Shown here piece after piece: positions 1-64,000 of a stretch of 64,000 nucleotides of DNA. A model generated the notes under the pieces. The model was not told the origin of the DNA. It made no database searches and was given only the letters and a program-made list of their open reading frames with translations. The stretch comes from Oscillospiraceae bacterium. Its GTDB lineage: Bacteria; Bacillota; Clostridia; Oscillospirales; Oscillospiraceae. The stretch is from positions 1 to 64,000 of the forward strand of contig JAAWNQ010000008.1 in the NCBI GenBank assembly GCA_022799035.1, written 5' to 3'. How positions within the stretch are numbered: the stretch's first letter is position 1; every line of letters begins with the position of its first letter. The position numbers were made by a program, and so were the translations under genes.

Positions 1-119
1 TTGTACCCCCAATAGGATTCGGGAACGTCATCGAAGGTCTGACCAGCCGCCACGGTGGGCACGGCAAGCCCCAGCGTCAGCGCGAACACCAAAAGCAGAA
101 GTACAGGCTTCCTTTTCAT
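1..119 (-). CDS. S-layer homology (SLH) domain protein, N-terminal part
   Basis: Only the first 39 codons are present; the gene runs off the left end of the window. The start ATG has a GGGAGG ribosome site a few bases upstream. The product opens with a lysine/arginine start and a hydrophobic signal peptide ending near VAAG, then TFDDVPESYWGY, the typical opening of an SLH repeat. SLH repeats bind secondary cell-wall polymer and hold proteins on the cell surface. What follows the first repeat cannot be seen. Confidence 0.75.
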   Translation of the reverse strand, partial: MKRKPVLLLLVFALTLGLAVPTVAAGQTFDDVPESYWGY

Positions 120-179
120 AAACATCCTCCCTTCTTTTTATATACAGAGGAAAAAGGGGAACCCCTTCTCCCTCCATTC

Positions 180-222
180 CTACAGCCCCATCTCCAGCAC
201 ATCCGGCATCCCCATACTCCCC
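180..222 (-). pseudogene. Duplicated 3' end of the phosphatase-acetyltransferase gene
   Basis: This 43-bp stretch repeats the last 14 codons of the gene ending at 768. The residues SMGMPDVLEMGL followed by a stop match SMGMLDVLEMEL in the intact gene. No further upstream coding sequence matches. The fragment and the intact 3' end flank the membrane-protein gene at 242-694, so that gene may have arrived with a duplicated end. It is not expected to be expressed as a protein. Confidence 0.7.
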
Positions 223-241
223 CGAACCCTTTTAACAGTCC

Positions 242-694
242 TTACTTCTTAATGAATGCCATGAAAAAGAACCACGCAAAGCCTACTCCGCATATGATCG
301 ATATTCCCAGCTCAAACAAAGCAAAAATCCGGGAAAAGAATTGCCTTCCGCCCCCTCTTTGCTGGGCAATAACATACCTTTCATATTCAAATGTGAAGAA
401 ACCAAAACATCCAAAAATCTCTATAATGTGTAAAGCCGCAAGAATACGACAGTTTACCGGGGAAACCTTCAAAAGATTACACCCAAGTAAATAGAGTACG
501 ATCAGCAATGCTCCCGCATTGGTCGCGATCGCCAGTTTGATTGAAAAAATATTACCATGTGTGACAAGAGAAGAGGGAAGCGCAAACCAAAGGCATTGAT
601 CATGAAAGTTTTTTCTGTAATTGTAATCACCGGATACACATAGACACAATATATGGCCCACGACAAATGCCGCAAAAAGCTTCATATACTCCAC
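242..694 (-). CDS. Hypothetical membrane protein with about four TM segments
   Basis: A 150-residue protein of unknown family. Hydrophobic segments lie near residues 3-20, 48-70, 82-102 and 125-147, with aromatic-rich connecting loops. The start is taken as GTG at 694 because AGGAG lies 6 nt upstream; an ATG three codons in is the alternative. Base composition is more AT-rich than its neighbours, and it sits between an intact gene 3' end and a duplicate of that end, which suggests recent acquisition. No function can be proposed. Confidence 0.6.
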   Translation of the reverse strand: MEYMKLFAAFVVGHILCLCVSGDYNYRKNFHDQCLWFALPSSLVTHGNIFSIKLAIATNAGALLIVLYLLGCNLLKVSPVNCRILAALHIIEIFGCFGFFTFEYERYVIAQQRGGGRQFFSRIFALFELGISIICGVGFAWFFFMAFIKK

Positions 695-767
695 AAATTT
701 CTCCTACCTTCATCTCTAACTAAGACAAGGGAAGACAAAGGGCCAATTCTTTTGTCCCCCTCTGCCC

Positions 768-1898
768 TTACAGCTCCATCTCCAGCACATCCAGCATCCC
801 CATACTCCCCGGCGCCTGTCCGGTTTTTATAAACCCGTGCCGTCCATAGAACCGCTGGGCCGGGCCGTTCTCCGGGTCGCACAGCAGCCGCAGCTTTTTC
901 CGCCCCATGTCCCGGTATATGCTCACCGCCTGGCCCAGGAGCTGCCCCCCGATCCCCCGGCCCCGGCAGTCGGACCGCAGGTAGAGGAAGGGGATGTGTC
1001 CCACACCCTCCGCAGCCCCCTGGAGGGTGGCCAACTGGAGAAGTCCGATGGGCTGGTCCTGAAACATCACCTGCTGTACCGCCCTGGGATCCCAAAGAAG
1101 CTGCTCCCGGGCCTCGTCCAGAAATCCCGGCCCGTCAAACCCCCGCAGGGAGCCGTGTAGCCCCTCCCAGGCGTCCTGCCGCGCGGCGTAATAGAACCGG
1201 GCCTCCCGCTCCGGCCCCAGGTCTATCCCCCGGAACCACACCGGCGGCACAGGCTCCCGCCCTGCCCGAAGCCCCGCGGCGGTAAGCCGGGGCGGAAGGT
1301 GGGAGATATCGTTCTCAAAGACCACCCGGAACCTGTCCCCCTGTATTTCATAGCAGGACACGGCGGTATTCTCCCCCAGGGATACCCCGGACAGCTCCTG
1401 GGGACGCTTCCCCCGGAGGGCGGCCTGGAGGCACCGGATAGCCATGGCGTGGGACAGGATGACCACCTTTCCCCCGTGGTGCTGGGCCGCCGCCCGGAAC
1501 AGGGCGGCGGTCATCCGGTCCGCCACCTGCTGAAAGGTCTCTCCCTCCTGGGGCGCCCACCCCTCCGAGCAGGAGAAGAACGCCTCATAGGTCTCCGGCC
1601 TGTGGTGAAGAAGCTCCCCATAGGGGATGTTGCTCAACTCCCCCAGATTCACCTCCCGAAAACCGGGATCGGTCCGGACCTCCAGCCCCTTGCTTTCGGC
1701 CATGGGCCGGGCGGTCTCCACGGCCCGGCTCAGGTCGCTGGCGTAGATCCCGTCCAGAGGGATATCCCTGAATCGGGGGACCAGGGTCTGGGCCTGCTCC
1801 CGGCCCGTCCGGGTCAGCTTGCCATCCTGCCAGCCCAGGATCCGGCGGTAGAGGTTACCCTCAGACTGGGCGTGACGGATCAGATAGATGGTAGTCAT
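768..1898 (-). CDS. Histidine phosphatase fused to GNAT acetyltransferase
   Basis: Residues 1 to about 190 are a phosphoglycerate-mutase-like histidine phosphatase. LIRHAQSEGN at 6-15 carries the phospho-accepting His9, and a second motif reads VILSHAMAIRC. Residues about 220-376 are a GNAT N-acetyltransferase ending in SDCRGRGIGGQLL (acetyl-CoA loop) and GPAQRFYGRHGF. The reading frame is continuous, and GGGAGGAAGCCC precedes the ATG. Substrates of both domains are unknown. It could be a metabolite-repair phosphatase with an unrelated acetylase, or a two-step modifier. It stands alone, downstream of the pyrimidine-type operon in the same direction. Confidence 0.85.
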   Translation of the reverse strand: MTTIYLIRHAQSEGNLYRRILGWQDGKLTRTGREQAQTLVPRFRDIPLDGIYASDLSRAVETARPMAESKGLEVRTDPGFREVNLGELSNIPYGELLHHRPETYEAFFSCSEGWAPQEGETFQQVADRMTAALFRAAAQHHGGKVVILSHAMAIRCLQAALRGKRPQELSGVSLGENTAVSCYEIQGDRFRVVFENDISHLPPRLTAAGLRAGREPVPPVWFRGIDLGPEREARFYYAARQDAWEGLHGSLRGFDGPGFLDEAREQLLWDPRAVQQVMFQDQPIGLLQLATLQGAAEGVGHIPFLYLRSDCRGRGIGGQLLGQAVSIYRDMGRKKLRLLCDPENGPAQRFYGRHGFIKTGQAPGSMGMLDVLEMEL

Positions 1899-1991
1899 GG
1901 GCTTCCTCCCACCTCCTAAAAATTAAAATGCGAAGGATCCGGAAAAAGAGGGGATCGCTCTCCCTATCCGGTTACAAACCGGAAACAAAAA

Positions 1992-2753
1992 TTACAAAAT
2001 AGTTACAAGTCCCTTCAACTCATTCCGGAAGGCCTCGGCGGCGGTCCGGGCTTCCTCCGGAGAGGGGGAGGGGGGGAGGAGGACCAAAGCCCCCCGGCCA
2101 TATTTGTCAAAAGCGTAGGAAACATCCTGGGCGGAGCCGGAGACCAGAAGGAAGGCGGACTCCCAGCGTTTCCGCAGATTGCGCAGGTCGGAGGGGTAGA
2201 CCCCCTCCAAAAGAAGGCCGGTCCGGCTGTACCCGCACTTGCCCAACTCCTTCTCTCCCAAGCGGTAGGCCAGATCTCCAACCACCTGGTAGACCAGCCG
2301 GTCCCCCGCCACCAGATCCTGGAGCTCCCCGCCCTCGGCGGTCCGGGCCAGGAGGAAAAAGCACTTGTCCTCCTGGCGGCAGAGCTCCAGCAGGGTGGGG
2401 AGGTGGGGACCGCCGGGGTAGCCGCCGACAATGAGACAGTCGGCGGCAAAGGGCTGGGCCAGAAGGGCTGCCGACTCCCCGGCATCCGAGAGCCCCGCCT
2501 GGATCAGGGTGAAAAGCTCCCCCTCCCGGGCCTGGGCAAGGAGGTCCTCCAAAAGCCGCAAACCCTTCCAGCCCAGGGAGGTGAAGGGGGAGAGGGGAAA
2601 GCGGACAGCCGGGACCACGGGGGCGACCTGGCTCAAAAGGCTTCGACAGAAGCCCTCGGCGGTCTCCACCCCCATCCCCGGGGTGGGGGCCACGGTGGCG
2701 CATAGAGGGCATTTTTTTGACTTGATTTTGCTGTGTAGTTGGTCAAAGGACAT
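1992..2753 (-). CDS. Orotidine-5'-phosphate decarboxylase-like protein, catalytic residues lost
   Basis: The 253-residue product follows the type 2 OMP decarboxylase fold along its length. It has the MSFDQLHSKIKSKK start, AVVPAVRFP where the family has VPAVKPQ, ELQDL, ELGKCGYSRTGLLLEGVYP, and LRNLRKRWESAFLLVSG. The catalytic stretch, normally DIKRxDIG with Asp-Lys-Asp, reads QAGLSDAGESA, so the essential Lys and first Asp are gone. The C-terminal phosphate-binding SSRG segment is replaced by proline-rich sequence. It is also shorter than the roughly 300-residue family norm. It is last in an operon with a similarly altered dihydroorotase. It is probably not a decarboxylase; regulatory or scaffold use, or decay, are inferences. 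Confidence 0.7.
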   Translation of the reverse strand: MSFDQLHSKIKSKKCPLCATVAPTPGMGVETAEGFCRSLLSQVAPVVPAVRFPLSPFTSLGWKGLRLLEDLLAQAREGELFTLIQAGLSDAGESAALLAQPFAADCLIVGGYPGGPHLPTLLELCRQEDKCFFLLARTAEGGELQDLVAGDRLVYQVVGDLAYRLGEKELGKCGYSRTGLLLEGVYPSDLRNLRKRWESAFLLVSGSAQDVSYAFDKYGRGALVLLPPSPSPEEARTAAEAFRNELKGLVTIL

Positions 2754-2778
2754 GGAAATCAGCCCTTTCTTTCAAGTT

Positions 2779-3117
2779 TTATTCCTCTTTCTGGCGGCGT
2801 TCCTGGTGCTGGATCAGGTAGATGGCGGACAGGAGGAACAGGTTTGCCAGAGTGTAGAGGGGGAATTCGGTCAGACCCTGGGCCAGTTGGACGAGAAAGA
2901 GGGCCAAAAAGACTGCGGCGTAGGCCCAGCGGTAGCCCAAAGAGGAGTCGCAGGCCAGGAGTCCCAGGGGGAAGGCCGCAGCGGTCCACAGGCAGAAGAA
3001 GCCCAACAGGAAGATAAACACCCCGTCCAGACCGGTGATCTGGGGGAGGAACAGCTTCCAGAGGAGCAGACCCAGCAGGGGAGCGGCGGCGGCTCCGATC
3101 AGATAGCTTTTTTTCAT
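2779..3117 (-). CDS. Small hypothetical membrane protein
   Basis: A 112-residue protein with four hydrophobic stretches (about residues 5-22, 31-52, 64-82 and 88-102) and a charged tail rich in Gln, Arg, Lys and Glu. AAAGGAG precedes the ATG, 12 nt after the stop of the dihydroorotase-like gene, and the next gene follows after 25 nt, so the three form one transcription unit. No family recognised. Its conserved-looking operon position suggests a partner of the two pyrimidine-type proteins, which is inference. Confidence 0.65.
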   Translation of the reverse strand: MKKSYLIGAAAAPLLGLLLWKLFLPQITGLDGVFIFLLGFFCLWTAAAFPLGLLACDSSLGYRWAYAAVFLALFLVQLAQGLTEFPLYTLANLFLLSAIYLIQHQERRQKEE

Positions 3118-3129
3118 GGCGGTCTCCTT

Positions 3130-4407
3130 TCAGCGGGCTTGGTAGACAATGGTTCCGTCCACAATGGTATATTTTACTTTCCCCTTCAGGGTTTTCCCGG
3201 CGTATGGGGTGTTGCGGCCCTGGGAGAGGAAGGCGGAGGGGTCCACCTGCCACTCCTCGTTGGGGTCAAAGATGACAAGATCCGCCGGACCCCCCACCGC
3301 CAGCCGGCCGGAGCCGGGGAGGCCCAGGATCCGGGCGGGCTCGAAGGTCAGCTTCCGCAGCACGTCGGAGAGGCTCATGAGCCCTGAGTGGTACAGGGCG
3401 GTGAGGGAGACCGCCAAAGTAGTCTCCAGAGCGGAGGCCCCGGCGGGGGAGTGGACCAGGGGGAGGGAGGTCTCCTCCTCGGAGTAGGGGGTATGGTCCG
3501 AGGCGATGGCGTCGATGGTGCCGTCCCGCAGGCCCTCCAGGATCCCGTCCACATCGGCGGGGGTGCGGAGGGGAGGCTCCAGGCGGGCGGGGGGGCCCTG
3601 CTCCAGGACCTCCTCCTCCGTGAAGGTGAAGTGGGGGGGACAGGCACTGCAGGTGAGCCGGACCCCCTTTTTCTTGTAGCGGCGGAGGATGGAGACCGAC
3701 TTGGCGGTGGATACCCGGCAGATGTGGACCGCCGTCCCGGTCTCCTCAGCCAGCATGACCTCCCGCATGACCTGGAGCTCCTCAGCGATGGCGGGACGGC
3801 CGGGGATCCGGAGACGGCGGGAGACCTGCCCCTCGTTGATAACAAAATTTTGGCTCAGGTCCGGGTCCTCGCAAAAGGCCAGTACCGCCAGCCCCTGGCG
3901 GTGGGCCAGGATCATGGCATCCCGGAGCAGGTTGGCGTTGCGAAGGGGGGCGGCGTCGGAGAGGGCGGCGGCCCCGGCGGCTTTCAAAGCCTCGAAGTCG
4001 GTGACCTCGGCGCCCTGACGGCCCATGGAGAGGGCGGCGATGGGGAGGACCCGGGCGCCGGGAGCGGCGGCTGAGAGCTCACGGAGATAGGTCACGCCCC
4101 CGGGGACGTCGATGGGGGGCTGGGTGTCGGGCAGGCAGCCCACCGTGGTATAGCCGCCCGCGGCGGCGGCCCGGGAGCCGGAAGATACCGTCTCCCGGTA
4201 TTCATACCCTGGCTGGCCCAGGCGGGCGTGGAGGTCCACCAGCCCGGCACAGACCGCAAGGCCCCCGGCCTCAATAATCTGGGCGTCAGGCGCGGACAGG
4301 TCGCTGCCGATGACGGCCACCTTGTCTTTTTCCAGAAGAATGTCCATCACACCGCCGATGCCGCTGACCGGGTCTATCAAACGGCCCTTTCGGATGAGAT
4401 ATTTCAA
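3130..4407 (-). CDS. Dihydroorotase-like protein with altered metal site
   Basis: The 425-residue amidohydrolase matches class I dihydroorotase in length and order: N-terminal MKYLIRKGRLIDP, AAAAGGYTTV, LPDTQPPID, IASDHTPYS at 301-309, and C-terminal NTPYAGKTLKGKVKYTIVDG. Known zinc ligands are altered. The HxH pair reads H60-A-R62, the His of the HCED motif is Phe178, and the His of HICHVST is Arg231. The substrate Arg and Asn are also changed (LGQPG for LREPG, LPDT for MPNT). Asp151 and Asp304 remain. The start is TTG, 6 nt after AAAGGAGG. Either a pseudoenzyme or a changed activity; canonical dihydroorotase is unlikely. Confidence 0.75.
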   Translation of the reverse strand: MKYLIRKGRLIDPVSGIGGVMDILLEKDKVAVIGSDLSAPDAQIIEAGGLAVCAGLVDLHARLGQPGYEYRETVSSGSRAAAAGGYTTVGCLPDTQPPIDVPGGVTYLRELSAAAPGARVLPIAALSMGRQGAEVTDFEALKAAGAAALSDAAPLRNANLLRDAMILAHRQGLAVLAFCEDPDLSQNFVINEGQVSRRLRIPGRPAIAEELQVMREVMLAEETGTAVHICRVSTAKSVSILRRYKKKGVRLTCSACPPHFTFTEEEVLEQGPPARLEPPLRTPADVDGILEGLRDGTIDAIASDHTPYSEEETSLPLVHSPAGASALETTLAVSLTALYHSGLMSLSDVLRKLTFEPARILGLPGSGRLAVGGPADLVIFDPNEEWQVDPSAFLSQGRNTPYAGKTLKGKVKYTIVDGTIVYQAR

Positions 4408-4513
4408 GGGGAGCCTCCTTTCGGGGGTATGAAAGAGAAAATAAATTTATATTTTGAAGGGACGAGGGAAAAGGGGATATGGACGGGTGCGGAAAAAATG
4501 GAGATCCCGCCGC

Positions 4514-4534
4514 AAAAAGGGGGCCGAAGGCCCC
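4514..4534 (-). terminator. Intrinsic terminator in the leader of the pyrC-like operon
   Basis: Read on the minus strand, GGGGCC-TTC-GGCCCC is followed by CTTTTTG. It lies about 10 to 30 nt after the predicted transcription start and well before the TTG start at 4407, so it can act as an early attenuator. No classical PyrR-binding loop was recognised. Confidence 0.55.
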
Positions 4535-4549
4535 TGATTTTCCCTTTTT

Positions 4550-4578
4550 ATTATAATGGACAGCGGTGGTTTTCGCAA
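4550..4578 (-). promoter_or_regulatory. Sigma-A promoter of the pyrC-like operon
   Basis: On the minus strand TTGCGA (4578-4573), a 17-nt spacer and TATAAT (4555-4550). It points to the pyrC-like gene and leaves a leader of about 135 nt containing a terminator hairpin. Confidence 0.6.
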
Positions 4579-4657
4579 CGATTTTTTGTGGAGGATGGGG
4601 CAATAATAAGGGTGGGAGCGAAGGTTCTCAATCAGAAGAAAAAAGAGGTGGAGAGCA

Positions 4658-4831
4658 TTGAAGCAGCATGAGTTTGCCAAGGGTATCACCATGGGGATGG
4701 TGGCCGGGATGGCTATGGGAGCGGTATTGGTCCCCCGGAAAAAGACCAACGTGAAGAAGGTGGCCGAGAAGGCCATGCGGACCGTGGGCCAGGTGATGGA
4801 GGATCTCAGCGACGAGATGGGGTTCCATTAA
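4658..4831 (+). CDS. YtxH-like small protein
   Basis: A 57-residue protein starting at TTG, with GAGGTGG 6 nt upstream. It has a short glycine/methionine-rich hydrophobic segment (ITMGMVAGMAMGAVLVP, residues 10-26), then a basic amphipathic helix with KKTNVKKVAEKAM. This layout resembles YtxH-type membrane-associated small proteins of Firmicutes. It converges on sigK, with a shared terminator between them. Function unknown. Confidence 0.6.
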   Translation: MKQHEFAKGITMGMVAGMAMGAVLVPRKKTNVKKVAEKAMRTVGQVMEDLSDEMGFH

Positions 4832-4837
4832 AAGAGA

Positions 4838-4868
4838 GGGGCGGGACGCACCGGCGTCCCGCCCTTTT
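4838..4868. terminator. Bidirectional terminator between the YtxH-like gene and sigK
   Basis: The hairpin GGGCGGGACGC / GCGTCCCGCCC is followed by TTTTT on the plus strand. It sits in the 40-bp gap between two convergent genes. Confidence 0.7.
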
Positions 4869-4871
4869 TGT

Positions 4872-5567
4872 TCAGCACAGGTCTTTTTCCAGGGAGGCCT
4901 TCAATTTTTCCAGGGCCTTTTTTTCGATGCGGGAGACATAGCTGCGGCTGATGTCGCATTGCTGGGCGATCTCCCGCTGGGTCAGGGGGGCGGCGCCGGT
5001 GAGGCCGTAGCGGAGGGTGATGACCAGCTTTTCCCGGTCGTCCAGGCACTCCTCCACCCTGGCCCGGACCGAAAGGCCCGCGTCCTTGGCGGAGAGGTCC
5101 TCCAGCATGTTGTCCTCCACCCGGATCACGTCCATGAGGGACAGGGAGCCACCCTCCCCCTCGGCCTCCAGGGTGTCGGAGAGGGAGACCTCCCCCTGGA
5201 GCTTTTTCTGACTGCGGAAGTGCATGAGGATCTCGTTTTCGATACAGCGGCTGGCGTAGGTGGCAAGGCGCACGTTCCGGTCGGGCTTGAAGGTGGAGAT
5301 GCCCTTGATCAGGCCGATGGTGCCGATGGAGATGAGATCGTCCTGATCGCAGGACTGGGTGTAGTATTTTTTGACGATATGGGCCACCAGGCGAAGGTTG
5401 TGGACGATGAGGGCGTCCCGGGCGGAGGGGTCGCCGGCGGCGTAGCGGTCCAGATATTCCCGCTCCTCCTCGGGCTTTAGGGCCCGAGGGAAGGAGCGGC
5501 TGTCATGGTCCAGACGGAGGGGAAAGAACAGGGTGTGGAGCATGAGGATGAGCCAGGCGGAGAGCAT
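4872..5567 (-). CDS. sigK: Sporulation sigma factor SigK (single uninterrupted gene)
   Basis: A 231-residue sigma-70-family protein. Residues 1-38 are a hydrophobic leader ending in LKPEEEREYL, like the pro-sequence of sigma-K. Region 2 includes NLRLVAHIVKKYY, DDLISIGTIGLIKGI and ATYASRCIENEILMHFR. Region 4 has LDDREKLVITLRYGL and the HTH LTQREIAQQCDISRSYVSRIEKKAL. Sigma-K drives late mother-cell genes of sporulation and needs cleavage of its leader. The reading frame is unbroken, so there is no skin-type element. AAGGGGG precedes the ATG. Sigma-E is a possible alternative, but length and leader fit SigK better. Confidence 0.85.
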   Translation of the reverse strand: MLSAWLILMLHTLFFPLRLDHDSRSFPRALKPEEEREYLDRYAAGDPSARDALIVHNLRLVAHIVKKYYTQSCDQDDLISIGTIGLIKGISTFKPDRNVRLATYASRCIENEILMHFRSQKKLQGEVSLSDTLEAEGEGGSLSLMDVIRVEDNMLEDLSAKDAGLSVRARVEECLDDREKLVITLRYGLTGAAPLTQREIAQQCDISRSYVSRIEKKALEKLKASLEKDLC

Positions 5568-5627
5568 AGAAGGACCCCCTTGTTGTGTAGGTATCTACAT
5601 TCTATTCAGAGGGGGGGAGGAAAATTA

Positions 5628-5706
5628 GAAGTTAAAAATGAAAAGGGAAAAAGTCAGGGGCAACGATCAGGAGAAAAGATAAAAGAGAAAAGAGCGGGGG
5701 AAAAGA
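5628..5706. repeat. Degenerate copy of an AT-rich inverted-repeat element
   Basis: The left part (GTTAAAAATGAAAAG, then GGAAAAAGTCAGG) matches one end of the three elements at 34.1, 35.4 and 36.7 kb. The right half has diverged into AG-rich sequence. It lies between sigK and the kinase operon. Confidence 0.45.
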
Positions 5707-5708
5707 AA

Positions 5709-5742
5709 AAGAAGGAACCGGTAGGTTCCTTCTTTTTTTGAG
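5709..5742. terminator. Terminator of the phosphorelay operon
   Basis: The stem GAAGGAACC / GGTTCCTTC has a 4-nt loop. It is flanked by T-rich tracts on both strands, so it can end the minus-strand kinase transcript just past its stop at 5761. Confidence 0.7.
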
Positions 5743-5760
5743 GGACGGTTTCCTTTGCGC

Positions 5761-8316
5761 TCAGTCCCGCATATAGCGTTTCAGGAGGCGGGAGACCTCC
5801 CGGACGTCGATGGGCTTGGCGATGTGGGAGTCCATGCCGGCGTCTAGGGCTTTTTTTACATCCTCCGCAAAGGCGTCGGCGGTCATGGCGATAATGGGGA
5901 GGCCGGCGTCGGGCCGGTCCAGGGCGCGGATGGCCCGGGCGGCCTCGTAGCCTGTCATCACCGGCATACGGATGTCCATGAGGATGGCGTCGTAATAGCC
6001 CGGCTCCGAGTCCTGGAACATATCCAGACAGAGCCGGCCATTTTCCGCCCAATCCAGGGTCAGCCCCAGGCCGCTGAGCAGCTCGTTGGCGATTTCCCAG
6101 TTCAGCTCGTTGTCCTCGGCCAGGAGGACCCGTTTGCCGGAGAGGTCCGGGGTGAGCTGGTTGGGGTCGGGGATCTGGGCCTGGGGATGGTCGGCGTACT
6201 GCTTCAGACAGTGGTAGAGGGTGGACTTGAACAGGGGCTTGGAGATGAAGCCGCTGATACCGGCGGTTTTGGCCTGGGTCTCGATCTCGCCCCAGTCGTA
6301 GGCGGAGATGAGAAGGATGGGGACCTCGCTGCCCAGGGTATGGCGGATACGGCGGGCGGTCTCCACACCGTCGATGCCGGGGAGCTTCCAGTCCAGAAGG
6401 ATGATCTGGTAGGGGTCTTTCTGTTCCCGGCGCTGGAGGATCCGCTGGAGGGCGCTCTCTCCGTCCTGGCACCAGTCAGCCCGGAAGCCCATGGACTGGA
6501 GGGAGGCCGCGGCGCTCTCGCAGAGAAGCTGGTCGTCATCCACCACCAGCATGTTCCAGTTGGGGAGGATCATCTCGGGCTCGGAGATATCGGCTTTTTC
6601 CAGGTCCAGGGTGATCTGGAACCGGGTGCCCTGGCCGGGGGCGCTGTCCACCGCAATGGAGCCCTCCATGGCGTCCACGATGTACTTGGTGATGGCCATG
6701 CCAAGGCCGGTGCCCTCGGTGCGGTGGACCCGGGCGCTGTCCTCCCGGGAGAAGGATTCAAAGATCCTCTCTTTAAACTCGGGGGTCATGCCGATGCCGG
6801 TGTCGGATACAGACAGGTGGATGCGGATGTGCTCCTCCCCCTTGGGGGAGGGCTCCTCCCAGAGGGCCACCGTCACTGAGCCGCCCTCGGGGGTGAATTT
6901 GATGGCGTTGGAGAGGAGGTTCAGAAGGACCTGATTGAGCCGGACGCTGTCGCAGTATACGTTCTCGGTGGATATGTCGTGGATGGAGACGTGGAACTGC
7001 TGGTTTTTGATCCGGACCTGGGGCTGGACGATGGAGACCACGCTCTCCATCACCTCCCGCAGGGAGATCTGATCCATGCTGAGGGTCATCTTGCCGCTTT
7101 CGATCTTGGACATATCCAGTACATCATTGATGAGTCCCAGGAGATGCTTGGAGGACAGGGTGATCTTTTTCAAGCAGTTCTGGACCTGATCCCTGTCGTC
7201 CAGGTTGGCGGTGGCGATGGCCGTCATGCCCACGATGGCGTTCATGGGGGTGCGGATATCGTGGGACATGTTGGACAGGAACTCGCTTTTGGCCTTGGTG
7301 GCGGCGTCGGCGTCATGCCAGGCCCGGGCCAGCTCCTCCATCTGCCGGCGGGTCATGCGGAAGTAGCCGGCGAAGACCAGAAGGATGGCGGCCAGGATAA
7401 GGGAGGCGCCCAGCAGGGCGGAGCCCACCCACTGGCGGTTCAGATGGTTGAGGATAGAGCCCATGGTGTTATAGGGCATGAAGGTGATCAGATACCATTC
7501 GGAGTTGGCAAGGCGGGTGCAGTGAAGGTGCCGCCGCTCTCCGCCGATGGTGAACTCGCTGGAGTAGTCCTCTCCGGCCTTCATGGCGGCGGAGAGGTCG
7601 GCGATGTACTCCTGGGGAGTTTTGCCCCCCACGTTGTCGTAAAGGGAGAGGACCCGGTCAAAATAATTGTCCCGGGAGGCGTCGGAGGTGCGGATCACAA
7701 AGGAGCCGTCGATACGGATGATGTGAGAGTACTCGTGGTTGCTGTTCTCCTCCAGGGAGAGGGTCTGGGTAATGTAGTCCACCGGCATGGCACCCACCAA
7801 AGCTACGCAGGAGTGGCCCTGGGAGGGGGCGTGGGAGGAGGGGACCCCCATAAGGATGACGCTGTTTCCCTCGGCGTCCTCCCCCACGGCCACTTTTTTC
7901 TGGCCGGCGGAGAGGGAATCCATGAAGGGGCCTGGGTCGGTGACGGTCAGGTGGGAGCCGTAGAGCATTTCAAAATCATTCTGTCGGGTGTAAAAGCCCA
8001 GGTATTGGAAATCCAGGGCTTTGGCGTAGGAGGTCAGAAGGGCCTGCTGCTCCGGGTCCTCATGGATCCGGTCCGGGGCCATGATGCCGGACAGGGCCTC
8101 CATCTGCTCCAGGTTCAGGTTGATGGTGGTCTCGAAGTGGAGGGAGAGCTGCTCGCTCATGCTGGACATATAGAGGGAGCCCACCTCGTTGACGGTCCGG
8201 GAGCTGACGCTGCCCATATGGAAGGCCAGAAAGGAAAAGACGCACACGCATAGGAGAATGACGGAGATAAGACTGCCCCAGAGGAAACGGGTGGTTTTGT
8301 TTTGAATGGTATTCAT
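5761..8316 (-). CDS. Hybrid sensor histidine kinase with two receiver domains
   Basis: An 851-residue membrane kinase. TM1 is at about 10-33, an extracytoplasmic Cache-like sensor at about 35-300, and TM2 at about 297-320. The HisKA domain has phospho-accepting His352 in SNMSHDIRTP. The HATPase has N-box NLLSNAIKFTPEG and G-box DTGIGM and GTGLGMAI. REC1 (LVVDDDQ, Asp642 in LLDWKLPG) and REC2 (LLAEDNELN, Asp781 in LMDIRMP) follow. It is the input of a His-Asp-His-Asp relay with the HPt protein and output regulator encoded just upstream in the same direction. The external signal is unknown. Confidence 0.92.
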   Translation of the reverse strand: MNTIQNKTTRFLWGSLISVILLCVCVFSFLAFHMGSVSSRTVNEVGSLYMSSMSEQLSLHFETTINLNLEQMEALSGIMAPDRIHEDPEQQALLTSYAKALDFQYLGFYTRQNDFEMLYGSHLTVTDPGPFMDSLSAGQKKVAVGEDAEGNSVILMGVPSSHAPSQGHSCVALVGAMPVDYITQTLSLEENSNHEYSHIIRIDGSFVIRTSDASRDNYFDRVLSLYDNVGGKTPQEYIADLSAAMKAGEDYSSEFTIGGERRHLHCTRLANSEWYLITFMPYNTMGSILNHLNRQWVGSALLGASLILAAILLVFAGYFRMTRRQMEELARAWHDADAATKAKSEFLSNMSHDIRTPMNAIVGMTAIATANLDDRDQVQNCLKKITLSSKHLLGLINDVLDMSKIESGKMTLSMDQISLREVMESVVSIVQPQVRIKNQQFHVSIHDISTENVYCDSVRLNQVLLNLLSNAIKFTPEGGSVTVALWEEPSPKGEEHIRIHLSVSDTGIGMTPEFKERIFESFSREDSARVHRTEGTGLGMAITKYIVDAMEGSIAVDSAPGQGTRFQITLDLEKADISEPEMILPNWNMLVVDDDQLLCESAAASLQSMGFRADWCQDGESALQRILQRREQKDPYQIILLDWKLPGIDGVETARRIRHTLGSEVPILLISAYDWGEIETQAKTAGISGFISKPLFKSTLYHCLKQYADHPQAQIPDPNQLTPDLSGKRVLLAEDNELNWEIANELLSGLGLTLDWAENGRLCLDMFQDSEPGYYDAILMDIRMPVMTGYEAARAIRALDRPDAGLPIIAMTADAFAEDVKKALDAGMDSHIAKPIDVREVSRLLKRYMRD

Positions 8317-8343
8317 ACCGTAACGCCTTTCTGATGATGGAGG

Positions 8344-8706
8344 TCAGGCCGGAAGGGAGCTCCGGAAAGCCTGGATGGCGGCCATGGTCTGACGGTAGTC
8401 CTGTTCCACCTGGTGGGCCAGGGGAAGGGCCTGGGGGTGAAAGCCGTCCCGGAGGGCGTCGCAGAGCTGGGAGCTGGAGCGGTAGAGGGCGGTGAAGCTC
8501 AGGTTTTGGCACACGCCCTTGATGGTGTGAGCTCCCCGGAAGGCCTCGGGCCAGTTCTCCGCGGCCAGGGAGGTCTCCAGAAGGGAGTAGCTGGGGTCGT
8601 CGGGAAATTTGAGAAGGAACTTTTGGACCAGGCTCTCGCTACGAAGACGGCCCAGGACCTCCTGATAGTCGCCGCCCAGGGCGGCGTAGCATTCCTGCAG
8701 GGTCAT
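8344..8706 (-). CDS. HPt phosphotransfer protein
   Basis: A 120-residue stand-alone histidine phosphotransfer domain. The phosphorylatable His60 lies in AFRGAHTIKGVCQNL, the HPt signature, and the rest is helical. The ATG is preceded by GGAGGAG. The gene starts 1 nt after the stop of the REC-HD-GYP-GGDEF gene and ends 27 nt before the kinase start, so translation is probably coupled. It should carry phosphate from the hybrid kinase to the downstream receiver. Confidence 0.85.
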   Translation of the reverse strand: MTLQECYAALGGDYQEVLGRLRSESLVQKFLLKFPDDPSYSLLETSLAAENWPEAFRGAHTIKGVCQNLSFTALYRSSSQLCDALRDGFHPQALPLAHQVEQDYRQTMAAIQAFRSSLPA

Positions 8707-8707
8707 A

Positions 8708-10807
8708 TCAATTCTCCTCCTTGGGGGGATCCGCCTTCTCCGAGCCGATGGGGGAGATGCTGGAGAGAGTATCCCGGATGGATTCGTCATAGAAGCGGAA
8801 CTGGCCTCTGCCGCCCCGCTTTACGGTGTAGAGGGCGCTGTCGGCGGCCCGGAAGAGAGGGTCGTAATCGGCGCCCACCCTGTCGGTCTGGGCCACGCCC
8901 ATGCTCAGAGAGATGGGAAAGCCCTGGTACTCGCCGGAGAGGGAGCGGAAGATCCGCTGGATGGCGGCCTGGGGTTCGGCCTTGTATTCCAGGAAGATGA
9001 GGAACTCATCCCCCCCCACCCGGGCGATGATATCGCCGCCGCGGACGGCCCGGCGGAGCTTTTCCGCGATGTGGCACAGAAGCTGATCGCCGAAAAGGTG
9101 GCCCTGGTTGTCGTTGGCCTGCTTGAAATGGTCCAGGTCAAAGATGATGAGGGCAAATTTCCCCTGGGGCCGTTCCTCCAGGCGGACGGAGATCTGCTTC
9201 CGGGCGCTGGCATGATTGAGAAGGCCGGTGAGGGGGTCCCGGGAGGCCCGGCGCTGAAGGTCGGCCAGCTCCATACGGTCGGCGTGGATATCCATGATCT
9301 TGCCGATGGCGCCCATATACCGGGGAGGCTCGTCGGGAGACCAGGTGGCCCGGGCCAGGATCCGGTGCCAGCGGGGCTCTCCCCCCAGCAGGATGGGGCA
9401 GTCGTAGGTGGCGACAGGGTGGCCGGGGGAGGTGCCGCGGATGGCGTCGGAGAGGCCCTGGAAATCCTTGGGGTCGGCCAGGGCGAGGACCCTGGGGTCA
9501 TGGAGGGGGTCCCGGATCACCTCCGGAAAGCCCAGCTTCTGGGCGCCGAAGGGGGAGAAGGTCACGGCGGGGGGGGAGAGGGTAAACTCGAACTGGATCT
9601 CCTCGGTGAGGGCGGCAAAGAAGTCGTGCTTGATCCGCTCGTGCTCCAACAGTTGAAGGGTCCGCTGGGACACGGACACATCCTCGTGCTGGAGGACCTC
9701 CCCGGTGAGGTCCAGGGCCCGCTGGGGGAAGGCCCGGAGGTCGGTCCGCTCCAGCTCCTGCCGGATGGCGGCGGCCTGGTCGGTGAGACATTCCAGCAAA
9801 AGAGGATTGAAGGCCCCGCATTCTCCCTCCAGGATCATACGAAGGGCCTGGGGGTGGGTGAAGGGGGGCTTATAGACCCGCTTACTGGTGAGGGCGTCGT
9901 AGACGTCGGCCAGGGCCACCACCTGGGCGGAGATGGGGATATCCTCCCCCTTGAGCCCATCGGGGTAGCCGCTGCCGTCATACCGCTCGTGGTGCCAGCG
10001 GCAGATCTGGTAGGAGATCTTTACCAGGGGCTTGTCCTGATAGATGGGCAGGTCCCGGAGCATGTCGGCGCCGATGGTGGTGTGGGTCTTCATGACCTCA
10101 AATTCCTCTGGAGTGAGGCGACCGGGCTTGTTGAGGATCTCCGAGGGAATGGCGATCTTGCCGATGTCGTGGAGGGCGGAGGCGGTGGAGATGGTGGCGA
10201 TGTCCGAGCGGGAGAGCCGGTAGGCGGGGCTTTTTTGGGCCAGCCGGTTCAGCAGAAGCTCAGTGATAGAGTGGACGTTGCGGACGTGAAGGCCGCTCTC
10301 TCCGTTACGGAACTCCACCACATGACTGAGGATATCGATCATCAGATTGCTCTGCTGCTCCGCCTCATAGACCTGGGCGGCCACCAGGCTCACCAGCTTT
10401 TTTTGGTTGGCGTACAGCAGGATGGTGTTCACCACCCGCTTATGGACGATGAGGGCGTCAAAGGGCCGGGTGATGAAGTCGGTGGCGCCCAGCTCATAGG
10501 CCCGCTGGATCTGGGCGGCCCCGCTCTCGGAGGAGATCATGATAACGGGGATATCTTCGATCCAGCGCTGGGCGGACATGGCGGAGAGGACTCCAAAGCC
10601 GTCCAGCTCGGGCATGATGATATCCAGGAGGACCAGGGACAGCTCCGAGCCGTTGGCCTGGATCAGCTCTACGGCCTGCAGGCCGTTTTCTGCCTCCAGG
10701 ATATCAAACTCCTCGCCCAACATGTCCGCCAAAATGGCCCGGTTCATCTCTGAATCGTCGGCGATGAGAAGCTTATGTTTTTTCTGGGAGGAGGGGATAG
10801 GGACCAC
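8708..10807 (-). CDS. Response regulator with REC, HD-GYP and GGDEF domains
   Basis: A 699-residue cytoplasmic regulator. The REC domain covers 12-130, with IADDSEM and phospho-acceptor Asp62 in LLDIIMPELDG. The HD-GYP phosphodiesterase covers about 150-370, with HD at 213-214 (ALHDIGKIAIP) and HHERYDGSGYPDG from 272. A PAS-like linker leads to a GGDEF diguanylate cyclase, motif at 598-602 (RVGGDEF). An RGGD inhibitory site lies five residues before it. Both the c-di-GMP-making and c-di-GMP-breaking modules look intact, so phosphorylation may switch between them. A type IV pilus locus lies nearby, a common target of c-di-GMP. Confidence 0.92.
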   Translation of the reverse strand: MVPIPSSQKKHKLLIADDSEMNRAILADMLGEEFDILEAENGLQAVELIQANGSELSLVLLDIIMPELDGFGVLSAMSAQRWIEDIPVIMISSESGAAQIQRAYELGATDFITRPFDALIVHKRVVNTILLYANQKKLVSLVAAQVYEAEQQSNLMIDILSHVVEFRNGESGLHVRNVHSITELLLNRLAQKSPAYRLSRSDIATISTASALHDIGKIAIPSEILNKPGRLTPEEFEVMKTHTTIGADMLRDLPIYQDKPLVKISYQICRWHHERYDGSGYPDGLKGEDIPISAQVVALADVYDALTSKRVYKPPFTHPQALRMILEGECGAFNPLLLECLTDQAAAIRQELERTDLRAFPQRALDLTGEVLQHEDVSVSQRTLQLLEHERIKHDFFAALTEEIQFEFTLSPPAVTFSPFGAQKLGFPEVIRDPLHDPRVLALADPKDFQGLSDAIRGTSPGHPVATYDCPILLGGEPRWHRILARATWSPDEPPRYMGAIGKIMDIHADRMELADLQRRASRDPLTGLLNHASARKQISVRLEERPQGKFALIIFDLDHFKQANDNQGHLFGDQLLCHIAEKLRRAVRGGDIIARVGGDEFLIFLEYKAEPQAAIQRIFRSLSGEYQGFPISLSMGVAQTDRVGADYDPLFRAADSALYTVKRGGRGQFRFYDESIRDTLSSISPIGSEKADPPKEEN

Positions 10808-10837
10808 ATCCTTACGTATAGGGGTGGATGAAGAGGA

Positions 10838-12019
10838 TCATTGGTTGGGCTCCAGGGGATGGACGGAGGTGTGAAGCTGAGCGGGGGAGTGGGGATACTG
10901 CCGCTGGAAGGCGCGGGTGAGCCGGTCGCAGACCATGAGACTGTTTTCAAAGTTGGCCTGGGGCAGCAGAAGGATGAACTGGGACACACTGCACCGGGCG
11001 GCCACGTCCCCCCGGCGGAGGGTGGTACGGATCAGCTCCCGCAGATTGTCCACCACCCGGTCCAGACTGCGGCGGGGCAGCTCCCCGCCGTTCCGGGGGA
11101 GGATGGACAGCAGGGCCAAATGGGCCGTGTCTCCGCTGCGAAGGACCGAGCGGGCCAGGGCTTGGTAGATGGTCTTGAACACGTCGTACTCGCACAGAAG
11201 GGCGCCGCCCTGATCGGGGGGCTCCCGAAGCTGCTCCAGGATGACGCCGGCGGGGACGGTGTTCTCGTTGACCTCCCGCAGGGCTTCCCGATAGAGGGAG
11301 CGCAGTTCATCAGAGGGCATCACGCCGAAATTGGACAGGAAAAGCTGACTCATCTCCTCGTAGACGGCGACGGCTTCCCGCTGGCGTTCCAGATCGATGA
11401 GAGCCCGGAGCCAGTGGAGATAAAAGCCCTCGATATAGGGCTCCCGCTCCACGGCGGCGCGGCAGAGAGCTTCACACTCCTCCCTGCGGTCCTCCTGGGT
11501 CAGAAGGGTCATCAGCTCCAGGGCGGTGTCTATGTAGAGGCTTTGGTAGTGGGCGGCCAGGGGGATCACCCATCGCTCGGAGGAGAGCCGGGGGAGAAAG
11601 CTCCCCTGATAAAGGGACAGAGCCTCCTGCCAGAGTCGGATCTGAGCCTCTCTGCTCCCGGCGGCGGTGCCCTCCCCACACAACCGCTCAAAATCCTCGA
11701 TATCCAGGCGTACCGGGATGCGGGGATCCCAGGCGTAGGTAGCGTCCTGGCGGAGGATGAGGTGGCGTCCGGCGCTGTGGTCCAGGGGCTCCAACGCGGT
11801 TCTGACCCGGTGGAGAATGGTTTTCAGGGCGTTGGAGGGATTGGAGCTGGCCTCCTCGTCCCACAGCAGAGCCGTCATCTCCTCCGGGGAGATGGGGCGG
11901 GACCGGTTATAGATCATATAGGCCAGCAGCAGCCAGACCTTTTTTGCCCGGTTGCTGCTGTCGGTGATACAGCGGCCGTCCAGGCACAGGGAGAATTCCC
12001 CCAGCATTCGGATGGTCAA
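10838..12019 (-). CDS. SARP-type regulator with BTAD and degenerate GGDEF-like tail
   Basis: Residues 1-85 are an OmpR-like winged helix (MTIRMLGEFSLCLDGR, SNALKTILHRVRTALEP). Residues about 95-245 are a bacterial transcriptional activation (BTAD) TPR region (IEGFYLHWLRALIDLER). The C-terminal 130 residues look like a GGDEF fold that lost its signature: RRGDVAARCSVSQFILLLP has SVSQF where a cyclase has GGDEF. It could be a nucleotide-sensing or dead cyclase domain. The start is TTG at 12019 or ATG at 12007; neither has a strong ribosome site. It is first of the phosphorelay operon and probably its transcriptional output. Confidence 0.8.
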   Translation of the reverse strand: MTIRMLGEFSLCLDGRCITDSSNRAKKVWLLLAYMIYNRSRPISPEEMTALLWDEEASSNPSNALKTILHRVRTALEPLDHSAGRHLILRQDATYAWDPRIPVRLDIEDFERLCGEGTAAGSREAQIRLWQEALSLYQGSFLPRLSSERWVIPLAAHYQSLYIDTALELMTLLTQEDRREECEALCRAAVEREPYIEGFYLHWLRALIDLERQREAVAVYEEMSQLFLSNFGVMPSDELRSLYREALREVNENTVPAGVILEQLREPPDQGGALLCEYDVFKTIYQALARSVLRSGDTAHLALLSILPRNGGELPRRSLDRVVDNLRELIRTTLRRGDVAARCSVSQFILLLPQANFENSLMVCDRLTRAFQRQYPHSPAQLHTSVHPLEPNQ

Positions 12020-12294
12020 AGGATCGGTTGCCGTAGAAATTCCCCCTCTCCGTATGGTAAAAAATGTGGATAAAAATGAAATGCTTTGATAGTTAAGAAT
12101 AACATAAATAGAGGGGATTTACAATTTTATTTTTACATGACAAAAGGAAACCGGCGGGTTACAAAAATAGAGGAATAGAGAAGAGATATATTGAAAAAAT
12201 ACTTTCCTTTTTTGGATGGCTGTGGTATACTTGAATTTAGCACGATAGGAAACGGGATCCCGGAAGCCGAAGGATGGGAAGGAGGGGCGTGGAA

Positions 12295-13275
12295 ATGAAG
12301 GGAAACAGGATCTGCGGGGCGGTTTTGGCCCTTGTTCTGCTGACCGGCTGCGCCCCGGGGGCGGAGAAGGGCGGAGAGACCATTTTTGTGGGGCGGACCG
12401 TCTTGGGGGAGTTCCTGATCCGGGAGGAGCAGGTGGCCCTCTCCGGCGCTCCCGCGCTTCCCACGCTGCTGCTGCCCCAGGCTTCGGGGACCAAAACAGC
12501 CAAGAACCGGAGGGCTGTCATTGACTATTCCAACAGCCAGGACGGCTATGTGATGGTGAATTTTACCGCTGAGAGCGATAAGCAGTTAAAGGTCAAGGTG
12601 GCGGGACCTGTCACGGATTACACCTATGATATCGCACCCCAGGAGTGGACCACCTTTCCCCTGGCGGACGGCAATGGGAAGTATACCGTAAAGGTCTATG
12701 AGCAGAATCCGGCTACGGGAAAGTACGCGCCGGTGGTCACGGCGGAGTTCACCGCCGCCCTTGTGGATGAGTTTGCCCCTTTCCTGCGGCCCAACCAGTA
12801 TGTGAATTACGCCCAGGCCGACGATACCCTGGAGAAGGCGGAGGAACTGACAAAGGATGTGGGGGAGCCCTTGGAGAAGGTGGAGAAGGTCTACAGTTTT
12901 GTGGTGGGGAACCTGACCTATGACAGGGAGCTGGCCCGGAACGTAAAAAGTGGGTATCTGCCGGACCTGGACCAGGTCCTTGCCAAGGGGAAGGGGATCT
13001 GTTTTGACTATGCGGCGCTGATGACTGCTATGCTCCGCTGTCAGGGGATCCCCTGTAAGCTGGTGACGGGATATGTGGGGACGGAGAACCCCGCCTATCA
13101 TGCCTGGATCAGCGTGTGGAGCGAGGAGACGGGCTGGGTGGACGGAGCCATCTACTTTGACGGGTCCGCCTGGCAGAGGATGGATCCCACCTTTGCCTCC
13201 ACCGGCGGCAGCAGTGAGGCCATGATAGAGTATATCGGGGACGGAAACAATTACGCGGTGAAATATTTCTACTGA
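12295..13275 (+). CDS. Transglutaminase-like lipoprotein
   Basis: A 326-residue lipoprotein. The signal peptide ends in LLTGC with the lipidated Cys19. The C-terminal half is a transglutaminase-like core with a full triad: Cys236 in GKGICFDYAAL, His269 in AYHAWISVW and Asp297 in QRMDPTF. These proteins act outside the membrane as cysteine peptidases or transglutaminases. The ATG at 12295 is preferred because GGAGG lies 9 nt upstream. It is transcribed away from the phosphorelay operon across a 275-nt AT-rich divergent region with a TATACT -10 near 12230. A terminator follows. Confidence 0.85.
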   Translation: MKGNRICGAVLALVLLTGCAPGAEKGGETIFVGRTVLGEFLIREEQVALSGAPALPTLLLPQASGTKTAKNRRAVIDYSNSQDGYVMVNFTAESDKQLKVKVAGPVTDYTYDIAPQEWTTFPLADGNGKYTVKVYEQNPATGKYAPVVTAEFTAALVDEFAPFLRPNQYVNYAQADDTLEKAEELTKDVGEPLEKVEKVYSFVVGNLTYDRELARNVKSGYLPDLDQVLAKGKGICFDYAALMTAMLRCQGIPCKLVTGYVGTENPAYHAWISVWSEETGWVDGAIYFDGSAWQRMDPTFASTGGSSEAMIEYIGDGNNYAVKYFY

Positions 13276-13319
13276 CGGGAAGGAATTCTCTTTACGAACC
13301 GTGGAATTTGAGGTAAAAT

Positions 13320-13352
13320 GAGCCTGCGGAGTATCCGCGGGCTCATTTTTTT
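13320..13352 (+). terminator. Terminator after the transglutaminase-like gene
   Basis: GAGCCTGCGG-AGTAT-CCGCGGGCTC hairpin followed by ATTTTTTT. Confidence 0.75.
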
Positions 13353-13388
13353 ACAGATTTTTATGGAAGATGGGGAGGGGCCGGGACC

Positions 13389-14429
13389 ATGAAAAAAGGG
13401 ATGAGGAACGAGGAAGTTTCCGGGCTGTGTTTGGAGTTGTCCCTGCTTCTCCATGCCGGAGTGACCCTGGGGGACGCCCTGACCCTTCTGGCGGAGGAGA
13501 GCCAGGGGGAGAGAAGGGGCCTTTTGGAGGCCATGGCCCGGGAGGTGGACGGGGGGAACGGGCTGGCCGCCGCCATGGAGACGGCGGGGGGATTTCCCGC
13601 CTATGTCAGGGGTCTGGTGGCGGTGGGGGAGCGGTCGGGCCGCACCGAGGAGGCCCTGGCGGCGCTGTCCCGGTATTACGAGGAGCGTTTCCGGATGAGC
13701 CGGAGGATCCGTGGGGCACTGCTCTATCCGGCGGTGATGCTGGGTCTGATGCTGGTGGTCATCGGGGTCCTGCTGGTAAAGGTCCTGCCTATTTTTGATG
13801 ACGTATACGCGTCGCTGGGCGGGCGGCTCACCGGGCTGGCCGGGGGATTGCTGAGTCTGGGCCGGTGGTTGGACGGGATCATGCCGGTGCTGTGGGGACT
13901 GCTGGCTCTGGCGGCCCTTCTCTTGCTGGGCTTTGGCCTGTCGGAGGCCTTTCGGGAAAGGGCACTGGCCCTCTGGCGGGGGCGCTATGGGGACCGGGGG
14001 ATCTCCCGGATGATGACCACCGCCCAGGTGGCCCGGGCCCTGTCCATGGGGATGGTCAGCGGACTGCCGCTGGAGGAGTCCCTCAGCCTGGCGGCCAAGA
14101 TCGTGGAGGAGGTTCCCGCCGCGTCTCAGCGGTGCCTGGGGTGCCGGACGATGCTGGAGAACGGCGCTTCCTTGGGGAGGGCACTGAGGGACAGCGGTCT
14201 GCTTCCCGCCGCCCAGTGCCGTCTGCTGGAGCTGGCCCAGCGGGGAGGCTCAGGGGATGAGGCCATGAGCAGGATCGCCGAGGATCTCTCCCAAGAGTGT
14301 GATATGGCCCTGGAGGAGAAGGTGAGCCGGGTGGAGCCCGCCCTGGTGCTGACCTGCTCGGTGCTGGTGGGACTGATCCTGCTGTCGGTGATGCTGCCGT
14401 TGACGCACATCATGTCGGCTATTGGGTGA
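13389..14429 (+). CDS. pilC: Type IV pilus / type II secretion inner-membrane protein PilC
   Basis: A 346-residue T2SF-family protein with the usual two repeated four-helix domains. The first has VSGLCLELSLLLHAGVTLGD, PAYVRGLVAVGERSG and GALLYPAVMLGLMLVVIGVLL. The second repeats AQVARALSMGMVSGLPLEESL and ends in a last TM segment, PALVLTCSVLVGLILLSVM. PilC is the membrane platform on which pilus ATPases act. The start ATG follows GGGAGGGGCCGGGACC. The next pilin-like gene begins 4 nt after its stop. Confidence 0.9.
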   Translation: MKKGMRNEEVSGLCLELSLLLHAGVTLGDALTLLAEESQGERRGLLEAMAREVDGGNGLAAAMETAGGFPAYVRGLVAVGERSGRTEEALAALSRYYEERFRMSRRIRGALLYPAVMLGLMLVVIGVLLVKVLPIFDDVYASLGGRLTGLAGGLLSLGRWLDGIMPVLWGLLALAALLLLGFGLSEAFRERALALWRGRYGDRGISRMMTTAQVARALSMGMVSGLPLEESLSLAAKIVEEVPAASQRCLGCRTMLENGASLGRALRDSGLLPAAQCRLLELAQRGGSGDEAMSRIAEDLSQECDMALEEKVSRVEPALVLTCSVLVGLILLSVMLPLTHIMSAIG

Positions 14430-14433
14430 GAGT

Positions 14434-14757
14434 ATGGGAAGAAGGATGAGAAAGGGACGGGGTTGGTTGGGTTGGCTGGTCCTCCCCGCGGGGGTGGTAT
14501 TGGCCCTGACCCTGTTTGCCGGGGCTTTGGACAGCCTGACCCTGGGCCGGCGGGCGGAGGACCTGGGCCGGTTGGAGGAGGTCCTTCGCCGGGGCTGTGT
14601 GTCCTGCTACGCCGTGGAGGGACGGTATCCCCCTGATTTGGAATACCTGAAAGAGCGGTACGGCGTCCAGGTGGATGAGGAGAGGTATGCCGTGGACTAC
14701 CGTATTTTTGCCTCGAACCTGATGCCGGATATTACAGTATTGGAACGAAAACCATGA
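14434..14757 (+). CDS. Pilin-like small membrane-anchored protein
   Basis: A 107-residue protein with a basic N-terminus, one TM helix (about residues 12-32, WLVLPAGVVLALTLFAGAL) and a small globular region with CVSC and AVEGRYPPDLEYL. The latter is a phrase typical of type IV pilin-like proteins. There is no clear prepilin peptidase site. ATG at 14434 is used because a TTG further upstream would overlap the pilC stop. The stop overlaps the next start by 4 nt, so it belongs to the pilus operon. Confidence 0.65.
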   Translation: MGRRMRKGRGWLGWLVLPAGVVLALTLFAGALDSLTLGRRAEDLGRLEEVLRRGCVSCYAVEGRYPPDLEYLKERYGVQVDEERYAVDYRIFASNLMPDITVLERKP

Positions 14758-15233
14758 AAAAACGAGAGATACAACATCATATGGATTCTCTTGGCGCGCT
14801 GCTGCTTTTCGGCGTGTTTGCCGCGTGTATTTTGGCGGCGCTGCTCACCGGGGCCAGGGCGTACAGGCGGCTGACCCAGAGGGACCGGCAGACCTATGAC
14901 CGCCGGACCCTTCTGCAGTATGTGGCCACCCGGGTCCGGCAGGCGGACAGCCTGGACGGGATAGGGGTGGAGGAGTTTTTGGGCGCCGACGCACTGATCC
15001 TCCAGGAGGGGGACTATGAGACCAGGGTCTACTGCTACGAGGGGTATCTGATGGAACTCTATGTCTCCCGGGAGGACCCCCTGGGTCCGGCGGACGGGGA
15101 GCGGATCATGGCCGCCCAGGCTCTGGAATTGTCTTTGGAGGACGGGCTGCTCTCTATCACCGCCACCGATGAGGCGGGGGAGGAGAGCTCCCTTTTGCTG
15201 TCTCTGCGCAGCGGAGAGGAGGGAGGGGCATGA
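14754..15233 (+). CDS. DUF4860-type pilus-locus protein
   Basis: A 159-residue protein with an N-terminal TM helix (LGALLLFGVFAACILAALL, about 12-30). An extracellular region follows with YDRRTLLQYVATRVRQAD, a pattern I recognise as the DUF4860 family found in clostridial type IV pilus loci. It overlaps both neighbours by 4 nt, so translation is coupled. It is probably a minor pilin or assembly factor; the exact role is unknown. Confidence 0.65.
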   Translation: MKKREIQHHMDSLGALLLFGVFAACILAALLTGARAYRRLTQRDRQTYDRRTLLQYVATRVRQADSLDGIGVEEFLGADALILQEGDYETRVYCYEGYLMELYVSREDPLGPADGERIMAAQALELSLEDGLLSITATDEAGEESSLLLSLRSGEEGGA

Positions 15234-15997
15234 GGAGCAAGGCGCCGCTGGCGCTCATGGAGCAGATGGTGATGCTGCTGGTCTTTGCCCTGGCCGCCGC
15301 CCTCTGCCTCCAAGCCTTTGTGCTGTCTGATAAGCTCTCCCGCCGGGAGGAGGCCCGGTCCCGGGCCGCCCAGGTCTGCCAGTCCGCCGCCGAGGCCATC
15401 CGCCACAGCGGCGGGACTGGGGAGGAGGCCCTGTCCGGAGGGGCGGAGATCCTGGGGGCGGAGTATTCTGATGGACTGCTCCAGCAAACCTATGACAGGG
15501 ACTGGGAGCCCGTCGCCGGGACGGCGTGGGCCCAGGCCGATCCCGCCTACCGGCTGACGGCGGTGGCGGAGGACGGCGGTCAGCTCGGCCTGGGGCTGGC
15601 CCAGGTCAAGGTCTATGATGTAGAAGAGGAGGAGCTCCTCTTTCAGCTGGAGGTGGCCTGGCAGACGCCGGGAGACGCCGGGATCTCCCAGGCGGACAAG
15701 GACCGGGCCCGCCGGGAGGCGGAGAACATGGCCCAAGAGATCCTGGCCTGTGCGGAGGGGGGCCTGGATTTTCGGGAGACCATCTCCGGAGAGACAGACG
15801 GCCTGGGGGGCTGGCGCCGGTATTTCGATGAGGATTGGAATACGGAGTTCAGCTATGACCGGGCTGTCTTTACCCTGTGGTACAGTCAGGAGAAAGTGGT
15901 GGCCGGTTGGAATCAGCGGGATGAAAAGGGCTTTGCCACAGGGGGGAATGTTCCCCTGTGTACTGTAGAGCTGGGGGAGGTGAGGGGCCATGACTGA
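15230..15997 (+). CDS. Pilin-like membrane-anchored protein of the pilus operon
   Basis: A 255-residue protein starting MRSKAPLALMEQMVMLLVF. One N-terminal TM helix (about 10-32) is followed by a long helix with repeated Arg/Glu and Ala/Glu (DKLSRREEARSRAAQVC), as in type IV pilin-like proteins, and an extracellular beta-rich domain. It overlaps the DUF4860 gene by 4 nt and the next gene by 8 nt. It is probably a minor pilin; no family assigned. Confidence 0.6.
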   Translation: MRSKAPLALMEQMVMLLVFALAAALCLQAFVLSDKLSRREEARSRAAQVCQSAAEAIRHSGGTGEEALSGGAEILGAEYSDGLLQQTYDRDWEPVAGTAWAQADPAYRLTAVAEDGGQLGLGLAQVKVYDVEEEELLFQLEVAWQTPGDAGISQADKDRARREAENMAQEILACAEGGLDFRETISGETDGLGGWRRYFDEDWNTEFSYDRAVFTLWYSQEKVVAGWNQRDEKGFATGGNVPLCTVELGEVRGHD

Positions 15998-16439
15998 GAA
16001 CAGAGGGGATCGGTTCTCTGTCCCCACCACGGGGGGCGCCTCCCTGCTCACTGTGTTCGCGGTGCTGTGCCTCACCGTCTTCGCCCTCCTGAGCCTGTCC
16101 ACCGTCCGGGCGGACGGGAGGCTGGCCCAGGCTTCGGCACAGGCGGTGGAGGACTATTACGCTGCAGACCGGCAGGCCCAGGAGATCCTGGCTTGGCTGC
16201 GGTACGGCTCCGCGCCGCCGGAGGAGGTGGAGGTGACCTCCACCGTTATAGATGACCTGGCGGCTTACGGAGAGGTGATCTACTCCTACGCCTGCCCCAT
16301 CTCCGAGGCGCTGGAGCTCCAGGTAGAGGTGAGGCTGGAGGGGGCGGAGTATAGGGTCCTGCGCTGGCAGGCGGTCCCCATCGGAGAGTGGGAATTTGAC
16401 GATAGCCTGGAGCTTTGGGACGGAGAGTTTATGTTTTAA
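15990..16439 (+). CDS. Minor-pilin-like membrane protein
   Basis: A 149-residue protein with a TM helix at about 18-38 (ASLLTVFAVLCLTVFALLSL). YYAADRQAQEILAWL then follows, which resembles PilX-type and other minor pilins with YYAAEAG-like stretches. It overlaps the previous gene by 8 nt and sits 42 nt before pilT. A role in pilus priming or cargo is inference. Confidence 0.6.
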   Translation: MTENRGDRFSVPTTGGASLLTVFAVLCLTVFALLSLSTVRADGRLAQASAQAVEDYYAADRQAQEILAWLRYGSAPPEEVEVTSTVIDDLAAYGEVIYSYACPISEALELQVEVRLEGAEYRVLRWQAVPIGEWEFDDSLELWDGEFMF

Positions 16440-16481
16440 GGGTTCAGGGAAACCCAACTTATACATTAGGAGGAACCATCC

Positions 16482-17540
16482 ATGGCGGAACTGATGGAGT
16501 ATTTACAGCGGGCGGTGAGGGACAAGGCTTCCGACCTTTTTCTGGTGGCCGGAGGTCCGGTGTGCGAGAAGCTGGATAAGCACCTGAAGCCCATCGGCAC
16601 TGAGCGGCTCATGCCAAAGGAGAGCAGCCGGCTCATCTCCCAGCTTTACGGTCAGGCCAACCGGCCCATGGAGCATTACCAGCGGCTGGGGGATGACGAC
16701 TTCTCCTTCTCGGTGCCGGGGCTGGCCCGGTTTCGGGTCAACGCCTACCACCAGCGGGGCTCCATGGCCGCGGTGGTGCGGGTGGTGGCCTTCGACATCC
16801 CCAATTATCTGGAACTGGGGATTCCCAAGACGGTGATGGACCTGGCCGACGAGACTGACGGCATGATCCTGGTCACCGGTACGGCTGGAAGTGGTAAGTC
16901 CACCACCCAGGCCTGTATCGTGGACCGGATCAACCGGACCAGGGAGGCCCACATCATTACCCTGGAGGATCCCATCGAGTTCCTTCACCGGAACCAGAGA
17001 AGCATCGTGTCCCAACGGGAGATCGCCATTGATACCCAGGACTACCTCTCCGCGCTCCGCTCCTGCCTGCGGCAGGCCCCTGACGTGATCCAACTGGGGG
17101 AGATGCGGGATCACGAGACCATCCGTACCGCCATGACCGCCGCCGAGACAGGGCATCTGCTTATGGCGACCCTCCATACCAAGGGGGCGGCCAACACCAT
17201 CGACCGGGTCATTGACGCCTTCCCCAGCGCCCAGCAGAGCCAGGTCCGGGTACAGCTGAGCATGGTACTGCGGACCGTGGTATCCCAACAGCTTCTCCCC
17301 GACGTGAACGGGGGATTGGTCCCGGCCTTTGAGATCATGAGGATGAACAGTGCTGTCCGCAATCTGATCCGGGACAGCAAGACCCATCAGTTGGACAGCG
17401 TTATCGCCACCGGAGCCGACCAGGGCATGATGACCATGGACCAGTCCATCCTGGAGCTTTACCGATCCGGGCGGATCTCCGGGGAGACTGCCCTGCTGTA
17501 TGCCGAGAATCCAGAACAGCTTCAACGGCGGCTGGGGTGA
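16482..17540 (+). CDS. pilT: Twitching motility ATPase PilT
   Basis: A 352-residue hexameric ATPase of the PilT class. The N-terminal domain has AVRDKASDLFLVAGGPV. Walker A GTAGSGKS is at 133-140. The Asp box is ITLEDPIEFLH, the Walker B region VIQLGEMRD, and the His box AAETGHLLMATLHT. PilT normally powers pilus retraction; no PilB extension ATPase lies in this cluster. It is either the sole motor here or PilB is encoded elsewhere. TTAGGAGGAACC precedes the ATG. Confidence 0.92.
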   Translation: MAELMEYLQRAVRDKASDLFLVAGGPVCEKLDKHLKPIGTERLMPKESSRLISQLYGQANRPMEHYQRLGDDDFSFSVPGLARFRVNAYHQRGSMAAVVRVVAFDIPNYLELGIPKTVMDLADETDGMILVTGTAGSGKSTTQACIVDRINRTREAHIITLEDPIEFLHRNQRSIVSQREIAIDTQDYLSALRSCLRQAPDVIQLGEMRDHETIRTAMTAAETGHLLMATLHTKGAANTIDRVIDAFPSAQQSQVRVQLSMVLRTVVSQQLLPDVNGGLVPAFEIMRMNSAVRNLIRDSKTHQLDSVIATGADQGMMTMDQSILELYRSGRISGETALLYAENPEQLQRRLG

Positions 17541-17645
17541 GCACCGGCAAAAGGGACAAAAGGGAAGGGATAAGTTTAGCGGTTTTGCCCAAATGGTTTT
17601 GAAGGGAAAAGATGGAAATGTAACCGGTTTTGTAACCGGCATGTG

Positions 17646-17721
17646 GTATAATAGTCGCAAAGCGGCTATTATACTCGATTGCAATAATTATACCATTCCG
17701 GCTCCGCCTCCATGGTATAAT
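17646..17721. repeat. Nested inverted repeats built from TATAAT-like boxes
   Basis: Two inverted repeats lie side by side: GTATAATAG (17646-17654) with CTATTATAC (17666-17674), and ATTATACCAT (17687-17696) with ATGGTATAAT (17712-17721). Each arm holds a perfect or near-perfect -10 box, so the stretch offers -10 elements on both strands. No good -35 pairs with them. Just upstream TGTAACCGG occurs twice (about 17620-17640). Confidence 0.6.
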
Positions 17722-17769
17722 AGGCATGGATCAAGATGAGATGACGGAAGACCGAAAGGGGGATGGCAA

Positions 17770-18186
17770 ATGGGAGAACGGATGCGGGGCAACCGGTACC
17801 GGACCACAACGGTCTGTGTGGATTCCTATAGGGACGGTGTGCCTGTGGGACGGTTTTATAATCCCGCCTGTCCCCAGGGGGTATCCTTTCGGAGTCTGAG
17901 TCAGTTTTTGATCAGGCTTCAGGACTTTTTGGACCAGATACAGAGTCCCCAGGCCTTCAGCCTGACTCGGAGCTTCTCTCCCCGGGAGCCTGAGACGGGG
18001 ATGGAGACCGGGGCTTCCGGAGCCGGAAGGACGGGAGAACTGGCTACCTTTGATATTCGGATCCTCTTTCGGCAAAACTCCAGCTGGCAGGGCTCGGTGC
18101 TCTGGCAGGAGGGGGACCGGGAGGAGAGCTTTCGCAGTGTGCTGGAATTGGTCCTGCTGATGGACAGCGCCATGGATGTGGAATGA
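17770..18186 (+). CDS. Conserved hypothetical protein
   Basis: A 138-residue soluble protein. The C-terminal third (SSWQGSVLWQEGDREESFRS then VLELVLLMDSAM) matches a small conserved domain I have seen in many clostridial hypothetical proteins. The N-terminal part has VCVDSYRDGVPVGRFYNP. The middle is linker-like. GGGGG precedes the ATG. It is a single gene between the TATAAT inverted repeats and a terminator. Function unknown. Confidence 0.6.
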   Translation: MGERMRGNRYRTTTVCVDSYRDGVPVGRFYNPACPQGVSFRSLSQFLIRLQDFLDQIQSPQAFSLTRSFSPREPETGMETGASGAGRTGELATFDIRILFRQNSSWQGSVLWQEGDREESFRSVLELVLLMDSAMDVE

Positions 18187-18199
18187 CCTGGAAGAAGGA

Positions 18200-18230
18200 G
18201 ACAGTCGGAGGAGACTCCGGCTGTCTTTTT
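18200..18230 (+). terminator. Terminator after the conserved hypothetical gene
   Basis: GACAGTCGGAG-GAGA-CTCCGGCTGTC hairpin with one G-U pair, followed by TTTTT. Confidence 0.75.
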
Positions 18231-18253
18231 ATCTCCGTGGGGAGAGGCCGCCA

Positions 18254-18282
18254 TTGAAATTCACCGGAAAAATCGGTATAAT
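18254..18282 (+). promoter_or_regulatory. Promoter of mutY
   Basis: TTGAAA, a 17-nt spacer and TATAAT, ending about 40 nt before the mutY start. Confidence 0.6.
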
Positions 18283-18324
18283 AGAGTGGAATATAAGCCC
18301 GGGACCGCCGGGGAAGGAGGACTT

Positions 18325-19347
18325 ATGGAACAACTGAACAAACTGCCCCTTCCCCTGCTCCTCTGGTTCCGGGAGGAGGGGCGTACCCTCCCCTGGCGCA
18401 GCGACCCCACCCCCTACCATGTGTGGGTCTCGGAGATCATGCTCCAGCAGACGAGGGTGGCGGCGGTGCTGGACTACTACCGCCGTTTTATGGGGGAGCT
18501 TCCCACGATGGCGGCCTTGGCGGAGTGCGGGGAGGACCGGCTGATGAAGCTGTGGCAGGGGCTGGGCTACTATAGCCGGGCCCGGAACCTCCAGAAGGCC
18601 GCCCGGCAGGTGATGGAGGACTTCGGTGGGGAGTTCCCTTCCCGCTATGAGGATATCCGCACCCTGGCCGGGGTGGGGGAGTATACCGCCGGGGCCATCT
18701 CCTCCATCGCCTTCGGCCTTCCCGTGCCGGCGGTGGACGGGAATGTGCTCCGGGTGGTGAGCCGCCTCACCGACGACCACCGGGAGGTGACCCGGCCCCA
18801 GGTGAAGGAGGAGATCCGCGCCGCCCTGGAGAAGGTCATCCCCCGGGACATGCCCGGAGATTTCAACCAGGCCATGATGGATCTGGGGGCCACGGTCTGT
18901 CTGCCCAACGGGGCGCCCCTGTGTGAAAAATGCCCCGCCCGGGAGTTTTGCCTGGGCCATCTGAGGGATACGGCCCGGGAGCTGCCCGTAAAGGCCCCCA
19001 AAAAGGAGCGGAGGACCGAGGAAAGAATAGTTTACATAATATTTATGGGAGGGAAGGTGGCTCTCCGTCGCCGCCCTGCCCGGGGGCTGCTGGCGGGGCT
19101 GTGGGAGTATCCCAACGAGCTCTCCCCCTGGCCCTGCCCGGTAAAGGGGAAGGTGGAGTTTGCTGGGACGGGAAGGCACATCTTTACCCATAAGGAGTGG
19201 CACATGACGGCCTATACCGTGGCGGCGGAGGGAGACGACTTGCCCTCCGGCTGGGTCTGGGCGGACCGGGAGGAGTGGGAGAAGGTCTATCCGCTCCCCA
19301 GTGCCTTCGCCTCTTTTACCCACATTGTGGAGGAGGTTTTTCAATGA
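18325..19347 (+). CDS. mutY: A/G-specific adenine glycosylase MutY
   Basis: A 340-residue base-excision repair enzyme that removes adenine opposite 8-oxoguanine. The catalytic Glu lies in VSEIMLQQTRV. The helix-hairpin-helix reads LAGVGEYTAGAI, with catalytic Asp in VDGNVLRVVSR. The [4Fe-4S] cluster Cys pattern is C-X7-C-X2-C-X5-C in VCLPNGAPLCEKCPAREFC. A NUDIX-like C-terminal domain recognises 8-oxoG (RRRPARGLLAGLWEYPN). ATG at 18325 has GGAAGGAGG upstream. It overlaps the next start by 4 nt. Confidence 0.93.
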   Translation: MEQLNKLPLPLLLWFREEGRTLPWRSDPTPYHVWVSEIMLQQTRVAAVLDYYRRFMGELPTMAALAECGEDRLMKLWQGLGYYSRARNLQKAARQVMEDFGGEFPSRYEDIRTLAGVGEYTAGAISSIAFGLPVPAVDGNVLRVVSRLTDDHREVTRPQVKEEIRAALEKVIPRDMPGDFNQAMMDLGATVCLPNGAPLCEKCPAREFCLGHLRDTARELPVKAPKKERRTEERIVYIIFMGGKVALRRRPARGLLAGLWEYPNELSPWPCPVKGKVEFAGTGRHIFTHKEWHMTAYTVAAEGDDLPSGWVWADREEWEKVYPLPSAFASFTHIVEEVFQ

Positions 19348-19817
19348 ATTTTGTGATACGGGATGCCGCGATGGAGGACTTTGAACAGGTGGCGGAGCTG
19401 GAGCAGCACCTGTTCCGTTACCACGAAGGGGAGCGGCCCGACCTGTTTGACGGAGAGTACCGGTATACCCGGGAGGAGTTTGCAAAGCTCCTCTCTTACC
19501 CCGGCCGGATCGCTCTGGTGGCCGAGGGAGAGGGGGTGCTGATGGGCCTCTGCTTTGGTCAGGTGGAGAAGGATTCCAAGCACCCGGTCCTCCGGCCCAC
19601 TGTGACGGCGGAGATCGAGGATCTGGTGGTGTCCCCCGCTTTTCGGGGCCAAGGCATTGCCAGAGCCCTGCTGGAGAAGGCCCAGACTCGGGCGGCAGAG
19701 CTGGGGGCGGAGCGTATCCAGCTTGGGGTCTGGTATTTCAACGAAAACGCCGCCCACCTCTACCGCTCCCTGGGTTTCGAGACAGCCTGGAGCAAGATGG
19801 AGAAGAGGTTGACATAA
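19344..19817 (+). CDS. GNAT family N-acetyltransferase
   Basis: A 157-residue single-domain acetyltransferase. The beta4 motif and acetyl-CoA loop read EIEDLVVSPAFRGQGIARAL, and the C-terminal motif YFNENAAHLYRSLGFE is diagnostic. The ATG overlaps the mutY stop (ATGA), so the two are co-translated. The substrate is unknown. Confidence 0.88.
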   Translation: MNFVIRDAAMEDFEQVAELEQHLFRYHEGERPDLFDGEYRYTREEFAKLLSYPGRIALVAEGEGVLMGLCFGQVEKDSKHPVLRPTVTAEIEDLVVSPAFRGQGIARALLEKAQTRAAELGAERIQLGVWYFNENAAHLYRSLGFETAWSKMEKRLT

Positions 19818-19843
19818 TTATGCAGAATGAGGAGGAGACTGCG

Positions 19844-20686
19844 ATGAGGTGTGATACTGCAGGCTGGGGGAACAGACTTTTCCTTCTCTGTCTGTCTGGG
19901 CTTTTGCTTCTTCGGTTTCCGGTGATTATTCTGCCCTGTTACAGCCTCTTGCCAATCTCAAAGGACATGGGGCTTATGTTGTTTCAGATCGGCACTTACC
20001 CCCTGACGGCTGTGATGATCCTGCTGAAGCGGGACTGCCTGGAAAAGTATCATATCGATCGCCTGTCTCTGGGTCTGTTGGTATTTGCCCCTTTGGGATG
20101 CTTTGTGACGCAGGGGATCTTGCAGGGAGGGTGGTCGGAGCTACCTGTCAGCACCTACGTGAACGGGATCTTTGCCCTGCTGTTTCTGCTGGCCTTTTTG
20201 ATTTGGAAGCCTGTGATGGGGAACGGGGAGAGAAGGCGTATGGGAAGGTGGGTGAGCCTGGCCATCATCGTAGCCCTGTGTGAATCACTGGCGATAGGCT
20301 GGCTTATCCATTTCCAAAGACCCATCCCTCCGGAGGCTCAGATATATTTGCCCGGGGAGGCGGTTCGAGCTGTGCTTCTCATCTTTACCCAGCTCTCCAC
20401 TGCCGCGGCCCTGGAGGAACCTCTGTTCCGGGGATTTCTGTGGGGAGCGCTTCGGGACCGGGGCTGGCGGGAGGTTCATATCTGGCTGTTCCAGGCCCTG
20501 CTGTTTATGATGGGTCACATCTATTATCTGGGAACGGCAAACCTCTCTTTCTTTGTGATCGTTCCGGTCGGAGGCCTCATCCTGGGCTTTGCGGCCTGGG
20601 GATCCCGGAGCATTGGGATCAGTATGCTGATCCACGGGATCGGCAACTCTCTTGGGGGAAATTTTTTCCCACTGCTGTGGCGGTGA
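19844..20686 (+). CDS. CPBP family intramembrane metalloprotease
   Basis: A 280-residue multi-pass protein with about seven hydrophobic segments. Conserved CPBP/CAAX protease motifs are present: ALEEPLFRGFLWG (the EExxxR motif) and FMMGHIYYLG (the FxxxH motif). A third motif, near SMLIHGIGN, has the last His/Asn. ATG at 19844 follows GGAGG by 8 nt; an ATG 24 nt earlier is less likely. The family includes bacteriocin-immunity and prenyl-protein proteases; the substrate is unknown. Confidence 0.8.
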   Translation: MRCDTAGWGNRLFLLCLSGLLLLRFPVIILPCYSLLPISKDMGLMLFQIGTYPLTAVMILLKRDCLEKYHIDRLSLGLLVFAPLGCFVTQGILQGGWSELPVSTYVNGIFALLFLLAFLIWKPVMGNGERRRMGRWVSLAIIVALCESLAIGWLIHFQRPIPPEAQIYLPGEAVRAVLLIFTQLSTAAALEEPLFRGFLWGALRDRGWREVHIWLFQALLFMMGHIYYLGTANLSFFVIVPVGGLILGFAAWGSRSIGISMLIHGIGNSLGGNFFPLLWR

Positions 20687-20722
20687 GCCCTGAGGGGTGA
20701 TATTCGGCAAGGAGGGAAAACC

Positions 20723-22555
20723 ATGACCTTTGACGAACTGAAAGAGAAAGCCCACGCCCTGCCCCTGAAGCCGGGCGTCTATATCATGCAGGACAAGCAT
20801 AACGAGGTCATCTATGTGGGCAAGGCCAAGGCCCTGAAAAACCGGGTCTCCCAGTATTTTGCCAACCTGGCCTCCCACACGGAAAAGACCCGGGCCATGG
20901 TGGCCTCCATCGATCATTTCGACGTGATCGTGGCCGACTCCGAGTTTGAGGCCCTGGTGCTGGAAAACTCCCTTATCAAGCGGCACCAGCCCCACTACAA
21001 CATCCTTTTGAAAGATGACAAGGGCTATCCCTATATCCGCCTGGACGTGAAGGCCGACTACCCCCGGTTCTCCCTGGCCAACAAGGCCGCCGAGGACGGA
21101 GCCCGGTACTTTGGCCCCTACGGGAGCCGTTCGGCCACCTGGGATATCGTGGAGGCCCTCCGCTCCGCCCTGAAGCTGCCCTCCTGCCGGAAAAAATTCC
21201 CCCGGGACGTGGGCAAGGAGCGGCCCTGTCTCAACTACCATATGGGCCTCTGCGACGGCTACTGCCGCCCCGACATGGAGCCGGAGCGCCATAGGGAGGC
21301 CATGGATCAGGCCATCCGCCTGCTGGAGGGCCAATTCAAGGAGGTCAAGGCCGAGCTCACCGCCGAGATGGAGCTGGCGGCGGAGGAGATGCGCTTTGAG
21401 CGGGCGGCCCAGCTCCGGGATCGGGTGAAGGCCATTGAGCTGCTGGGCAAGCGGCAGAAGGTGGTGGCCGGCTCCCTGGCGGACACCGACGTGGTGGGCT
21501 GGCACCGGGGGACAGCCAAAAGCTGCTTTGTGGTGCTCCACTACGTGGACGGTGATCTGGCTGCCAAGGACATGGATCTCATGGAGACCCCCATGGAGGG
21601 GGAGGAGGGGGAGGTGGTCTCCTCCCTGGTGCGGCAATATTATGTAAACCGCTCCCGGCTGCCCAAGCAGATCCTGCTTCCCTGTGAGCTGGAGGACGAG
21701 GTGCCCGTGACCCGGCTCCTCTCCGAGGCCTGCGGTCACCGGGTGGAGCTGGTGACCCCCCAGCGGGGGGCCAAGATGGATCTCATCAGGCTGGCCAACA
21801 AGAACGCGGTGGAGGAGGTGGAGCGGGCCACCTCCCGGGAGGAGCGGCAGTCCAAGACCCTGGAGCTGCTGGGGAAGGCGCTGGACATGGAGCCCCCCCG
21901 CCGCATCGAGTCCTACGACATCTCCAACCAGGGCGCCGACGACATCGTGGCCTCCATGGTGGTCTATGTGGACGGCAAGCCCCTGAAGCGGGACTACCGC
22001 CGCTTTAAGCTGAAGGATATGGACATGCCCAACGACTACGCCTCCATGGAGCAGGTGCTCACCCGGCGGTTCCAGCGGTATCTGGACGGGGACGAGAAAT
22101 TCAAGGACCTGCCCGACGTCCTCTTCATCGACGGCGGCCAGGAGCACGCCCAGGTGGCGGTGCGGGTGGAGGAGGCCATGGGCCTTCATATCCCCGTTTT
22201 CGGCATGGTGAAGGACGACCGCCACCGTACCAGGGCTCTCATGACCCCGGCGGGGGAGGAGATCGGTATTCAGCGGTACCCGGCGGTCTTTGCCCTGGTG
22301 GGCCAGATCCAGGAGGAGACCCATAGATTTGCCATCGAGTTCCACCGCCAGCAGCAGAATCAAAGGGTGAAAGGGTCGGAGCTGGACAAGATCCCCGGCG
22401 TTGGAGAGAAGCGGAGAAATGCCCTTTTGAAGCAGTTTAAGAGCGTGAAGGCCATCAAGGCCGCCTCCCTGGCCCAGATCCAGGAGGCGGCGGGCAAGGC
22501 CACAGGCAAGGTGATCTACGATTATTTCAATCCCCCTCCTTCCGGGACTATGTAG
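20723..22555 (+). CDS. uvrC: Excinuclease ABC subunit C
   Basis: A full-length 610-residue UvrC, which makes both incisions in nucleotide excision repair. The N-terminal GIY-YIG domain starts with PGVYIMQD and VIYVGKAKALKNRV. The UVR motif lies in ELAAEEMRFERAAQLRD. The RNase H-like endonuclease covers about 380-540 (ESYDISNQGADDIVASMVV, DVLFIDGGQEH). The C-terminal HhH region has DKIPGVGEKRRNALLKQF. AAGGAGGG precedes the ATG. Confidence 0.96.
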   Translation: MTFDELKEKAHALPLKPGVYIMQDKHNEVIYVGKAKALKNRVSQYFANLASHTEKTRAMVASIDHFDVIVADSEFEALVLENSLIKRHQPHYNILLKDDKGYPYIRLDVKADYPRFSLANKAAEDGARYFGPYGSRSATWDIVEALRSALKLPSCRKKFPRDVGKERPCLNYHMGLCDGYCRPDMEPERHREAMDQAIRLLEGQFKEVKAELTAEMELAAEEMRFERAAQLRDRVKAIELLGKRQKVVAGSLADTDVVGWHRGTAKSCFVVLHYVDGDLAAKDMDLMETPMEGEEGEVVSSLVRQYYVNRSRLPKQILLPCELEDEVPVTRLLSEACGHRVELVTPQRGAKMDLIRLANKNAVEEVERATSREERQSKTLELLGKALDMEPPRRIESYDISNQGADDIVASMVVYVDGKPLKRDYRRFKLKDMDMPNDYASMEQVLTRRFQRYLDGDEKFKDLPDVLFIDGGQEHAQVAVRVEEAMGLHIPVFGMVKDDRHRTRALMTPAGEEIGIQRYPAVFALVGQIQEETHRFAIEFHRQQQNQRVKGSELDKIPGVGEKRRNALLKQFKSVKAIKAASLAQIQEAAGKATGKVIYDYFNPPPSGTM

Positions 22556-22586
22556 GGGCGGGGGCGGGGCTTGCCCGCCTGCATTT
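22552..22586. repeat. GTAGGGGCG-type intergenic palindrome
   Basis: GTAGGGGCGGGGGCGGGGC followed by TTGCCCGCC begins at the uvrC stop codon and can fold on itself. A related GTAGGGGCGCACACTGCGCG unit lies in the opposite orientation at 42271-42302. Both resemble a short GC-rich intergenic repeat family. Confidence 0.45.
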
Positions 22587-22609
22587 TAATAGAGAGAGGA
22601 GAAGCCCCC

Positions 22610-24403
22610 ATGAAAAAACACCCCATCCTGTATTTCTTGGCTTTTCTCCTTCTGCTGTCGGCCTGTGGGGGAAGCCCTGCTCCTACCCCTACCCCAGCTC
22701 CCACCCCTGCCCCCTCTCCCCGGCCCGAGCCCCTCTCTTCCCTGGAGCTGAATGTGGGGTACTATGGTCCCAGCTTCTGGCTGGAGCTGGTCCGCACCGG
22801 GGAGCCGGGGGAGCTTCGGGTGGACATCTATGAAAATCAGGGGGATCAGAAACCGCTCCAATCCTTCATGGAGTGGTCTCCGGAGTATCAGTTGACCGAA
22901 CTGAAGGCTGAGGATGTGGATTTTGACGGCTGGACGGATTTCCATTTTGCTGTCAATACTGGGCCCCAGGGGGGCGAATACTCTGCTTACTATGTGTGGG
23001 ACCCGGAGGCGGAGCGGTTCGTCCCTGACCCTTACGGTTTGAACGACCTGTCCAACGGGAGCTTCAACGAGTACCGCGGGGAGGTATGCAGCCATACTGA
23101 AAGCGGGAAGAAGCGGACTTACTACCAGTATGAGAATGGCGGCCTCATTTGGTCGGGGGAGGAGTACCTTGCGGAGGAGGATACCTCCCAAATGTATGCC
23201 CGCCGCCGGGTGGAGGTGGACGAGGACCATGTCTTCCTGGTGGAGTTGCTTCCCCGGGAGGGGGAAGAAATTGGGGGCATCTGGGTCAATATCTATCGGG
23301 AGGAGGAGTGGGAGCCGGTCCAGCGGTTTGAGAGTTGTGTCTTTCGGTTTGACCAGGCGATGCCTGTTGCCGAGGATGTGAATTTTGATGGATACATGGA
23401 TTTCCGTTTCGTTTTCGATTATGGTTCCCTTCCTCTCTGGAGGTCTCAATATTATATTTGGGATGCCGGAGAAGAAAAATTTGTCCCCGATCCATACGGT
23501 CTGAACAAACTGCCGTATTCCGAATTTGACGGGGAAGAACAGGTCATTTCTTCCTATTGGGTCTATGACGCCATCGGGGGAGCACAGGAGTATTACCGTT
23601 ACATAGACGGCAAGCTGACCTGTGTTCGCAGCCTGGAGGTTGGGGATATGCTGGAGGACGGCTCCCGCCTCCTGACGGTGCGGGACCTGCGGAATGGGGA
23701 ACTGACCGAGGTTTGGAGGACGACAGACCCAGATGGAGACCGGAGCGATACCACCTATCAAAAGGCTCTCTCCCGCTGGGAGGACCTCAGTTATCCGGCC
23801 CGGCAGGAGATGAAGGCGGACGATACCCACACCTTCTGGGTGGAGGTGGTGGACATGGGGACCCCCTCCCATGAAGGGACCAGCCTGGCAATCAATGTCT
23901 ATCGAAACAGGGAGGATACACAGCCACTCCAGACCTTTGAGGAGACCCTTTATGAAGTCCGGCCGGAGGTCTCCCTGGCGGATGTGGACTTTGACGGGGA
24001 CATGGACTTCTCTGTCCTTTTGCATCACTACCGCTCCACCCGATGGTCTGCCTACTATATCTGGAACGGAGAGCGGTTCGTGAAGGACCCCTATGGTCTC
24101 AATGACCTGAACTGGGCGGAGTTTGACCAGGAGAGCAAAACCATCACGGCTGGGATTTGGAGCGTAATGAGCGGTAATAGCTGGTATTACCGCTATGAGG
24201 GAAAGGACCTGATTTGTATCCGCACCCTGGCCTGGGGCTACAACACTGGAACGGAAAAGATGGACCTGCGGGTGACGGACGGCTGGGATGGAGAACTGAC
24301 AGTGGTCTACGACTATGCTGCCCCCATGGACGAGCTGGCGGAGGATAGGGTGGGTACGGAGGAATTTCTCCGCTGGTATGATATCTCATACCGCGGAGAG
24401 TAA
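22610..24403 (+). CDS. Lipoprotein with three FG-GAP/EF-hand-like repeats
   Basis: A 597-residue lipoprotein. The signal peptide ends in LLLLSAC, followed by a Pro-Thr-Ala-rich linker. Three tandem units of about 190 residues follow, each with a calcium-loop-like core and an aromatic strand. Unit 1 has EDVDFDGWTDF and YYVWDPEAERFVPDPYGLN; unit 2 has EDVNFDGYMDF and YYIWDAGEEKFVPDPYGLN; unit 3 has ADVDFDGDMDF and YYIWNGERFVKDPYGLN. Cell-envelope binding or calcium-stabilised structure is likely. ATG at 22610 is chosen for its signal peptide and GAGAGGAGA site. Confidence 0.75.
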   Translation: MKKHPILYFLAFLLLLSACGGSPAPTPTPAPTPAPSPRPEPLSSLELNVGYYGPSFWLELVRTGEPGELRVDIYENQGDQKPLQSFMEWSPEYQLTELKAEDVDFDGWTDFHFAVNTGPQGGEYSAYYVWDPEAERFVPDPYGLNDLSNGSFNEYRGEVCSHTESGKKRTYYQYENGGLIWSGEEYLAEEDTSQMYARRRVEVDEDHVFLVELLPREGEEIGGIWVNIYREEEWEPVQRFESCVFRFDQAMPVAEDVNFDGYMDFRFVFDYGSLPLWRSQYYIWDAGEEKFVPDPYGLNKLPYSEFDGEEQVISSYWVYDAIGGAQEYYRYIDGKLTCVRSLEVGDMLEDGSRLLTVRDLRNGELTEVWRTTDPDGDRSDTTYQKALSRWEDLSYPARQEMKADDTHTFWVEVVDMGTPSHEGTSLAINVYRNREDTQPLQTFEETLYEVRPEVSLADVDFDGDMDFSVLLHHYRSTRWSAYYIWNGERFVKDPYGLNDLNWAEFDQESKTITAGIWSVMSGNSWYYRYEGKDLICIRTLAWGYNTGTEKMDLRVTDGWDGELTVVYDYAAPMDELAEDRVGTEEFLRWYDISYRGE

Positions 24404-24415
24404 GGAGGAAACCCT

Positions 24416-24964
24416 ATGAAAGGCTTCACCCGGACCGACCTTTATTTCTCTCTCTGCGGCCTGAACTGTGCCCTCTGCCCCATGCTTCTGGCCGGCCACT
24501 GCGGGGGTTGCGGCAACGGGAACCAGTCCTGCAAGATCGCCCGGTGCAGTTTGGAGCAGCCGGAGCGGGTGGAATACTGCTACCAGTGCGGAAAATTCCC
24601 CTGTGAAAAATATGAGGCCATGGAAGAATTTGACGTCTTCATCACTCATCAAAACCAGATGGCGGACCTGAAAAGGGCGAAGGAGACAGGCCCCGCCGCC
24701 TACCGCCGGGAGCAGGAGGAGAGACGGGGCATACTGGACCGGCTTTTGGCCCAATATAACGACGGCCGCCGCAAGACCCTATACTGCCTGGGGGTGAACC
24801 TGCTGCCTCTGGAGACCCTCCAGACTGTCCTCCAAACCCTGGAGTCCGATCCGCTCCTGAGAGGGGCGGACCAAAAAGAAAAGGCCCAATCTGCCGCAAA
24901 GCTCTTTCAAACCGCGGCGAAAGAGTGTAAAATAGAGTTGAAACTGAGAAAAAAGCGGGGCTGA
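24416..24964 (+). CDS. DUF3795-type cysteine-rich protein
   Basis: A 182-residue protein. The N-terminal cysteine pattern CGLNCALCPML, GHCGGCGNGNQSC, ARCSLEQ and YCYQCGKFPCEKYE fits DUF3795 proteins, which probably bind zinc or an Fe-S cluster. A helical region rich in charged residues follows. It is 12 nt from the lipoprotein gene and 21 nt from rsmD. Function unknown. Confidence 0.75.
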   Translation: MKGFTRTDLYFSLCGLNCALCPMLLAGHCGGCGNGNQSCKIARCSLEQPERVEYCYQCGKFPCEKYEAMEEFDVFITHQNQMADLKRAKETGPAAYRREQEERRGILDRLLAQYNDGRRKTLYCLGVNLLPLETLQTVLQTLESDPLLRGADQKEKAQSAAKLFQTAAKECKIELKLRKKRG

Positions 24965-24985
24965 AGGCCCGGAAGGAAGGATACC

Positions 24986-25537
24986 ATGCGCGTTATCACC
25001 GGAACCGCCCGGGGCAGGAAGCTGAGAGACCTCCCCGGTCTGGACACCCGCCCCACCACCGACAAGGTGAAGGAGTCCATATTCAATATCGTCCAGTTCG
25101 ACGTGGAGGGCCGGAAGGTTCTGGATCTCTTCGCCGGCACCGGCCAGCTGGGTATCGAGGCCCTGAGCCGCGGGGCGGAGAAATGCGTCTTTGTGGACCA
25201 GAGCCGGGAGGCGGTGAAGGTCATCCAGGAGAACGTGAAAACCACCGGATTTGAAAATCAGAGCCGGGTGGCGGCGGGGGATGGGGTGAGCTTCCTCACC
25301 TCCTGCCGGGAGAAGTTCGGTCTTGCCTTTCTGGATCCTCCCTATGCTTCCGACCTGTTGGACAGGGCCCTGCTAAAAATGTCGGAGATTGACATTATGA
25401 CCGAAAATGGTATAATTGTCTGTGAAAGTGCTCTGGATAAGATCATGCCCACCCTGCCTGGGCCCTATGAGAAGGGCCGCGATTACCGTTACGGCAGGAT
25501 CAAGCTGACTCTCTACCACCGCCGCGCCAACGGCTGA
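24986..25537 (+). CDS. rsmD: 16S rRNA (guanine(966)-N2)-methyltransferase RsmD
   Basis: A 183-residue SAM methyltransferase. MRVITGTARGRKL and the family sequence RPTTDKVKESIFNI open it. Motif I is VLDLFAGTGQLGIEALSRGA, and the catalytic motif IV is FLDPPY. It methylates G966 of 16S rRNA. It precedes coaD, a pairing seen across Firmicutes. Confidence 0.93.
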   Translation: MRVITGTARGRKLRDLPGLDTRPTTDKVKESIFNIVQFDVEGRKVLDLFAGTGQLGIEALSRGAEKCVFVDQSREAVKVIQENVKTTGFENQSRVAAGDGVSFLTSCREKFGLAFLDPPYASDLLDRALLKMSEIDIMTENGIIVCESALDKIMPTLPGPYEKGRDYRYGRIKLTLYHRRANG

Positions 25538-25562
25538 GCCAAGACAAGGATGTGACAAACCG

Positions 25563-26060
25563 TTGAAGACCGCCATCTACCCCGGCAGCTTTGACCCCAT
25601 CACCCTGGGGCACCTGAACATCATCAAGCGGGCCGCCGCCTGCTTCGACAAGCTCATCGTCTGCGTTATGGTGAACGCGGAGAAGGCGGAGCGGGGGCTC
25701 TTCACCCCCGGCGAGCGGGTGGAGCTCATCCGCCGTACGGTGGAGAAGCTGCCCAATGTGGAGGTGGACAGCTCCTCCATGTTGGTGGCCGAGTATGCCC
25801 GGGACATGCGGGCCTGCACCCTGATCAAGGGGCTGCGGGCGGTGTCCGACTATGAGTACGAGCTCCAGATGGCCCTCATCAACCGGAAGCTGAACCCCCG
25901 TCTGGAGACCATGTTCATCCCCTCCAGCGCCAAATACACCTATATCAGCTCCAGCGTGGTGAAGGAGATGGCGTCCTACGGGGCTGACCTGAGCGATTTC
26001 GTCCCACGGGAGATCATCGGGGACGTGAAAGAAAAAATGAAAAGTGGGAGGAATCAGTGA
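25563..26060 (+). CDS. coaD: Phosphopantetheine adenylyltransferase CoaD
   Basis: The 165-residue enzyme joins ATP and 4'-phosphopantetheine to dephospho-CoA. The nucleotidyltransferase signature YPGSFDPITLGHLNI holds the HxGH-like motif (GHLN). LIKGLRAVSDYEYE and YISSSVVKEMASYG are typical. The start is a TTG, since the conserved MKTAIYPGSFDP begins there; the ribosome site (AAGGATG) is weak. The stop overlaps the next ATG by one base. Confidence 0.94.
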   Translation: MKTAIYPGSFDPITLGHLNIIKRAAACFDKLIVCVMVNAEKAERGLFTPGERVELIRRTVEKLPNVEVDSSSMLVAEYARDMRACTLIKGLRAVSDYEYELQMALINRKLNPRLETMFIPSSAKYTYISSSVVKEMASYGADLSDFVPREIIGDVKEKMKSGRNQ

Positions 26061-26575
26061 TGGCCAGCGATGTTAATGAACTGTTGGACATGCTCTTTGA
26101 GATGATCGAGGAGGCCAAGGGGGTACCCCTGGCGTCTGATAAATGTATGGTGGACCGCACCGACGCCCTGGACCGGATCGACGAGATCCGCAGCGCCTTC
26201 CCCATGGAGCTGGCCGAGGCCAAGAAGCTCCTGGCCGCCCGGAACGACTACCTGGCCTCCGCCAAGCGGGAGGGGGACCTGATCATCCAGCAGGCCGAGG
26301 AGCGGGCCAAGCAGCTTCTGGCGGAGAACGAGCTTCTCAACAAGGCCAAGCGGGAGAGCGAGGAGATGCGCCGCAAGGCCGAGGAGCTCTCCCGGGAGCT
26401 GAAGCAGGCCGCCAACCGCTACTGCGACGACGCCCTGCGCCGCACCGAGGAGGCGGTGGCCGAGGCCTATGACGAGATCAAACGCTCCCGGGCCCAGTTC
26501 CGGGCCAAGGCCGCCGGCATGACCGAGCCCCCCCAGCCCCAGAACAAGCCCTTCGACGCCGAGACCGAGGGCTGA
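26060..26575 (+). CDS. Coiled-coil cytoplasmic protein downstream of coaD
   Basis: A 171-residue protein with a short N-terminal helix (DVNELLDMLFEMIEEAKGVP) and a long charged coiled coil (about 45-150) rich in Glu, Lys, Arg and Ala, then a Pro-rich tail. The pattern resembles DivIVA- or V-ATPase-E-like helical proteins. ATG overlaps the coaD stop, with GGGAGGA upstream. It may help cell-division or envelope organisation given the nearby division cluster, but this is inference. Confidence 0.65.
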   Translation: MASDVNELLDMLFEMIEEAKGVPLASDKCMVDRTDALDRIDEIRSAFPMELAEAKKLLAARNDYLASAKREGDLIIQQAEERAKQLLAENELLNKAKRESEEMRRKAEELSRELKQAANRYCDDALRRTEEAVAEAYDEIKRSRAQFRAKAAGMTEPPQPQNKPFDAETEG

Positions 26576-26598
26576 GAAAACCCAATAAACCACCCCGA

Positions 26599-26633
26599 AC
26601 AGAGGGATCCTTTTGGATCCCTCTGTTTTTTTT
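26599..26633 (+). terminator. Terminator of the rsmD-coaD operon
   Basis: ACAGAGGGATCC-TTTT-GGATCCCTCTGT hairpin followed by a run of eight T. Confidence 0.85.
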
Positions 26634-26870
26634 GTATTCCGTCATGGGGCGGTCTCCGAACTCTTTTCCCTCGCAAAAGAAACTTTTTTTCCCCTTCGGA
26701 TCCTGTCGAAAAATCAAAACCACAATATTTTGGGCCGTGAGGGGGAGAGCCCTCCATAAAGTGTGGCGAAAAAATGACAAAGAAAAACAATTTCGTAGAA
26801 TCGTTCCATAAACCTCCAATTTCATCCGGGAAAGAAGGGAAAAATTCCTGAAAAAAATTCAAATAAAGTA

Positions 26871-26899
26871 TTGCATTATTGTTACAGATCCGCTATAAT
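26871..26899 (+). promoter_or_regulatory. Promoter of the mraZ division cluster
   Basis: TTGCAT, a 17-nt spacer and a perfect TATAAT, 67 nt before mraZ. The 230 nt between the previous terminator and this promoter hold no gene that I can see. Confidence 0.75.
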
Positions 26900-26910
26900 A
26901 AAAACCAGAG

Positions 26911-26925
26911 TGGAGCGAAATGGAG
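26911..26925 (+). promoter_or_regulatory. Candidate MraZ operator boxes
   Basis: TGGAG occurs at 26911-26915 and 26921-26925, exactly 10 bp apart, and TGGGG at 26952-26956. MraZ is known to bind evenly spaced TGGGN or GTGGAG repeats just upstream of its own gene. Confidence 0.55.
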
Positions 26926-26965
26926 TAAAAGACCATAAAAAGAAAGTAAAGTGGGGGATGAGGAT

Positions 26966-27382
26966 ATGACCGGCACGTTTGAGCATTCGGTGGATGCCAA
27001 GGGCCGTCTCTTCATCCCCTCCAAGCTGCGGGAGGAGTTGGGGGTATCCTTCTACCTGGCCATGGGCGTGGACGCCTGTCTGGCCATCTACCCTCAGGCC
27101 ACCTGGGACCGCTTTACCGAGAAATTCGCCTCCCTTCCCATGAGCCAGTCCAAGGCCATGCGCCCCCTTTTCGCCAACGCCAGCAAGTGCGAGCTGGACA
27201 GCCAGGGCCGGATCGTGGTGCCCCAGAAGCTCCGGCAGTACGCAGGGCTGGAGAAGGACGTGGTCATCATCGGCGTCAATGACCGGGCGGAGATCTGGGC
27301 CGCCGAGACCTGGAACGCCCAGGAGGAGGAAGAGATGACCCCCGAGAAGATGTCCGCCTGCATGGAAGCCCTTGGGTTCTAA
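26966..27382 (+). CDS. mraZ: Transcriptional regulator MraZ
   Basis: A 138-residue protein with two SpoVT-AbrB domains (FEHSVDAKGRLFIPSKLREEL; CELDSQGRIVVPQKLRQYAGL). MraZ forms a ring and represses or tunes the division and cell-wall cluster that it heads. The ATG at 26966 matches the family start; a GTG 15 nt upstream is not needed. Candidate operator boxes lie between promoter and start. Confidence 0.94.
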   Translation: MTGTFEHSVDAKGRLFIPSKLREELGVSFYLAMGVDACLAIYPQATWDRFTEKFASLPMSQSKAMRPLFANASKCELDSQGRIVVPQKLRQYAGLEKDVVIIGVNDRAEIWAAETWNAQEEEEMTPEKMSACMEALGF

Positions 27383-27386
27383 GGCC

Positions 27387-28325
27387 ATGGCAGAGCAGTA
27401 TACGCACCGCCCCGTCCTCCTGGACGAGTGCATTGAGGGGCTGAACATTCGCCCCGACGGGATCTACCTGGACGGCACCCTGGGCCGGGCGGGCCACTCC
27501 GCCCAGATCGCCAAGAGGCTCACCACCGGCCATCTCTACTGTATCGACCGGGACGTGGCCGCCATCGAGGCGGCGGGGGACAAGCTCGCGGCCTGGATGG
27601 ACCGGGTGACCCTCATCCACGGCAACTTCACCGATTTGGCCCGCCTTTTGGAGGAGGTCAAAGCCCCGCTCATAGACGGGATGCTCTTTGACTTCGGGGT
27701 ATCCTCCCCCCAACTGGACGACCCGCGGAGAGGCTTTTCCTATATGCACGACGCCCCGCTGGACATGCGGATGGATCAAAGTCAACCCCTGACGGCCCGG
27801 ACGGTGGTCAATGAGTGGCCCCAAGAGGAGCTGCGGCGCATCCTTTACCAGTACGGGGAGGAGCGGTACGCCCCCGCCATCGCGGGCGCCATCGTCCGGG
27901 TCAGGGGACAAGCCCCCATCGAGACCACCCTCCAGCTGGTGGAGGTGATTCGCTCGGCCATGCCGGCCCAGGCCCTTCGGGAGAAGCAGCACCCCGCCAA
28001 ACGGACCTTCCAGGCCATCCGCATCGCCGTCAATGACGAGCTCACCGCGGCGGAGCGGGTCATCACCCAGGCCGAACCCCTTCTGGCCCCCGGAGGAAGG
28101 CTGTGTATCATCACCTTCCACTCCCTGGAGGACAGGATCGTGAAGAACGGGTACAACAGCTTTGTCAAGGGCTGCACTTGCCCCCCCGACTTCCCCGTGT
28201 GCGTCTGCGGCAAGACCCCCAGCCTCCGGCTGGTGAACCGAAAGCCCATCCTCCCCGGCGAACAGGAGCTGGAGGAAAACCCCCGTTCCCGCAGCGCCAA
28301 GCTGCGGGTGGCGGAAAAGCTATAA
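27387..28325 (+). CDS. rsmH: 16S rRNA (cytosine(1402)-N4)-methyltransferase RsmH
   Basis: A 312-residue SAM methyltransferase. HRPVLLDECIEGL opens it, followed by YLDGTLGRAGHSAQI (motif I), DFGVSSPQLDDPRRGFSY (catalytic region), MRMDQSQPLTA and FHSLEDRIVK. It modifies C1402 in the ribosomal P site. Four nt separate it from mraZ. Confidence 0.95.
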   Translation: MAEQYTHRPVLLDECIEGLNIRPDGIYLDGTLGRAGHSAQIAKRLTTGHLYCIDRDVAAIEAAGDKLAAWMDRVTLIHGNFTDLARLLEEVKAPLIDGMLFDFGVSSPQLDDPRRGFSYMHDAPLDMRMDQSQPLTARTVVNEWPQEELRRILYQYGEERYAPAIAGAIVRVRGQAPIETTLQLVEVIRSAMPAQALREKQHPAKRTFQAIRIAVNDELTAAERVITQAEPLLAPGGRLCIITFHSLEDRIVKNGYNSFVKGCTCPPDFPVCVCGKTPSLRLVNRKPILPGEQELEENPRSRSAKLRVAEKL

Positions 28326-28353
28326 AATCCACAGGAAAGAGATGTGACAAACC

Positions 28354-28890
28354 ATGGCGGAGACCCGTCGGAGAGTCAGCTATGATCCCTATCGGAATCT
28401 GAATTACCAATACGACGGTTCCGCTGTCCGTGTGGCGGAGGAGGAGGAAGTCCTCCGCCCCCGTCCCCAAGTCCGCCCTCGCCGTCAGGAGCTGGCCCGG
28501 CCCAAGGTGGCGGTCCGTCAGGCGGGGCGGGTGTCCCCCTTCGCGGTCACCGGCTTTGCCGCTGTGGCGGTGATGGCGGTGCTCATCCTCATGAGCTTTG
28601 TCCAGCTTACCACCCTGTCCAATCAGGTGGTGGGCCTCAACTCCCAGATGACCCGTCTCCAGGGGGAGGAGGCCACCCTCCGGGCCCGGTATGAGCTGGC
28701 CTACGACTTGGGCGCCATTGAGAAGGCGGTCACCGCCGACGGCTCCATGTCCCGCCCCCAGGCGGGGCAGATGGTGTATGTGGACCTCACCGAGCCCGAC
28801 CATGTGGTCCTCTATGACCGGCAGGAGACCTCCGGCAGCTTCCTGGAGAGTCTGGAGCAGATCATCGGCAGTGTTCTGGCATATTTCTAA
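28354..28890 (+). CDS. FtsL-like cell-division protein
   Basis: A 178-residue bitopic protein. A long Arg/Pro-rich cytoplasmic tail (1-65) precedes one TM helix (about 68-90, FAVTGFAAVAVMAVLILMSF). A short coiled coil follows (TTLSNQVVGLNSQMTRLQGE), then an extracellular tail. The size, topology and position between rsmH and the transpeptidase fit FtsL, which joins FtsB and FtsQ in the divisome. Sequence conservation of FtsL is low, so the call rests on context. Confidence 0.7.
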   Translation: MAETRRRVSYDPYRNLNYQYDGSAVRVAEEEEVLRPRPQVRPRRQELARPKVAVRQAGRVSPFAVTGFAAVAVMAVLILMSFVQLTTLSNQVVGLNSQMTRLQGEEATLRARYELAYDLGAIEKAVTADGSMSRPQAGQMVYVDLTEPDHVVLYDRQETSGSFLESLEQIIGSVLAYF

Positions 28891-28947
28891 GGGTCGGGGC
28901 ATAGATTCCTGCGAGGGAAAACCAAAGAGAACAGACTGAAACAGAGA

Positions 28948-28972
28948 GGGCGTAAGAGCATTTCTTACGCCC
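28948..28972 (+). other. Hairpin between the ftsL-like and transpeptidase genes
   Basis: GGGCGTAAGA / TCTTACGCCC with a 5-nt loop. There is no T run after it, so it is more likely an mRNA processing or stability hairpin than a terminator. It ends 25 nt before the next start. Confidence 0.45.
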
Positions 28973-28997
28973 TTGCGTGATGAAAGGGGGGTATCCT

Positions 28998-31427
28998 ATG
29001 GCAAGAGAGGACCGGGAACAGGACCGGCGGGACCGGCTCCACGCAACAACCGACCGAAGGGCCAACCGCACCATCCTCTGGCGGACCATCATCCTTATGG
29101 CCCTTTTTGGCCTGCTCACCTTCCTGCCCCTTTTCCATAAGCTCTATGTCATCCAGATCCGGGAGCACGACTCCTACCAGCAGCGGGCCATCGACCAGCA
29201 GACCATGGACAACGCCGTATCCGCCAACCGGGGCCAGATCCTGGACTCCAACGGCAAGGTGCTGGCCATGTCGGCTACCGTATACGACGTCATCATCTCC
29301 CCCAAGGATTTTGAAAATCTCCAGGCCAACTGGGATAAGAGCTATAAGGACAGCGAGGGCAGGGTCCTGACCGAGAAAAAGGGATATTATCCCCGGCCCG
29401 AGGCGGAGGAGATCGCCAATGAGCTGGCCGCCATCCTGGGGCTGGAGCCGGAGAAGGTGCTCCAGCGGCTGGAGAAGGACTCCTATTACGAGATCGCCGC
29501 CAGCCGGGTGGAGGATGAGGTGGCCGATCAGGTCCGGGCCCTGATCACCGACCGGCACCTGTCCAACAGCGTCTACCTGATCCCCACCGCCAAGCGGTAT
29601 TACCCCTATGGTTCCCTGGCCTCCCAGCTTATCGGCTGGGTGAACTGGCGCAACGACAACAAGGGGGCCTACGGCATGGAGGCCCTCTATGAGAAGGAGC
29701 TGGCCGGAGAGACCGGTCGGGTGGTGACCGCCAAGGACGGTAAGAACCGGGAGCTGCGGTACTCCTTCCAGGATTACTATGACGCCTCCGACGGCAACGA
29801 CCTGACCCTGACGGTGGATACCACCATCCAGTATTACTGTGAAAGGATCCTGGAGAAGGGGATCGAGATGTTCGACGTTCAGAACGGGGGCTTTGTCATC
29901 GCCATGGACCCCAAGACGGGAGCCATCAAGGCCTGGGCCAACTCTCCCACCTACAATCTCAACGATCCCTGGGATATCACCGATCCCATCCTCAGCCAGT
30001 ATCTGGAGACCGTCCAGAACGACCCCACCGCCCTGGAGGAGGCCTATAACACGGCCCTGAAGGATATGCGAAACCGCCAGTGGCGCAACAAAGCCATCAA
30101 CGATACCTACGAGCCCGGCTCCACCTTCAAGTCCATGGTCCTGGCCGCCGCCCTGGAGGAGGGGGTGGTCAACGAGAACTCCACCTTCTACTGCCCCGGC
30201 TTCTACGTGGTGGCCGACCGGACCATCAGCTGCTCCAAGAAGGCTCCCGGCCACGGCAGTCAAAATCTGGCCCTGGCGGTGGCAAACTCCTGTAACCCTG
30301 CCTTCATGATGATCGGTCAGGCCCTGGGGGCGGAGAAGTTCTATAACTATCTGGAGGACTTCGGCTTCCTGGAGGCCACCGGGGTGGATATGCAGGGAGA
30401 GTCCCACATCAACCCCGTCTCCGCGGGTCTTATCTGGCGGCGGGATAAGTTCACCTCCGCCAACGGTATCACCAACCTGGCCACCGCCTCCTTCGGCCAG
30501 GGCCTTCAGGTGACCCCCATCCAGCTCATCACCGCCGCCTCCGCCGTCATCAACGGCGGTCACCTCATGGAGCCCTATGTGATGCAGTCCATCACTACCC
30601 CCGACGGCACAGTGGTGAAGCAGAACGAGCCCACCGAGGTTCGCCAGGTGGTCAGTGAGGAGACCTCCCGCCGCTGCCGGGCCATCCTGGAGGGGGTGGT
30701 GGACGGCGGTACGGGAAAGCGGGCCTATGTCCCCGGCTACCGGATCGGCGGCAAGACCGGCTCCTCCGAGACCCTGGAGAGCCGCCGGGGAGAGGACCGA
30801 ACCATCGTCTCCTTCCTGGGCTTCGCCCCCGCCGACGATCCCCAGATCGTGGTGCTCCTGGCCTTCGATAAGCCCCTGCCCGCCACCCCGGGCAACAACC
30901 TGACGGCCAAGGGATACTATATCTCCGGCGGCAACATGGCGGCCATGATGGCCGGGGAGCTGCTGGGGGACATCCTGGATTACATGGGGGTGGAGAAGGT
31001 CTACTCCGAGGAGGAGCGGGCCAAGATCGATGTGACAGTGCCCAATGTGGTGGGCCAGACCGCTCAAGTGGGTACGGACGCCGCCCGGAATAGCGGCTTT
31101 ACGGTCCGCACCGTGGGGGAGGGGGAGACCGTCACCGCCCAGATCCCCGCCGGCGGCGCCGTGATCCCCTCGGGCAGTGAGATCGTCCTCTATCTGGGCC
31201 AGGAGAAGCCCACCGACCTAGTGGTGGTCCCCGACCTCCGGGGCAAGACCGCCACCCAGGCCCAGGAGACCCTGGCCAGGGTGGGGCTCTATCTGAAGAT
31301 CAGCGGCTCCAGCAGCTATATGTCCTCCAACGCCATCGTAGCCGGTCAGGACCTGACCATCGGCATGGAGGTGGAGCAGGGGACCGTGGTGACCTGCTCC
31401 TTCTCGGACAATACCATGATAGACTGA
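28998..31427 (+). CDS. SpoVD/PBP2-type transpeptidase with PASTA domains
   Basis: An 809-residue class B penicillin-binding protein. One TM helix lies at about 30-50. The dimerisation domain begins ANRGQILDSNGKVLAMS. The transpeptidase has active Ser375 in GSTFK, SxN as SCN in VANSCNPAFM, and KTG in IGGKTGSSET. Two PASTA domains (about 670-805: VPNVVGQ, VPDLRGKTATQAQETL) bind peptidoglycan. The PASTA tail and position fit SpoVD (spore cortex) or the divisional FtsI. ATG at 28998 follows GGGGGG by 6 nt. It is the only PBP in the cluster. Confidence 0.9.
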   Translation: MAREDREQDRRDRLHATTDRRANRTILWRTIILMALFGLLTFLPLFHKLYVIQIREHDSYQQRAIDQQTMDNAVSANRGQILDSNGKVLAMSATVYDVIISPKDFENLQANWDKSYKDSEGRVLTEKKGYYPRPEAEEIANELAAILGLEPEKVLQRLEKDSYYEIAASRVEDEVADQVRALITDRHLSNSVYLIPTAKRYYPYGSLASQLIGWVNWRNDNKGAYGMEALYEKELAGETGRVVTAKDGKNRELRYSFQDYYDASDGNDLTLTVDTTIQYYCERILEKGIEMFDVQNGGFVIAMDPKTGAIKAWANSPTYNLNDPWDITDPILSQYLETVQNDPTALEEAYNTALKDMRNRQWRNKAINDTYEPGSTFKSMVLAAALEEGVVNENSTFYCPGFYVVADRTISCSKKAPGHGSQNLALAVANSCNPAFMMIGQALGAEKFYNYLEDFGFLEATGVDMQGESHINPVSAGLIWRRDKFTSANGITNLATASFGQGLQVTPIQLITAASAVINGGHLMEPYVMQSITTPDGTVVKQNEPTEVRQVVSEETSRRCRAILEGVVDGGTGKRAYVPGYRIGGKTGSSETLESRRGEDRTIVSFLGFAPADDPQIVVLLAFDKPLPATPGNNLTAKGYYISGGNMAAMMAGELLGDILDYMGVEKVYSEEERAKIDVTVPNVVGQTAQVGTDAARNSGFTVRTVGEGETVTAQIPAGGAVIPSGSEIVLYLGQEKPTDLVVVPDLRGKTATQAQETLARVGLYLKISGSSSYMSSNAIVAGQDLTIGMEVEQGTVVTCSFSDNTMID

Positions 31428-31546
31428 TCCCTTCCCCGAACGTGGAAGGAGGGCGGCCACTGGTGTCCGCCCCCTCATATTACAAAAGACGACCAAGGGA
31501 GGAAGAGAGAAAGACCCCGCCTGACTCTGATAGGTGAGGTGTTCCT

Positions 31547-32986
31547 ATGCGTCTGCATGAATTGCTGGAGGGCCTGGATGTTCAGAGCCCTATCCCGGAG
31601 GACAGGGAGATCCAGGGGATCTCTTATGATACCAGGACCATACGGCCCGGGGAGATCTATGTGGCTCTCCGGGGCTATAAGACCGACGGACACAGGTATA
31701 TTTCAGAGGCCCAGTCCAAAGGTGCCGCCGCAGTGGTGGCTGAGGAGGGGGAGGGGGTCATCCAGGTCTCCGACAGCCGCAAGGCCCTGGCCCTTCTCTC
31801 CGCCAACTGGTTCGGCCACCCTGCCCGGGAGCTGGCGGTGGTGGGGGTCACGGGGACCAATGGAAAAACCACTGTGACCACCCTTTTGTGGCGTCTTCTC
31901 CAGCAGGCCCTGGGGACCTCTGTAGGACTGCTGGGCACCAATGAGATCCGGGTGGGGGAGGAGGGATTTCCCGCCCGGCGCACCACCCCGGAAAGTTATG
32001 AGGTCCAATATTGGCTTCGTAAAATGGTGGAGGCCGGATGTACCCATGCGGTGATGGAGGTCTCCTCCCACGCCCTGTGCATGAGCCGGGTGGAGGGGAT
32101 CCAATTCGCGGTGGGGGCCTTCACCAATCTGACCCAGGACCACCTGGATTTCCATAGGACCATGGAGGCTTATGAGGAGGCGAAGGGTCGGCTGTTTCGG
32201 CAGTGTGACGCGGCGGTTCTGAACTGGGATGACCCGGCCGGAAAGCGGTTTGGGGAGATTGTAACATGTGATACAATTTTTTATTCCAAACAGAGCCAAA
32301 AAGAGGGGAAAACCCCTCATTTACAGGTTACAAATTGGAAACACTTTCCCGGGGGCACAGAGTTTCAACTGGAGACCGGGGAGGGGACTTTCCCGGTCCG
32401 TCTGAATATCCCCGGGGACTTCACCGTCTCCAACGCCCTGTGTGTTTTGGGCTGTGCCAAGGCCCTGGGTATCCCTGTGGAAAAGACGGCGGCCCTTCTC
32501 TCCCAAGCCCCCGGCGTAAAGGGGCGTATGGAGGTGGTGCCGCATAAGGGCCCGGGCACAGTGATCATTGACTATGCCCACACCCCCGACGCTCTGAAAA
32601 ACGCCCTTTCCGCCCTCCGGAGCTTTACTTCCGGCCGGCTCATCTGCCTGTTTGGGTGCGGCGGTGACCGGGATCGGGGAAAACGGGCCATCATGGGCGC
32701 GGTGGCGGCGGAGGGGGCGGACCTGTGCGTGGTGACCTCCGACAACCCCAGAAGCGAGGCCCCAGAAGGGATCGTGGAGGATGTGCTCCGGGGGATGGTG
32801 AGGTTTGACAAGGTGAAGATCGTGGAGCCTGACCGGGTCCGAGCCATCCGGCTGGGGCTGTCCCTGCTGAAGGAGGGGGATACCCTGCTGCTGGCGGGAA
32901 AGGGGCATGAGACCTATCAGGAGGTAAAGGGGGAAAAACATCCCCTGGATGAGCGGGAAATCGTTGCCAACGCCCCGGAGTTGTGA
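31547..32986 (+). CDS. murE: UDP-MurNAc-tripeptide synthetase MurE (meso-DAP type)
   Basis: A 479-residue Mur ligase. The ATP loop is VTGTNGKTTVTTLLW, the central domain has MEVSSHALCMSRVEGI, and the C-terminal domain has IDYAHTPDALKNAL. DNPRSE matches the DNPR motif that selects meso-diaminopimelate. It adds the third residue of the peptidoglycan stem. Murein genes murF and murD, usually nearby, do not follow. GGTGAGGTG precedes the ATG. Confidence 0.93.
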   Translation: MRLHELLEGLDVQSPIPEDREIQGISYDTRTIRPGEIYVALRGYKTDGHRYISEAQSKGAAAVVAEEGEGVIQVSDSRKALALLSANWFGHPARELAVVGVTGTNGKTTVTTLLWRLLQQALGTSVGLLGTNEIRVGEEGFPARRTTPESYEVQYWLRKMVEAGCTHAVMEVSSHALCMSRVEGIQFAVGAFTNLTQDHLDFHRTMEAYEEAKGRLFRQCDAAVLNWDDPAGKRFGEIVTCDTIFYSKQSQKEGKTPHLQVTNWKHFPGGTEFQLETGEGTFPVRLNIPGDFTVSNALCVLGCAKALGIPVEKTAALLSQAPGVKGRMEVVPHKGPGTVIIDYAHTPDALKNALSALRSFTSGRLICLFGCGGDRDRGKRAIMGAVAAEGADLCVVTSDNPRSEAPEGIVEDVLRGMVRFDKVKIVEPDRVRAIRLGLSLLKEGDTLLLAGKGHETYQEVKGEKHPLDEREIVANAPEL

Positions 32987-33049
32987 TACAATACCGGACT
33001 GCGGGAAAAATCAGGAAGTCTCAGGACGAAAGAGCTGGAGGACCAAGCT

Positions 33050-34057
33050 ATGACAAGCGGATACAACACCATTCTGGAGATCGTTATCGTGACAGGAGCG
33101 AGCTTTCTTATCACTCTGCTGCTGGGGAGACTGCTGATCCCCATGCTGCGCCGGCTGAAGGCGGGGCAGGCCATCAAGGAGGATGGTCCCACCTGGCATA
33201 TGGCAAAGCAGGGGACCCCCACCATGGGAGGGCTTATGTTCATCATCACCATCGGGGTGATGGTGGCGGCCCTGGGCTTTTCCCATGTGCAGAATGGGAG
33301 CCGGGGAGCTCTCTATGTCTTTGGGTTCGCTTTGGTGTTCGGCGTCATCGGTTTTATCGACGACTATATGAAGGTGGTCCACCACCAGAATACGGGGCTT
33401 ACCGCCGGGTGGAAGTTCCTGCTCCAGCTCTCCGCCGCCATCCTCATGACGGTGTTGCTGCGGTATGAGGGGTATCTGCGGCCCAATCTTTACGTTCCCT
33501 TTACCCGGATCTACATCCCCCTGCCCTGGCCGGTGTACATGGCCTTCGCCGCCTTCGTCATGGTGGGATGTGTGAATGCCGTCAACATCACCGATGGGGT
33601 GGACGGCCTGTCCGCCTCGGTGACCATCCCGGTGGCCGCCTTTTTTACCGCGGTCACCGCCCTGTGGGGACAGGATGAACTGACTGTATTCTCCGCCGCC
33701 CTGCTGGGAGGACTGCTGGCTTACCTGCACTATAACCGTTATCCGGCCAAAGTGTTCATGGGGGACACCGGCTCCCTGTTTATGGGCGGGGCGGTGTGCG
33801 GGCTGGCCTTTGCCACCGACATGCCTCTGATCCTGGTGCTGGTGGGGATCGTCTATATCGCAGAGACCCTCAGCGACATTATCCAGGTGGTCTATTTCAA
33901 GCTGACCCACGGTAAGCGGATCTTCAAGATGGCCCCCCTCCACCACCACTTTGAGATGTGCGGGTGGAAGGAGCGGAAGGTGGTGGCGGTATTTGCCACC
34001 GTGTCGGCCATCTTCTGCGTCATCGCCTTTTTGGGGGTCAGGGGACGGTATCTGTAA
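33050..34057 (+). CDS. mraY: Phospho-MurNAc-pentapeptide translocase MraY
   Basis: A 335-residue polytopic enzyme with about ten TM helices. Motifs are PTMGGLMFI, DDYMKVVH, VNAVNITDGVDGLSA, FMGDTGSL and MAPLHHHFEMCGWKE. It makes lipid I at the cytoplasmic face of the membrane. One inverted-repeat element starts at its stop codon. Confidence 0.95.
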   Translation: MTSGYNTILEIVIVTGASFLITLLLGRLLIPMLRRLKAGQAIKEDGPTWHMAKQGTPTMGGLMFIITIGVMVAALGFSHVQNGSRGALYVFGFALVFGVIGFIDDYMKVVHHQNTGLTAGWKFLLQLSAAILMTVLLRYEGYLRPNLYVPFTRIYIPLPWPVYMAFAAFVMVGCVNAVNITDGVDGLSASVTIPVAAFFTAVTALWGQDELTVFSAALLGGLLAYLHYNRYPAKVFMGDTGSLFMGGAVCGLAFATDMPLILVLVGIVYIAETLSDIIQVVYFKLTHGKRIFKMAPLHHHFEMCGWKERKVVAVFATVSAIFCVIAFLGVRGRYL

Positions 34058-34170
34058 AGTGAAAAATGAAAAGTGAAAGTGAAAAAGCTAAGACCGGCGA
34101 AGATAGAAAGGACATTCTTTATTTTTAGGCTTTGGTGTTTTTTCACTTTTCATTTTTAACTTTTAACTTA
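34057..34170. repeat. Small AT-rich inverted-repeat element, copy A
   Basis: A 114-bp non-coding unit begins at the mraY stop. The left end GTGAAAAATGAAAAGTGAAA is the near reverse complement of the right end CACTTTTCATTTTTAACTT. A GC-richer core has CCGGCGAAGATA and TATTTTTAGG. Two close relatives follow at 35.4 and 36.6 kb. No coding capacity. Confidence 0.8.
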
Positions 34171-34185
34171 TTTTGGGGGGAGACT

Positions 34186-35385
34186 ATGCCGAAGCTAAAG
34201 CGGGACCTTACCATGGAGCAGCAGTTGGCCCGGGGGCCGCTGGATATGCCCTTTTTGATGCTGGTGGTGCTCCTCACCGTCATCGGGGTCATTATGGTGT
34301 TCTCCGCCTCCTATGCCACCGCCCTTAACGAAGGGAGAAAGGCTACCTATTATTTTGCCCGGCAGGCCGCCTTTGCCGTGGCGGGGCTGGGGGCCATGTA
34401 TGTGATCTCCAAGATCAATTACCAGCACTTCCGGTGGATGTCCGTTTTTGTGCTGGGGATCTCGGTGGTATTGTTGATTCTGGTGTTTCCCTTCGGTTAC
34501 GGCAAGGCGGAGGTGGGCGCCCAGCGGTGGATCCGGATGCCGGGCATCGGAAGCCTTCAGCCCTCGGAGGTGGCGAAGGTGGGGGTCATCCTCTACTTTG
34601 CCGCCCGACTGTGCAAACGAAACACGGAGAAAAAGAAACGCTTTGGGGACGCGCCCAAGGAGAGGGCCCTGGCCTTTCTGGACCGGATCGGTTTTCTGGA
34701 GCTGGTGCCCTATATCCTGGTACTGGGAGTGGTGGTGCTGCTGGTGCTGTTGGAGCCCCATATGTCGGGCACCATCCTCATCATTGCGGGGGCCGCCGCC
34801 GTCCTTTTTGCCGCCGGTATCCACTGGGGCTGGTTTGTGGGCGGTGGCGGGTTCATTATGGCCGCCCTGTGGTTCATCATCACCAAGACCCCCTATATGA
34901 CCAAGCGGATCAACCTGTGGAAGGACCCCTGGGCCTACCCCAAGGATGGAGGATATCAGATCATCCAGTCCCTCTACGCCATCGGCTCCGGAGGGCTGTT
35001 CGGGGTGGGCTTCGGCCAGGGAAGGCAGAAGCTGGGGTTCCTGCCTGAGCCGGAGAACGACTTTGTGTTTTCGGTGGTCTGTGAGGAATTGGGACTCATT
35101 GGGGCGGGACTGATCCTGGCCCTCTTTGCCATGCTGGTGCTCCGGGGCTACTGGATCGCCCTCCATGCCCGGGACCGGTTCGGCTCCCTGCTGGTGGTGG
35201 GGATCATCACCCTCCTGGCGGTGCAGGTGTTCCTCAATATCTCGGTGGTCACCAACTTTATGCCCACCACAGGTATCTCCCTGCCCTTCTTCAGCTACGG
35301 GGGCACGGCTCTGATGATCCAGCTTGGCGAGATGGGGATCGTGCTCAGCGTATCAAGGCAGGTACCGGCGCCAAAGCAGGGATGA
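34186..35385 (+). CDS. ftsW: Lipid II-polymerising SEDS protein FtsW
   Basis: A 399-residue SEDS glycosyltransferase with ten TM helices. Motifs are GVIMVFSASYATAL, QRWIRMPGIGSLQPSE, GLFGVGFGQGRQKLGFLPE, ENDFVFSVVCEELGL and PTTGISLPFFSYGG. It polymerises glycan strands at the septum; SpoVE is a close alternative. ATG at 34186 follows GGGGGGAG, just outside repeat copy A. Confidence 0.92.
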   Translation: MPKLKRDLTMEQQLARGPLDMPFLMLVVLLTVIGVIMVFSASYATALNEGRKATYYFARQAAFAVAGLGAMYVISKINYQHFRWMSVFVLGISVVLLILVFPFGYGKAEVGAQRWIRMPGIGSLQPSEVAKVGVILYFAARLCKRNTEKKKRFGDAPKERALAFLDRIGFLELVPYILVLGVVVLLVLLEPHMSGTILIIAGAAAVLFAAGIHWGWFVGGGGFIMAALWFIITKTPYMTKRINLWKDPWAYPKDGGYQIIQSLYAIGSGGLFGVGFGQGRQKLGFLPEPENDFVFSVVCEELGLIGAGLILALFAMLVLRGYWIALHARDRFGSLLVVGIITLLAVQVFLNISVVTNFMPTTGISLPFFSYGGTALMIQLGEMGIVLSVSRQVPAPKQG

Positions 35386-35386
35386 G

Positions 35387-35505
35387 GAAAGTGAAAAATG
35401 AAAAGTGAAAAGTGAAAAAGCGAAAACCGGGGAGGATAAAGAGGACCTGCTATTATTTTTAGGATCTCTGGCTTTTTCACTTTTCATTTTTAACTTTTAA
35501 CTTAA
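35387..35505. repeat. Small AT-rich inverted-repeat element, copy B
   Basis: A 119-bp relative of copy A fills the gap between the ftsW stop and the murG start region. It has the same GTGAAAAATGAAAAGTGAAA left end, an ACCGGGGAGGATAAAGAGG core, TATTTTTAGGATCT, and a CACTTTTCATTTTTAACTTT right end. Confidence 0.8.
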
Positions 35506-35523
35506 ATGTTGGTGGTGTTGAGG

Positions 35524-36636
35524 ATGAACGTGCTGTTTACCTGCGGGGGGACCGCGGGGCATATCAATCCCGCGGTGGCCTTGGCCCGGATGTTTTTGGA
35601 GCGGGAGGAGGGCTGTCAGGTCCTTTTCGTGGGGGCGGACGGAGGGATGGAGACCCGGCTGGTCCCCAAGGAGGGGTTTGAGCTGCGGACGGTGACCATC
35701 ACCAACTTCCGCCGCTCCCTGACCCCCGCCGCCATCGGTCACAATTTGGGGACAGTGGTGAATATGGTAAGGTCCGACCGGCAGGCCAAGGCCATTCTGG
35801 ACGAGTTCAAGCCCGATCTGGTGGTGGGGACCGGGGGATACGCCTCCTTCCCGGTGGTGAAGGCCGCCGCCAAGCGGGGGATCCCCACCGCCGTCCATGA
35901 GTCCAACGCGGTACCCGGACTTACCACCAAGGCTCTCAGCAAGGTCTGTGACGTGGTGATGGTGGGCTTTGCCGAGAGCAGGGAACAGTATGAGGATCCC
36001 TCCAAGGTGGTGGTCACCGGGACACCGGTCCGGGGGGACTTCTTCCGCCGGACTCGGCTGGAGGCCCGGAGGGAGCTGGGGATCGAGGATGACCGGCCCC
36101 TGCTCTTGTCCTACTGGGGAAGCCTTGGGGCGGAGCGGATGAACGGATATATGACCGAGTTTATCGCCCTGGAGAGCCGGGAGGGGGCTCCCTTCCGCCA
36201 CATTCATGGGGCGGGGCGGGATTTCTCCTCCATGACCAGGGACCTTGCCACACGGGGAGGGAGCGCCCAAGGGGTGGAGGTCCGGGAGTATATCTATGAT
36301 ATGCCCCTGGTGATGGCGGCGGCGGACCTGGTGCTGTGCAGGTCCGGAGCGTCCACCGTCTCGGAGTTGGCGGCCATCGCCAAGCCCTCGGTGCTGGTGC
36401 CCTCCCCCAATGTCACCGCCGACCATCAGACCAAGAACGCCCGGATCCTGGCAAACGCCGGGGGGGCGGTGCTGCTGCCCGAGAAGGAGTGCTCCGGAGA
36501 GCGGCTCTACCGGACGGCGGCGGACCTGCTCCACAGCCCGGAGAAGCGTTCGGAGATGGCCAGAAGGCTGTCGGAGCTGGCGATACCGGACGCCAATGAG
36601 AAGATATTTGAGACGCTGAAACGGCTGCTGAAATGA
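35524..36636 (+). CDS. murG: UDP-GlcNAc:lipid I transferase MurG
   Basis: A 370-residue GT-B glycosyltransferase. MNVLFTCGGTAGHINPA holds the donor-side glycine loop; GTGGYASFPVV, HESNAVPGLTTK and CRSGASTVSELAAI are MurG hallmarks. It converts lipid I to lipid II. The ATG at 35524 is favoured over 35506, because GGTGG lies 8 nt upstream and it gives the conserved family start. Confidence 0.94.
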   Translation: MNVLFTCGGTAGHINPAVALARMFLEREEGCQVLFVGADGGMETRLVPKEGFELRTVTITNFRRSLTPAAIGHNLGTVVNMVRSDRQAKAILDEFKPDLVVGTGGYASFPVVKAAAKRGIPTAVHESNAVPGLTTKALSKVCDVVMVGFAESREQYEDPSKVVVTGTPVRGDFFRRTRLEARRELGIEDDRPLLLSYWGSLGAERMNGYMTEFIALESREGAPFRHIHGAGRDFSSMTRDLATRGGSAQGVEVREYIYDMPLVMAAADLVLCRSGASTVSELAAIAKPSVLVPSPNVTADHQTKNARILANAGGAVLLPEKECSGERLYRTAADLLHSPEKRSEMARRLSELAIPDANEKIFETLKRLLK

Positions 36637-36743
36637 GTGAAAAGTTAAAAATGAAAAAGCCAGGACCGGCGAAAATAAAAAGGACAGTCTCTATTTTTAG
36701 GATCTTTCGCTTTTTCACTTTTCACTTTTAATTTTTCACTTAA
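36635..36743. repeat. Small AT-rich inverted-repeat element, copy C
   Basis: The third unit, about 109 bp, again begins at a stop codon (murG). The left end is GTGAAAAGTTAAAAATGAAA, the core CCGGCGAAAATAAAAAGGAC and CTATTTTTAGGATCT, and the right end CTTTTTCACTTTTCACTTTT. Confidence 0.8.
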
Positions 36744-36807
36744 TTTGACCCTTTCCCTCCCTTGCGCATAGGATGACCCGTAGGAAATCCGACAGGGAGG
36801 GCAAGAT

Positions 36808-38070
36808 ATGAGCGTTTTCAGGATCCAGGGCGGGCAGAGGCTGTCCGGCTCTGTTGCGGTGCAGGGGGCCAAGAACAGCGTCCTGCCCATATTGGCGGCA
36901 ACCGTTCTGGCTCGGGGGGAGTGCGTTCTGCGAAACTGTCCCCCCCTCACCGACGTGGAATATACGCTGGATATCCTCCGGCATATGGGCTGCGGGGTGA
37001 AGCGGGAGGGGGGAACGGTGTGGGTGGACGCCTCTGTCCCTACAGACTGCGTTATTCCCGATGAACTGATGCGGGAGATGCGCTCTTCGGTGATCTTTTT
37101 GGGGCCGGTGCTGGGCCGGATGGGACGGGCGGAACTGACCTATCCCGGCGGCTGTGAATTGGGACCCCGGCCCATCGACCTCCATCTGGCTGCCCTGCGG
37201 ACCCTGGGGGCGGAGATCGAGGAGAGAAACGGAAGGCTGATCTGCCAAGGGGAGCTGACGGGGGGGAGCATTACCCTGTCCCTGGCCAGCGTGGGGGCCA
37301 CCGAGAACGCCATGCTGGCCGCGGTGGCGGCGAAGGGGACCACCACCATCACCAACGCGGCCCGGGAGCCGGAGATCGTGGAGCTTCAGGAATTTCTGCG
37401 GACCCTGGGGGCTGACGTCCGGGGGGCGGGGAGCTCGGTGATCGTTATTGAGGGGGGAAAGCCCCTTCACGGCGGGGAGCACACCATCCGGCCGGACAGG
37501 ATCGTGGCGGCTACATATCTTTCGGCGGTGGCCTGCGCCGGAGGGGAGGGGGAGCTGCTGGGGGTGGACTGGCGGCAGCTTTCCACGGTGACGGCGGCCC
37601 TGGTGGAGGCGGGATGCCAGGTGGAGAGCGGCAGCGACTCCATCCACATCGCCGTTCAGGAGCCTCTGGGGGCGGTGCGGCCCCTGCGGACCGCCCCCTA
37701 TCCCGGGTTCCCCACCGACGCCCAGGCGGTGGTAATGGCGGCTTTGTGCAAGGCACAGGGGGCCACGGTTTTTGTGGAGAATATGTTTGAAAGCCGGTAT
37801 CGCCATGTGGATGAGATCTCCCGGATGGGGGCGGATATCCGGGTGGAGGGCCGGGTGGCGGTGGTCTGTGGGGTACCCCGGCTGTTTGGCGCGCGGGTCC
37901 AGGCCACCGATCTGCGGGGCGGAGCGGCCCTGGTGGTGGCTGGACTTGGGGCGGAGGGGGAGACGGTGGTCTCCGGGACCCGCCACATCCGGCGGGGGTA
38001 TGGGGATCTGGCCGGGGACCTGCGGGCCCTGGGAGCAAAAATATGGCTGGAAGAAGAAATTGTCATTTAA
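36808..38070 (+). CDS. murA: UDP-GlcNAc 1-carboxyvinyltransferase MurA
   Basis: A 420-residue EPSP-synthase-like enzyme that starts murein synthesis. VQGAKNSVLPILAATVLA opens it. Active-site Cys116, the fosfomycin target, sits in PGGCELGPRPIDLHL, and IQEPLGAVRPLRTAPYPGFP-like sequence occurs near 290. GGGAGGG precedes the ATG. It follows murG after repeat copy C. Confidence 0.94.
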   Translation: MSVFRIQGGQRLSGSVAVQGAKNSVLPILAATVLARGECVLRNCPPLTDVEYTLDILRHMGCGVKREGGTVWVDASVPTDCVIPDELMREMRSSVIFLGPVLGRMGRAELTYPGGCELGPRPIDLHLAALRTLGAEIEERNGRLICQGELTGGSITLSLASVGATENAMLAAVAAKGTTTITNAAREPEIVELQEFLRTLGADVRGAGSSVIVIEGGKPLHGGEHTIRPDRIVAATYLSAVACAGGEGELLGVDWRQLSTVTAALVEAGCQVESGSDSIHIAVQEPLGAVRPLRTAPYPGFPTDAQAVVMAALCKAQGATVFVENMFESRYRHVDEISRMGADIRVEGRVAVVCGVPRLFGARVQATDLRGGAALVVAGLGAEGETVVSGTRHIRRGYGDLAGDLRALGAKIWLEEEIVI

Positions 38071-38205
38071 TCTTAACTATTTTTTCACCTTCGGGTGGTA
38101 CAATAGCTTTGCTTAGCGACCGCGAAGCGGGAGCTTAGCAAAACTTGTGCCTATGGCGCAATGTCTGAAAGAGGACATGAGAGCTGATACGCAGGAGGCC
38201 GGAGC

Positions 38206-39006
38206 ATGGCGGCGAGGAAGAATCGGAATCGACAGCGGCGGAGAAGGGGACGCTTTGGCTTCCTCTATAAGCTGCTGTCGTTTCTCATCGTCTTTGCCGC
38301 CGTGTTGGCGGGCTGTGTGGTCTTCTTCCGGGTGAACCAGGTGGTGGTGGAGGGAAACAGCCGCTACACCGTCCAGGAGATCATCGACGCCTCCGGGGTG
38401 GAGGTGGGGGACAACCTGTTCCTGGTGAACCGGCCTCAGACGGCGCAGAATATTTTGGGGGCACTGCCCTACGTGGAGAACGCCATCCCCGTTCACCGGC
38501 TGCCCGACACGGTGGAGCTCCACATTACCGAGTGTACCCCCGCCGCCACTTTGGAGTGCGGGGGGAGCTGGTGGCTCATCGACCCCCGGGGGAAGCTGCT
38601 GGAGCAGTTGGGGGATAATGCCGTCAACGAGGTCTGGGGGTATCCCAATGTCATAGGGCTCCACCCCCTGGAGCCCAAGGCGGGAGAGTGGATCTCGGTG
38701 GAGATCGGGGAGCAGGATAAGCTGGAGGGGCTCCGGCAGCTGCTCACCGCCCTGCGGGACAGGGGGCTGGTGGGGGGCGTTACGGGGTTTATCGATCTCA
38801 GCGCCAGCAACGTGATCCATTTCGGCTATGGGGAGAGCCTGACGGTGGCGGTGCCCGCGGCGGGAGATTTTGACCTGCGGGCCTTCTCCCTCAAGCGGGT
38901 GCTGGAGACCTTTGAGCAGCGGGGGGAGGTCATCTCCGGCACCCTGGACCTGACCTACGGGGACGGGGAGGCCCGGCTGCTCACCGAGCGGTGGATGCCG
39001 GAATGA
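38206..39006 (+). CDS. ftsQ: Cell-division protein FtsQ/DivIB
   Basis: A 266-residue bitopic protein. A very basic cytoplasmic tail (RKNRNRQRRRRGRFGF) precedes one TM helix (about 22-42). A POTRA domain (VNQVVVEGNSRYTVQEIID) and the FtsQ beta domain follow, with HRLPDTVELHITE and WWLIDPRGKLLEQL. It scaffolds the divisome. The 135 nt before it contain a CACC-TTCG-GGTG hairpin and a TTTGCTTAGC / GCTTAGCAAA near-inverted repeat, but no gene. No ftsA follows; ftsZ is next. Confidence 0.9.
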   Translation: MAARKNRNRQRRRRGRFGFLYKLLSFLIVFAAVLAGCVVFFRVNQVVVEGNSRYTVQEIIDASGVEVGDNLFLVNRPQTAQNILGALPYVENAIPVHRLPDTVELHITECTPAATLECGGSWWLIDPRGKLLEQLGDNAVNEVWGYPNVIGLHPLEPKAGEWISVEIGEQDKLEGLRQLLTALRDRGLVGGVTGFIDLSASNVIHFGYGESLTVAVPAAGDFDLRAFSLKRVLETFEQRGEVISGTLDLTYGDGEARLLTERWMPE

Positions 39007-39058
39007 GGAGCTGGAGAAAAGAAAGTGGGAAAAGTTTTGAGAAATACGTCCGGAACAC

Positions 39059-39087
39059 TTGACCTGAGGGCAAAAGAAGGATAAAAT
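39059..39087 (+). promoter_or_regulatory. Promoter of ftsZ
   Basis: TTGACC, a 17-nt spacer and TAAAAT, about 94 nt before the ftsZ start, so ftsZ can be expressed apart from the upstream cluster. Confidence 0.7.
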
Positions 39088-39180
39088 AGTACAAGATATA
39101 GAAGTCCCCGGGAGGTCCCGGCACAAAATGGACCGGACCCCGGTGAGATACAAAAGAACCGATACATAGGAGGAACAAAT

Positions 39181-40305
39181 ATGCCGTTTGGATTGGATCC
39201 CGGCCCGGAGGCCGTTGTCAACATCAAAGTCATCGGCGTGGGCGGCGGCGGAAACAATGTCGTCAACCGCATGGTACGTACTGGAGTCAAGGGCGTGGAT
39301 TTTATCGCCGTGAATACGGACAAGCAGGCCCTGAACGTCTCGGGGGCCGGTCAGAAGATCCAGATCGGGGAGAAGCTGACCAGCGGCAAGGGCGCAGGTG
39401 CCGATCCCGAGGTGGGCCGGAAGGCCGCTGAGGAGAACAAGGCTCAGATCGCCAAGGTGCTGGAGGGGACCGATATGGTCTTTATCACCGCCGGTATGGG
39501 CGGCGGTACCGGCACCGGGGCGGCCCCCATTGTGGCGGAGATCGCCAAGGAGGCGGGTATCCTCACCGTGGGCGTGGTCACCAAGCCCTTCAACTTTGAG
39601 GGACGCCGCCGGATGCAGCAGGCCGAGCTGGGCATTGAGGAGCTCAAGAGCAAGGTGGACTCCCTGGTCATCATCCCCAACGAGCGGCTGAAGTTCGCCA
39701 CCGACCAGAAGATCACTTTCGCCAACGCCTTTGAGATCGCCGACGATGTGCTGCGCCAGGCGGTGCAGTCTATCTCCGACCTCATTAAGAACACCGGCTT
39801 CATCAACCTGGACTTTGCCGACGTCACCGCCGTCATGCAGGAGGCGGGCATGGCCCACATGGGCGTGGGCCGGGCCGCGGGCAAGAGCAAGGCGGAGGAG
39901 GCGGCCAAGATGGCCATCTCCAGCCCCCTGCTGGAGACCTCCATCAACGGCGCCCGGGGGGTGCTGGTCAACATTACCGGCTCTATGGATATCGGGCTGG
40001 AGGAGGTGGAGGCCGCCGCCGATATGGTGCGTCAGGCCGCCCATCCCGAGGCTCTCATCATCTTCGGCGCCGCCTTCGACGAGGCTCTGGAGGACGAGAT
40101 GCAGGTCACTGTCATCGCTACCGGCTATGATGAGGAGGCCGCTAAGCTGGGCTCCAACGCCTTCACCAAGGCGGGGGAGAAGGCCGCCGCGGAGGAGAAG
40201 CAGGCTGCCGAGACCGCCGAGGACGAGGAGGCCGAAGAGGACAAGTCCTCCGAGGACGACGACCAGTGGCAGTCCATCTTTAATATCTTTAACCGGGATA
40301 ACTGA
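39181..40305 (+). CDS. ftsZ: Cell-division GTPase FtsZ
   Basis: A 374-residue tubulin homologue. [17 protein letters not shown] opens it, the GTP signature [12 protein letters not shown] follows, with FNFEGRRR and [15 protein letters not shown] (T7 synergy loop). An acidic linker leads to the C-terminal tail [14 protein letters not shown], which normally binds FtsA or SepF. As ftsA is missing here, SepF-type anchoring is likely, or ftsA is elsewhere. AGGAGGAAC precedes the ATG. Confidence 0.97.
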
Positions 40306-40344
40306 GGATAGGAATGGCATTGCCAATCTGATTTTTAGCAAGAT

Positions 40345-40376
40345 AAAGGCGGCAGGAGAGTTTCCTGCCGCCTTTT
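40345..40376 (+). terminator. Terminator of ftsZ
   Basis: AAAGGCGGCAGGA-GAGTT-TCCTGCCGCCTTTT hairpin with trailing T. From here to 40566 I see no gene. Confidence 0.85.
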
Positions 40377-40566
40377 GTTTTATACAAAGCTCTATTCAAA
40401 AAGGGTGATACTTGGACTTGTGAGGAATAGGGCTTCGTATTCCTTTTCTGATTTTCTATCCCCCGGTTTTTGGACCGGATACGTTTCCAGGGGTGGAGGC
40501 GGATTGATCCTGTTGTGGTTGGTGTAGTTGGCTTTGGAATCCCCTCTCTCTACTCCTTTGAGAGAG

Positions 40567-40600
40567 AAAAAGCGGAGTGCCTCAGGCACTCCGCTTTTTA
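40567..40600. terminator. Terminator of the DUF4342 gene
   Basis: AAAAAGCGGAGTGCC-TCA-GGCACTCCGCTTTTT: a strong hairpin with A and T tracts on both sides, usable on either strand. It lies just past the minus-strand stop at 40612. Confidence 0.85.
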
Positions 40601-40611
40601 TAGGGATCGGA

Positions 40612-40872
40612 TCAGATGATGTGGAGCACCTCGCCGTCGTCCTTTACCACGTCGATGTGGCAGTCCATGCCCAGGGTGGTGATGGCGGCCAGAAGCAGGG
40701 CCCAGGGGGCGGCGGCCACGCCGGCCACGATGCCCACGTTTAGGGGGAAGTTCACGATGGTTTCCCCATTCTTGATGACCTGGATCTTGGTGACATTGCC
40801 CTTTTTCACCAGGTCCTTCAGCTTCTCAATGACCTCCTCGGCGAATTTTTTGTCCTTCATATCCTCAACCAT
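40612..40872 (-). CDS. DUF4342 protein
   Basis: An 86-residue protein: charged helix EEVIEKLKDLVKKGNVTKIQ, strand VIKNGETIVNFPLNVGIV, then a hydrophobic hairpin AGVAAAPWALLLAAITTLG and a short tail. It matches DUF4342 but lacks the N-terminal ubiquitin-associated-like domain often present. ATG at 40872 follows GAGGAGGTCC. A weak membrane association is possible. Function unknown. Confidence 0.7.
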   Translation of the reverse strand: MVEDMKDKKFAEEVIEKLKDLVKKGNVTKIQVIKNGETIVNFPLNVGIVAGVAAAPWALLLAAITTLGMDCHIDVVKDDGEVLHII

Positions 40873-41051
40873 GCAAGGGACCTCCTCAAAATTGATGTGG
40901 GTCATTCACCCATCTTTTTATAGTATGTCACGGAAGGGGGGAAAGGTCAATAAAGATTTGATTAAATTTGGAAAAAGTAAAAAAAGAATGGGATGTAGCA
41001 TGTTGCACAAAAATGAAGGATATAATTCATGCATTTCATACAATGAACGGG

Positions 41052-41080
41052 TTGACTTTATGGAAAAACATTGTTAAAAT
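41052..41080 (+). promoter_or_regulatory. Promoter of the HPr-like gene
   Basis: TTGACT, a 17-nt spacer and TAAAAT, leaving a leader of about 70 nt. Confidence 0.7.
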
Positions 41081-41156
41081 GCAGGCGAACCTCGGAGGAG
41101 TCCGAAGAGGTGGAAAGAAAACTGCGATCATTGCGATACAAGGAGGAATCTTCATT

Positions 41157-41381
41157 ATGGTGAAGGAACTGGAGATAAGAGACGGCGCTCAGGTAGAGCG
41201 TATCAATAAGCTGGCCAGCGAGGCCCCCTATGAGGTCTGGGTGAGCACCGACGTGATCATGCTGGACGCCCGCTCCCTGCTGGGGCTATATGCGTTGGTG
41301 GGCAAGAAGGTCCGGATGGTGGCTGAGGACGATGTGGATCCCAAACAGTTCTTCAGGCTGGTGGACAAAATGGACCGGTAA
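41157..41381 (+). CDS. HPr-like domain protein without the active histidine
   Basis: A 74-residue protein aligned with HPr in its second half (TDVIMLDARSLLGLYALVGK, like KSILGLFSL around HPr Ser46). The GIHARPA segment with the phosphorylated histidine is absent; the matching place reads LASEAPYEVWV. Such short HPr-like proteins are common in clostridia and have no known PTS role. AGGAGGAATC precedes the ATG. A promoter and a terminator frame it as a single gene. Confidence 0.7.
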   Translation: MVKELEIRDGAQVERINKLASEAPYEVWVSTDVIMLDARSLLGLYALVGKKVRMVAEDDVDPKQFFRLVDKMDR

Positions 41382-41392
41382 AAGCCGGATAA

Positions 41393-41424
41393 AAACTCCG
41401 TGGAAGGATCTTCCACGGAGTTTA
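41393..41424 (+). terminator. Terminator of the HPr-like gene
   Basis: AAACTCCGTGGAA-GGATC-TTCCACGGAGTTT hairpin. Confidence 0.8.
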
Positions 41425-41502
41425 TATATTTTCCTTGTATGCTCCCCGACGGAATGGTAAAATGAAAAAGAACAGCCATACTACCGCAAAGGGGGAATGG
41501 AT

Positions 41503-42270
41503 ATGAGGATCGGGATCATTACCGGGGCCTCCTCCGGCTTGGGGCGGGCCTATGCGAGACTTGTGGATAAAAGGATGGACCTGGATGAGCTGTGGCTCAT
41601 TGCCCGCCGGGAGGAGCGGTTGGTGGCTCTGGCGGGGGAACTGGAGCATGACTGCCGGATCCTGGCCCTGGACCTGACCGGGGAGGAGAGCGGAGAGATC
41701 CTTGGGCGGACCCTGGAGGAGGAGAGGCCCCGGGTGGAGCTGCTGGTCTCGGCCGCCGGATTCGGCAAGTTCGGGCGGGTGGAGGACCTGAGCCTGGAGG
41801 AGACGGGGGATATGATCTCCCTCAACTGCCGGGCCGCCGCGGAGGTGACCAGGGTTTGCGTACCCTACCTCCACCGGGGAAGCCGGGTACTGGAGATCGC
41901 CTCCTGCGCCGCCTTCCAGCCCCTCCCGGCTATGAGTGTGTATGCTGCCACCAAGGCCTTTTTGCTCCACTACACCCGGGCTCTCCGGGAGGAGCTGGCG
42001 CCCCGGGGGGTGCTGGTGACGGCGGTGTGTCCCTACTGGATCAAAACGGAGTTTATGACCGTGGCCCGGGATACCGCTAACCCAGGCGCGGTGCAGAGTA
42101 CCCCCTTCGCCATGCGGCCCGAGGCGGTGGCGGCCTGGAGCCTTACCATGAACAGCCTGGGGCGGGGGGTGGTCACCTGTGGACCCATCCCCGCTGTGAT
42201 GCGGCTGGGGAGCAAGCTGCTGCCCGCCAAGGTCCCTATGGCCCTTTGGGATAAGCTGCGAAAACTGTGA
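41503..42270 (+). CDS. Short-chain dehydrogenase/reductase
   Basis: A 255-residue SDR. The NAD(P)-binding motif is ITGASSGLG, and the catalytic pair appears as IASCAAF and YAATKAF (YxxxK). [10 protein letters not shown] matches the NNAG region. Substrate unknown; lipid-linked or sterol-like substrates are possible. ATG at 41503 is 7 nt after GGGGG; an ATG 6 nt upstream overlaps the ribosome site and is less likely. Confidence 0.88.
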
Positions 42271-42302
42271 GGGCGGTAGGCGCGCAGTGTGCGCCCCTAC
42301 AT
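42271..42302. repeat. GTAGGGGCG-type intergenic palindrome, second copy
   Basis: The minus strand reads GTAGGGGCGCACACTGCGCG then CCTACCGCC, starting at the SDR stop. It is related to the unit at 22552-22586. Confidence 0.45.
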
Positions 42303-42343
42303 ACCCTCCGGGAAAGTTGTACGGTTTTACCATGGTTCACGCG

Positions 42344-42355
42344 GAACATATGTTC
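42344..42355. promoter_or_regulatory. LexA-like (SOS) box upstream of fhs
   Basis: GAACATATGTTC is a perfect 12-bp palindrome that fits the Firmicute LexA/DinR consensus GAAC-N4-GTTC, including the preferred inner bases. It lies 22 nt before fhs. No other SOS gene is next to it. Confidence 0.5.
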
Positions 42356-42377
42356 TAATACGAGGAGGAGACATACC

Positions 42378-44051
42378 ATGCTGACTGATATTGAGATCGC
42401 ACAGAGCGTGAAGGCCTGTCCCATCAAGGAGATCGCCGCCAAGCTGGGGCTGGGGGAGGAGGATTTGATCCCCTACGGCCATGATAAGGCCAAGGTGGAG
42501 CCTGGGGCATACCGGGACAAGCCCCGGAAGGGGAAGCTGATCCTGGTCACCGCCATCAATCCCACCCCGGCGGGGGAGGGAAAGACCACCACCAGCGTGG
42601 GTCTGGCCGACGGCCTCCAGCGGCTGGGGAAGAAGACCTGTCTGGCTTTGCGGGAGCCCTCCCTGGGTCCCGTGTTCGGGGTGAAGGGGGGCGCCGCCGG
42701 GGGAGGCTATGCCCAGGTGATCCCTATGGAGGATATCAACCTCCACTTCACCGGGGACTTCCATGCCATCGGAGCCGCCAACAACCTGCTGGCGGCCATG
42801 CTGGACAATCACATTCAGCAGGGGAACGCTCTGGACATTGACGTGAAGAATATCACCTGGAGGCGGTGCGTGGACATGAACGACCGCCAGCTTCGGAACG
42901 TGATCGACGGCATTGGGGGAAGGATGCAGGGAGTGCCCCGGGAGGACGGCTTTGATATCACCGTGGCTTCCGAGGTGATGGCGGTGTTCTGTCTGGCCGC
43001 CGATCTTGCTGACCTGAAGGCCCGGCTGGGCCGGATGGTGGTGGCCTACAACCGCTCCGGGGAGCCGGTCACCGCCCACGACCTCCACGCCGAGGGGGCC
43101 ATGACCGCCCTTTTGAAGGACGCCATCAAGCCCAACCTGGTCCAGACCCTGGAGGGGACGCCGGCCTTTATCCATGGGGGGCCCTTCGCCAACATCGCCC
43201 ACGGCTGCAACTCCATCTCGGCCACCGACGCGGCTTTGAAGCTCAGCGACTATGTGGTCACCGAGGCGGGCTTTGGCGCCGACCTGGGGGCGGAGAAATT
43301 CCTGGATATCAAGTGCCGCATGGCGGGGCTGACACCTGATGCGGTGGTGGTAGTGGCCACCGTCCGGGCTTTGAAGCACCACGGGGGCGCTGCCAAGGCT
43401 GAGTTGGGCAAGGAGAATCTGGAGGCGTTGGAGAAGGGACTTCCCAACCTTCTGCGTCATGTGGACAATATCAAGAATACATATCATCTACCCTGTGTGG
43501 TGGCTGTCAACGCCTTCCCCACCGATACCCCCGCCGAGCTGAAGCTGGTGGAGGACAAATGCCGGGAGCTGGGGGTCAATGCGGCCCTCTCTGAGGTGTG
43601 GGCCAAGGGGGGAGCCGGGGGCGAGGCCCTGGGCCGGGAGGTGATCCGCCTGTGCGAGGAGGAGCCCCGGCTGGACTCCTTCACCTTCGCCTATGAGGAG
43701 AATACCTCCATCCAGTATAAGCTCAACGCCATTGTGAATAGGGTCTACGGCGGGGGGAGGGCCATCCTTACCCCCAACGCCCAGAAGCAGGCCCAGAAGC
43801 ATTTTGAGCTGGGCTTTGGGGATCTGCCTATCTGTATGGCAAAGACCCAGTACTCCTTCTCCGATGACCCGGCCCTGCTGGGGGCGCCGGAGGGCTTTGA
43901 CGTGACGGTCCGGAATCTGAAGGTCTCCGCCGGGGCGGGGTTCATTGTGGCCCTCACCGGGGATATCATGACCATGCCGGGACTGCCCAAGGTTCCCGCG
44001 GCGGAGAGGATCGACGTCACTGCTGATGGAAAGATTACAGGCCTGTTTTGA
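42378..44051 (+). CDS. fhs: Formate-tetrahydrofolate ligase
   Basis: The 557-residue enzyme makes 10-formyl-THF from formate and ATP, feeding purine synthesis or the acetyl-CoA pathway. Motifs are [20 protein letters not shown] (ATP loop), [36 protein letters not shown] and [16 protein letters not shown] at the C-terminus. The ATG at 42378 follows GAGGAGGAG. A damaged duplicate of its 3' end lies 140 bp downstream. Confidence 0.95.
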
Positions 44052-44076
44052 TCCCGGCATGGTCATCTTATGGGGG

Positions 44077-44108
44077 CCCCACAAAAGCGGTCCTCAGCTT
44101 TTGTGGGG
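44077..44108. other. Perfect hairpin between fhs and its duplicated end
   Basis: CCCCACAAAAGC / GCTTTTGTGGGG, 12-bp arms with an 8-nt loop, no T run. It lies within a roughly 140-bp insert that separates the intact fhs stop from the duplicated fhs tail and that I cannot otherwise explain. Confidence 0.6.
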
Positions 44109-44193
44109 AAAGGAGGAGCAAGAAAGCGAACGCAGTTTTCGCCGCAGGCGGAAACGGAGTAAGCGGACTTTGCGACGACGCGCCGGGCCTGCC

Positions 44194-44256
44194 CTAGGTC
44201 CCGGCGGCGGAGGAGATCGATGTGGATGAGGACGGAAGATCACGGGGCTGTTTTAA
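44194..44256 (+). pseudogene. Degenerate duplicate of the fhs 3' end
   Basis: Sequence CTGCCCTAGGTCCCGGCGGC and onward repeats the last 20 or so fhs codons. VPAAEEIDV matches VPAAERIDV, and after a one-base deletion ITGLF-stop matches the fhs C-terminus. A Lys codon has become TAG. The remnant lies directly before the 44270 gene. Confidence 0.7.
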
Positions 44257-44269
44257 GGAGGAAAGCGTT

Positions 44270-44647
44270 ATGGGTTTGTTTGATAAGTTCAAGGGCAGGA
44301 AGGAGCCCGAGAGGTCCATGGCCCCTCAGGAGGCTTGGGACAACGCCTTCAAGGCCAACGTGAACTTCTACGGCAAGGAGGGGGAGGAGCCCTTCGGGGC
44401 TCTGGTGCTCACCGAGGGGGTGGAGACTGTCCTCCCTGTAACCCCCTGGGAGAGGTACGGTCTGGATGGCAAGCCGGTGGCGGATTGGCGTTTGGTGCTG
44501 GTGAGCACCACAGAGCAGGGGATCCTGGGTATGCTGGACTACCGTAAGGCCGTGGATCTGCTGAGGCCCTATCTCCAGGAGGAGAGGGCCGATATGGTGC
44601 TGACTCGGGGGCTAACTCTGGAGCAGATAAGGGGACTTTTGAAGTAA
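44270..44647 (+). CDS. Hypothetical soluble protein
   Basis: A 125-residue protein. MGLFDKFKGRKEPERS is a basic start, followed by an alpha/beta region with VNFYGKEGEEPFGALVLTEG and a helical C-terminus. No family recognised. AAGGAGGAAAGC precedes the ATG. It ends inside a long perfect palindrome shared with the convergent hydratase gene. Confidence 0.6.
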   Translation: MGLFDKFKGRKEPERSMAPQEAWDNAFKANVNFYGKEGEEPFGALVLTEGVETVLPVTPWERYGLDGKPVADWRLVLVSTTEQGILGMLDYRKAVDLLRPYLQEERADMVLTRGLTLEQIRGLLK

Positions 44648-44697
44648 AGGATTCGCCGCCCGGTCTTTTTAAGACCGGGCGGCGAATCCTTTACTTC
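44641..44697. terminator. Long perfect palindrome ending two convergent genes
   Basis: Two 27-bp perfect arms are separated by TTT. The centre is CGGTCTT-TTT-AAGACCG, and each arm includes an AAG-TAA end of one of the two convergent genes. It should terminate transcription from both sides. Confidence 0.85.
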
Positions 44698-46898
44698 GCG
44701 TAGTAGTTGATGAGGCACCCCGCCAGGATGATGTCCCGCTCCTCCCGGGTGAGGCCGGGAAGTTTTAGCCTTACCGGGGTCTGCTTTCCCTCCTGGATGA
44801 GGGTGGCGTCGATCTCCTCCCCGTCCCCCTCCAGAAGGGTCCTGATGCCGGAGATGTAGAGGGAGTCTCCCTCCCGGATGTTCCAGTCCTTCACATCCTC
44901 GGCGATGAAGGGGAGCATACCCCAGTTCACCACATTGGAGCGGTAGCGCTTGGTGGCGTACTCCGCCGCCAGGTTGGCACAGCCCCCCAGCACCCGCTGG
45001 CAGGAGGCGGCCTGCTCCCGGGCCGAGCCGTCCCCGGGCTTCAGGGCCATGATGAAGGAGCCGAGGCCCGTATCTGCGGGAAAGTCTTTCTCCTCCCCGG
45101 AGCGGCGTTTCCTCTCCTCGGCCTGGACCTTCTGGGCGTTGGAGACATACTTGGGGCATTTGCGGCTCAGGGCGAACTGGGACAATTTGATGGGGTTGGA
45201 GCGGTAGGAGGAGGTCTCTCCCGAGGGAATGAGTTCGTCGGTGGTGGTCACCGGGTCGTAGATGGCGGCGCAGCAGGTGAGGAGCAGGTTCTCCGGCAGG
45301 GGGATCTGCTCCGGCCAGTCGGCAATGTTGGGGCCAAAGACAAGGGGCTCCTCAGGTTGGGCCTTGCCCACGCCGTAGTAGACCCGGGCCTTGTAGGCAC
45401 TGTCGTCATAGGCCCAGCTCTCCTCCGGGTGGTCGGCGGGGAGCTGGGGCAGTTCGTCGGCGGCGGTGAGGATACCGCCGTTCAGGGCGGTGGCGGCAAT
45501 GCTCCTGGCGTCCATGAGGGCCACATAGGAGATCTGGCCGTCCCCGGGCTTGCTGCCCTCACGGTTGGGGAAATTCCGGGTGGAGTGGCGGATGGAGAAG
45601 CCGCCGTTGGCGGGCACATCCCCCGCTCCAAAGCAGGGGCCGCAGAAGCAGGAGCGGATGGAACATCCCGCCGCCATCAGGTCGGCGATATAGCCGTTTT
45701 TAGTCAGCTCCAGGTTGACGGGCATGGAGCCGGGGTAGCAGGAAAGCCAGAATCCGCCGCTTCCCGTGGAGGCGCCCCGTAGGATCTCCGCCGCCCGCTT
45801 CAGGTTCTGGTAGGTGCCCCCGGAGCACCCGGCGATGACCCCCTGGTCCACCCGGAAGATGTGGCCTTGGATCTTGGAGAGAAGAGAGGGGGCATTCTTT
45901 ACCCCAAGCTGCCGGGCAGTGTCCATATCCACCTGATGGAGAAGATCCTGCATATTGGCCTTGAATTCCCGGATGGGATAGGCGTTGGAGGGATGGAAGG
46001 GCAGGGCGATCATGGGCTCCACAGTGGAGAGGTCGATCTCCACCAGACCGTCATAGTATGCGCCGTCGGCGGGGGAGAGGGGGTGATACTGCTCCCCACG
46101 GCCCAGGGCGGTGAGGTGGTTCTTGGTGATCTCATCGGTCTGCCATACCGAGGACAGGCAGGTGGTTTCGGTGGTCATCACGTCGATGCCGGAGCGGTAG
46201 TCCATAGACAGGGAGGCCACCCCGGGGCCAAAGAATTCCAGCACGGCATTCTTTACCGCACCAGACCGGAAGGTGGCTCCCACCAAAGCCAAGGCCACGT
46301 CCTGAGGACCGACACTTGGACGGGGGGCGCCGGTAAGGTACACGGCGACCACAGGAGGATAGGGGATGTCATAGGTCTTTTCCAAAAGCTGGCGGGCCAG
46401 CTCCGGGCCACCCTCCCCGATGGCCATACAGCCGTAGGCCCCGTAGCGGGTATGGGAGTCGGAGCCTAAGATCATCTTTCCGGGAGCGGCGTACCGTTCC
46501 CGCATATAGGAGTGGATGACGGCCTGATGGGCAGGGACAAATTCCCCACCGTACTTTTTGGCGGCGGAGAGGCCGAAAAGGTGGTCATCCTCATTGATAG
46601 TGCCTCCCACGGCGCACAGGGAGTTATGGCAGTTGGTAAGGACGTAAGGGATGGGGAACCGCTGGAGACCTGAGGCCCGGGCGGTCTGGATGATGCTTAC
46701 GTAAGTAATGTCATGGGAGGCCATAGCGTCAAATTTGATTTGGAGCCGGGACATATCCCCGCTCCGGTTATGAGTGGAGAGGATGGTATGAGCCATTGTT
46801 TTTAGACGGGCGGAGTCCACCTGTCCGAGGTCGGCCTTGGCGGAGGTAAATTCACCGTTTTTATAATAAAAACCCTCTTGTCTGACTGATACGCTCAT
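44691..46898 (-). CDS. Aconitase-family hydratase
   Basis: A 735-residue protein of the aconitase superfamily. The N-terminal half has NCHNSLCAVGGTINEDDHLFG-type sequence, GSDSHTRYGAYGCMAIGEGG and PSNAYPIREFK. Fe-S cysteines appear in AGCSGGTY and in SCFCGPCFGAGDVP (CxxC). The swivel-like C-terminal half has YRSNVVNWGMLPF. It is longer than isopropylmalate isomerase and lacks clear AcnA/AcnB architecture, so the substrate is open. Transcribed away from the XRE regulator gene at 47096, which might control it. Confidence 0.8.
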   Translation of the reverse strand: MSVSVRQEGFYYKNGEFTSAKADLGQVDSARLKTMAHTILSTHNRSGDMSRLQIKFDAMASHDITYVSIIQTARASGLQRFPIPYVLTNCHNSLCAVGGTINEDDHLFGLSAAKKYGGEFVPAHQAVIHSYMRERYAAPGKMILGSDSHTRYGAYGCMAIGEGGPELARQLLEKTYDIPYPPVVAVYLTGAPRPSVGPQDVALALVGATFRSGAVKNAVLEFFGPGVASLSMDYRSGIDVMTTETTCLSSVWQTDEITKNHLTALGRGEQYHPLSPADGAYYDGLVEIDLSTVEPMIALPFHPSNAYPIREFKANMQDLLHQVDMDTARQLGVKNAPSLLSKIQGHIFRVDQGVIAGCSGGTYQNLKRAAEILRGASTGSGGFWLSCYPGSMPVNLELTKNGYIADLMAAGCSIRSCFCGPCFGAGDVPANGGFSIRHSTRNFPNREGSKPGDGQISYVALMDARSIAATALNGGILTAADELPQLPADHPEESWAYDDSAYKARVYYGVGKAQPEEPLVFGPNIADWPEQIPLPENLLLTCCAAIYDPVTTTDELIPSGETSSYRSNPIKLSQFALSRKCPKYVSNAQKVQAEERKRRSGEEKDFPADTGLGSFIMALKPGDGSAREQAASCQRVLGGCANLAAEYATKRYRSNVVNWGMLPFIAEDVKDWNIREGDSLYISGIRTLLEGDGEEIDATLIQEGKQTPVRLKLPGLTREERDIILAGCLINYYAK

Positions 46899-46977
46899 AA
46901 CCGCGCTCTCCTCTCAATGATGGGTTGAAGGTATCATATCAAATCTCAGCTTAAAAGGCAAGAGGGGGAAAAGCCTT

Positions 46978-46990
46978 GTCCTGACAGGAC
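46978..46990. promoter_or_regulatory. Palindrome between the hydratase and XRE regulator genes
   Basis: GTCCTGACAGGAC is a perfect 13-bp palindrome in the 197-nt divergent region. It is a candidate operator for the adjacent XRE-type regulator. Confidence 0.35.
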
Positions 46991-47027
46991 TTTCCTGACG
47001 GTCGAGTGATAAAATGGGGAAATGCCC

Positions 47028-47056
47028 TTGACTTTTTTCACCTGAGTGGGTAAGGT
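47028..47056 (+). promoter_or_regulatory. Promoter of the XRE regulator
   Basis: TTGACT, a 17-nt spacer and TAAGGT (weak -10), 40 nt before the start. Confidence 0.45.
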
Positions 47057-47095
47057 TGGAACAGGCGCCAATCCAATGACAGGAGATATAAAGGA

Positions 47096-48130
47096 ATGGA
47101 AGAAAAACGCTCTTTTGGAGAGTATCTGCGAAAAAAGCGACTGGAGATGGCTTTGACCCAGAAGGACTTAGCGCAGCGGCTCTATGTGACCGAATCCACC
47201 GTCAGCAAATGGGAACGGGGGCTTTCCTACCCGGATGTGTCCTTGGTCACCGCGATCTGCGGAGTGCTGGGCATTTCGGAGCATGAATTTTTTGCCGCCT
47301 GTGACGATGACCAGGCCCACGCCCAAGAGAAGGCGGCACGGAGATGGAGAAAGACGGTAGTGGGACTGCAACGGTTTTTTGGAGTAAGCTATCTGATCGC
47401 CATTGCCGTCTGCTTTGTCTGCAACATCGCCATTTACCAAACCCTGGACTGGTTTTGGATCGTACTGACCGCCATCGGTCTCGGGACCTGCTTCACCAAC
47501 CTGCCCTTTCTTGTGAAAAAGAACCGGCTTCCCATTTGCTTGGGGGCCGCCACGGTCTGCCTTCTGCTTTTGCTGATTTCCTGCTGGAGCTATGTGGGTG
47601 GACACTGGCTGGGGGGAGGACTTTGCATTACCGCTGTCAGCTTGGCGCTTCCTTGGGGGATATGGGCCATCTGGCGGTTCAATGGAAAACGGGTGGTGCT
47701 TTTGTCCGCCTGCCTGACCAGTCTATGGGTTTTTCTTCTGCTGGCGGTGATCTGGGCTTTTGCAGGGGGAGAATGGCTGATAGAACTTGCCTATCCCTTG
47801 GCGGTGGTGGGGGTGGCCTTTGGCTGGGGGTATCTGGGGTGTGTCCTGTGGCTCCCGGCGGGGCGGGTCCTCAAGGCGGGAGGCGCCGCTCTTTTGACCA
47901 GCTTTGCCATTCCGGTATTCAACAGCCTGTGTGTGCGGTTGCTTGGGGAGGGGAGCGGCCCCCGTTTTTGGGATTATTTTTCCTTTTCAGCCCTACTGGC
48001 CCGACAGAGGGCGGGAGATCTCTCCTGGGTGAACATCTTGATTTTTCTTTTGCTGCTGCTGTTTTCTCTTTGTCTGACAGCGTTTGGCTTTTGGCTGGAA
48101 GTTCGACAGAGAAAAGATGGGGAACAATAA
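47096..48130 (+). CDS. XRE-family regulator with membrane domain
   Basis: A 344-residue protein. Residues 8-62 are a lambda-repressor-like HTH (MALTQKDLAQRLYVTESTVS then KWERGLSYPDVSLVTAICGVLGISEHEFF). The rest has about seven TM helices from residue 95 and a short basic tail. Membrane-bound XRE proteins of this layout occur widely in clostridia, but their signals are unknown. The region upstream is shared with the hydratase gene. Confidence 0.82.
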   Translation: MEEKRSFGEYLRKKRLEMALTQKDLAQRLYVTESTVSKWERGLSYPDVSLVTAICGVLGISEHEFFAACDDDQAHAQEKAARRWRKTVVGLQRFFGVSYLIAIAVCFVCNIAIYQTLDWFWIVLTAIGLGTCFTNLPFLVKKNRLPICLGAATVCLLLLLISCWSYVGGHWLGGGLCITAVSLALPWGIWAIWRFNGKRVVLLSACLTSLWVFLLLAVIWAFAGGEWLIELAYPLAVVGVAFGWGYLGCVLWLPAGRVLKAGGAALLTSFAIPVFNSLCVRLLGEGSGPRFWDYFSFSALLARQRAGDLSWVNILIFLLLLLFSLCLTAFGFWLEVRQRKDGEQ

Positions 48131-48168
48131 AAGAAAGGTGACCGGGGGTACCGGTCACCTTTCTTTTT
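48129..48168. terminator. Bidirectional terminator after the XRE gene
   Basis: AAAGAAAGGTGACCGG-GGGTA-CCGGTCACCTTTCTTT hairpin with T on the plus strand and A-rich flank usable on the minus strand. It also covers the stop of the small lipoprotein gene. Confidence 0.85.
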
Positions 48169-48439
48169 ACCATGCGGCGTCCTGCATTGCGTTGCCGGCA
48201 TTCCGGGCCATCCGGCCCACATCGTTCACAGCCCCCCGGGCTGTGTCACCGATCCCGCGGGCGGTCTCCTCCAACCCCTTGGTCACCGTGTTGGGCGAAG
48301 CCGTGGGGTTGGGAGCGGCGGACGCTGTGGGAGCCACCGCCGGAGCGGAGTGGTTGGGAGCGTTCTCTGCCGTGGTGCAGCCAGCCAGAGCGGCGGACAG
48401 CACAAGAGCCAGGGCCATCAGACCGAATTTTCGATTCAT
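48167..48439 (-). CDS. Small lipoprotein
   Basis: A 90-residue protein. The signal peptide MNRKFGLMALALVLSAALAG ends at a lipobox Cys (residue 21). An Ala/Pro/Thr-rich linker leads to an amphipathic C-terminal helix (TKGLEETARGIGDTARGAVN). AGGAGAGG precedes the ATG. Similar short lipoproteins are frequent in this group and have no known role. Confidence 0.7.
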   Translation of the reverse strand: MNRKFGLMALALVLSAALAGCTTAENAPNHSAPAVAPTASAAPNPTASPNTVTKGLEETARGIGDTARGAVNDVGRMARNAGNAMQDAAW

Positions 48440-48571
48440 TTCCCTCTCCTCCTGCAAACAAAATCGTTGGAATCTCCATCCGAATTGTAGTATGTCCCGA
48501 GAGAGAGGAACCATTGCCGGAAAAAGAGGGTAAAAAAAGACTTGCCTTTTTTCAATAAATATGGTATTTTC

Positions 48572-48597
48572 AATAATAGTAATAATTCTTATTATAG
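48572..48597 (+). promoter_or_regulatory. Fur/PerR-type operator
   Basis: AATAATAGTAATAATTCTTA followed by TTATAG contains the inverted repeat TAATAAT / TATTATA, near the TTATAATNATTATAA PerR consensus. It lies 13 nt before the Fur-family gene, overlapping its promoter region, as expected for autoregulation. Confidence 0.6.
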
Positions 48598-48609
48598 TGA
48601 GGGATATCT

Positions 48610-48993
48610 ATGGCTGGGAAACGCTACTCCAGACAGCGGGAGTTGATCTATGAAGCTGTAATGGGCAGCAAAGAGCATCCCACAGCGGAGATGGTCTATC
48701 AGTGGTTAAAACCCGTATGTCCCAATCTAAGCCTGGGAACGGTATATCGTAATCTGAACTTGCTGGCTGAGGAAGGGGTCTTGGTACGAATGTCCTTCAC
48801 GGTGGAGCGTTATGATGGGGATACGTGCCCCCACAGTCATTTCCGCTGTAAAAGCTGCGGAAGGGTCTTTGATGTGGAACCGGATTATGATGAGGCTCTG
48901 GATAGGGCGGCGGAGCAGGTATCCCCCGGCTTTCGGGTGGAGGGCCACGACTTGACTTTTATAGGCTATTGCCCGGAGTGCGAAAAGCAATAA
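48610..48993 (+). CDS. Fur-family regulator (PerR-like)
   Basis: A 127-residue metal-dependent repressor. The winged helix has KRYSRQRELIYEAV, HPTAEMVYQWL and SLGTVYRNLNLLAEEG. Regulatory residues are in YDGDTCPHSHFRCKSCG, and structural zinc is bound by CKSC and CPEC. The short His-rich site and the Asn-Leu-Leu recognition helix resemble PerR, the peroxide sensor. No target gene lies beside it. Confidence 0.88.
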   Translation: MAGKRYSRQRELIYEAVMGSKEHPTAEMVYQWLKPVCPNLSLGTVYRNLNLLAEEGVLVRMSFTVERYDGDTCPHSHFRCKSCGRVFDVEPDYDEALDRAAEQVSPGFRVEGHDLTFIGYCPECEKQ

Positions 48994-48997
48994 GGGG

Positions 48998-49034
48998 AAA
49001 GACCCTCTAAGGTGAGGCCTTGGGGGGTCTTTTC
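48998..49034. terminator. Terminator between the Fur-family gene and Spo0A cassette 1
   Basis: AAAGACCCTCTAAGG-TGAGG-CCTTGGGGGGTCTTT hairpin with T tract on the plus strand. It also abuts the minus-strand stop at 49036. Confidence 0.7.
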
Positions 49035-49035
49035 C

Positions 49036-49365
49036 TCATTCGTTGCAAAGGGAAAGGGTCAGGATAGCCAGAAACTCCGAGGGAGAAGGCGGTTTTGACA
49101 GGGGCCTGCGGGCTAAATTTTCCAGTAGATGAGGATCGTGTTTCCAAGCGATATTGATGACGGTGCGAATATTTCTCTCTACCGCAGTCCAGGTGGTTTT
49201 ATACTGCTTGGCTACGTTGGGGTATAGAACCTTTGTGACCATCAGCAGTTTCTCGCGATGGACCAGGCATTGCTCCACAGCGGATGCTGAGTAGAAAAAG
49301 CCGGTGTAGTTTGCCGTTATACCTAACTGGTTCAAAAGGTTAAAAATCTTGGCCGAATGGTCCAT
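49036..49365 (-). CDS. Receiver-less Spo0A output-domain protein, copy 1
   Basis: The 109-residue product is only the DNA-binding (sigma-A-interacting) domain of Spo0A. It has LLNQLGITANYTGFFYSASA, LLMVTKVLYPNVAKQYKTTW, AVERNIRTVINIAW and PSPSEFLAILTL, matching the domain end to end. There is no receiver domain. The start at 49365 follows AGGAGGGATATCCAA. It overlaps the upstream HTH gene by 26 nt. It may bind 0A boxes constitutively and compete with or mimic Spo0A, which is inference. Confidence 0.85.
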   Translation of the reverse strand: MDHSAKIFNLLNQLGITANYTGFFYSASAVEQCLVHREKLLMVTKVLYPNVAKQYKTTWTAVERNIRTVINIAWKHDPHLLENLARRPLSKPPSPSEFLAILTLSLCNE

Positions 49366-49609
49366 TTGGATATCCCTCCTTGCCTGGGTCATCACTTTTT
49401 TGGTCTAACAATTCGGGACAGTTTTCCTGGATGGCCAAGATGATCTTATCAATGGTTCTTGCACGTGGATTGCCTGTTCCCATCCGGTACCGATATAGAT
49501 TTGAGAGTGTGACGTCAAAATCTAAAGCCATTTCCGTGCAGGTTTTCTTAGTTGCCATTTGATATGCCTGGATAAGCTTTGCGATATAGGACTCGACCGT
49601 TTTCGACAT
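49340..49609 (-). CDS. HTH protein paired with the Spo0A-like gene, copy 1
   Basis: An 89-residue protein. YIAKLIQAYQMATKKTCTEM and ALDFDVTLSNLYRYRMGTGN form a helix-turn-helix like XRE/Cro repressors, followed by RARTIDKIILAIQENCPELL. The start MSKTVES follows GAGGGG by about 8 nt. It overlaps the Spo0A-like gene by 26 nt. The same two-gene unit recurs at 52181-52775 with the same length and overlap. Confidence 0.75.
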   Translation of the reverse strand: MSKTVESYIAKLIQAYQMATKKTCTEMALDFDVTLSNLYRYRMGTGNPRARTIDKIILAIQENCPELLDQKSDDPGKEGYPNGPFGQDF

Positions 49610-49894
49610 AAGCATGCCCCTCTGTATCAATTATGACAAAAACGGTCCTTTCCTGGCAACTCATATATAGGAATTTGAAGTTTAGAAGATGATTTTTATA
49701 ATAAAAGTGAAGCCGCCCTTTTAGCGGAGCGGCTTTTCTGAGTGCAAATTCGTGTGCAATTTTGTCTTACGAAATGGGAATCAGCACCAAAAGATGTTGA
49801 TCGGTCCCATATTATAAATATATCATTATGGTCTCAAACACAGTGGGAATAAAAGAAAAATCCTGAAACCGTTGAGGTTTCAGGATTTTCTGTT
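49610..49894. other. AT-rich intergenic region left of the accessory island
   Basis: No gene seen. On the minus strand it holds the upstream region of the HTH gene; GACAAAAAC and CAACTCATATATAGGAATTT are also conserved upstream of copy 2. Further right are a GAAGCCGC-GCGGCTTTTC hairpin (about 49710-49740), a direct repeat GTGCAAATT / GTGCAATTT at 49742 and 49754 (like arm-site repeats near integration sites), and an AATCCTGAAACC / GGTTTCAGGATTT hairpin at 49858-49889. Confidence 0.45.
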
Positions 49895-49917
49895 TGGCGC
49901 AGTGGGGGAGATTGAAC
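49895..49917 (-). repeat. tRNA 3'-end-like fragment (possible att remnant)
   Basis: TGGCGCAGTGGG is identical to the 3' end of tRNA-Ser at 58483, and ATT-GAAC aligns with its T-loop. The rest of a tRNA is absent. Both copies point the same way, as expected for the two ends of an element inserted at the tRNA 3' end. Confidence 0.45.
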
Positions 49918-50019
49918 TTTGTCACCACGCTGCATATCACCCTATACCTGATGGGTGGAGACCGCATGGCCATCTCCCTTCCACTGGAGGTGAAAACCAC
50001 CTATGAAGCCAAGTTCTAA
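49918..50019 (+). pseudogene. 3' remnant of a coding sequence
   Basis: An open frame without a start runs from the tRNA-like fragment to a TAA. It reads FVTTLHITLYLMGGDRMAIS, then a 13-residue tail. The frame looks like the end of a longer gene cut at the putative att site. A GGAGGTG inside it serves the next gene. Confidence 0.35.
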
Positions 50020-50629
50020 ACTATGCTGTCTTTGGTGGCAGCTGAAGATAAACCCCTTTGTCAGCGCTACGCTGGTCGGGTGGTTTCTATTCTCGCCCCT
50101 ATATTTTTTCTTGGGGGAGAGCATATTCTTGGCCATCCTGGTTTTATGGGGAATGCAGTGGGCCATCCTGGAGCACGTGGCACCGAAGGGATATCCCCGC
50201 CGCTCCACACGTCTGCTGACGCCAAATTTCTTTGCCGTTCGGGATCTTACCGGAGGGTGGAGGATCTTCCAGCGGAGTCCCGGGGAGATAGGGGACTGCC
50301 AGGTACTGCTGAAGGGGCTGCTGAAGGATCAGATCCGGCTTCCGGAGGCCTTGCTTCCGGGATGTTACCGGACATTGACTCATGAGACGATCCTGGGGCG
50401 GCTCCGGCGGTTGCCTAATGTGGAGATCCAATCCTGCCGACAGGCCTATGTGGCTACGATGGAGGCAACGGTATCCCGGGCGGTGAAGGGGCGGTGTTGC
50501 TGCTGTACGGACGGGTGCCCCTTCCTTGGGCGGAGCCATCCGCGCCAGTTTTATGACGTCCGCTTTTTGGTCAAAAAGAAAGCCGCCCCGAAGGCGGCAG
50601 GATTTGACAAAGGACAAATGTTGTCGTAG
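50003..50629 (+). CDS. Hypothetical membrane protein of the accessory island
   Basis: A 208-residue protein with hydrophobic segments near 20-38 and 40-58 (SATLVGWFLFSPLYFFLGES). A basic soluble region follows with a cysteine cluster (RCCCCTDGC). No family recognised. ATG at 50003 has GGAGGTG 12 nt upstream. Its stop lies within the -10 box of the toxin promoter. Confidence 0.5.
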   Translation: MKPSSKLCCLWWQLKINPFVSATLVGWFLFSPLYFFLGESIFLAILVLWGMQWAILEHVAPKGYPRRSTRLLTPNFFAVRDLTGGWRIFQRSPGEIGDCQVLLKGLLKDQIRLPEALLPGCYRTLTHETILGRLRRLPNVEIQSCRQAYVATMEATVSRAVKGRCCCCTDGCPFLGRSHPRQFYDVRFLVKKKAAPKAAGFDKGQMLS

Positions 50630-50632
50630 AAT
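50604..50632 (+). promoter_or_regulatory. Toxin promoter of the type I toxin-antitoxin locus
   Basis: Consensus TTGACA, a 17-nt spacer and TAGAAT. Transcription should start near 50639, right at the 5' arm that pairs with the 3' end of the toxin mRNA. Confidence 0.75.
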
Positions 50633-50640
50633 GAGGACAG

Positions 50641-50864
50641 GCGCTGTTGTATCAATGGCGGTTAGCCACTTCCCTATGAAGGGAGGTGATGCTTATGGGA
50701 AACGGGCGATGGGCGCAAGCCCTTCGCTTCGTGGTATGTTTACTTATCATCCTCGCGATGGTGATCTGCATATCCCCAAAAGCGTGTTAGCCGCCCGGCT
50801 GCATCCGGACGGCTAACAGTCTAACTGTTTACATGTCTGGGGGCTAACCGTCATACAACAGCAC
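50641..50864 (+). other. Toxin mRNA with pairing ends and a masked ribosome site
   Basis: The 5' end (GCGCTGTTGTAT then GGCGGTTAGCC, 50641-50667) is complementary to the 3' end (GGGCTAACCGTC then ATACAACAGCAC, 50841-50864). The ribosome site is locked in a local stem: CACTTCCCT (50667-50675) with AGGGAGGTG (50680-50688). Downstream of the toxin stop GTTAGCCG / CGGCTAAC forms another hairpin (50786-50817). These are hallmarks of type I toxin mRNAs. Confidence 0.7.
50695..50790 (+). CDS. Type I toxin-like membrane peptide
   Basis: A 31-residue peptide. A short basic start MGNGRWAQALRF precedes one TM helix (VVCLLIILAMVICI) and a tail ending in PKAC. GGGAGGTG lies 6 nt upstream, buried in a hairpin. 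The combination of a tiny single-TM peptide, long-range mRNA pairing and a converging antisense promoter is that of type I toxins (TxpA, BsrG, Fst classes), although the peptide itself matches none that I know. Confidence 0.7.
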   Translation: MGNGRWAQALRFVVCLLIILAMVICISPKAC

Positions 50865-50877
50865 CCTTTCTGTCCCT

Positions 50878-50907
50878 ATTATACAGGATTCTTCCATACT
50901 ATGTCAA
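50878..50907 (-). promoter_or_regulatory. Antitoxin RNA promoter
   Basis: On the minus strand a perfect TTGACA (50907-50902), an 18-nt spacer and a perfect TATAAT (50883-50878). It faces the toxin gene and has no other gene to serve. Confidence 0.75.
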
Positions 50908-50996
50908 GGGGGATGGAGATCCTCAGGAAGTTTTACACAACCCTGTGGATAAGTTCTAAAAAGCGACAACAATAAAATAATTATTGGAACTATTGC

Positions 50997-51025
50997 TTGC
51001 ATATTGTTGCTGAATATGGTATAAT
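50997..51025 (+). promoter_or_regulatory. Promoter of the DUF6550-like gene
   Basis: TTGCAT, a 17-nt spacer and TATAAT, 75 nt before the gene. Confidence 0.65.
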
Positions 51026-51099
51026 TAGACCATAGATTAGAATGCGTTTTGCCCCAGCGAACAGGATGCCAAAATTGGAAAGAAAGGAGGAATATACCC

Positions 51100-51846
51100 A
51101 TGAAGAATAAGCTGAAGATCATTCTTCCGGCTGGTTTGATTGCCCTTGCGCTGATTTGTGTGATCGTGGTAAGACAAGGGGATCCTGGCCAGGAGGATCC
51201 GGGAGCCCAGCAGACGGTGCCTGCGGAAGAGACTCCCGATATGACGGCGGGGCTGGAGGAGATCTACACCCTCCCGCCGATCCCCAGCGGGGTTCCGGTG
51301 TATACCAAGAAGCCGGCGGTGGATTCGGATAGCACCCCGGCTGGGGAGACTGTCACCACGGAGCCGGATGGAACCATTGTCATTACCCCGGACTTTGAGG
51401 CCCAGGAGAGCCAAGCGGTAAAGATTGTGACCCCGGACAGCCAGGTAAAGACCAACATGAGCGGGGGAGAGGGGGGAGACCTCCAGCTTGGGGACGACGG
51501 AGCCTATCACGGAGATAATAAGCCCACCCCGTCTCCGGCAACGCCCGTTCCAGCCCCTACAACGGCCCCTGTGCCCCAAACGCCTGCTCCGGTGGAAACC
51601 TCCGTCCCAGAGGCCGAACCGGCTCCTACGCCCAACCAGGGGCCTCAGGGAGGGCCTCCTGAACGTGATGGCCGATATGATGGAGAAATTAGTCCTGATG
51701 GAAAATATGAATGGTGGGACGTAGGTTCTGGTGAATGGGTAGACCGGAGTTCTACCGATGGAGGAACCGGAGGGCAGATCCCGGATGATTTTGATGGTCA
51801 TATTCCCGGATCGGGCCTCTCTGGAAATAAGGTCGGGGAAATGTAA
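51100..51846 (+). CDS. Membrane-anchored Pro/Thr-rich protein (DUF6550-like)
   Basis: A 248-residue extracellular protein with an N-terminal TM anchor (KIILPAGLIALALICVIVV). A low-complexity Pro/Thr/Ala region with PVPAPTTAPVPQTPAPVETS lies at about 145-190. The tail YDGEISPDGKYEWWDVGSGE is rich in Asp, Gly and Trp. I recall a similar family, DUF6550, in integrative elements of Oscillospiraceae. AGAAAGGAGG precedes the ATG by 9 nt. It is probably a surface component of the element. Confidence 0.6.
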   Translation: MKNKLKIILPAGLIALALICVIVVRQGDPGQEDPGAQQTVPAEETPDMTAGLEEIYTLPPIPSGVPVYTKKPAVDSDSTPAGETVTTEPDGTIVITPDFEAQESQAVKIVTPDSQVKTNMSGGEGGDLQLGDDGAYHGDNKPTPSPATPVPAPTTAPVPQTPAPVETSVPEAEPAPTPNQGPQGGPPERDGRYDGEISPDGKYEWWDVGSGEWVDRSSTDGGTGGQIPDDFDGHIPGSGLSGNKVGEM

Positions 51847-51860
51847 GTAATAAAGGACAA

Positions 51861-51890
51861 GAGGCTGCAGCTTAAAGCTGCAGCCTTTTT
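51861..51890 (+). terminator. Terminator of the DUF6550-like gene
   Basis: GGCTGCAGCTT-AAAGCTGCAGCC hairpin followed by TTTTT. Confidence 0.85.
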
Positions 51891-51912
51891 GTCTGTAAAA
51901 GGAGGAAATATA

Positions 51913-51972
51913 ATGGGTTCTGATAAAATATCGCAGTTCTTAAAAAGCGGATCCGGGAGGGAATCTCTATGA
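51913..51972 (+). CDS. Short leader ORF coupled to a small membrane protein
   Basis: A 19-codon frame (MGSDKISQFLKSGSGRESL) behind a strong AGGAGGAAATATA site. Its stop overlaps the next start as ATGA, and its own codons contain the GGGAGGG that serves that gene. It may be a real microprotein or a coupling leader. Confidence 0.5.
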   Translation: MGSDKISQFLKSGSGRESL

Positions 51973-52151
51973 CGGACATTCCTCCCAGTACGATCCTGCT
52001 GTGTAATATCCTGCTGGTGTTGTTTTCCGTTGGCATTACGGTGATGATAGGAAAAGAAATCTATGATCTGATCCAAACCCACTACGGCCTGAAAAGAGAG
52101 CTGAAGGAGGCAAAAGAAAAGCTCCAAAAATGGGAAGAGAAGGAACCATAA
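51969..52151 (+). CDS. Small membrane protein with basic coiled-coil tail
   Basis: A 60-residue protein. One TM helix (about 8-28, ILLCNILLVLFSVGITVMIG) is followed by an amphipathic Lys/Glu-rich helix (LKRELKEAKEKLQKWEEK). It is translationally coupled to the 19-codon frame. Function unknown; it could be a bacteriocin- or holin-like helper or a conjugation accessory protein. Confidence 0.55.
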   Translation: MTDIPPSTILLCNILLVLFSVGITVMIGKEIYDLIQTHYGLKRELKEAKEKLQKWEEKEP

Positions 52152-52163
52152 CGGTGACAGGGC

Positions 52164-52199
52164 AAAGGGGCTCACAGCTTTTAGCTGTGGACCTCTTTG
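52164..52199. terminator. Terminator between the small membrane protein and cassette 2
   Basis: AAAGGGGCTCACAGCT-TTT-AGCTGTGGACCTCTTT imperfect hairpin covering the last codons of the minus-strand Spo0A-like gene. Confidence 0.6.
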
Positions 52200-52531
52200 C
52201 TGTTTTCAGAGCATAGGGCCAGTGTCAGGATGGCCAGGAGCTCGGAGGGAGAGGGCCGCTTCGTCAATGGCCTGTGGGCCAATTTCTCCAATGGCTGACG
52301 GTTGCGCTTCCAAACGATATTGATGACGGTACGGATATCTCTCTCCACGGCCTTCCAGGTGGTTTTATACTGCCTGGCGATACCGGGATAGAGATCCTTT
52401 GTGACCATCAGTAGCTTTTCCCTGTAGCCCAGGCATTGTTCCACGGCGGCGGCTATGTAGAAAAAGCCTGTGTAGTTTGCTGTTATGCCTAAATGGCTTA
52501 ACAGGTCAAGGATCTGAGTGGAAGGCTCCAT
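52181..52531 (-). CDS. Receiver-less Spo0A output-domain protein, copy 2
   Basis: A 116-residue paralogue of the protein at 49036. LLSHLGITANYTGFFYIAAA, LLMVTKDLYPGIARQYKTTW, AVERDIRTVINIVW and PSPSELLAILTLAL again cover the whole Spo0A DNA-binding domain, with an extra ENSKEVHS tail. It differs from copy 1 at scattered positions, keeping the helices, so both are likely functional. It overlaps the HTH gene by 26 nt, as in copy 1. Confidence 0.85.
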   Translation of the reverse strand: MEPSTQILDLLSHLGITANYTGFFYIAAAVEQCLGYREKLLMVTKDLYPGIARQYKTTWKAVERDIRTVINIVWKRNRQPLEKLAHRPLTKRPSPSELLAILTLALCSENSKEVHS

Positions 52532-52775
52532 TCAGCGATCCCTCCTTGTCGGTGCTATCTCTTTTTTGCTCCAACAATCCAGGACAGTTCTCTTGGACGG
52601 CGGAGATGATCTTGTCAATGGTTCTCGCTCGTGGATTCCCTTTTCCTGTCCGGTAGCGGTATAGATTGGAGAGTGTGACGTCAAAATCCAAAGCCATTTC
52701 TGTGCAGGTTTTGTTGGTCACCCTTTGATACTCCTGGATAAGCTCTGCGATAAAAGATTCAACAGTTTTCGACAT
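52506..52775 (-). CDS. HTH protein paired with the Spo0A-like gene, copy 2
   Basis: 89 residues, the same length as copy 1: CTEMALDFDVTLSNLYRYRT and RARTIDKIISAVQENCPGLL are shared, and the C-terminal 15 residues differ. The ATG-TCG-AAA start creates TGTCGAA, the core of a 0A box, on the coding strand in both copies. Upstream sequence down to the AACTCATATATAGGAATTT segment is also shared. Confidence 0.75.
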   Translation of the reverse strand: MSKTVESFIAELIQEYQRVTNKTCTEMALDFDVTLSNLYRYRTGKGNPRARTIDKIISAVQENCPGLLEQKRDSTDKEGSLNGAFHSDP

Positions 52776-52939
52776 AAGCATACCCCTCTGTATCAATTAT
52801 GACAAAAACAGAATCTCCTTTGCAACTCATATATAGGAATTTTGCCAGCTGATTTTATTTCCGTTGGTTGCCATCGGGTATGTTGTAGATCTCTTTTCAA
52901 ACGGGGAAATATGTCGTATAATGATGGAGGTGAAATGAA

Positions 52940-53464
52940 ATGACCACGTGGGAGGAATTTCTGATGGAAGTTGGAGATTATGCGATTATTGCTTCGGCTG
53001 TAGTTACGTTGATTGGTGTTATTTTCTCTTTGATTAAGAACAACAGCCTATCGAAGGAGGGCGTAGATAGGACTGCAATGACGGAGAAAACACTATCCGC
53101 GGAGCATAAAGAGATTGCTGCAAAGCAGACCCTTATTCTCGAAAGAGCGGCAGACAGTAAAGCTGCCGCCCAGAGGATGGCAGAAACCCTAAGCGGTATG
53201 GATCGCAGAATGCTCCAGGAAGAGGTGGAGCGCAGCAAGCAATTTCTGTCACTTGACGCCCAGCAGCACCAGCTTGTAAAGAGCGCTGCGGATATAGGGA
53301 AATTTGCTGAGGCATTTCTAAAGCTGATAGCGGAAAAGTCTGCGTTGGAATTGGAAATTGCCAGGCTCAAAAAGGAAAACGCTTCCCTCCGGCAGGAAAA
53401 TGCCACCCTCCGGCAGGAGCTGGATCAGAGCCAAGATAGGGATGGGGAAGAACTGGAGATGTAA
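52940..53464 (+). CDS. Membrane-anchored coiled-coil protein
   Basis: A 174-residue protein. One N-terminal TM helix (about 12-34, YAIIASAVVTLIGVIFSLI) is followed by a long coiled coil (about 50-165), ending in LKKENASLRQENATLRQELD, a leucine-zipper-like repeat. TATAAT at 52917-52922 and GGAGGTGAAATGAA precede the ATG. It lies between cassette 2 and a secreted protein. Function unknown. Confidence 0.6.
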   Translation: MTTWEEFLMEVGDYAIIASAVVTLIGVIFSLIKNNSLSKEGVDRTAMTEKTLSAEHKEIAAKQTLILERAADSKAAAQRMAETLSGMDRRMLQEEVERSKQFLSLDAQQHQLVKSAADIGKFAEAFLKLIAEKSALELEIARLKKENASLRQENATLRQELDQSQDRDGEELEM

Positions 53465-53479
53465 CTTAAAACCGTTTTA

Positions 53480-53512
53480 AGCGTGCAGTTTAAGACTGCG
53501 CACTTTTTTATT
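53480..53512 (+). terminator. Terminator after the coiled-coil gene
   Basis: GTGCAGT-TTAAG-ACTGCGCAC hairpin followed by TTTTTTA. Confidence 0.7.
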
Positions 53513-53535
53513 GCCCAACGAAAGGAAGTGATACA

Positions 53536-55317
53536 ATGAAGCGGCTTTTTTCTCTCCTCATGGTATTTGCCCTTCTGCTCCAGCCCCTGCCAGCTTGTGC
53601 CTCCGGAGGGGATCCCAACATCGAGGGGGGAGGGGGAGACATGAACTGGGGCAGCGGAGAGAGCTGGTGGCATCCCGGGGACGAGGGGGTGCGGGTCTCC
53701 ATCATGAGGGGAACCACGGCCATCGCTACCTTTGACCTCTCCAACAGGGCCAGAACTGATGTCCAGAGGTGCTATCAGAAAAAGTGCAAGCTGTATTATA
53801 AGAACGGTGGGGAGCTGCGCCCAAGCGCCAATTACGCCAACTGGACGCCGCCTTCAGATATCCCGCTGCCCACCGTGATTTCCACTGGCGGCGGAAATAA
53901 TATTGAAGCCATCCGCAACTATTTTACCGATGAAAGTGTGATACGTTTCATCATTTACATGACCAGCTCCTACGTTGCCGATCTGACCTATGAGCGGCTT
54001 ATCAGCGGGGACTATAAGCTCCTCCTGGAGCCCATCGCCTACTTCCACTATAACGGCGTCATGTACGCCATGACGGCCACTGAGGCCGCCCTGTTCGACG
54101 TGGCCAGTTCCGGGGATCTCCGCTTCCAGATGGGCCGCCTGACCCACCAGAACCTGGTATTCTCCATGTTCCTGGAGCGGGCCGACCTGGGGATCCAGGC
54201 CTGGACGGGGGCCACCACCGGAAAGAATACCCCCAACATTGATATTCTCAAGCAGCTGGGGGTGGGGATCGTCAGCTTTGTCCCGGAGGTTCTGATTCCG
54301 GATCCACCCCAGGCGGAGTACGTCTACCGCTGCGACACCGACGTTATCACCGCCGCCCTGGTTCCCAACCGCGGCGGGGATCTGACCCCGAGCAGCAGGG
54401 CAGGGGGGAGGGTAGGCTATGCCACCTTTCGCATTAACGGCGTCAACTACCGCAAGCAGATGGTCTGCCCCTCCGGCGGCACCCAGCTTGTGTGGGTCAA
54501 GTGGCATACCCCCTCTGAGCCCTGCGAAATGACCGTCACTGTGACCCCGCCCAATGGAGGCGGGGACATTGAGATCTCCGTCCGAGTGGACGCCCTGGAG
54601 GAGCGGATCCCGCCGGATCCGGGCTATGACGGCCCCCTGGAGGGCCCTGGGATCACCCACACCGAATACCGGCCCAACTTCCGGCTGGAAACCCCTCCAG
54701 ACTGGGGAAGCCAGACCAGTGCCACCTGGGATCAGTGGATCGCCACCCTGGAGGAGGAGTGGGTGGACGACAGGGAGTGGGTGGAGGATGACAGCGAGGC
54801 CGGGGGCCACTGGGAGGACTGCGGCTACTGGGACAGATATTGGGTGTTTTCCATGGCCACCTACTCGGCCAGCCTGCGGATTGACTTCCACCTCCAGCCC
54901 AACGGAAGGGTTCCCACAGCCGTCAGGAGGGGCAATAAGTACATCATGGGATCCGGATACGGGGTAGACGCTGTTTGCGGCGTTACAGTGAGCGCCCATG
55001 CCTCCGGGGACGACGTGACCAGGCTCCAGCACGTGCTGGCGGTGTTCCCGGAGTTTGATTACAGGGACTATTACCGCCTCCTGGAGCCGGAGAGCCGGGT
55101 GGCTTACCGGTGCGCCTGGGGCTTCAAGCCCAACCCCTATTCCTACTATGGCGAGCCGGTGCATTTTACTCCCCTGTGGTATCCCGACATGGACTATCCC
55201 GTGCAGCTGGCGGCCTTTGACTGCTGGACTCCCGGCGGCCAGCTCTGGGCCTCGGCGCGGGATGCCGTAGAGATCAAGGGGAACGTATATGATGATTGGT
55301 ATATCAGGGTTTACTAA
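53536..55317 (+). CDS. Large secreted protein of the accessory island
   Basis: A 593-residue protein. A signal peptide (MKRLFSLLMVFALLLQPLPA, cleavage near CASG) is followed by a Gly/Asp/Trp-rich start, a beta-rich middle with YVYRCDTDVITAALVPNRGG, an acidic linker WDQWIATLEEEWVDDREWVE, and a Tyr/Trp-rich C-terminal domain. Similar uncharacterised exported proteins occur in clostridial integrative and conjugative elements. Surface adhesion or mating contact is a guess. GGAAGTGATACA precedes the ATG. Confidence 0.6.
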   Translation: MKRLFSLLMVFALLLQPLPACASGGDPNIEGGGGDMNWGSGESWWHPGDEGVRVSIMRGTTAIATFDLSNRARTDVQRCYQKKCKLYYKNGGELRPSANYANWTPPSDIPLPTVISTGGGNNIEAIRNYFTDESVIRFIIYMTSSYVADLTYERLISGDYKLLLEPIAYFHYNGVMYAMTATEAALFDVASSGDLRFQMGRLTHQNLVFSMFLERADLGIQAWTGATTGKNTPNIDILKQLGVGIVSFVPEVLIPDPPQAEYVYRCDTDVITAALVPNRGGDLTPSSRAGGRVGYATFRINGVNYRKQMVCPSGGTQLVWVKWHTPSEPCEMTVTVTPPNGGGDIEISVRVDALEERIPPDPGYDGPLEGPGITHTEYRPNFRLETPPDWGSQTSATWDQWIATLEEEWVDDREWVEDDSEAGGHWEDCGYWDRYWVFSMATYSASLRIDFHLQPNGRVPTAVRRGNKYIMGSGYGVDAVCGVTVSAHASGDDVTRLQHVLAVFPEFDYRDYYRLLEPESRVAYRCAWGFKPNPYSYYGEPVHFTPLWYPDMDYPVQLAAFDCWTPGGQLWASARDAVEIKGNVYDDWYIRVY

Positions 55318-55340
55318 ATCAAAACGGCTCTGTAATGAGG

Positions 55341-55369
55341 TAGACAAAACCTCTGGCGGCGGGTATAAT
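55341..55369 (+). promoter_or_regulatory. Promoter of the fic gene
   Basis: TAGACA, a 17-nt spacer and TATAAT, 40 nt before the Fic gene. Confidence 0.65.
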
Positions 55370-55409
55370 ATATAAAAAAGAAAAACTCCCGAGGAAAGGA
55401 GTTGGGTAG

Positions 55410-56060
55410 ATGGCCTTGGAGAACAAGTTGGGGATCACGGACTCCGCCGAGCTGGCCCGGGTGGAGGAGCAGATCAGCAAGAAGAAGGCGGTAGCGCTGT
55501 TTGAGAGCGGCCGCTTGGACGAGCTGACGGCCGGCTCCTTTCATGCTCTGGCTGAGATCCACAGATACCTCTTTGAGGACATATATGATTTTGCGGGAAA
55601 GGTGCGGGATGTGAACCTGGCCAAGGGCAGCTTCCGCTTTGCCCCGGTCATGTACCTGCAGGCCGCCCTGGAGCACATCGAGGCCATGCCACAGGCTACC
55701 TTTGACCAGATCGTTGAAAAGTATGTGGAGATGAACATAGCCCACCCCTTCCGGGAGGGCAACGGCCGCAGCACCCGGATCTGGCTGGACATGATCCTGA
55801 AGCAGGAGCTCCACCAGGTGGTGGACTGGAGCCGGGTGGACAAGGACGATTATCTCCTGGCTATGGAGCGCAGCCCTATCAAGGACGTGGAGATTAAGCA
55901 CCTCCTGCAGGCTTGTCTGACTGGTCAGGTTGCGGATCAAATGCTTTATATGAAGGGGATAGACGCCAGCTATCACTATGAAGGGTATACCGCCTTCAAG
56001 GCGGAGGAGCTGTCCTCCTTGGCCGCGGAGGAAGAGGAGACAGAGGAACAAGAGCCGTGA
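55410..56060 (+). CDS. fic: Fic-family protein adenylyltransferase
   Basis: A 216-residue Fic protein. The catalytic motif HPFREGNGRSTR is at 112-123, with the flap region GSFRFAPVMYLQAAL before it. The Fic fold begins at ELTAGSFHALAEIHRYLFED. It transfers AMP to a hydroxyl on a target protein. The C-terminal stretch SYHYEGYTAFKAEELS may carry regulation; no separate antitoxin gene lies beside it. Targets of related proteins include DNA gyrase and topoisomerase IV, but here the target is unknown. It has its own promoter and terminator. GGAAAGGAGTTGG precedes the ATG. Confidence 0.9.
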   Translation: MALENKLGITDSAELARVEEQISKKKAVALFESGRLDELTAGSFHALAEIHRYLFEDIYDFAGKVRDVNLAKGSFRFAPVMYLQAALEHIEAMPQATFDQIVEKYVEMNIAHPFREGNGRSTRIWLDMILKQELHQVVDWSRVDKDDYLLAMERSPIKDVEIKHLLQACLTGQVADQMLYMKGIDASYHYEGYTAFKAEELSSLAAEEEETEEQEP

Positions 56061-56070
56061 ACGAATTGAA

Positions 56071-56102
56071 AGAGCGCCAGCTATAAGCTGGCGCTCTTTT
56101 TC
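56071..56102 (+). terminator. Terminator of fic
   Basis: AGAGCGCCAGCTT-like stem (AGAGCGCCAGCT / AGCTGGCGCTCT) followed by TTTTTC. Confidence 0.85.
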
Positions 56103-56134
56103 TGTGGCTCCTTCCGTTCAAATTATCCTATTGC

Positions 56135-56166
56135 ACCCCACCCAGGAACGGGTGGGGTATTTTTTG
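56135..56166 (+). terminator. Second terminator-like hairpin before the HTH gene
   Basis: ACCCCACCC-AGGAAC-GGGTGGGGT followed by ATTTTTT. A further hairpin GCGCCTGCCGG / CCGGCAGACGC (56180-56207) lies just before the ribosome site of the next gene, so its expression may be controlled in the leader. Confidence 0.6.
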
Positions 56167-56222
56167 CAAAAAGAAAAGCGCCTGCCGGGTGCCACCGGCA
56201 GACGCTCAAGGAGGGAAAAGAT

Positions 56223-56972
56223 ATGTCAAATCGCAGATACCACTCTACATTTAGAATACCGAATCAGCTTATCCTGGATCAGAGTCTCAGCTTTAGCGCC
56301 CGCCGTCTGGGTGCCGTCCTGTATAGCCGCCGCAATCCTCTGGGCTGCTGCAGGAAGTCCCTGGCCAAGCTGGCCGAGCTGTCCTCGCTGTCGGTGACAA
56401 CCACCCGAAAAGCCTTAGAAGAGCTCTCCGCCGCCGGCTACATCGCCCACATCCACACCTATCGGTACGACCAGTACCTGGGCCGCATGGTCTACGCTGT
56501 CGGCGTTTACCAGTGTCTTCTCTCAACGGCCAAGGATTTTACCTCGGTTCCTTGGAAGATCTTTGACGCCCCCATGACCGGCGGCTCCTTCGCGGCGGCT
56601 CTGTACCTGTACCTCCAGGTCGGAAACCGTTCTCGCTGCTTTCCCAGCCTGGCTGCCATCTGCCGGGGGATCGGTGCAAGTATGGCCACCGTTTGCCGGG
56701 CCAGGAGGATCCTGGACACCGTGCGCCTGTTTTGCATCCTGCAGTGCAAGAAGTGCAACAGGGTTTTCAGCAGCAACTCCTACCATGTCCTTCAGACGGC
56801 GGTGGTCGTGTGTGATGCCAGTCCGTCAGCACCGCAGCCTTCGCCACAGCTCCTTCGGGTGGCTCCTTTCCCTTGCCTCTTAAAGCATATCACCCAAAGC
56901 AGGGTATTTCAAGCCTTTTCTTCCCTTTGGGGTACTCTCAAAATTGGCAAACTACAATCATTACTTAGATAA
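56223..56972 (+). CDS. Replication-initiator-like HTH protein
   Basis: A 249-residue protein. FRIPNQLILDQSLSFSARRL and KSLAKLAELSSLSVTTTRKA then LEELSAAGYI form a winged helix. A second HTH-like region has FPSLAAICRGIGASMATVCR. This layout resembles initiator-type HTH proteins of plasmids and integrative elements in clostridia. The C-terminal 40 residues look out of character and may reflect a shifted or replaced end. AAGGAGGGAAAAG precedes the ATG. Confidence 0.6.
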   Translation: MSNRRYHSTFRIPNQLILDQSLSFSARRLGAVLYSRRNPLGCCRKSLAKLAELSSLSVTTTRKALEELSAAGYIAHIHTYRYDQYLGRMVYAVGVYQCLLSTAKDFTSVPWKIFDAPMTGGSFAAALYLYLQVGNRSRCFPSLAAICRGIGASMATVCRARRILDTVRLFCILQCKKCNRVFSSNSYHVLQTAVVVCDASPSAPQPSPQLLRVAPFPCLLKHITQSRVFQAFSSLWGTLKIGKLQSLLR

Positions 56973-57047
56973 CGTTAAAGTTTATACCTTTAGGGAAAGA
57001 ACAAATAAAGAGTTTCCAAATTATTACAGATATGGAGGGACAAAGCC

Positions 57048-57150
57048 ATGAAAATCCTCAAAAAGAGAAAAGGTACCCCAGGGAGAGAGGCTGGAGCCCC
57101 GACAAAACATAATTGAGCTATTGAAAGATTACTGGGAGCCAGGAAGTTAG
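57048..57150 (+). pseudogene. Frameshifted small ORF remnant
   Basis: A ribosome site GGAGGG and ATG open MKILKKRKGTPGREAGAPTK and stop soon after. In the next frame NIIELLKDYWEPGS followed by a stop continues plausibly. One inserted or deleted base around 57107 would restore a peptide of about 34 residues. It is a short accessory-gene remnant of unknown function. Confidence 0.35.
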
Positions 57151-57914
57151 ATTTTATCAATCCCACTCTTTTTCATAATGCTATCAACAACAGCATTTAG
57201 TATGTACGGCTCATTAATCTCAAGTGTTTTTGAACGAAATTGTTCCAGACTTTCATAACTCATAAGCGGCTCCCAAATGTCGCCATGTGGATCAGTAACA
57301 ACTTGGTTGTACTTTTGCCCTTCTCCGCAGTGGCAACAGATATTGGAAAAATAGCCTCGCCTGTTTTTCCTAATAGTAAGAAATTCCTTTGCAAGAAGTA
57401 CATCAAGAGCGGGTATATCCCCAACTCCGATTTCATCTCCATATTGCTTAAAAAAGGGAATAAATTCCGCCAGATCATGAAGTAGGTAATAGGAATGCAC
57501 CCTCGTACTTTTACCGCAATACTCACAATCCATATCCCAGGAGTAAATATTCACATCATACTTTGCGATGATTTTTTTAATAAATTCTCTGATGGATAAG
57601 GTGCTTCTACATCCATTCTTGGGGAAGTTTGAGCAGCCCACAAATATAGATTGTCCTTTCCAGCGTTCCACATAGTAACCATTACAACGCTCGCAGTCTA
57701 TTTTGTGCCGGGGAACATTGTTTTTGTGAGTTGGGGACATAACCTTACGTTGCGTTGTGTCTTGGCCCTTTAGTACTTGTAGCGTCGGAGGCTGCGGTTC
57801 ATCATCCGACTTCTTCCCCTGTTGTAGCAGAAACCAAATAATAAATACCCAAAGTCCAAGGTTAAGTATAACGAAAGCCACAAAGTATGCCCAGTCGGCA
57901 ATCCCCCAATTCAT
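57147..57914 (-). CDS. Membrane-anchored zinc-ribbon protein
   Basis: A 255-residue protein. One TM helix (about 7-29) is followed by a topoisomerase-type zinc ribbon (CERCNGYYVERWKGQSIFVG, CSNFPKNGC). Two more Cys pairs are CEYC and CCHC. The topoisomerase-like ribbon suggests nucleic-acid or protein binding at the membrane. ATG at 57914 follows GAGGGAGAGG. The AT-rich codon use differs from the core genome, so it was probably acquired. Confidence 0.65.
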   Translation of the reverse strand: MNWGIADWAYFVAFVILNLGLWVFIIWFLLQQGKKSDDEPQPPTLQVLKGQDTTQRKVMSPTHKNNVPRHKIDCERCNGYYVERWKGQSIFVGCSNFPKNGCRSTLSIREFIKKIIAKYDVNIYSWDMDCEYCGKSTRVHSYYLLHDLAEFIPFFKQYGDEIGVGDIPALDVLLAKEFLTIRKNRRGYFSNICCHCGEGQKYNQVVTDPHGDIWEPLMSYESLEQFRSKTLEINEPYILNAVVDSIMKKSGIDKI

Positions 57915-57940
57915 ATTTTCCTCTCCCTCAACCAAAAAAT

Positions 57941-57969
57941 TTGACAACCCAAATTCCTGGTGTTATACT
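57941..57969 (+). promoter_or_regulatory. Promoter of the large structured RNA
   Basis: TTGACA, a 17-nt spacer and TATACT. It points away from the zinc-ribbon gene into a 500-nt region without plus-strand genes. Confidence 0.75.
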
Positions 57970-57975
57970 GACCAT

Positions 57976-58478
57976 GTATCGTTGTACCCAACGATATAAG
58001 TTGACCCCGCTTCTGTTGCACCAGAAGCGGGGTCATAGAGGACTTTGAAAAATATGTGCCAAGCCCTCCCAAACGGGTTACGATAGACGCCTAACTGCGT
58101 AGGCACATCAGACTGATCAACCGATAGGAAACCGTCGTGGTGGCCGAAAGGCTACTGAGAGCCGGCTCCACACAAGCCGGGTAAGACGTTCGCATTCTGC
58201 GATCGCAGCAAGGAACAGGTGGTCCCTGTTCAACTCCATGACAGCGACGGTATAATGCTACTCCCTGTGGCCATGGCTGGTGTTGTCGTAGCACTTCACG
58301 CCGTGGATGGGCGCCCAATTCAAACGGGCGGGCCGGAAGGATCGTGCCTTCTTTGAAAAGACATTCAGGCCGTGAAATGCTCTTAACCGGAGCAGTAGGT
58401 TGACCGGTGATAAGCTGAATTTGAAAGGTGAACGGGTGCCCAGCTTCCTTGTATAAGCTGGGCATCCGTTTGCCCTTC
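57976..58478 (+). ncRNA. Candidate large structured non-coding RNA next to tRNA-Ser
   Basis: About 500 nt without a credible gene, behind a consensus promoter and closed by a strong hairpin (ACGGGTGCCCAGCTT 58432-58446 with AAGCTGGGCATCCGT 58455-58469). Stems seen by eye include TATCGTTG/CAACGATA (57977-57996), a perfect 14-bp stem TGACCCCGCTTCTG/CAGAAGCGGGGTCA (58002-58035), ATGTGCC/GGCACAT closing 58054-58108 with an ACGC/GCGT stem inside, a GCC-GAAA-GGC tetraloop (58143-58152), and CCGGCT/AGCCGG (58162-58180). Large size, GC-rich multistem structure and tRNA adjacency recall the GOLLD and ROOL classes; I cannot assign a family. It is not RNase P, tmRNA, SRP or 6S RNA by their signature sequences. 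Confidence 0.6.
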
Positions 58479-58482
58479 ATTC

Positions 58483-58574
58483 TGGCGCAGTGGGAGGGAT
58501 TCGAACCCTCGGGCCGCTTTTGACGGCCACACGATTTCCAATCGTGCTCGTTATGACCACTTCGATACCACTGC
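58483..58574 (-). tRNA. tRNA-Ser (anticodon GGA)
   Basis: 92 nt with encoded CCA. The acceptor GCAGTGG pairs with CCACTGC. The anticodon stem-loop is CACGA-TTGGAAA-TCGTG, with anticodon GGA. A long variable arm, as in class II tRNAs, and T-arm GAGGG-TTCGAAT-CCCTC complete it. It reads UCC and UCU. Its 3' end borders the large RNA and may be the attachment site of the accessory island. Confidence 0.95.
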
Positions 58575-58705
58575 AAGTTATAAAAACTGTGCCAGTTAAC
58601 CTGGACAGCAAAAATTATTATACCAGATTTTTAGGATTCGTCAAGCCCTCGGAATGAAAAAAGCTGATTTAGAAACAACTTTTTTGCAGTGGAGCGAAGA
58701 AGCTA

Positions 58706-58741
58706 TTGCGGGATGGGGAGAAATATTGTATCATTGTATCT
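58706..58741 (+). promoter_or_regulatory. Promoter and candidate auto-operator of the GntR gene
   Basis: TTGCGG, a 17-nt spacer and TATCAT (58729-58734), overlapped by TTGTATCATTGTATC. TGTATCAT is shared with the operator over the -10 box of the lar operon at 63910-63928. The 130 nt between the tRNA and this promoter hold nothing recognised. Confidence 0.55.
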
Positions 58742-58765
58742 CAGGAAAAGAAAGGGGGCGGCGGG

Positions 58766-59437
58766 ATGGCAGAGCCCAAGGTCAAAACCATTCGGGGGCA
58801 GGTGTATCAGATCCTGCGGGATGATATTTGCAGTGGAAAGTATGAACCCGGCTTCTGGCTTCAGGAGAAGGAATTGGCGGAACAGCTGGGGGTAAGCCGC
58901 AGCCCTGTGCGGGAGGTCCTGCGGCAGTTGGTGGCCGATGGACTGGTCATTGAGGTGCCCAACAAGGGGGTTTATGTCAAAGAGTTTACCCTTCGGGACA
59001 TTGATGAGATCTTTGATATGCGGGTCCTGCTGGAGACATATGGTATCCAAAGAAGCAAGAAGAATATGACGTCGGTCCGCCGGCAGAAGCTGTTTGAATT
59101 GCTGGAGCTTTTGGAGAAGAGCTGCGCCGCGGGGGATCTGGATAAATATGTCCAGATTGATGAGGAGCTGCATATCCGCATTGTGGAGTTGGGGGGCAAC
59201 AGCCTGGTGGAGTCCACCTATGACCGGGTACGGTCCATGAATCAGCAGTTCCGGGTGCTGTCCCTGGCAAGCCGACAACGGTTTTCCGACTCTATGGAGG
59301 AGCACCGAAGACTGATCCACGCCCTGGCGGTGGGGGATATCGCCTCTGCGGAGGAAACGGTACGGATCCATCTGGAGTTGGCCCGGAGGACCATCAAGGA
59401 ACAGCTTATGCAGGGAAAGATGATGGAGGAGAATTAA
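58766..59437 (+). CDS. GntR/FadR-family regulator
   Basis: A 223-residue regulator. The winged helix (GQVYQILRDDICSGKYEPGF, LQEKELAEQLGVSRSPVREV) covers 8-72. An FCD ligand-binding domain follows, with DEELHIRIVELGGNSLVEST, EEHRRLIHALAVGD and ETVRIHLELARR, which place the usual metal-binding Asp/His residues. FCD regulators sense small hydroxy acids or sugar acids. It converges on the lar-uxaA-gntP operon, its probable target. GGGGG precedes the ATG. Confidence 0.88.
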   Translation: MAEPKVKTIRGQVYQILRDDICSGKYEPGFWLQEKELAEQLGVSRSPVREVLRQLVADGLVIEVPNKGVYVKEFTLRDIDEIFDMRVLLETYGIQRSKKNMTSVRRQKLFELLELLEKSCAAGDLDKYVQIDEELHIRIVELGGNSLVESTYDRVRSMNQQFRVLSLASRQRFSDSMEEHRRLIHALAVGDIASAEETVRIHLELARRTIKEQLMQGKMMEEN

Positions 59438-59448
59438 AAAGGGAGCAA

Positions 59449-59482
59449 AAAGGAGCCTGACGGCAAGTCAGGCTCCTTTTTA
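59449..59482. terminator. Terminator between the GntR gene and the permease
   Basis: AAAGGAGCCTGAC-GGCAA-GTCAGGCTCCTTTTT hairpin, suited to both convergent transcripts. Confidence 0.85.
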
Positions 59483-59493
59483 TTCTTAAAAAA

Positions 59494-60951
59494 TCAGTGA
59501 ATGAACAGGGACAGGATCACGAAGATCACAGAACCGAAGGCGGGGACCAGAATGGAGCCGACGGTCCAGGTCTTCAGGCTGGTCTTGATATCCATGCCGG
59601 AAAAGCTGGTAACCACATGGAAATAGCTATCATTGAGGAAGGAGGGACACATGGTAGTCAGGCAGAGAGCCAGGGCGGCCAGGTAGGGATTGATACCCAG
59701 GGTGGTGACCATGGGGGCCACAATAGCGGAGCCGGTGATCATGGCGGTGGTGCCGGAGCCCTGGGGGAATCTCATAATGACGCCGATAATAATGGGGATC
59801 AGGATGCCGGGGATTCCCATCTTCACAATAGCGTCTGCCATCATACCGGCGGCGCCGGAGGTATTGATGACAGCGCCCAGAGCGCCACCGGCGGCGGTGA
59901 TGAAAACGATGGGGCCGGCGTCCCGGCAGGCTTCCTGCATCAGGTCCACGCAGGCCTTGCTGCCCATCTCACGGCACAGCAGGAAGGCGCCCATGCACAA
60001 AGAGATGAACAGGGCGATGACGGGCTGGCCCAGGAAGGTGATAACGCCGGCTACGGCAGTGCCCTTCAGGGAACCGATCTGGCCCACCAGAGTGTTAGCG
60101 AAGATGAGGACGATGGGGATGAGCAGGGTGGCGAAGGACAGGCCGGCGGAGGGCAGCTTCTCGGTGGAGAGCAGGTCGGCGAAGTCATTGTTGTCCAGCT
60201 CCTGGCCGGCCTTCATTTTGGCGTCGATCTTATCCAGAACGGCAAGCTGGGCCTCAGTATACTGGCTGCGGTCAATGTCATAGGGGACCACCAGATCGGG
60301 ATACTTCTTGCCAAAGTACCGGAACAGGAACACGGCGAAGATGAACAGGGGGACCGAGATGGCAAGACCATAGAGGATATACATGCCCAGGTCCAGGGGC
60401 AGGCCGTTCTCATTAAAGGTACCTACCACAGCCAGAGGACCGGGGGTGGGGGGAACCATAAAGTGGGTGATGTAAAGGCCCATACCCAGGATACCGCCCA
60501 GCCAGACCATGGACTTTTTAGTCAGGCGGGAGAACTCCTTGGCCAGGGAGGAGAGGATCACGAAGCCGGAATCGCAGAACACGGGGATGGAGACCACAAA
60601 GCCGGTAAGACCCAGAACCACATCACAGTTCTTCACACCAACCAACTTCAGGATGGTCAAAGCCATCTGCTTGGCCGCGCCGGACTTTTCCAGGAAGATG
60701 CCCATGATACAGCCAAAGCCGATGACCACGCCGATACTGGCCATGGTGTTGCCGAAGCCTTTGGTCACGGTGCTGACACAGGCGGACAGGGTGGCTACCA
60801 CGCCGCCCTCGGGACCGAAGGGCATAGCCAGGACAGCGATGAGGATGGCCGAGATGATCAGGGCCGGGAAAGGATGGAGCTTGTTGGCGATGATCAGAGC
60901 CATCATCACGATGATGCCGATGAACATTGCCAGGACGGGATTGAGTGCCAT
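59494..60951 (-). CDS. GntP-family permease
   Basis: A 485-residue transporter with about twelve TM helices. NPVLAMFIGIIVMMALI opens it. CIMGIFLEKSGAAKQMALTI, HFMVPPTPGPLAVVGTFN, FPQGSGTTAMITGSAIVAPM and PSFLNDSYFHVVTSFSGMD are GntP-family hallmarks. These proteins import gluconate and related hydroxy acids with protons. It is last of the lar operon, after a 111-nt gap containing a hairpin. GGAGG precedes the ATG. Confidence 0.92.
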   Translation of the reverse strand: MALNPVLAMFIGIIVMMALIIANKLHPFPALIISAILIAVLAMPFGPEGGVVATLSACVSTVTKGFGNTMASIGVVIGFGCIMGIFLEKSGAAKQMALTILKLVGVKNCDVVLGLTGFVVSIPVFCDSGFVILSSLAKEFSRLTKKSMVWLGGILGMGLYITHFMVPPTPGPLAVVGTFNENGLPLDLGMYILYGLAISVPLFIFAVFLFRYFGKKYPDLVVPYDIDRSQYTEAQLAVLDKIDAKMKAGQELDNNDFADLLSTEKLPSAGLSFATLLIPIVLIFANTLVGQIGSLKGTAVAGVITFLGQPVIALFISLCMGAFLLCREMGSKACVDLMQEACRDAGPIVFITAAGGALGAVINTSGAAGMMADAIVKMGIPGILIPIIIGVIMRFPQGSGTTAMITGSAIVAPMVTTLGINPYLAALALCLTTMCPSFLNDSYFHVVTSFSGMDIKTSLKTWTVGSILVPAFGSVIFVILSLFIH

Positions 60952-60991
60952 ACGATTTTACCTCCTCTTTTTCTTCTCTCTTTCTGATTTA

Positions 60992-61016
60992 TACTAAACG
61001 CCCTTGGCGTATAGTA
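60992..61016 (-). other. Hairpin between the dehydratase and permease genes
   Basis: TACTAAACGCC-CTT-GGCGTATAGTA, an 11-bp stem with one mismatch. There is no T run; it probably stabilises or processes the operon mRNA. Confidence 0.4.
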
Positions 61017-61062
61017 CCGAAGCAAGCCCTGCCCGGGCTGGGAAAACGGATTGCGGAGGATG

Positions 61063-62241
61063 TCAGATCACAGGACCCAGGCAGAAGATATCCATGGAGC
61101 CGAAATAGCCCAGAGCCTCGTTCTTGGTCATCTGGCCGTTAAGGACCTTCAGCAGCAGCTCAAAGGCTTCCTCTCCCACCTGCTCAATGGTGGCCTCGCC
61201 GGTGATGATCCGCCCGGCGTTCAGGTCCATGTCGTGGCCCATGCGCTCATAGGTGTTGGGATTGCCGCAGATCTTGATGACAGGCATGGAGGGGAAGCCC
61301 TGAGGGGCGCCCCGGCCGGTGGAGAACATCATAAACTGGGCGCCGGTGGCGGCCATGCCGGTTAGGATCTCCGGCTCCCGGCCGGGAGCGTCTTTGATCC
61401 AAAGGCCCTTCTGATCGGTGACCTTGTCGCAGTATTCCAACACGCCCCGGATGGGCCGGTGGCCTGACTTTACGATGGCGCCCAGGCTCTTCTCCTCAAT
61501 GGAGGAGAGGCCGCCGGCGATATTGCCCGGGGTGGGCTGTCCACCCCGCATATCCTCGCCGATGGATTTGGCCCGCTTCTCCATCCTGTCCACGATCTCA
61601 TAGATCTTCCGCCCCACAGGGCCGTCCTCGCCGCCCACAGCACGGCGGGCCAGGATGTGTTCGCCGCCCAGGAACTCGGTGGTCTCGCCAAAGACCACGG
61701 TGGCACCCAGGTCAACCAGCTTATCGGCCACATAGCCGATGACGCAGTTGGAGGCCATGCCCGAGGTGGTGTCCGAGGCTCCGCACTTGATGGCCATGAC
61801 TACCTCAGAGATGTCAACAGGCTCCCGCTGGAGGCCGGAGACCTGCTGGACCATCCGCTGGGCGGCATCAATACCTGCCTGGATGGCCCGGGAGGTACCT
61901 CCCAGCTCCTGGATGCGGATGATCTCCACCGGCTTGCCGGTGGCGCGGATCTCCGCCACCATCCGCTCGTGGTCGGTACCCTCACAGCCCAGGCTGACGA
62001 TGAGGGCGGCAGCCACGTTGGGGCTCTGGCCCAGGTTGGACAGGGTGTCGGTGACCCGCTTCAGGTCGATGGGAAGCTGGCAGCAGCCCTGGTGGTGAAA
62101 GTAGCCGATGGTGCCCTGGACCTGGCGGCAGATGGCCTGGCCTACATCGTTGGCGCAGATGACGCTGGGGATGACGGCCACCAGGTTCCTGGAACCGAAT
62201 TTACCGTTGGGGCGGCGGTAACCCATAAATTGATAACTCAT
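61063..62241 (-). CDS. UxaA-family dehydratase, large subunit
   Basis: A 392-residue protein matching the C-terminal catalytic part of altronate/galactarate dehydratases and the sulfolactate lyase large subunit. It has GYRRPNGKFGSRNLVAVIPS, ALIVSLGCEGTD, KCGASDTTSGMASNCVIGYV, GETTEFLGGEHI, and FSTGRGAPQGFPSMPVIKIC. Family members use iron to dehydrate a hydroxy acid. The SAF-type small subunit is the preceding gene. ATG follows GGGAGGGC. The substrate is not settled by sequence. Confidence 0.85.
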   Translation of the reverse strand: MSYQFMGYRRPNGKFGSRNLVAVIPSVICANDVGQAICRQVQGTIGYFHHQGCCQLPIDLKRVTDTLSNLGQSPNVAAALIVSLGCEGTDHERMVAEIRATGKPVEIIRIQELGGTSRAIQAGIDAAQRMVQQVSGLQREPVDISEVVMAIKCGASDTTSGMASNCVIGYVADKLVDLGATVVFGETTEFLGGEHILARRAVGGEDGPVGRKIYEIVDRMEKRAKSIGEDMRGGQPTPGNIAGGLSSIEEKSLGAIVKSGHRPIRGVLEYCDKVTDQKGLWIKDAPGREPEILTGMAATGAQFMMFSTGRGAPQGFPSMPVIKICGNPNTYERMGHDMDLNAGRIITGEATIEQVGEEAFELLLKVLNGQMTKNEALGYFGSMDIFCLGPVI

Positions 62242-62256
62242 TTTCTATGCCCTCCC

Positions 62257-62553
62257 TTACAGGTCACCGCGGCCGCGCATAGCGTCCATGTTGTGGATAT
62301 GTACGTAGTCGCCCTTCCTGATATCATGGCTGGCGGCTCCGATGGACTCGCCGTACTTCATGATGGGCTCCCCCTTGGCGATGTCCCGGAGAGCGATCTT
62401 GTGGCCATAGGGTACGTCCCCGTGGACGGTGATGGTCTCGGACTGGCCCTTCTTGTCCCGGACCTCCACCTCCACGCCGTCCACAATGCCGTTGGCGAAG
62501 ATGGTGGCCACGTTGTCCAGGTCGTCTACTTTCAGCGCGAGTTTCAGTTCCAT
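62257..62553 (-). CDS. UxaA-family dehydratase, small (SAF) subunit
   Basis: A 98-residue SAF-domain protein with PYGHKIALRDIAKGEPIMKY and the C-terminal HNMDAMRGRGDL motif seen at the end of UxaA N-terminal domains. It is 12 nt after the LarA-like gene and 15 nt before the large subunit. The split layout is like SuyA/SuyB and some altronate dehydratases. Confidence 0.85.
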   Translation of the reverse strand: MELKLALKVDDLDNVATIFANGIVDGVEVEVRDKKGQSETITVHGDVPYGHKIALRDIAKGEPIMKYGESIGAASHDIRKGDYVHIHNMDAMRGRGDL

Positions 62554-62565
62554 AAAAGTTCCTCC

Positions 62566-63843
62566 TTACTCTTTCACAGCCAGTACGGAAACGCCGTCGG
62601 GGATGACCACCACCCGGGCGTCCCTTCCCATCATGCCATAGGCCATCTCCAGGGCCTCGTCGGGAGAGGAGGCGGGGATCAGATTGGCCTTGCGGACCAG
62701 GTCATGGTCCAGATAGGTGGTCACCAGAATGACCTTGTGCTTTTTCAGAATGCGGGAGTAGATCTGGGCGCACCACTGCTCTGCGATGGTCTCCTTGGGG
62801 GGGATCTTGGACAGATACTCGTCTATCTCGTCCACAGACCCCTTCACAATAAGCTTTTCAAAATTGGTGCCCCCCATGCCGTCAAAGCAGGAGGCGCACA
62901 TGATGATAACGCCCCCATCCTTACAGCAAGCCTCGGCGGTAGCCACTGCCTTGGGACTCTGGTAGAGGTTTTGATCCAGGGGGTAGCCTCCGTTGGAGGT
63001 GATGACGATGTCCCCGGTGATGCTGGGACACTGGGCCAGCTCCCGAACAAACTTCACGCCCTCGGCGTGGGCCTGCTCCAGGTCTCCGGCGAAGGCAGCC
63101 ACCACCTTTTTCTCTCCGTTGAGTGCCACGTTCAGGATGAATTGAACATTCACCTTTCGAGCGGCGTAGATCATATCCTCATGGATGGGGTTGTGTTCCA
63201 GGACGCCGGTGGTGGAGTAGGGGCTGGAGATGGCCTTGTAGGAGTGGTTCTCGTTCACTGTGGCGGCGTTGCAGATGCCGGGGAGGATGCTCTTTCGGCC
63301 CCCGGAGAAGCCGGCGAAGAAGTGTGGTTCAATAAAACCCTCGGTGATGAGAAGATCGCAGTCCAGAGCCACCTTGTTGACCCACAGCTCCGCACCGGAG
63401 GGGAGGGGACAGACAAAGTCAAAGTCCTCGTCCTGGAAGGCCTTGTTGATGATGATTTTTTCGTTGTCTACGATCTCGTCGCCAAACATCCGCCGTTGCT
63501 CTTCCTCGGTAGTGGGCCGGTGGAGGCCGGTGGCGATGAGGATGGTAATGTCCGCGTTGGGGCTGCCTGCCCGGATCTCCCGGAGAAGAATGGGCAGGGT
63601 CAGCTTGCTGGGGACAGCTCGGGTATGGTCGCTGGTGACCAGGACCACCTTTTTCTTGCCCTTGGAAAGCTCCCGGAGCGGGGGGGTACCGATGGGATTG
63701 GACAGGGCCTCCTCCACCAGTTGGACCTCGCTTTTGCCGGGATCATACTCCTCGGTTTTGGCGGTGATGACTGCCTCCAGATTTTCCTCCGCCACATGGA
63801 GATCCAGGGAGGAGGTGTAGTAGGGGATGGGGATCGTTTTCAT
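62566..63843 (-). CDS. LarA-type nickel-dependent hydroxyacid racemase/epimerase
   Basis: A 425-residue LarA homologue. Residues known from lactate racemase fall at identical numbers: Asp72 and Arg75 in SDHTRAVPSK, His108 in TGLHRPT, His174 and Lys184 in EPHFFAGFSGGRKSILPG, and His200 in NENHSYK. Lys184 binds the nickel-pincer cofactor, and the two histidines act as acid/base. Superfamily members racemise lactate or malate or epimerise gluconate. The dehydratase and GntP genes suggest an aldonate or similar. Cofactor genes larB, larC and larE are not in the window. ATG at 63843 follows GAGGTGG. Confidence 0.88.
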   Translation of the reverse strand: MKTIPIPYYTSSLDLHVAEENLEAVITAKTEEYDPGKSEVQLVEEALSNPIGTPPLRELSKGKKKVVLVTSDHTRAVPSKLTLPILLREIRAGSPNADITILIATGLHRPTTEEEQRRMFGDEIVDNEKIIINKAFQDEDFDFVCPLPSGAELWVNKVALDCDLLITEGFIEPHFFAGFSGGRKSILPGICNAATVNENHSYKAISSPYSTTGVLEHNPIHEDMIYAARKVNVQFILNVALNGEKKVVAAFAGDLEQAHAEGVKFVRELAQCPSITGDIVITSNGGYPLDQNLYQSPKAVATAEACCKDGGVIIMCASCFDGMGGTNFEKLIVKGSVDEIDEYLSKIPPKETIAEQWCAQIYSRILKKHKVILVTTYLDHDLVRKANLIPASSPDEALEMAYGMMGRDARVVVIPDGVSVLAVKE

Positions 63844-63909
63844 AATTTCCACCTCTAACTCTCGAAGTTTCAGATCAAACTTGAGCAAAATAGACAAACT
63901 TATCTGTAT

Positions 63910-63947
63910 GGTGTATACATGATACACCCTGCATGGTGGAATGTCAA
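63910..63947 (-). promoter_or_regulatory. Promoter and operator of the lar operon
   Basis: On the minus strand TTGACA (63947-63942), a 17-nt spacer and TATCAT (63924-63919). The -10 box is covered by a perfect inverted repeat, GGTGTAT-ACATG-ATACACC (63910-63928 on the plus strand). A bound regulator would block RNA polymerase; the GntR protein at 58766 is the candidate. Beyond 63960 nothing is recognised. Confidence 0.7.
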
Positions 63948-64000
63948 CGGCGTTTTTGACAAGGAATGAGGGGCGACTTTTGGCGAAAAACACCAAAAAG

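Follow-up and report, generated by a model that had tools for sequence, protein, structure and literature searches.

Inactive homologues of dihydroorotase are already known: pseudo-dihydroorotases include the pDHO of the Pseudomonas class A2 aspartate transcarbamoylase (ATCase) and, in fungi, the pDHO domain of Ura2 (PMC7053772). In the working type-I dihydroorotase PyrC of Aquifex aeolicus (PDB 3d6n/4bjh), the alpha metal is held by His61, His63 and Asp153, and activity stays intact when His180 and His232 of the beta site are both changed to alanine (PMC3880350). For OMP decarboxylase, the relevant enzymes are PyrF proteins of the TIGR02127 subfamily from Anaerococcus (3r89) and Streptomyces (3v75); a search of the open-access literature returned nothing relevant on an inactive homologue, and neither a constrained pseudo-OMP decarboxylase nor a pair like the one described here is reported in that literature as far as we found.

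We analyzed a window of 64,000 nucleotides from a gut bacterium of the Oscillospiraceae (GCA_022799035.1, contig JAAWNQ010000008.1, positions 1 to 64,000), in which homologues of both enzymes, here called pyrC' and pyrF', lie on either side of a small membrane protein gene. The features of the locus are:

4550..4578, reverse strand: promoter TTGCGA-N17-TATAAT upstream of pyrC', kept in each of the 14 genomes examined, whether their locus is working or degraded
4520..4534, reverse strand: leader hairpin and T run resembling an intrinsic terminator, in attenuator position between promoter and pyrC', with a counterpart in 14/14 leaders
3130..4407, reverse strand: pyrC', coding from a TTG start for a catalytically degraded homologue of type-I dihydroorotase (425 aa)
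2779..3117, reverse strand: small membrane protein gene between pyrC' and pyrF', 112 aa, 2-3 hydrophobic segments
1992..2753, reverse strand: pyrF', OMP-decarboxylase homologue (pyrF_sub2 type), 253 aa

All three reading frames are intact, each is preceded by a good purine-rich Shine-Dalgarno sequence, and the gaps between them measure 12 and 25 bases. On the same strand, 94 bases after pyrF', window positions 768-1898 encode a fusion of a histidine-phosphatase domain with an acetyltransferase-like one, in a gene whose position is kept across the genus. The expression signals are common to working and degraded loci: TTGC[GT]A-17-TATAAT stands 97-224 bases upstream of pyrC in the 14 genomes read, and a GC-rich hairpin with a T run follows roughly 15-50 bases past the promoter. 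Such a terminator in the leader suggests a putative attenuation mechanism. A pyrimidine-specific RNA leader was considered and set aside: an Rfam search of the leader matched neither PyrR nor any other leader family, although the terminator hairpin is conserved.

PyrC' has the fold and the full-length homology of a type-I dihydroorotase. It aligns end to end with the A. aeolicus enzyme, its best solved relative (phmmer E 9e-109, 43-44% identity), and it scores above the general dihydroorotase model TIGR00857 (347 bits for a cut-off of 279), so it would be annotated as an enzyme. The predicted structure is confident along the whole length (pLDDT 95) and comes closest to the Aquifex protein in its ATCase complex (4bjh; Z 62.8, rmsd 1.1, 420 residues aligned). 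Unlike the A. aeolicus enzyme, PyrC' has replaced substrate residues, both beta-site histidines and, in the window species, one histidine of the alpha site. Arg62, Phe178 and Arg231 stand where working orthologues have His; Gly64 replaces the substrate Arg of HxHxR, RLEPPLR has Glu for the substrate-binding Asn of RVNPPLR, and Tyr308 replaces the second His of TDHAPH (DHAPH). One Asp of the DDG motif is deleted, and the remaining one may serve as Asp153. Of the alpha ligands, His60 is kept and His62 has become Arg; of the TDHAPH residues, Asp304 is kept in the window species and is Gly in two sisters (G014 and G001). Because Phe178 and Arg231 fall at the beta-site positions that are dispensable in A. 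aeolicus, these two changes alone would not prove inactivity. Judged from the alignment, the decisive losses are His62Arg, Asp304Gly and the clade-wide changes in substrate binding. His62Arg alone costs the protein an alpha ligand, and it is confined to the window species; the other four of the five species with PyrC' keep His60, His62 and an Asp possibly equivalent to Asp153, and a mononuclear metal site may survive in them. Animals have inactive dihydropyrimidinase relatives of the amidohydrolase superfamily, CRMP/DPYSL, with a structural or signalling role. These proteins appear among the fold matches of PyrC' and are distant, eukaryotic and without any sign of shared function.

PyrF' is altered as well. 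Its homology to OMP decarboxylase is recognisable (phmmer 3e-13), and OMP decarboxylases are still the top structural matches of a moderately confident model (pLDDT 72; Foldseek TM about 0.7). In contrast to the 3r89 and 3v75 enzymes, it lacks the DxKxxD motif, reading IQAGLSDAGE for the canonical IADAKRGDIG, so that both Asp and the Lys are gone; the phosphate-gripper loop PGYGAQG is deleted, and the Arg of NASR is missing. Part of the N-terminal substrate loop is also missing, and the ribose Lys is now Arg. At 64 bits PyrF' falls under the curated pyrF cut-off of TIGR02127 (110.6 bits), which the G011 homologue exceeds at 152 bits; between species, the catalytic segment is deleted or unalignable.

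The preliminary description of this DNA had claimed that both neighbours lost catalytic residues, that substrate residues had changed in the dihydroorotase-like protein, and that the OMP-decarboxylase-like protein lacks its catalytic Lys, Asp and phosphate loop, all in intact frames that share an operon with a small membrane protein. Alignment with working orthologues bears this out. Its reading of Arg62, Phe178 and Arg231 as lost zinc ligands was right about the residues, but the latter two belong to the dispensable beta site. The membrane protein has orthologues in G008, G001 and G011. That it was part of the change is unsupported: G005 and G010 have weakly similar open reading frames between their working pyrC and pyrF, and G014, with its inactive pair, has no such frame.

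The window genome (2.27 Mb, 95% complete) holds one other dihydroorotase, one canonical PyrF and one ATCase, all encoded in a complete canonical operon, pyrC-carB-pyrK-pyrD-pyrF-pyrE-pyrB, that lies elsewhere in it. A second PF00215 match in this genome (C60:70134) was rejected as another pyrF; by eye, its start resembles ribulose-phosphate 3-epimerase. The pyrC of the complete operon has a relative at 58-72% identity in about half of 150 family genomes and at 42-49% in most of the remainder. Within the genus, this second pyrC was found in G000 (the window genome), G014, G012, G015 and G006, while its absence from G008, G001 and G011 is uninformative at assembly completeness of 67-84%. G000, G014 and G012 group together in its tree (100/99); G006 and G015 are not firmly placed, and the tree is compatible with one or several acquisitions.

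The old locus can be followed across the genus, mostly in incomplete, multi-contig assemblies. In G007, a SigK-like sigma factor gene upstream and the histidine-phosphatase/acetyltransferase gene downstream enclose canonical pyrC-pyrF-pyrK-pyrD, and the same flanks surround the degraded pair of the window. Most other species carry canonical pyrC-pyrF at the orthologous locus, usually with pyrK-pyrD, and with or without intervening membrane open reading frames. Given these loci and the complete operon elsewhere, the window pair is a relic of a displaced operon. Both proteins are degraded in G000, G008, G014, G001 and G011, with all frames open, and pyrK and pyrD are absent after pyrF' in the degraded loci read. 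G015 has lost pyrC' and kept a degraded PyrF', which brings the PyrF' losses to six species; G006, G012 and G013 have neither gene. Since both genes are missing from three species and a fourth retains PyrF' alone, the role of the pair is dispensable at the scale of the genus, not essential.

The species that share the losses group together in trees. In an rpoB tree the five species form (G011,((G008,G000),(G001,G014))) beside G006 and G012, and the gene trees agree with this grouping, with G015 placed less certainly. Fixed in all five PyrC' proteins are Val61Ala, Lys71Arg, the lost Asp of DDG, Gly152Ala, His231Arg, Val276Leu and Met353Leu; fixed in all six PyrF' proteins are Asn15Cys, Gln232Pro and the loss of the phosphate loop. 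Among 400 family genomes, only this group has the His231Arg motif in a dihydroorotase: one pattern match in another genus (G060) was discarded, as reading found no dihydroorotase frame there.

Selection was estimated with a codon branch model (GY94 type, F3x4, own script) that fitted one omega to the working branches, another to the stem of the degraded clade and a third to its crown. For pyrC, omega is 0.060 on working branches, 0.77 on the stem (indistinguishable from 1) and 0.080 in the crown; for pyrF the corresponding values are 0.072, 0.29 and 0.18, in a model that does not count the PyrF' deletions. Omega = 1 in the crown is rejected for both genes (2dlnL 945 for pyrC', 398 for pyrF'). 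This is the pattern of a burst of change when catalysis was lost and of constraint that then returned, with PyrF' evolving 2-3 times faster than the working enzyme. On the terminal branch of the window species omega is 0.074 for PyrC' and 0.22 for PyrF', and PyrC' omega is near 0.08 or lower on the branches that lose His62 (window species) or Asp304 (G014, G001). Between G000 and G008, pairwise omega is 0.065 for PyrC', 0.16 for the membrane protein, 0.20 for PyrF', 0.123 for the phosphatase and 0.024 for the sigma factor. Branch dS in the degraded clade is about 0.2-1.1, a moderate saturation; saturated deep pairwise values (G008-G001) were not used. Both proteins thus combine lost catalytic residues with purifying selection, as pseudoenzymes do. 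The proposal of the preliminary description, a retained non-catalytic or new function, appears well founded on these comparisons: bona fide pyrC and pyrF are present in the complete operon, the losses are common to relatives whose frames are all open, and dN/dS after the loss is low in both genes.

We consider it reasonably probable that PyrC' and PyrF' are pseudoenzymes from the genus's original operon, retained in a non-catalytic structural or regulatory role. The comparisons show that the original pyrC-pyrF-pyrK-pyrD operon was displaced by a second complete operon, of a kind that many other members of the family carry, and that pyrK and pyrD are gone from the old locus. They also show that the native catalytic apparatus was lost before the five species with PyrC', or the six with PyrF', diverged, that purifying selection has acted on both proteins since then, leaving PyrC' almost as strongly constrained as the working enzyme, and that promoter, leader terminator and ribosome-binding sites were kept. 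Constraint continued while different species lost different catalytic elements, which makes a non-catalytic role the most likely one: with His62 lost in one species, Asp304 in two and omega not raised, the conserved feature would not be a reaction. Most simply, the proteins may instead have a structural or regulatory role that depends on the preserved fold and on the surfaces for oligomers or partners, and a protein-interaction role already held by the enzymes could have kept both once catalysis was redundant. The least certain step concerns the partners, which might be each other and the membrane protein, or the new pyrimidine enzymes. A more specific version is tentative and rather doubtful: here the two former pyrimidine enzymes would join the membrane protein in a non-catalytic complex linked to the membrane, and PyrF' would be the first pseudo-OMP-decarboxylase in nature shown to be under selection for a function.

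PyrC', and perhaps PyrF', could also have become new enzymes that have given up the native substrate and carry out another reaction with a mononuclear alpha metal site or a rebuilt pocket. In the ancestor, His60, His62 and an Asp at the DDG position were probably still present, the A. aeolicus enzyme can do without its beta-site His (PMC3880350), the clade-wide Arg231, Ala152 and Glu for Asn could make a new pocket, and a stem omega of about 0.8 is in line with a shift in function. We nonetheless regard this as unlikely: the low omegas on the branches that lost His62 or Asp304 argue against it, no catalytic constellation is common to all five PyrC' proteins, and the catalytic segment of PyrF' is not maintained between species.

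A subunit role in ATCase, with PyrC' as a pseudo-dihydroorotase like that of the Pseudomonas class A2 enzyme, has a direct precedent, for the Pseudomonas pDHO is inactive yet required for ATCase activity (PMC7053772), and the closest structures to PyrC' are those of Aquifex DHO from its ATCase complex. PyrC' resembles the pDHO proteins in keeping the dihydroorotase fold and the gene after loss of zinc ligands and substrate residues, its own inactivity being predicted. It differs from the Pseudomonas and Ura2 proteins in that its gene adjoins a degraded pyrF, away from pyrB, with a working pyrC elsewhere, and in its recent origin inside one genus whose ancestral ATCase was of the PyrB-PyrI type. 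The pDHO gene-to-pyrB linkage of class A2 ATCase is lacking: pyrB lies on another contig, in the other operon. This second-operon PyrB (L052:6288-7373) is fused to a C-terminal segment that matches the zinc part of PyrI, without the nucleotide-binding part. Because PyrB of working relatives is partnered by PyrI (class-B architecture), and because the window-genome PyrB carries its own PyrI-type zinc segment (an indirect point), the ATCase role is less likely; it also leaves PyrF' unexplained, and we give it little credence.

Neutral relics on their way to loss, in which stops and frameshifts have simply not yet arisen, would account for the displaced pathway, the deletion of pyrK and pyrD, the loss of pyrC' in G015 and of both genes in G006, G012 and G013. 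Against this stand the crown omegas of 0.080 and 0.18, with omega = 1 strongly rejected, and a synonymous divergence summed over the clade of 4.7 (PyrC') and 6.5 (PyrF') per site that has produced no stop or frameshift in five or six species. Neutrality is contradicted between species, and what could remain is a very recent relaxation in the window species, where branch omegas are 0.07 and 0.22; as an explanation, neutral decay is very improbable. A constraint that merely keeps translation open to the downstream gene was dismissed by reasoning, as it selects against stops and frameshifts and cannot give an omega of 0.08. Finally, that the two proteins still usefully catalyse the dihydroorotase and OMP decarboxylase reactions is barely credible, for although PyrC' passes TIGR00857 with an intact fold, it lacks the substrate Arg, Asn and His as well as the alpha ligand His62, PyrF' lacks the Lys and the two Asp of OMP decarboxylase, and a canonical set is encoded elsewhere in the genome.

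Read as retained pseudoenzymes, PyrC' and PyrF' offer a natural experiment in pseudoenzyme birth, in which a second pathway took over, two adjacent enzymes lost catalysis together, and the constraint on PyrC' barely relaxed. Close species still represent every stage, from the ancestral working state through half-degraded and degraded ones to loss. Much of what constrains these housekeeping enzymes would then be unrelated to the reaction and experimentally separable from it. In annotation and metabolic models PyrC' would be mistaken for a dihydroorotase.

Other pyrimidine loci of the genus show further variation. G002 (L166, C4:82000-96304), a 96% complete genome that does not belong to the degraded clade, lacks any match to pyrB or pyrD and any pyrK-pyrD downstream of pyrF, yet keeps intact pyrC and pyrF. 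In its PyrC the substrate Arg is replaced by Cys, and the Asn of RVNPPLR by Asp. The branch omegas of G002, 0.11 for pyrC and 0.064 for pyrF, are far below 1. This looks like an independent, early stage of the same process, on the thin evidence of one genome; if so, retention of PyrC and PyrF after loss of the pathway is a repeated outcome. In G015 (L058:2972-5156), a large recombinase gene splits the SigK-like sigma-factor gene adjoining the pyr locus, in the manner of a skin element. In G011 (L060:6791-10942), a pyrC-pyrK-pyrD cluster adjoins a gene resembling N-carbamoyl amino-acid hydrolases and may serve the breakdown of orotate rather than its synthesis.

Follow-up and report, generated by a model that had tools for sequence, protein, structure and literature searches.

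The window analysed here (the whole 64-kb stretch of DNA) contains, beside tRNA-Ser(GGA), a locus that sequence comparison shows to be a mobile, structured, noncoding RNA gene (Table 1). We favour, with some reserve, the view that its product is a free-standing noncoding RNA of ~500 nt, located at the tRNA-side end of integrative elements that carry an HTH_36 gene, and that it acts as RNA in trans for the element.

Promoter, extent and fold of the RNA gene

The start of the gene is inferred from the promoter and its end from the 3' hairpin. The promoter reported in the initial annotation is confirmed: it agrees with the consensus at 11 of 12 positions, and the pattern TTGACA-17-TATACT with at most one mismatch has its sole occurrence in the 64 kb at this site (0.06 expected). 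The homologues described below have AT-rich promoter-like boxes at the equivalent position.

The same annotation envisaged a multistem RNA of ~500 nt with a perfect 14-bp stem, and this description holds. The minimum free energy is -216.6 kcal/mol, compared with a mean of -167.1 for shuffled sequences (z = -8.1; 0 of 100 dinucleotide shuffles as good), and the single-sequence folds of three homologues score z = -3.1 to -4.1. The perfect stem (P1) has a counterpart in all homologues, a long hairpin of different sequence. A GNRA tetraloop had also been pointed out; it is present (GAAA, 58146-58149, on a 7-bp stem) but is not conserved in the homologues. As to the terminator hairpin, described earlier as 15 bp long, a hairpin does occur at the 3' end; however, the tail that follows it is T-poor (CTTCATTCTG), hence its identification as a terminator is probable rather than certain. 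Open reading frames overlap the region, yet none runs uninterrupted through the core of all four homologues, in agreement with the earlier statement that it holds no plausible gene.

Table 1. Features of the RNA locus and of its homologues (window coordinates unless a genome is named).
Feature	Coordinates	Strand	Details
Sigma-70-type promoter, TTGACA-17-TATACT	57941-57969	+	TTGACA 57941-57946, 17-nt spacer, TATACT 57964-57969
Structured RNA gene, ~500 nt	57976-58475	+	Fold, homologues, covariation
P1, 5' hairpin, 14-bp perfect stem	58002-58035	+	TGACCCCGCTTCTG 58002-58015 pairs with 58022-58035
P3 helix	58054-58108	+	AUGUGCC 58054-58060 with GGCACAU 58102-58108; RNAalifold helix
P4, long-range helix closing the core	58112-58408	+	~58112-58121 with 58398-58408
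P4b junction, encloses P5 to P8	58132-58250	+	CCGUCG 58132-58137 with CGACGG 58245-58250
3' domain, P9 (CUACU/AGUAG) around P10-P14	58258-58398	+	Conserved stretches AAUGCUACUCCCU and GACAUUCAGGCCGUGAA
3' hairpin adjoining tRNA, probable terminator	58427-58474	+	20 pairs including G-U; not homologous between copies
Host tRNA-Ser(GGA)	58483-58574	-	3' end is the integration site
Candidate distal att	49895-49917	+	Copy of tRNA-Ser 3' end; 24-column match, 87.5%; E 0.018 in a 58-kb search
HTH_36 replication-initiator-like gene	56223-56972	+	Common to all four RNA-bearing islands
Membrane protein gene	50003-50629	+	Common to window and G160 islands, same order, 41% identity
Intact RNA copy, G160	G160:C1 ~89.1-89.5 kb		Covariance models
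Intact RNA copies (two), G078	3.8399-3.8404 Mb; 1.3345-1.3349 Mb		Covariance models
Decayed RNA copy, G078	G078:C1:3804371-3804644		R2 and BLAST

Homologues and their distribution

Beyond the window, three intact copies and one decayed copy come from two complete genomes (G160 and G078) belonging to its family. BLAST across 400 genomes of that family gave two clear relatives. Covariance models of the 3' domain (R1) and of the 5' domain (R2) each recover the identical set of four intact copies. In wider searches, R1 reported the window's own copy alone against 295 genomes of the order, as did R2 against 313 genomes of the class. These counts make the RNA very rare, occurring in three species while at least 400 genomes of the family were covered, and within the reach of the searches it is restricted to that family. 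Weak model matches of 15-25 bits in other genomes are mainly short stretches and were excluded from these counts.

BLAST searches of phage and plasmid records with the RNA yielded no relatives; a 32-nt plasmid match lies in the flanking tRNA-Leu end and not in the RNA. Scans of IMG/VR with conserved motifs gave either no match or chance ones rejected by the covariance model. A single motif-pattern match among the genome contigs (L034) has no covariance-model match and was likewise dismissed as chance, and a 15-nt pattern taken from the 3' hairpin returned uninformative matches only.

Conserved structure and covariation

The collection of homologues, together with a test for covarying pairs, had been proposed as a check on the initial annotation, and its outcome is positive. 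P3 is replaced by ACGUAUC/GAUACGU in G160 and by ACGUACC/GGUACGU in G078, and P4 is rebuilt with different, compensated bases in every lineage. Within the 5' domain (P4b and P5-P8), standard pairs fill 96.9% of pair cells and double changes occur in 10 of 32 pairs, against 3.5 in shuffles; when the partner is slid, pairing falls to 34-38% (34-37% for a slide of one base). The 3' domain shows the same pairing and slide behaviour, more weakly and with fewer variable pairs. Its two conserved stretches (AAUGCUACUCCCU and GACAUUCAGGCCGUGAA) are nearly invariant among the copies, as would be expected for tertiary contacts or a candidate binding site.

RNAalifold, applied to the core of an alignment of four intact copies that amount to three independent lineages (a small sample for covariation), gave -93.7, whereas alignments with shuffled columns averaged -43.2 +/- 5.5 (z = -9.2; none of 200 as good), with a covariation term of z = +5.6. 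With the second G078 copy omitted, the remaining three sequences gave z = -10.4. The consensus structure is partly derived from the same sequences, a circularity that the slid and shuffled controls answer only in part. At the level of sequence comparison, homology and covariation settle that the window locus is a functional RNA.

Integration sites and islands

Every intact copy is convergent with a tRNA gene and points at its 3' end; the tRNA differs from copy to copy (Ser, Val, Gly and Leu). The tRNA is a host integration site and not part of an element-borne tRNA array, which gives the tRNA adjacency a different cause from that of the GOLLD and ROOL RNAs with which the initial annotation compared it. 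Nine sister species from the window's genus lack the RNA at their tRNA-Ser locus, which carries other DNA, and several have other insertions there. Several of the nine also possess, 2-12 kb from tRNA-Ser, a 23-bp att copy that is exact or nearly so, and two of those att-bearing species have, as read by eye, an integrase-like coding sequence beside the tRNA. The other DNA, the att copies and the integrase-like sequence together indicate that the site is an integration hotspot.

In the window, the candidate distal att, a weaker copy than those, adjoins a displaced canonical terminator, placed like the tRNA terminator in the genus species; on these grounds the comparison suggests an island of ~8.6 kb. 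This att copy is flanked by two paralogous small-gene pairs on the minus strand (49036-49630 and 52181-52796), each composed of an orphan Spo0A C-terminal DNA-binding domain and a 96-aa protein.

A perfect att pair was found in one island only, that at tRNA-Gly of G078, where the tRNA-Gly end recurs 36 kb away as a perfect 31-bp copy, directly after the decayed RNA and directly before an integrase-like fragment (assigned by eye; Pfam does not recognise it). The segment made up of the decayed RNA and ending at this 31-bp copy spans G078:C1:3804371-3804733. Tandem accretion is the best reading of this arrangement: related elements would have been added one beside another, each ending in the order RNA, hairpin, att. 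For the G160 island and the tRNA-Leu island of G078, no second att was found within ~120 kb. No intact integrase was found linked to the three intact copies other than that at tRNA-Gly of G078, so the elements may be decayed. In its genomic context, the RNA is evidently the cargo of a family of integrative elements.

A block 93% identical between the tRNA-Gly and tRNA-Leu copies of G078 starts inside a type-P5 twister ribozyme (66 bits; L069:18540-18594), which is located just 5' of a 119-aa ORF and of the tRNA-Gly RNA copy. The Rfam cspA thermoregulator was also matched (L068:8397-8853, minus strand; 88 bits, gathering score 78), possibly a spurious hit in such genomes.

Genes linked to the RNA

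The HTH_36 protein resembles phage replication initiators (PHROG 270/186). Its gene is found at all four loci in the orientation of the RNA, 1-28 kb upstream of it, and no relative occurs in 40 control stretches, 800 kb in all, taken from G078 and G160; as judged from gene neighbourhood, these counts show that it is linked to the RNA. Used as bait, HTH_36 detected no relatives in IMG/VR, phages or plasmids, nor did PcfJ in IMG/VR.

No protein gene directly beside the RNA is common to all copies. In G160, a PcfJ-like gene (L067:1335-3506) lies immediately upstream of the RNA and is transcribed toward it, and the same RNA-bearing island contains two long collagen-like genes with a GPTGPT repeat (L067:7133-10628). 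The window island includes a gene for a Fic/DOC-domain protein (55410-56060).

Possible roles of the RNA

If the RNA is indeed free-standing, it would be transcribed in the integrated state from its own promoter, and its body would act in trans for the element, as ROOL and GOLLD are thought to do. The most plausible role would be maintaining or packaging the circular form of the element; that of a messenger or an antisense RNA would be less so. More speculatively, and with clearly less confidence, this undescribed ornate RNA family of rare integrative elements could be essential to the element life cycle, for instance by self-assembling to protect or regulate the circle that replicates after excision.

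The main rival to a stand-alone RNA is a cis-acting leader for the integrase, which we consider unlikely. According to this explanation, the RNA and its terminator would gate integrase expression in the excised circle, where the promoter would face attP and int, by analogy with ICEclc, whose transcript table places the intB13 promoter, Pcirc, at position 102,729, a long way from intB13 (PMC2892462). The RNA is invariably directed at att, and beyond the decayed G078 copy, reading the same way, come att and the integrase-like fragment, although the orientation fits at this one junction only. However, a hairpin or terminator separates the RNA from att, three of the four intact copies are without a linked integrase, and a multi-junction RNA of 500 nt is much bigger than a leader requires.

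Less probable still is a replication-control RNA, counter-transcribed or setting the copy number of the element's replicon. Such a function would accord with the linkage of the HTH_36 initiator at every locus, with weak antisense-strand matches to ctRNA_pGA1 and with the case of the L. salivarius ROOL, a highly abundant RNA that has been treated jointly with a nearby HTH gene and whose level follows megaplasmid copy number (PMC5643018). Nonetheless, the ctRNA_pGA1 matches fall under the gathering score, RNA and initiator lie anywhere between 1 and 28 kb apart, and complementarity to the HTH_36 leader is not above shuffles at three of the four loci and is marginal in the window. Antisense pairing with the tRNA was rejected together with pairing to that leader, since apart from this one marginal match the complementarity is no greater than chance.

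The initial annotation suggested membership in the GOLLD or ROOL classes, which the covariance-model searches did not bear out. All 4227 Rfam 15 families were run with cmscan on both strands of the window, and at gathering score only tRNA was reported. When the filters were relaxed and E <= 10 allowed, 57900-58620 still matched none of the large RNA families, GOLLD and ROOL included, and none covered the RNA at the three homologous loci at E <= 1. Membership is thus not detectable, even though the mode of action may be similar. That the RNA is a highly divergent GOLLD or ROOL, past the sensitivity of the Rfam models, seems to us decidedly improbable: its size range (507-526 nt for the L. salivarius ROOL; PMC5643018), the mobile-element setting, the nearby tRNA and the ornate fold are alike, but the models fail to match at the above thresholds and phage or plasmid relatives were not found. 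An explanation by fortuitous stems in GC-rich intergenic DNA hardly deserves consideration, for although stems in a single GC-rich sequence come cheaply and terminator-like sites are near chance frequency (2 found, 1.2 expected), it is refuted by the homologues, the compensatory changes and the shuffle controls.

Comparison with known large RNAs and integrative elements

HEARO/OMEGA RNAs can be set aside, as there is no Rfam match and the neighbours encode a zinc-ribbon protein, HTH_36 and Fic, not proteins of IscB/TnpB type. Our literature search found no description of the RNA; supplementary candidate lists (e.g. PMC8040213) lay outside its scope, and the RNA may have been listed earlier as an unnamed candidate in such supplements.

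Pcirc of ICEclc is likewise a far-end promoter of an integrative element, directed toward att and the integrase (PMC2892462); in the present family att is faced throughout, and an integrase-like fragment at the one decayed G078 junction. The locus differs in the terminator-like hairpin that stands ahead of att. No folded 500-nt RNA is known at the Pcirc region of ICEclc. OLE is a chromosomal RNA. Like the present one it is ornate and large (~600 nt), and it is found in extremophiles and anaerobes of the Bacillota (PMC12054373); the window RNA has no match to its Rfam model.

GOLLD and ROOL, whose profiles (with that of OLE) were taken from Rfam in a recent study, occur close to tRNA islands in phages and prophages and form RNA-only cages (PMC12286853). 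The extensive multi-junction fold with covariation support, common to both, is present here. Their phage or prophage tRNA-island setting is not, as the tRNA is a host target and no phage, plasmid or IMG/VR relatives were found. GOLLD is likewise a big ornate mobile-element RNA adjoining tRNA genes, but is often longer than 800 nt (PMC12286853), compared with ~500 nt here, and its Rfam model does not match the window RNA. ROOL resembles the window RNA in size (~500-660 nt), multi-junction structure, residence on mobile elements, nearby tRNA genes and the lack of a known protein partner; it differs in that neither sequence nor structure matches, the tRNA beside the window RNA is a host gene serving as integration site, and phage relatives were not found.

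The proposal of a large multistem noncoding RNA, perhaps of a new class, where an accessory island borders a tRNA is supported by the homologues, the compensatory pairs and the lack of an Rfam match. Known large structured bacterial RNAs are a handful, with functions still open, and the window RNA adds one outside Rfam. Its fixed position at the att end and its linkage to a replication-initiator-like gene offer a concrete genetic context for probing the role of such RNAs, and it provides an independent example for the question of whether mobile elements have repeatedly come to carry RNA-only assemblies. Set against the systems above, it is best classed as a new RNA family of the large ornate mobile-element type, distinguished by its setting at the att end of its integrative elements.
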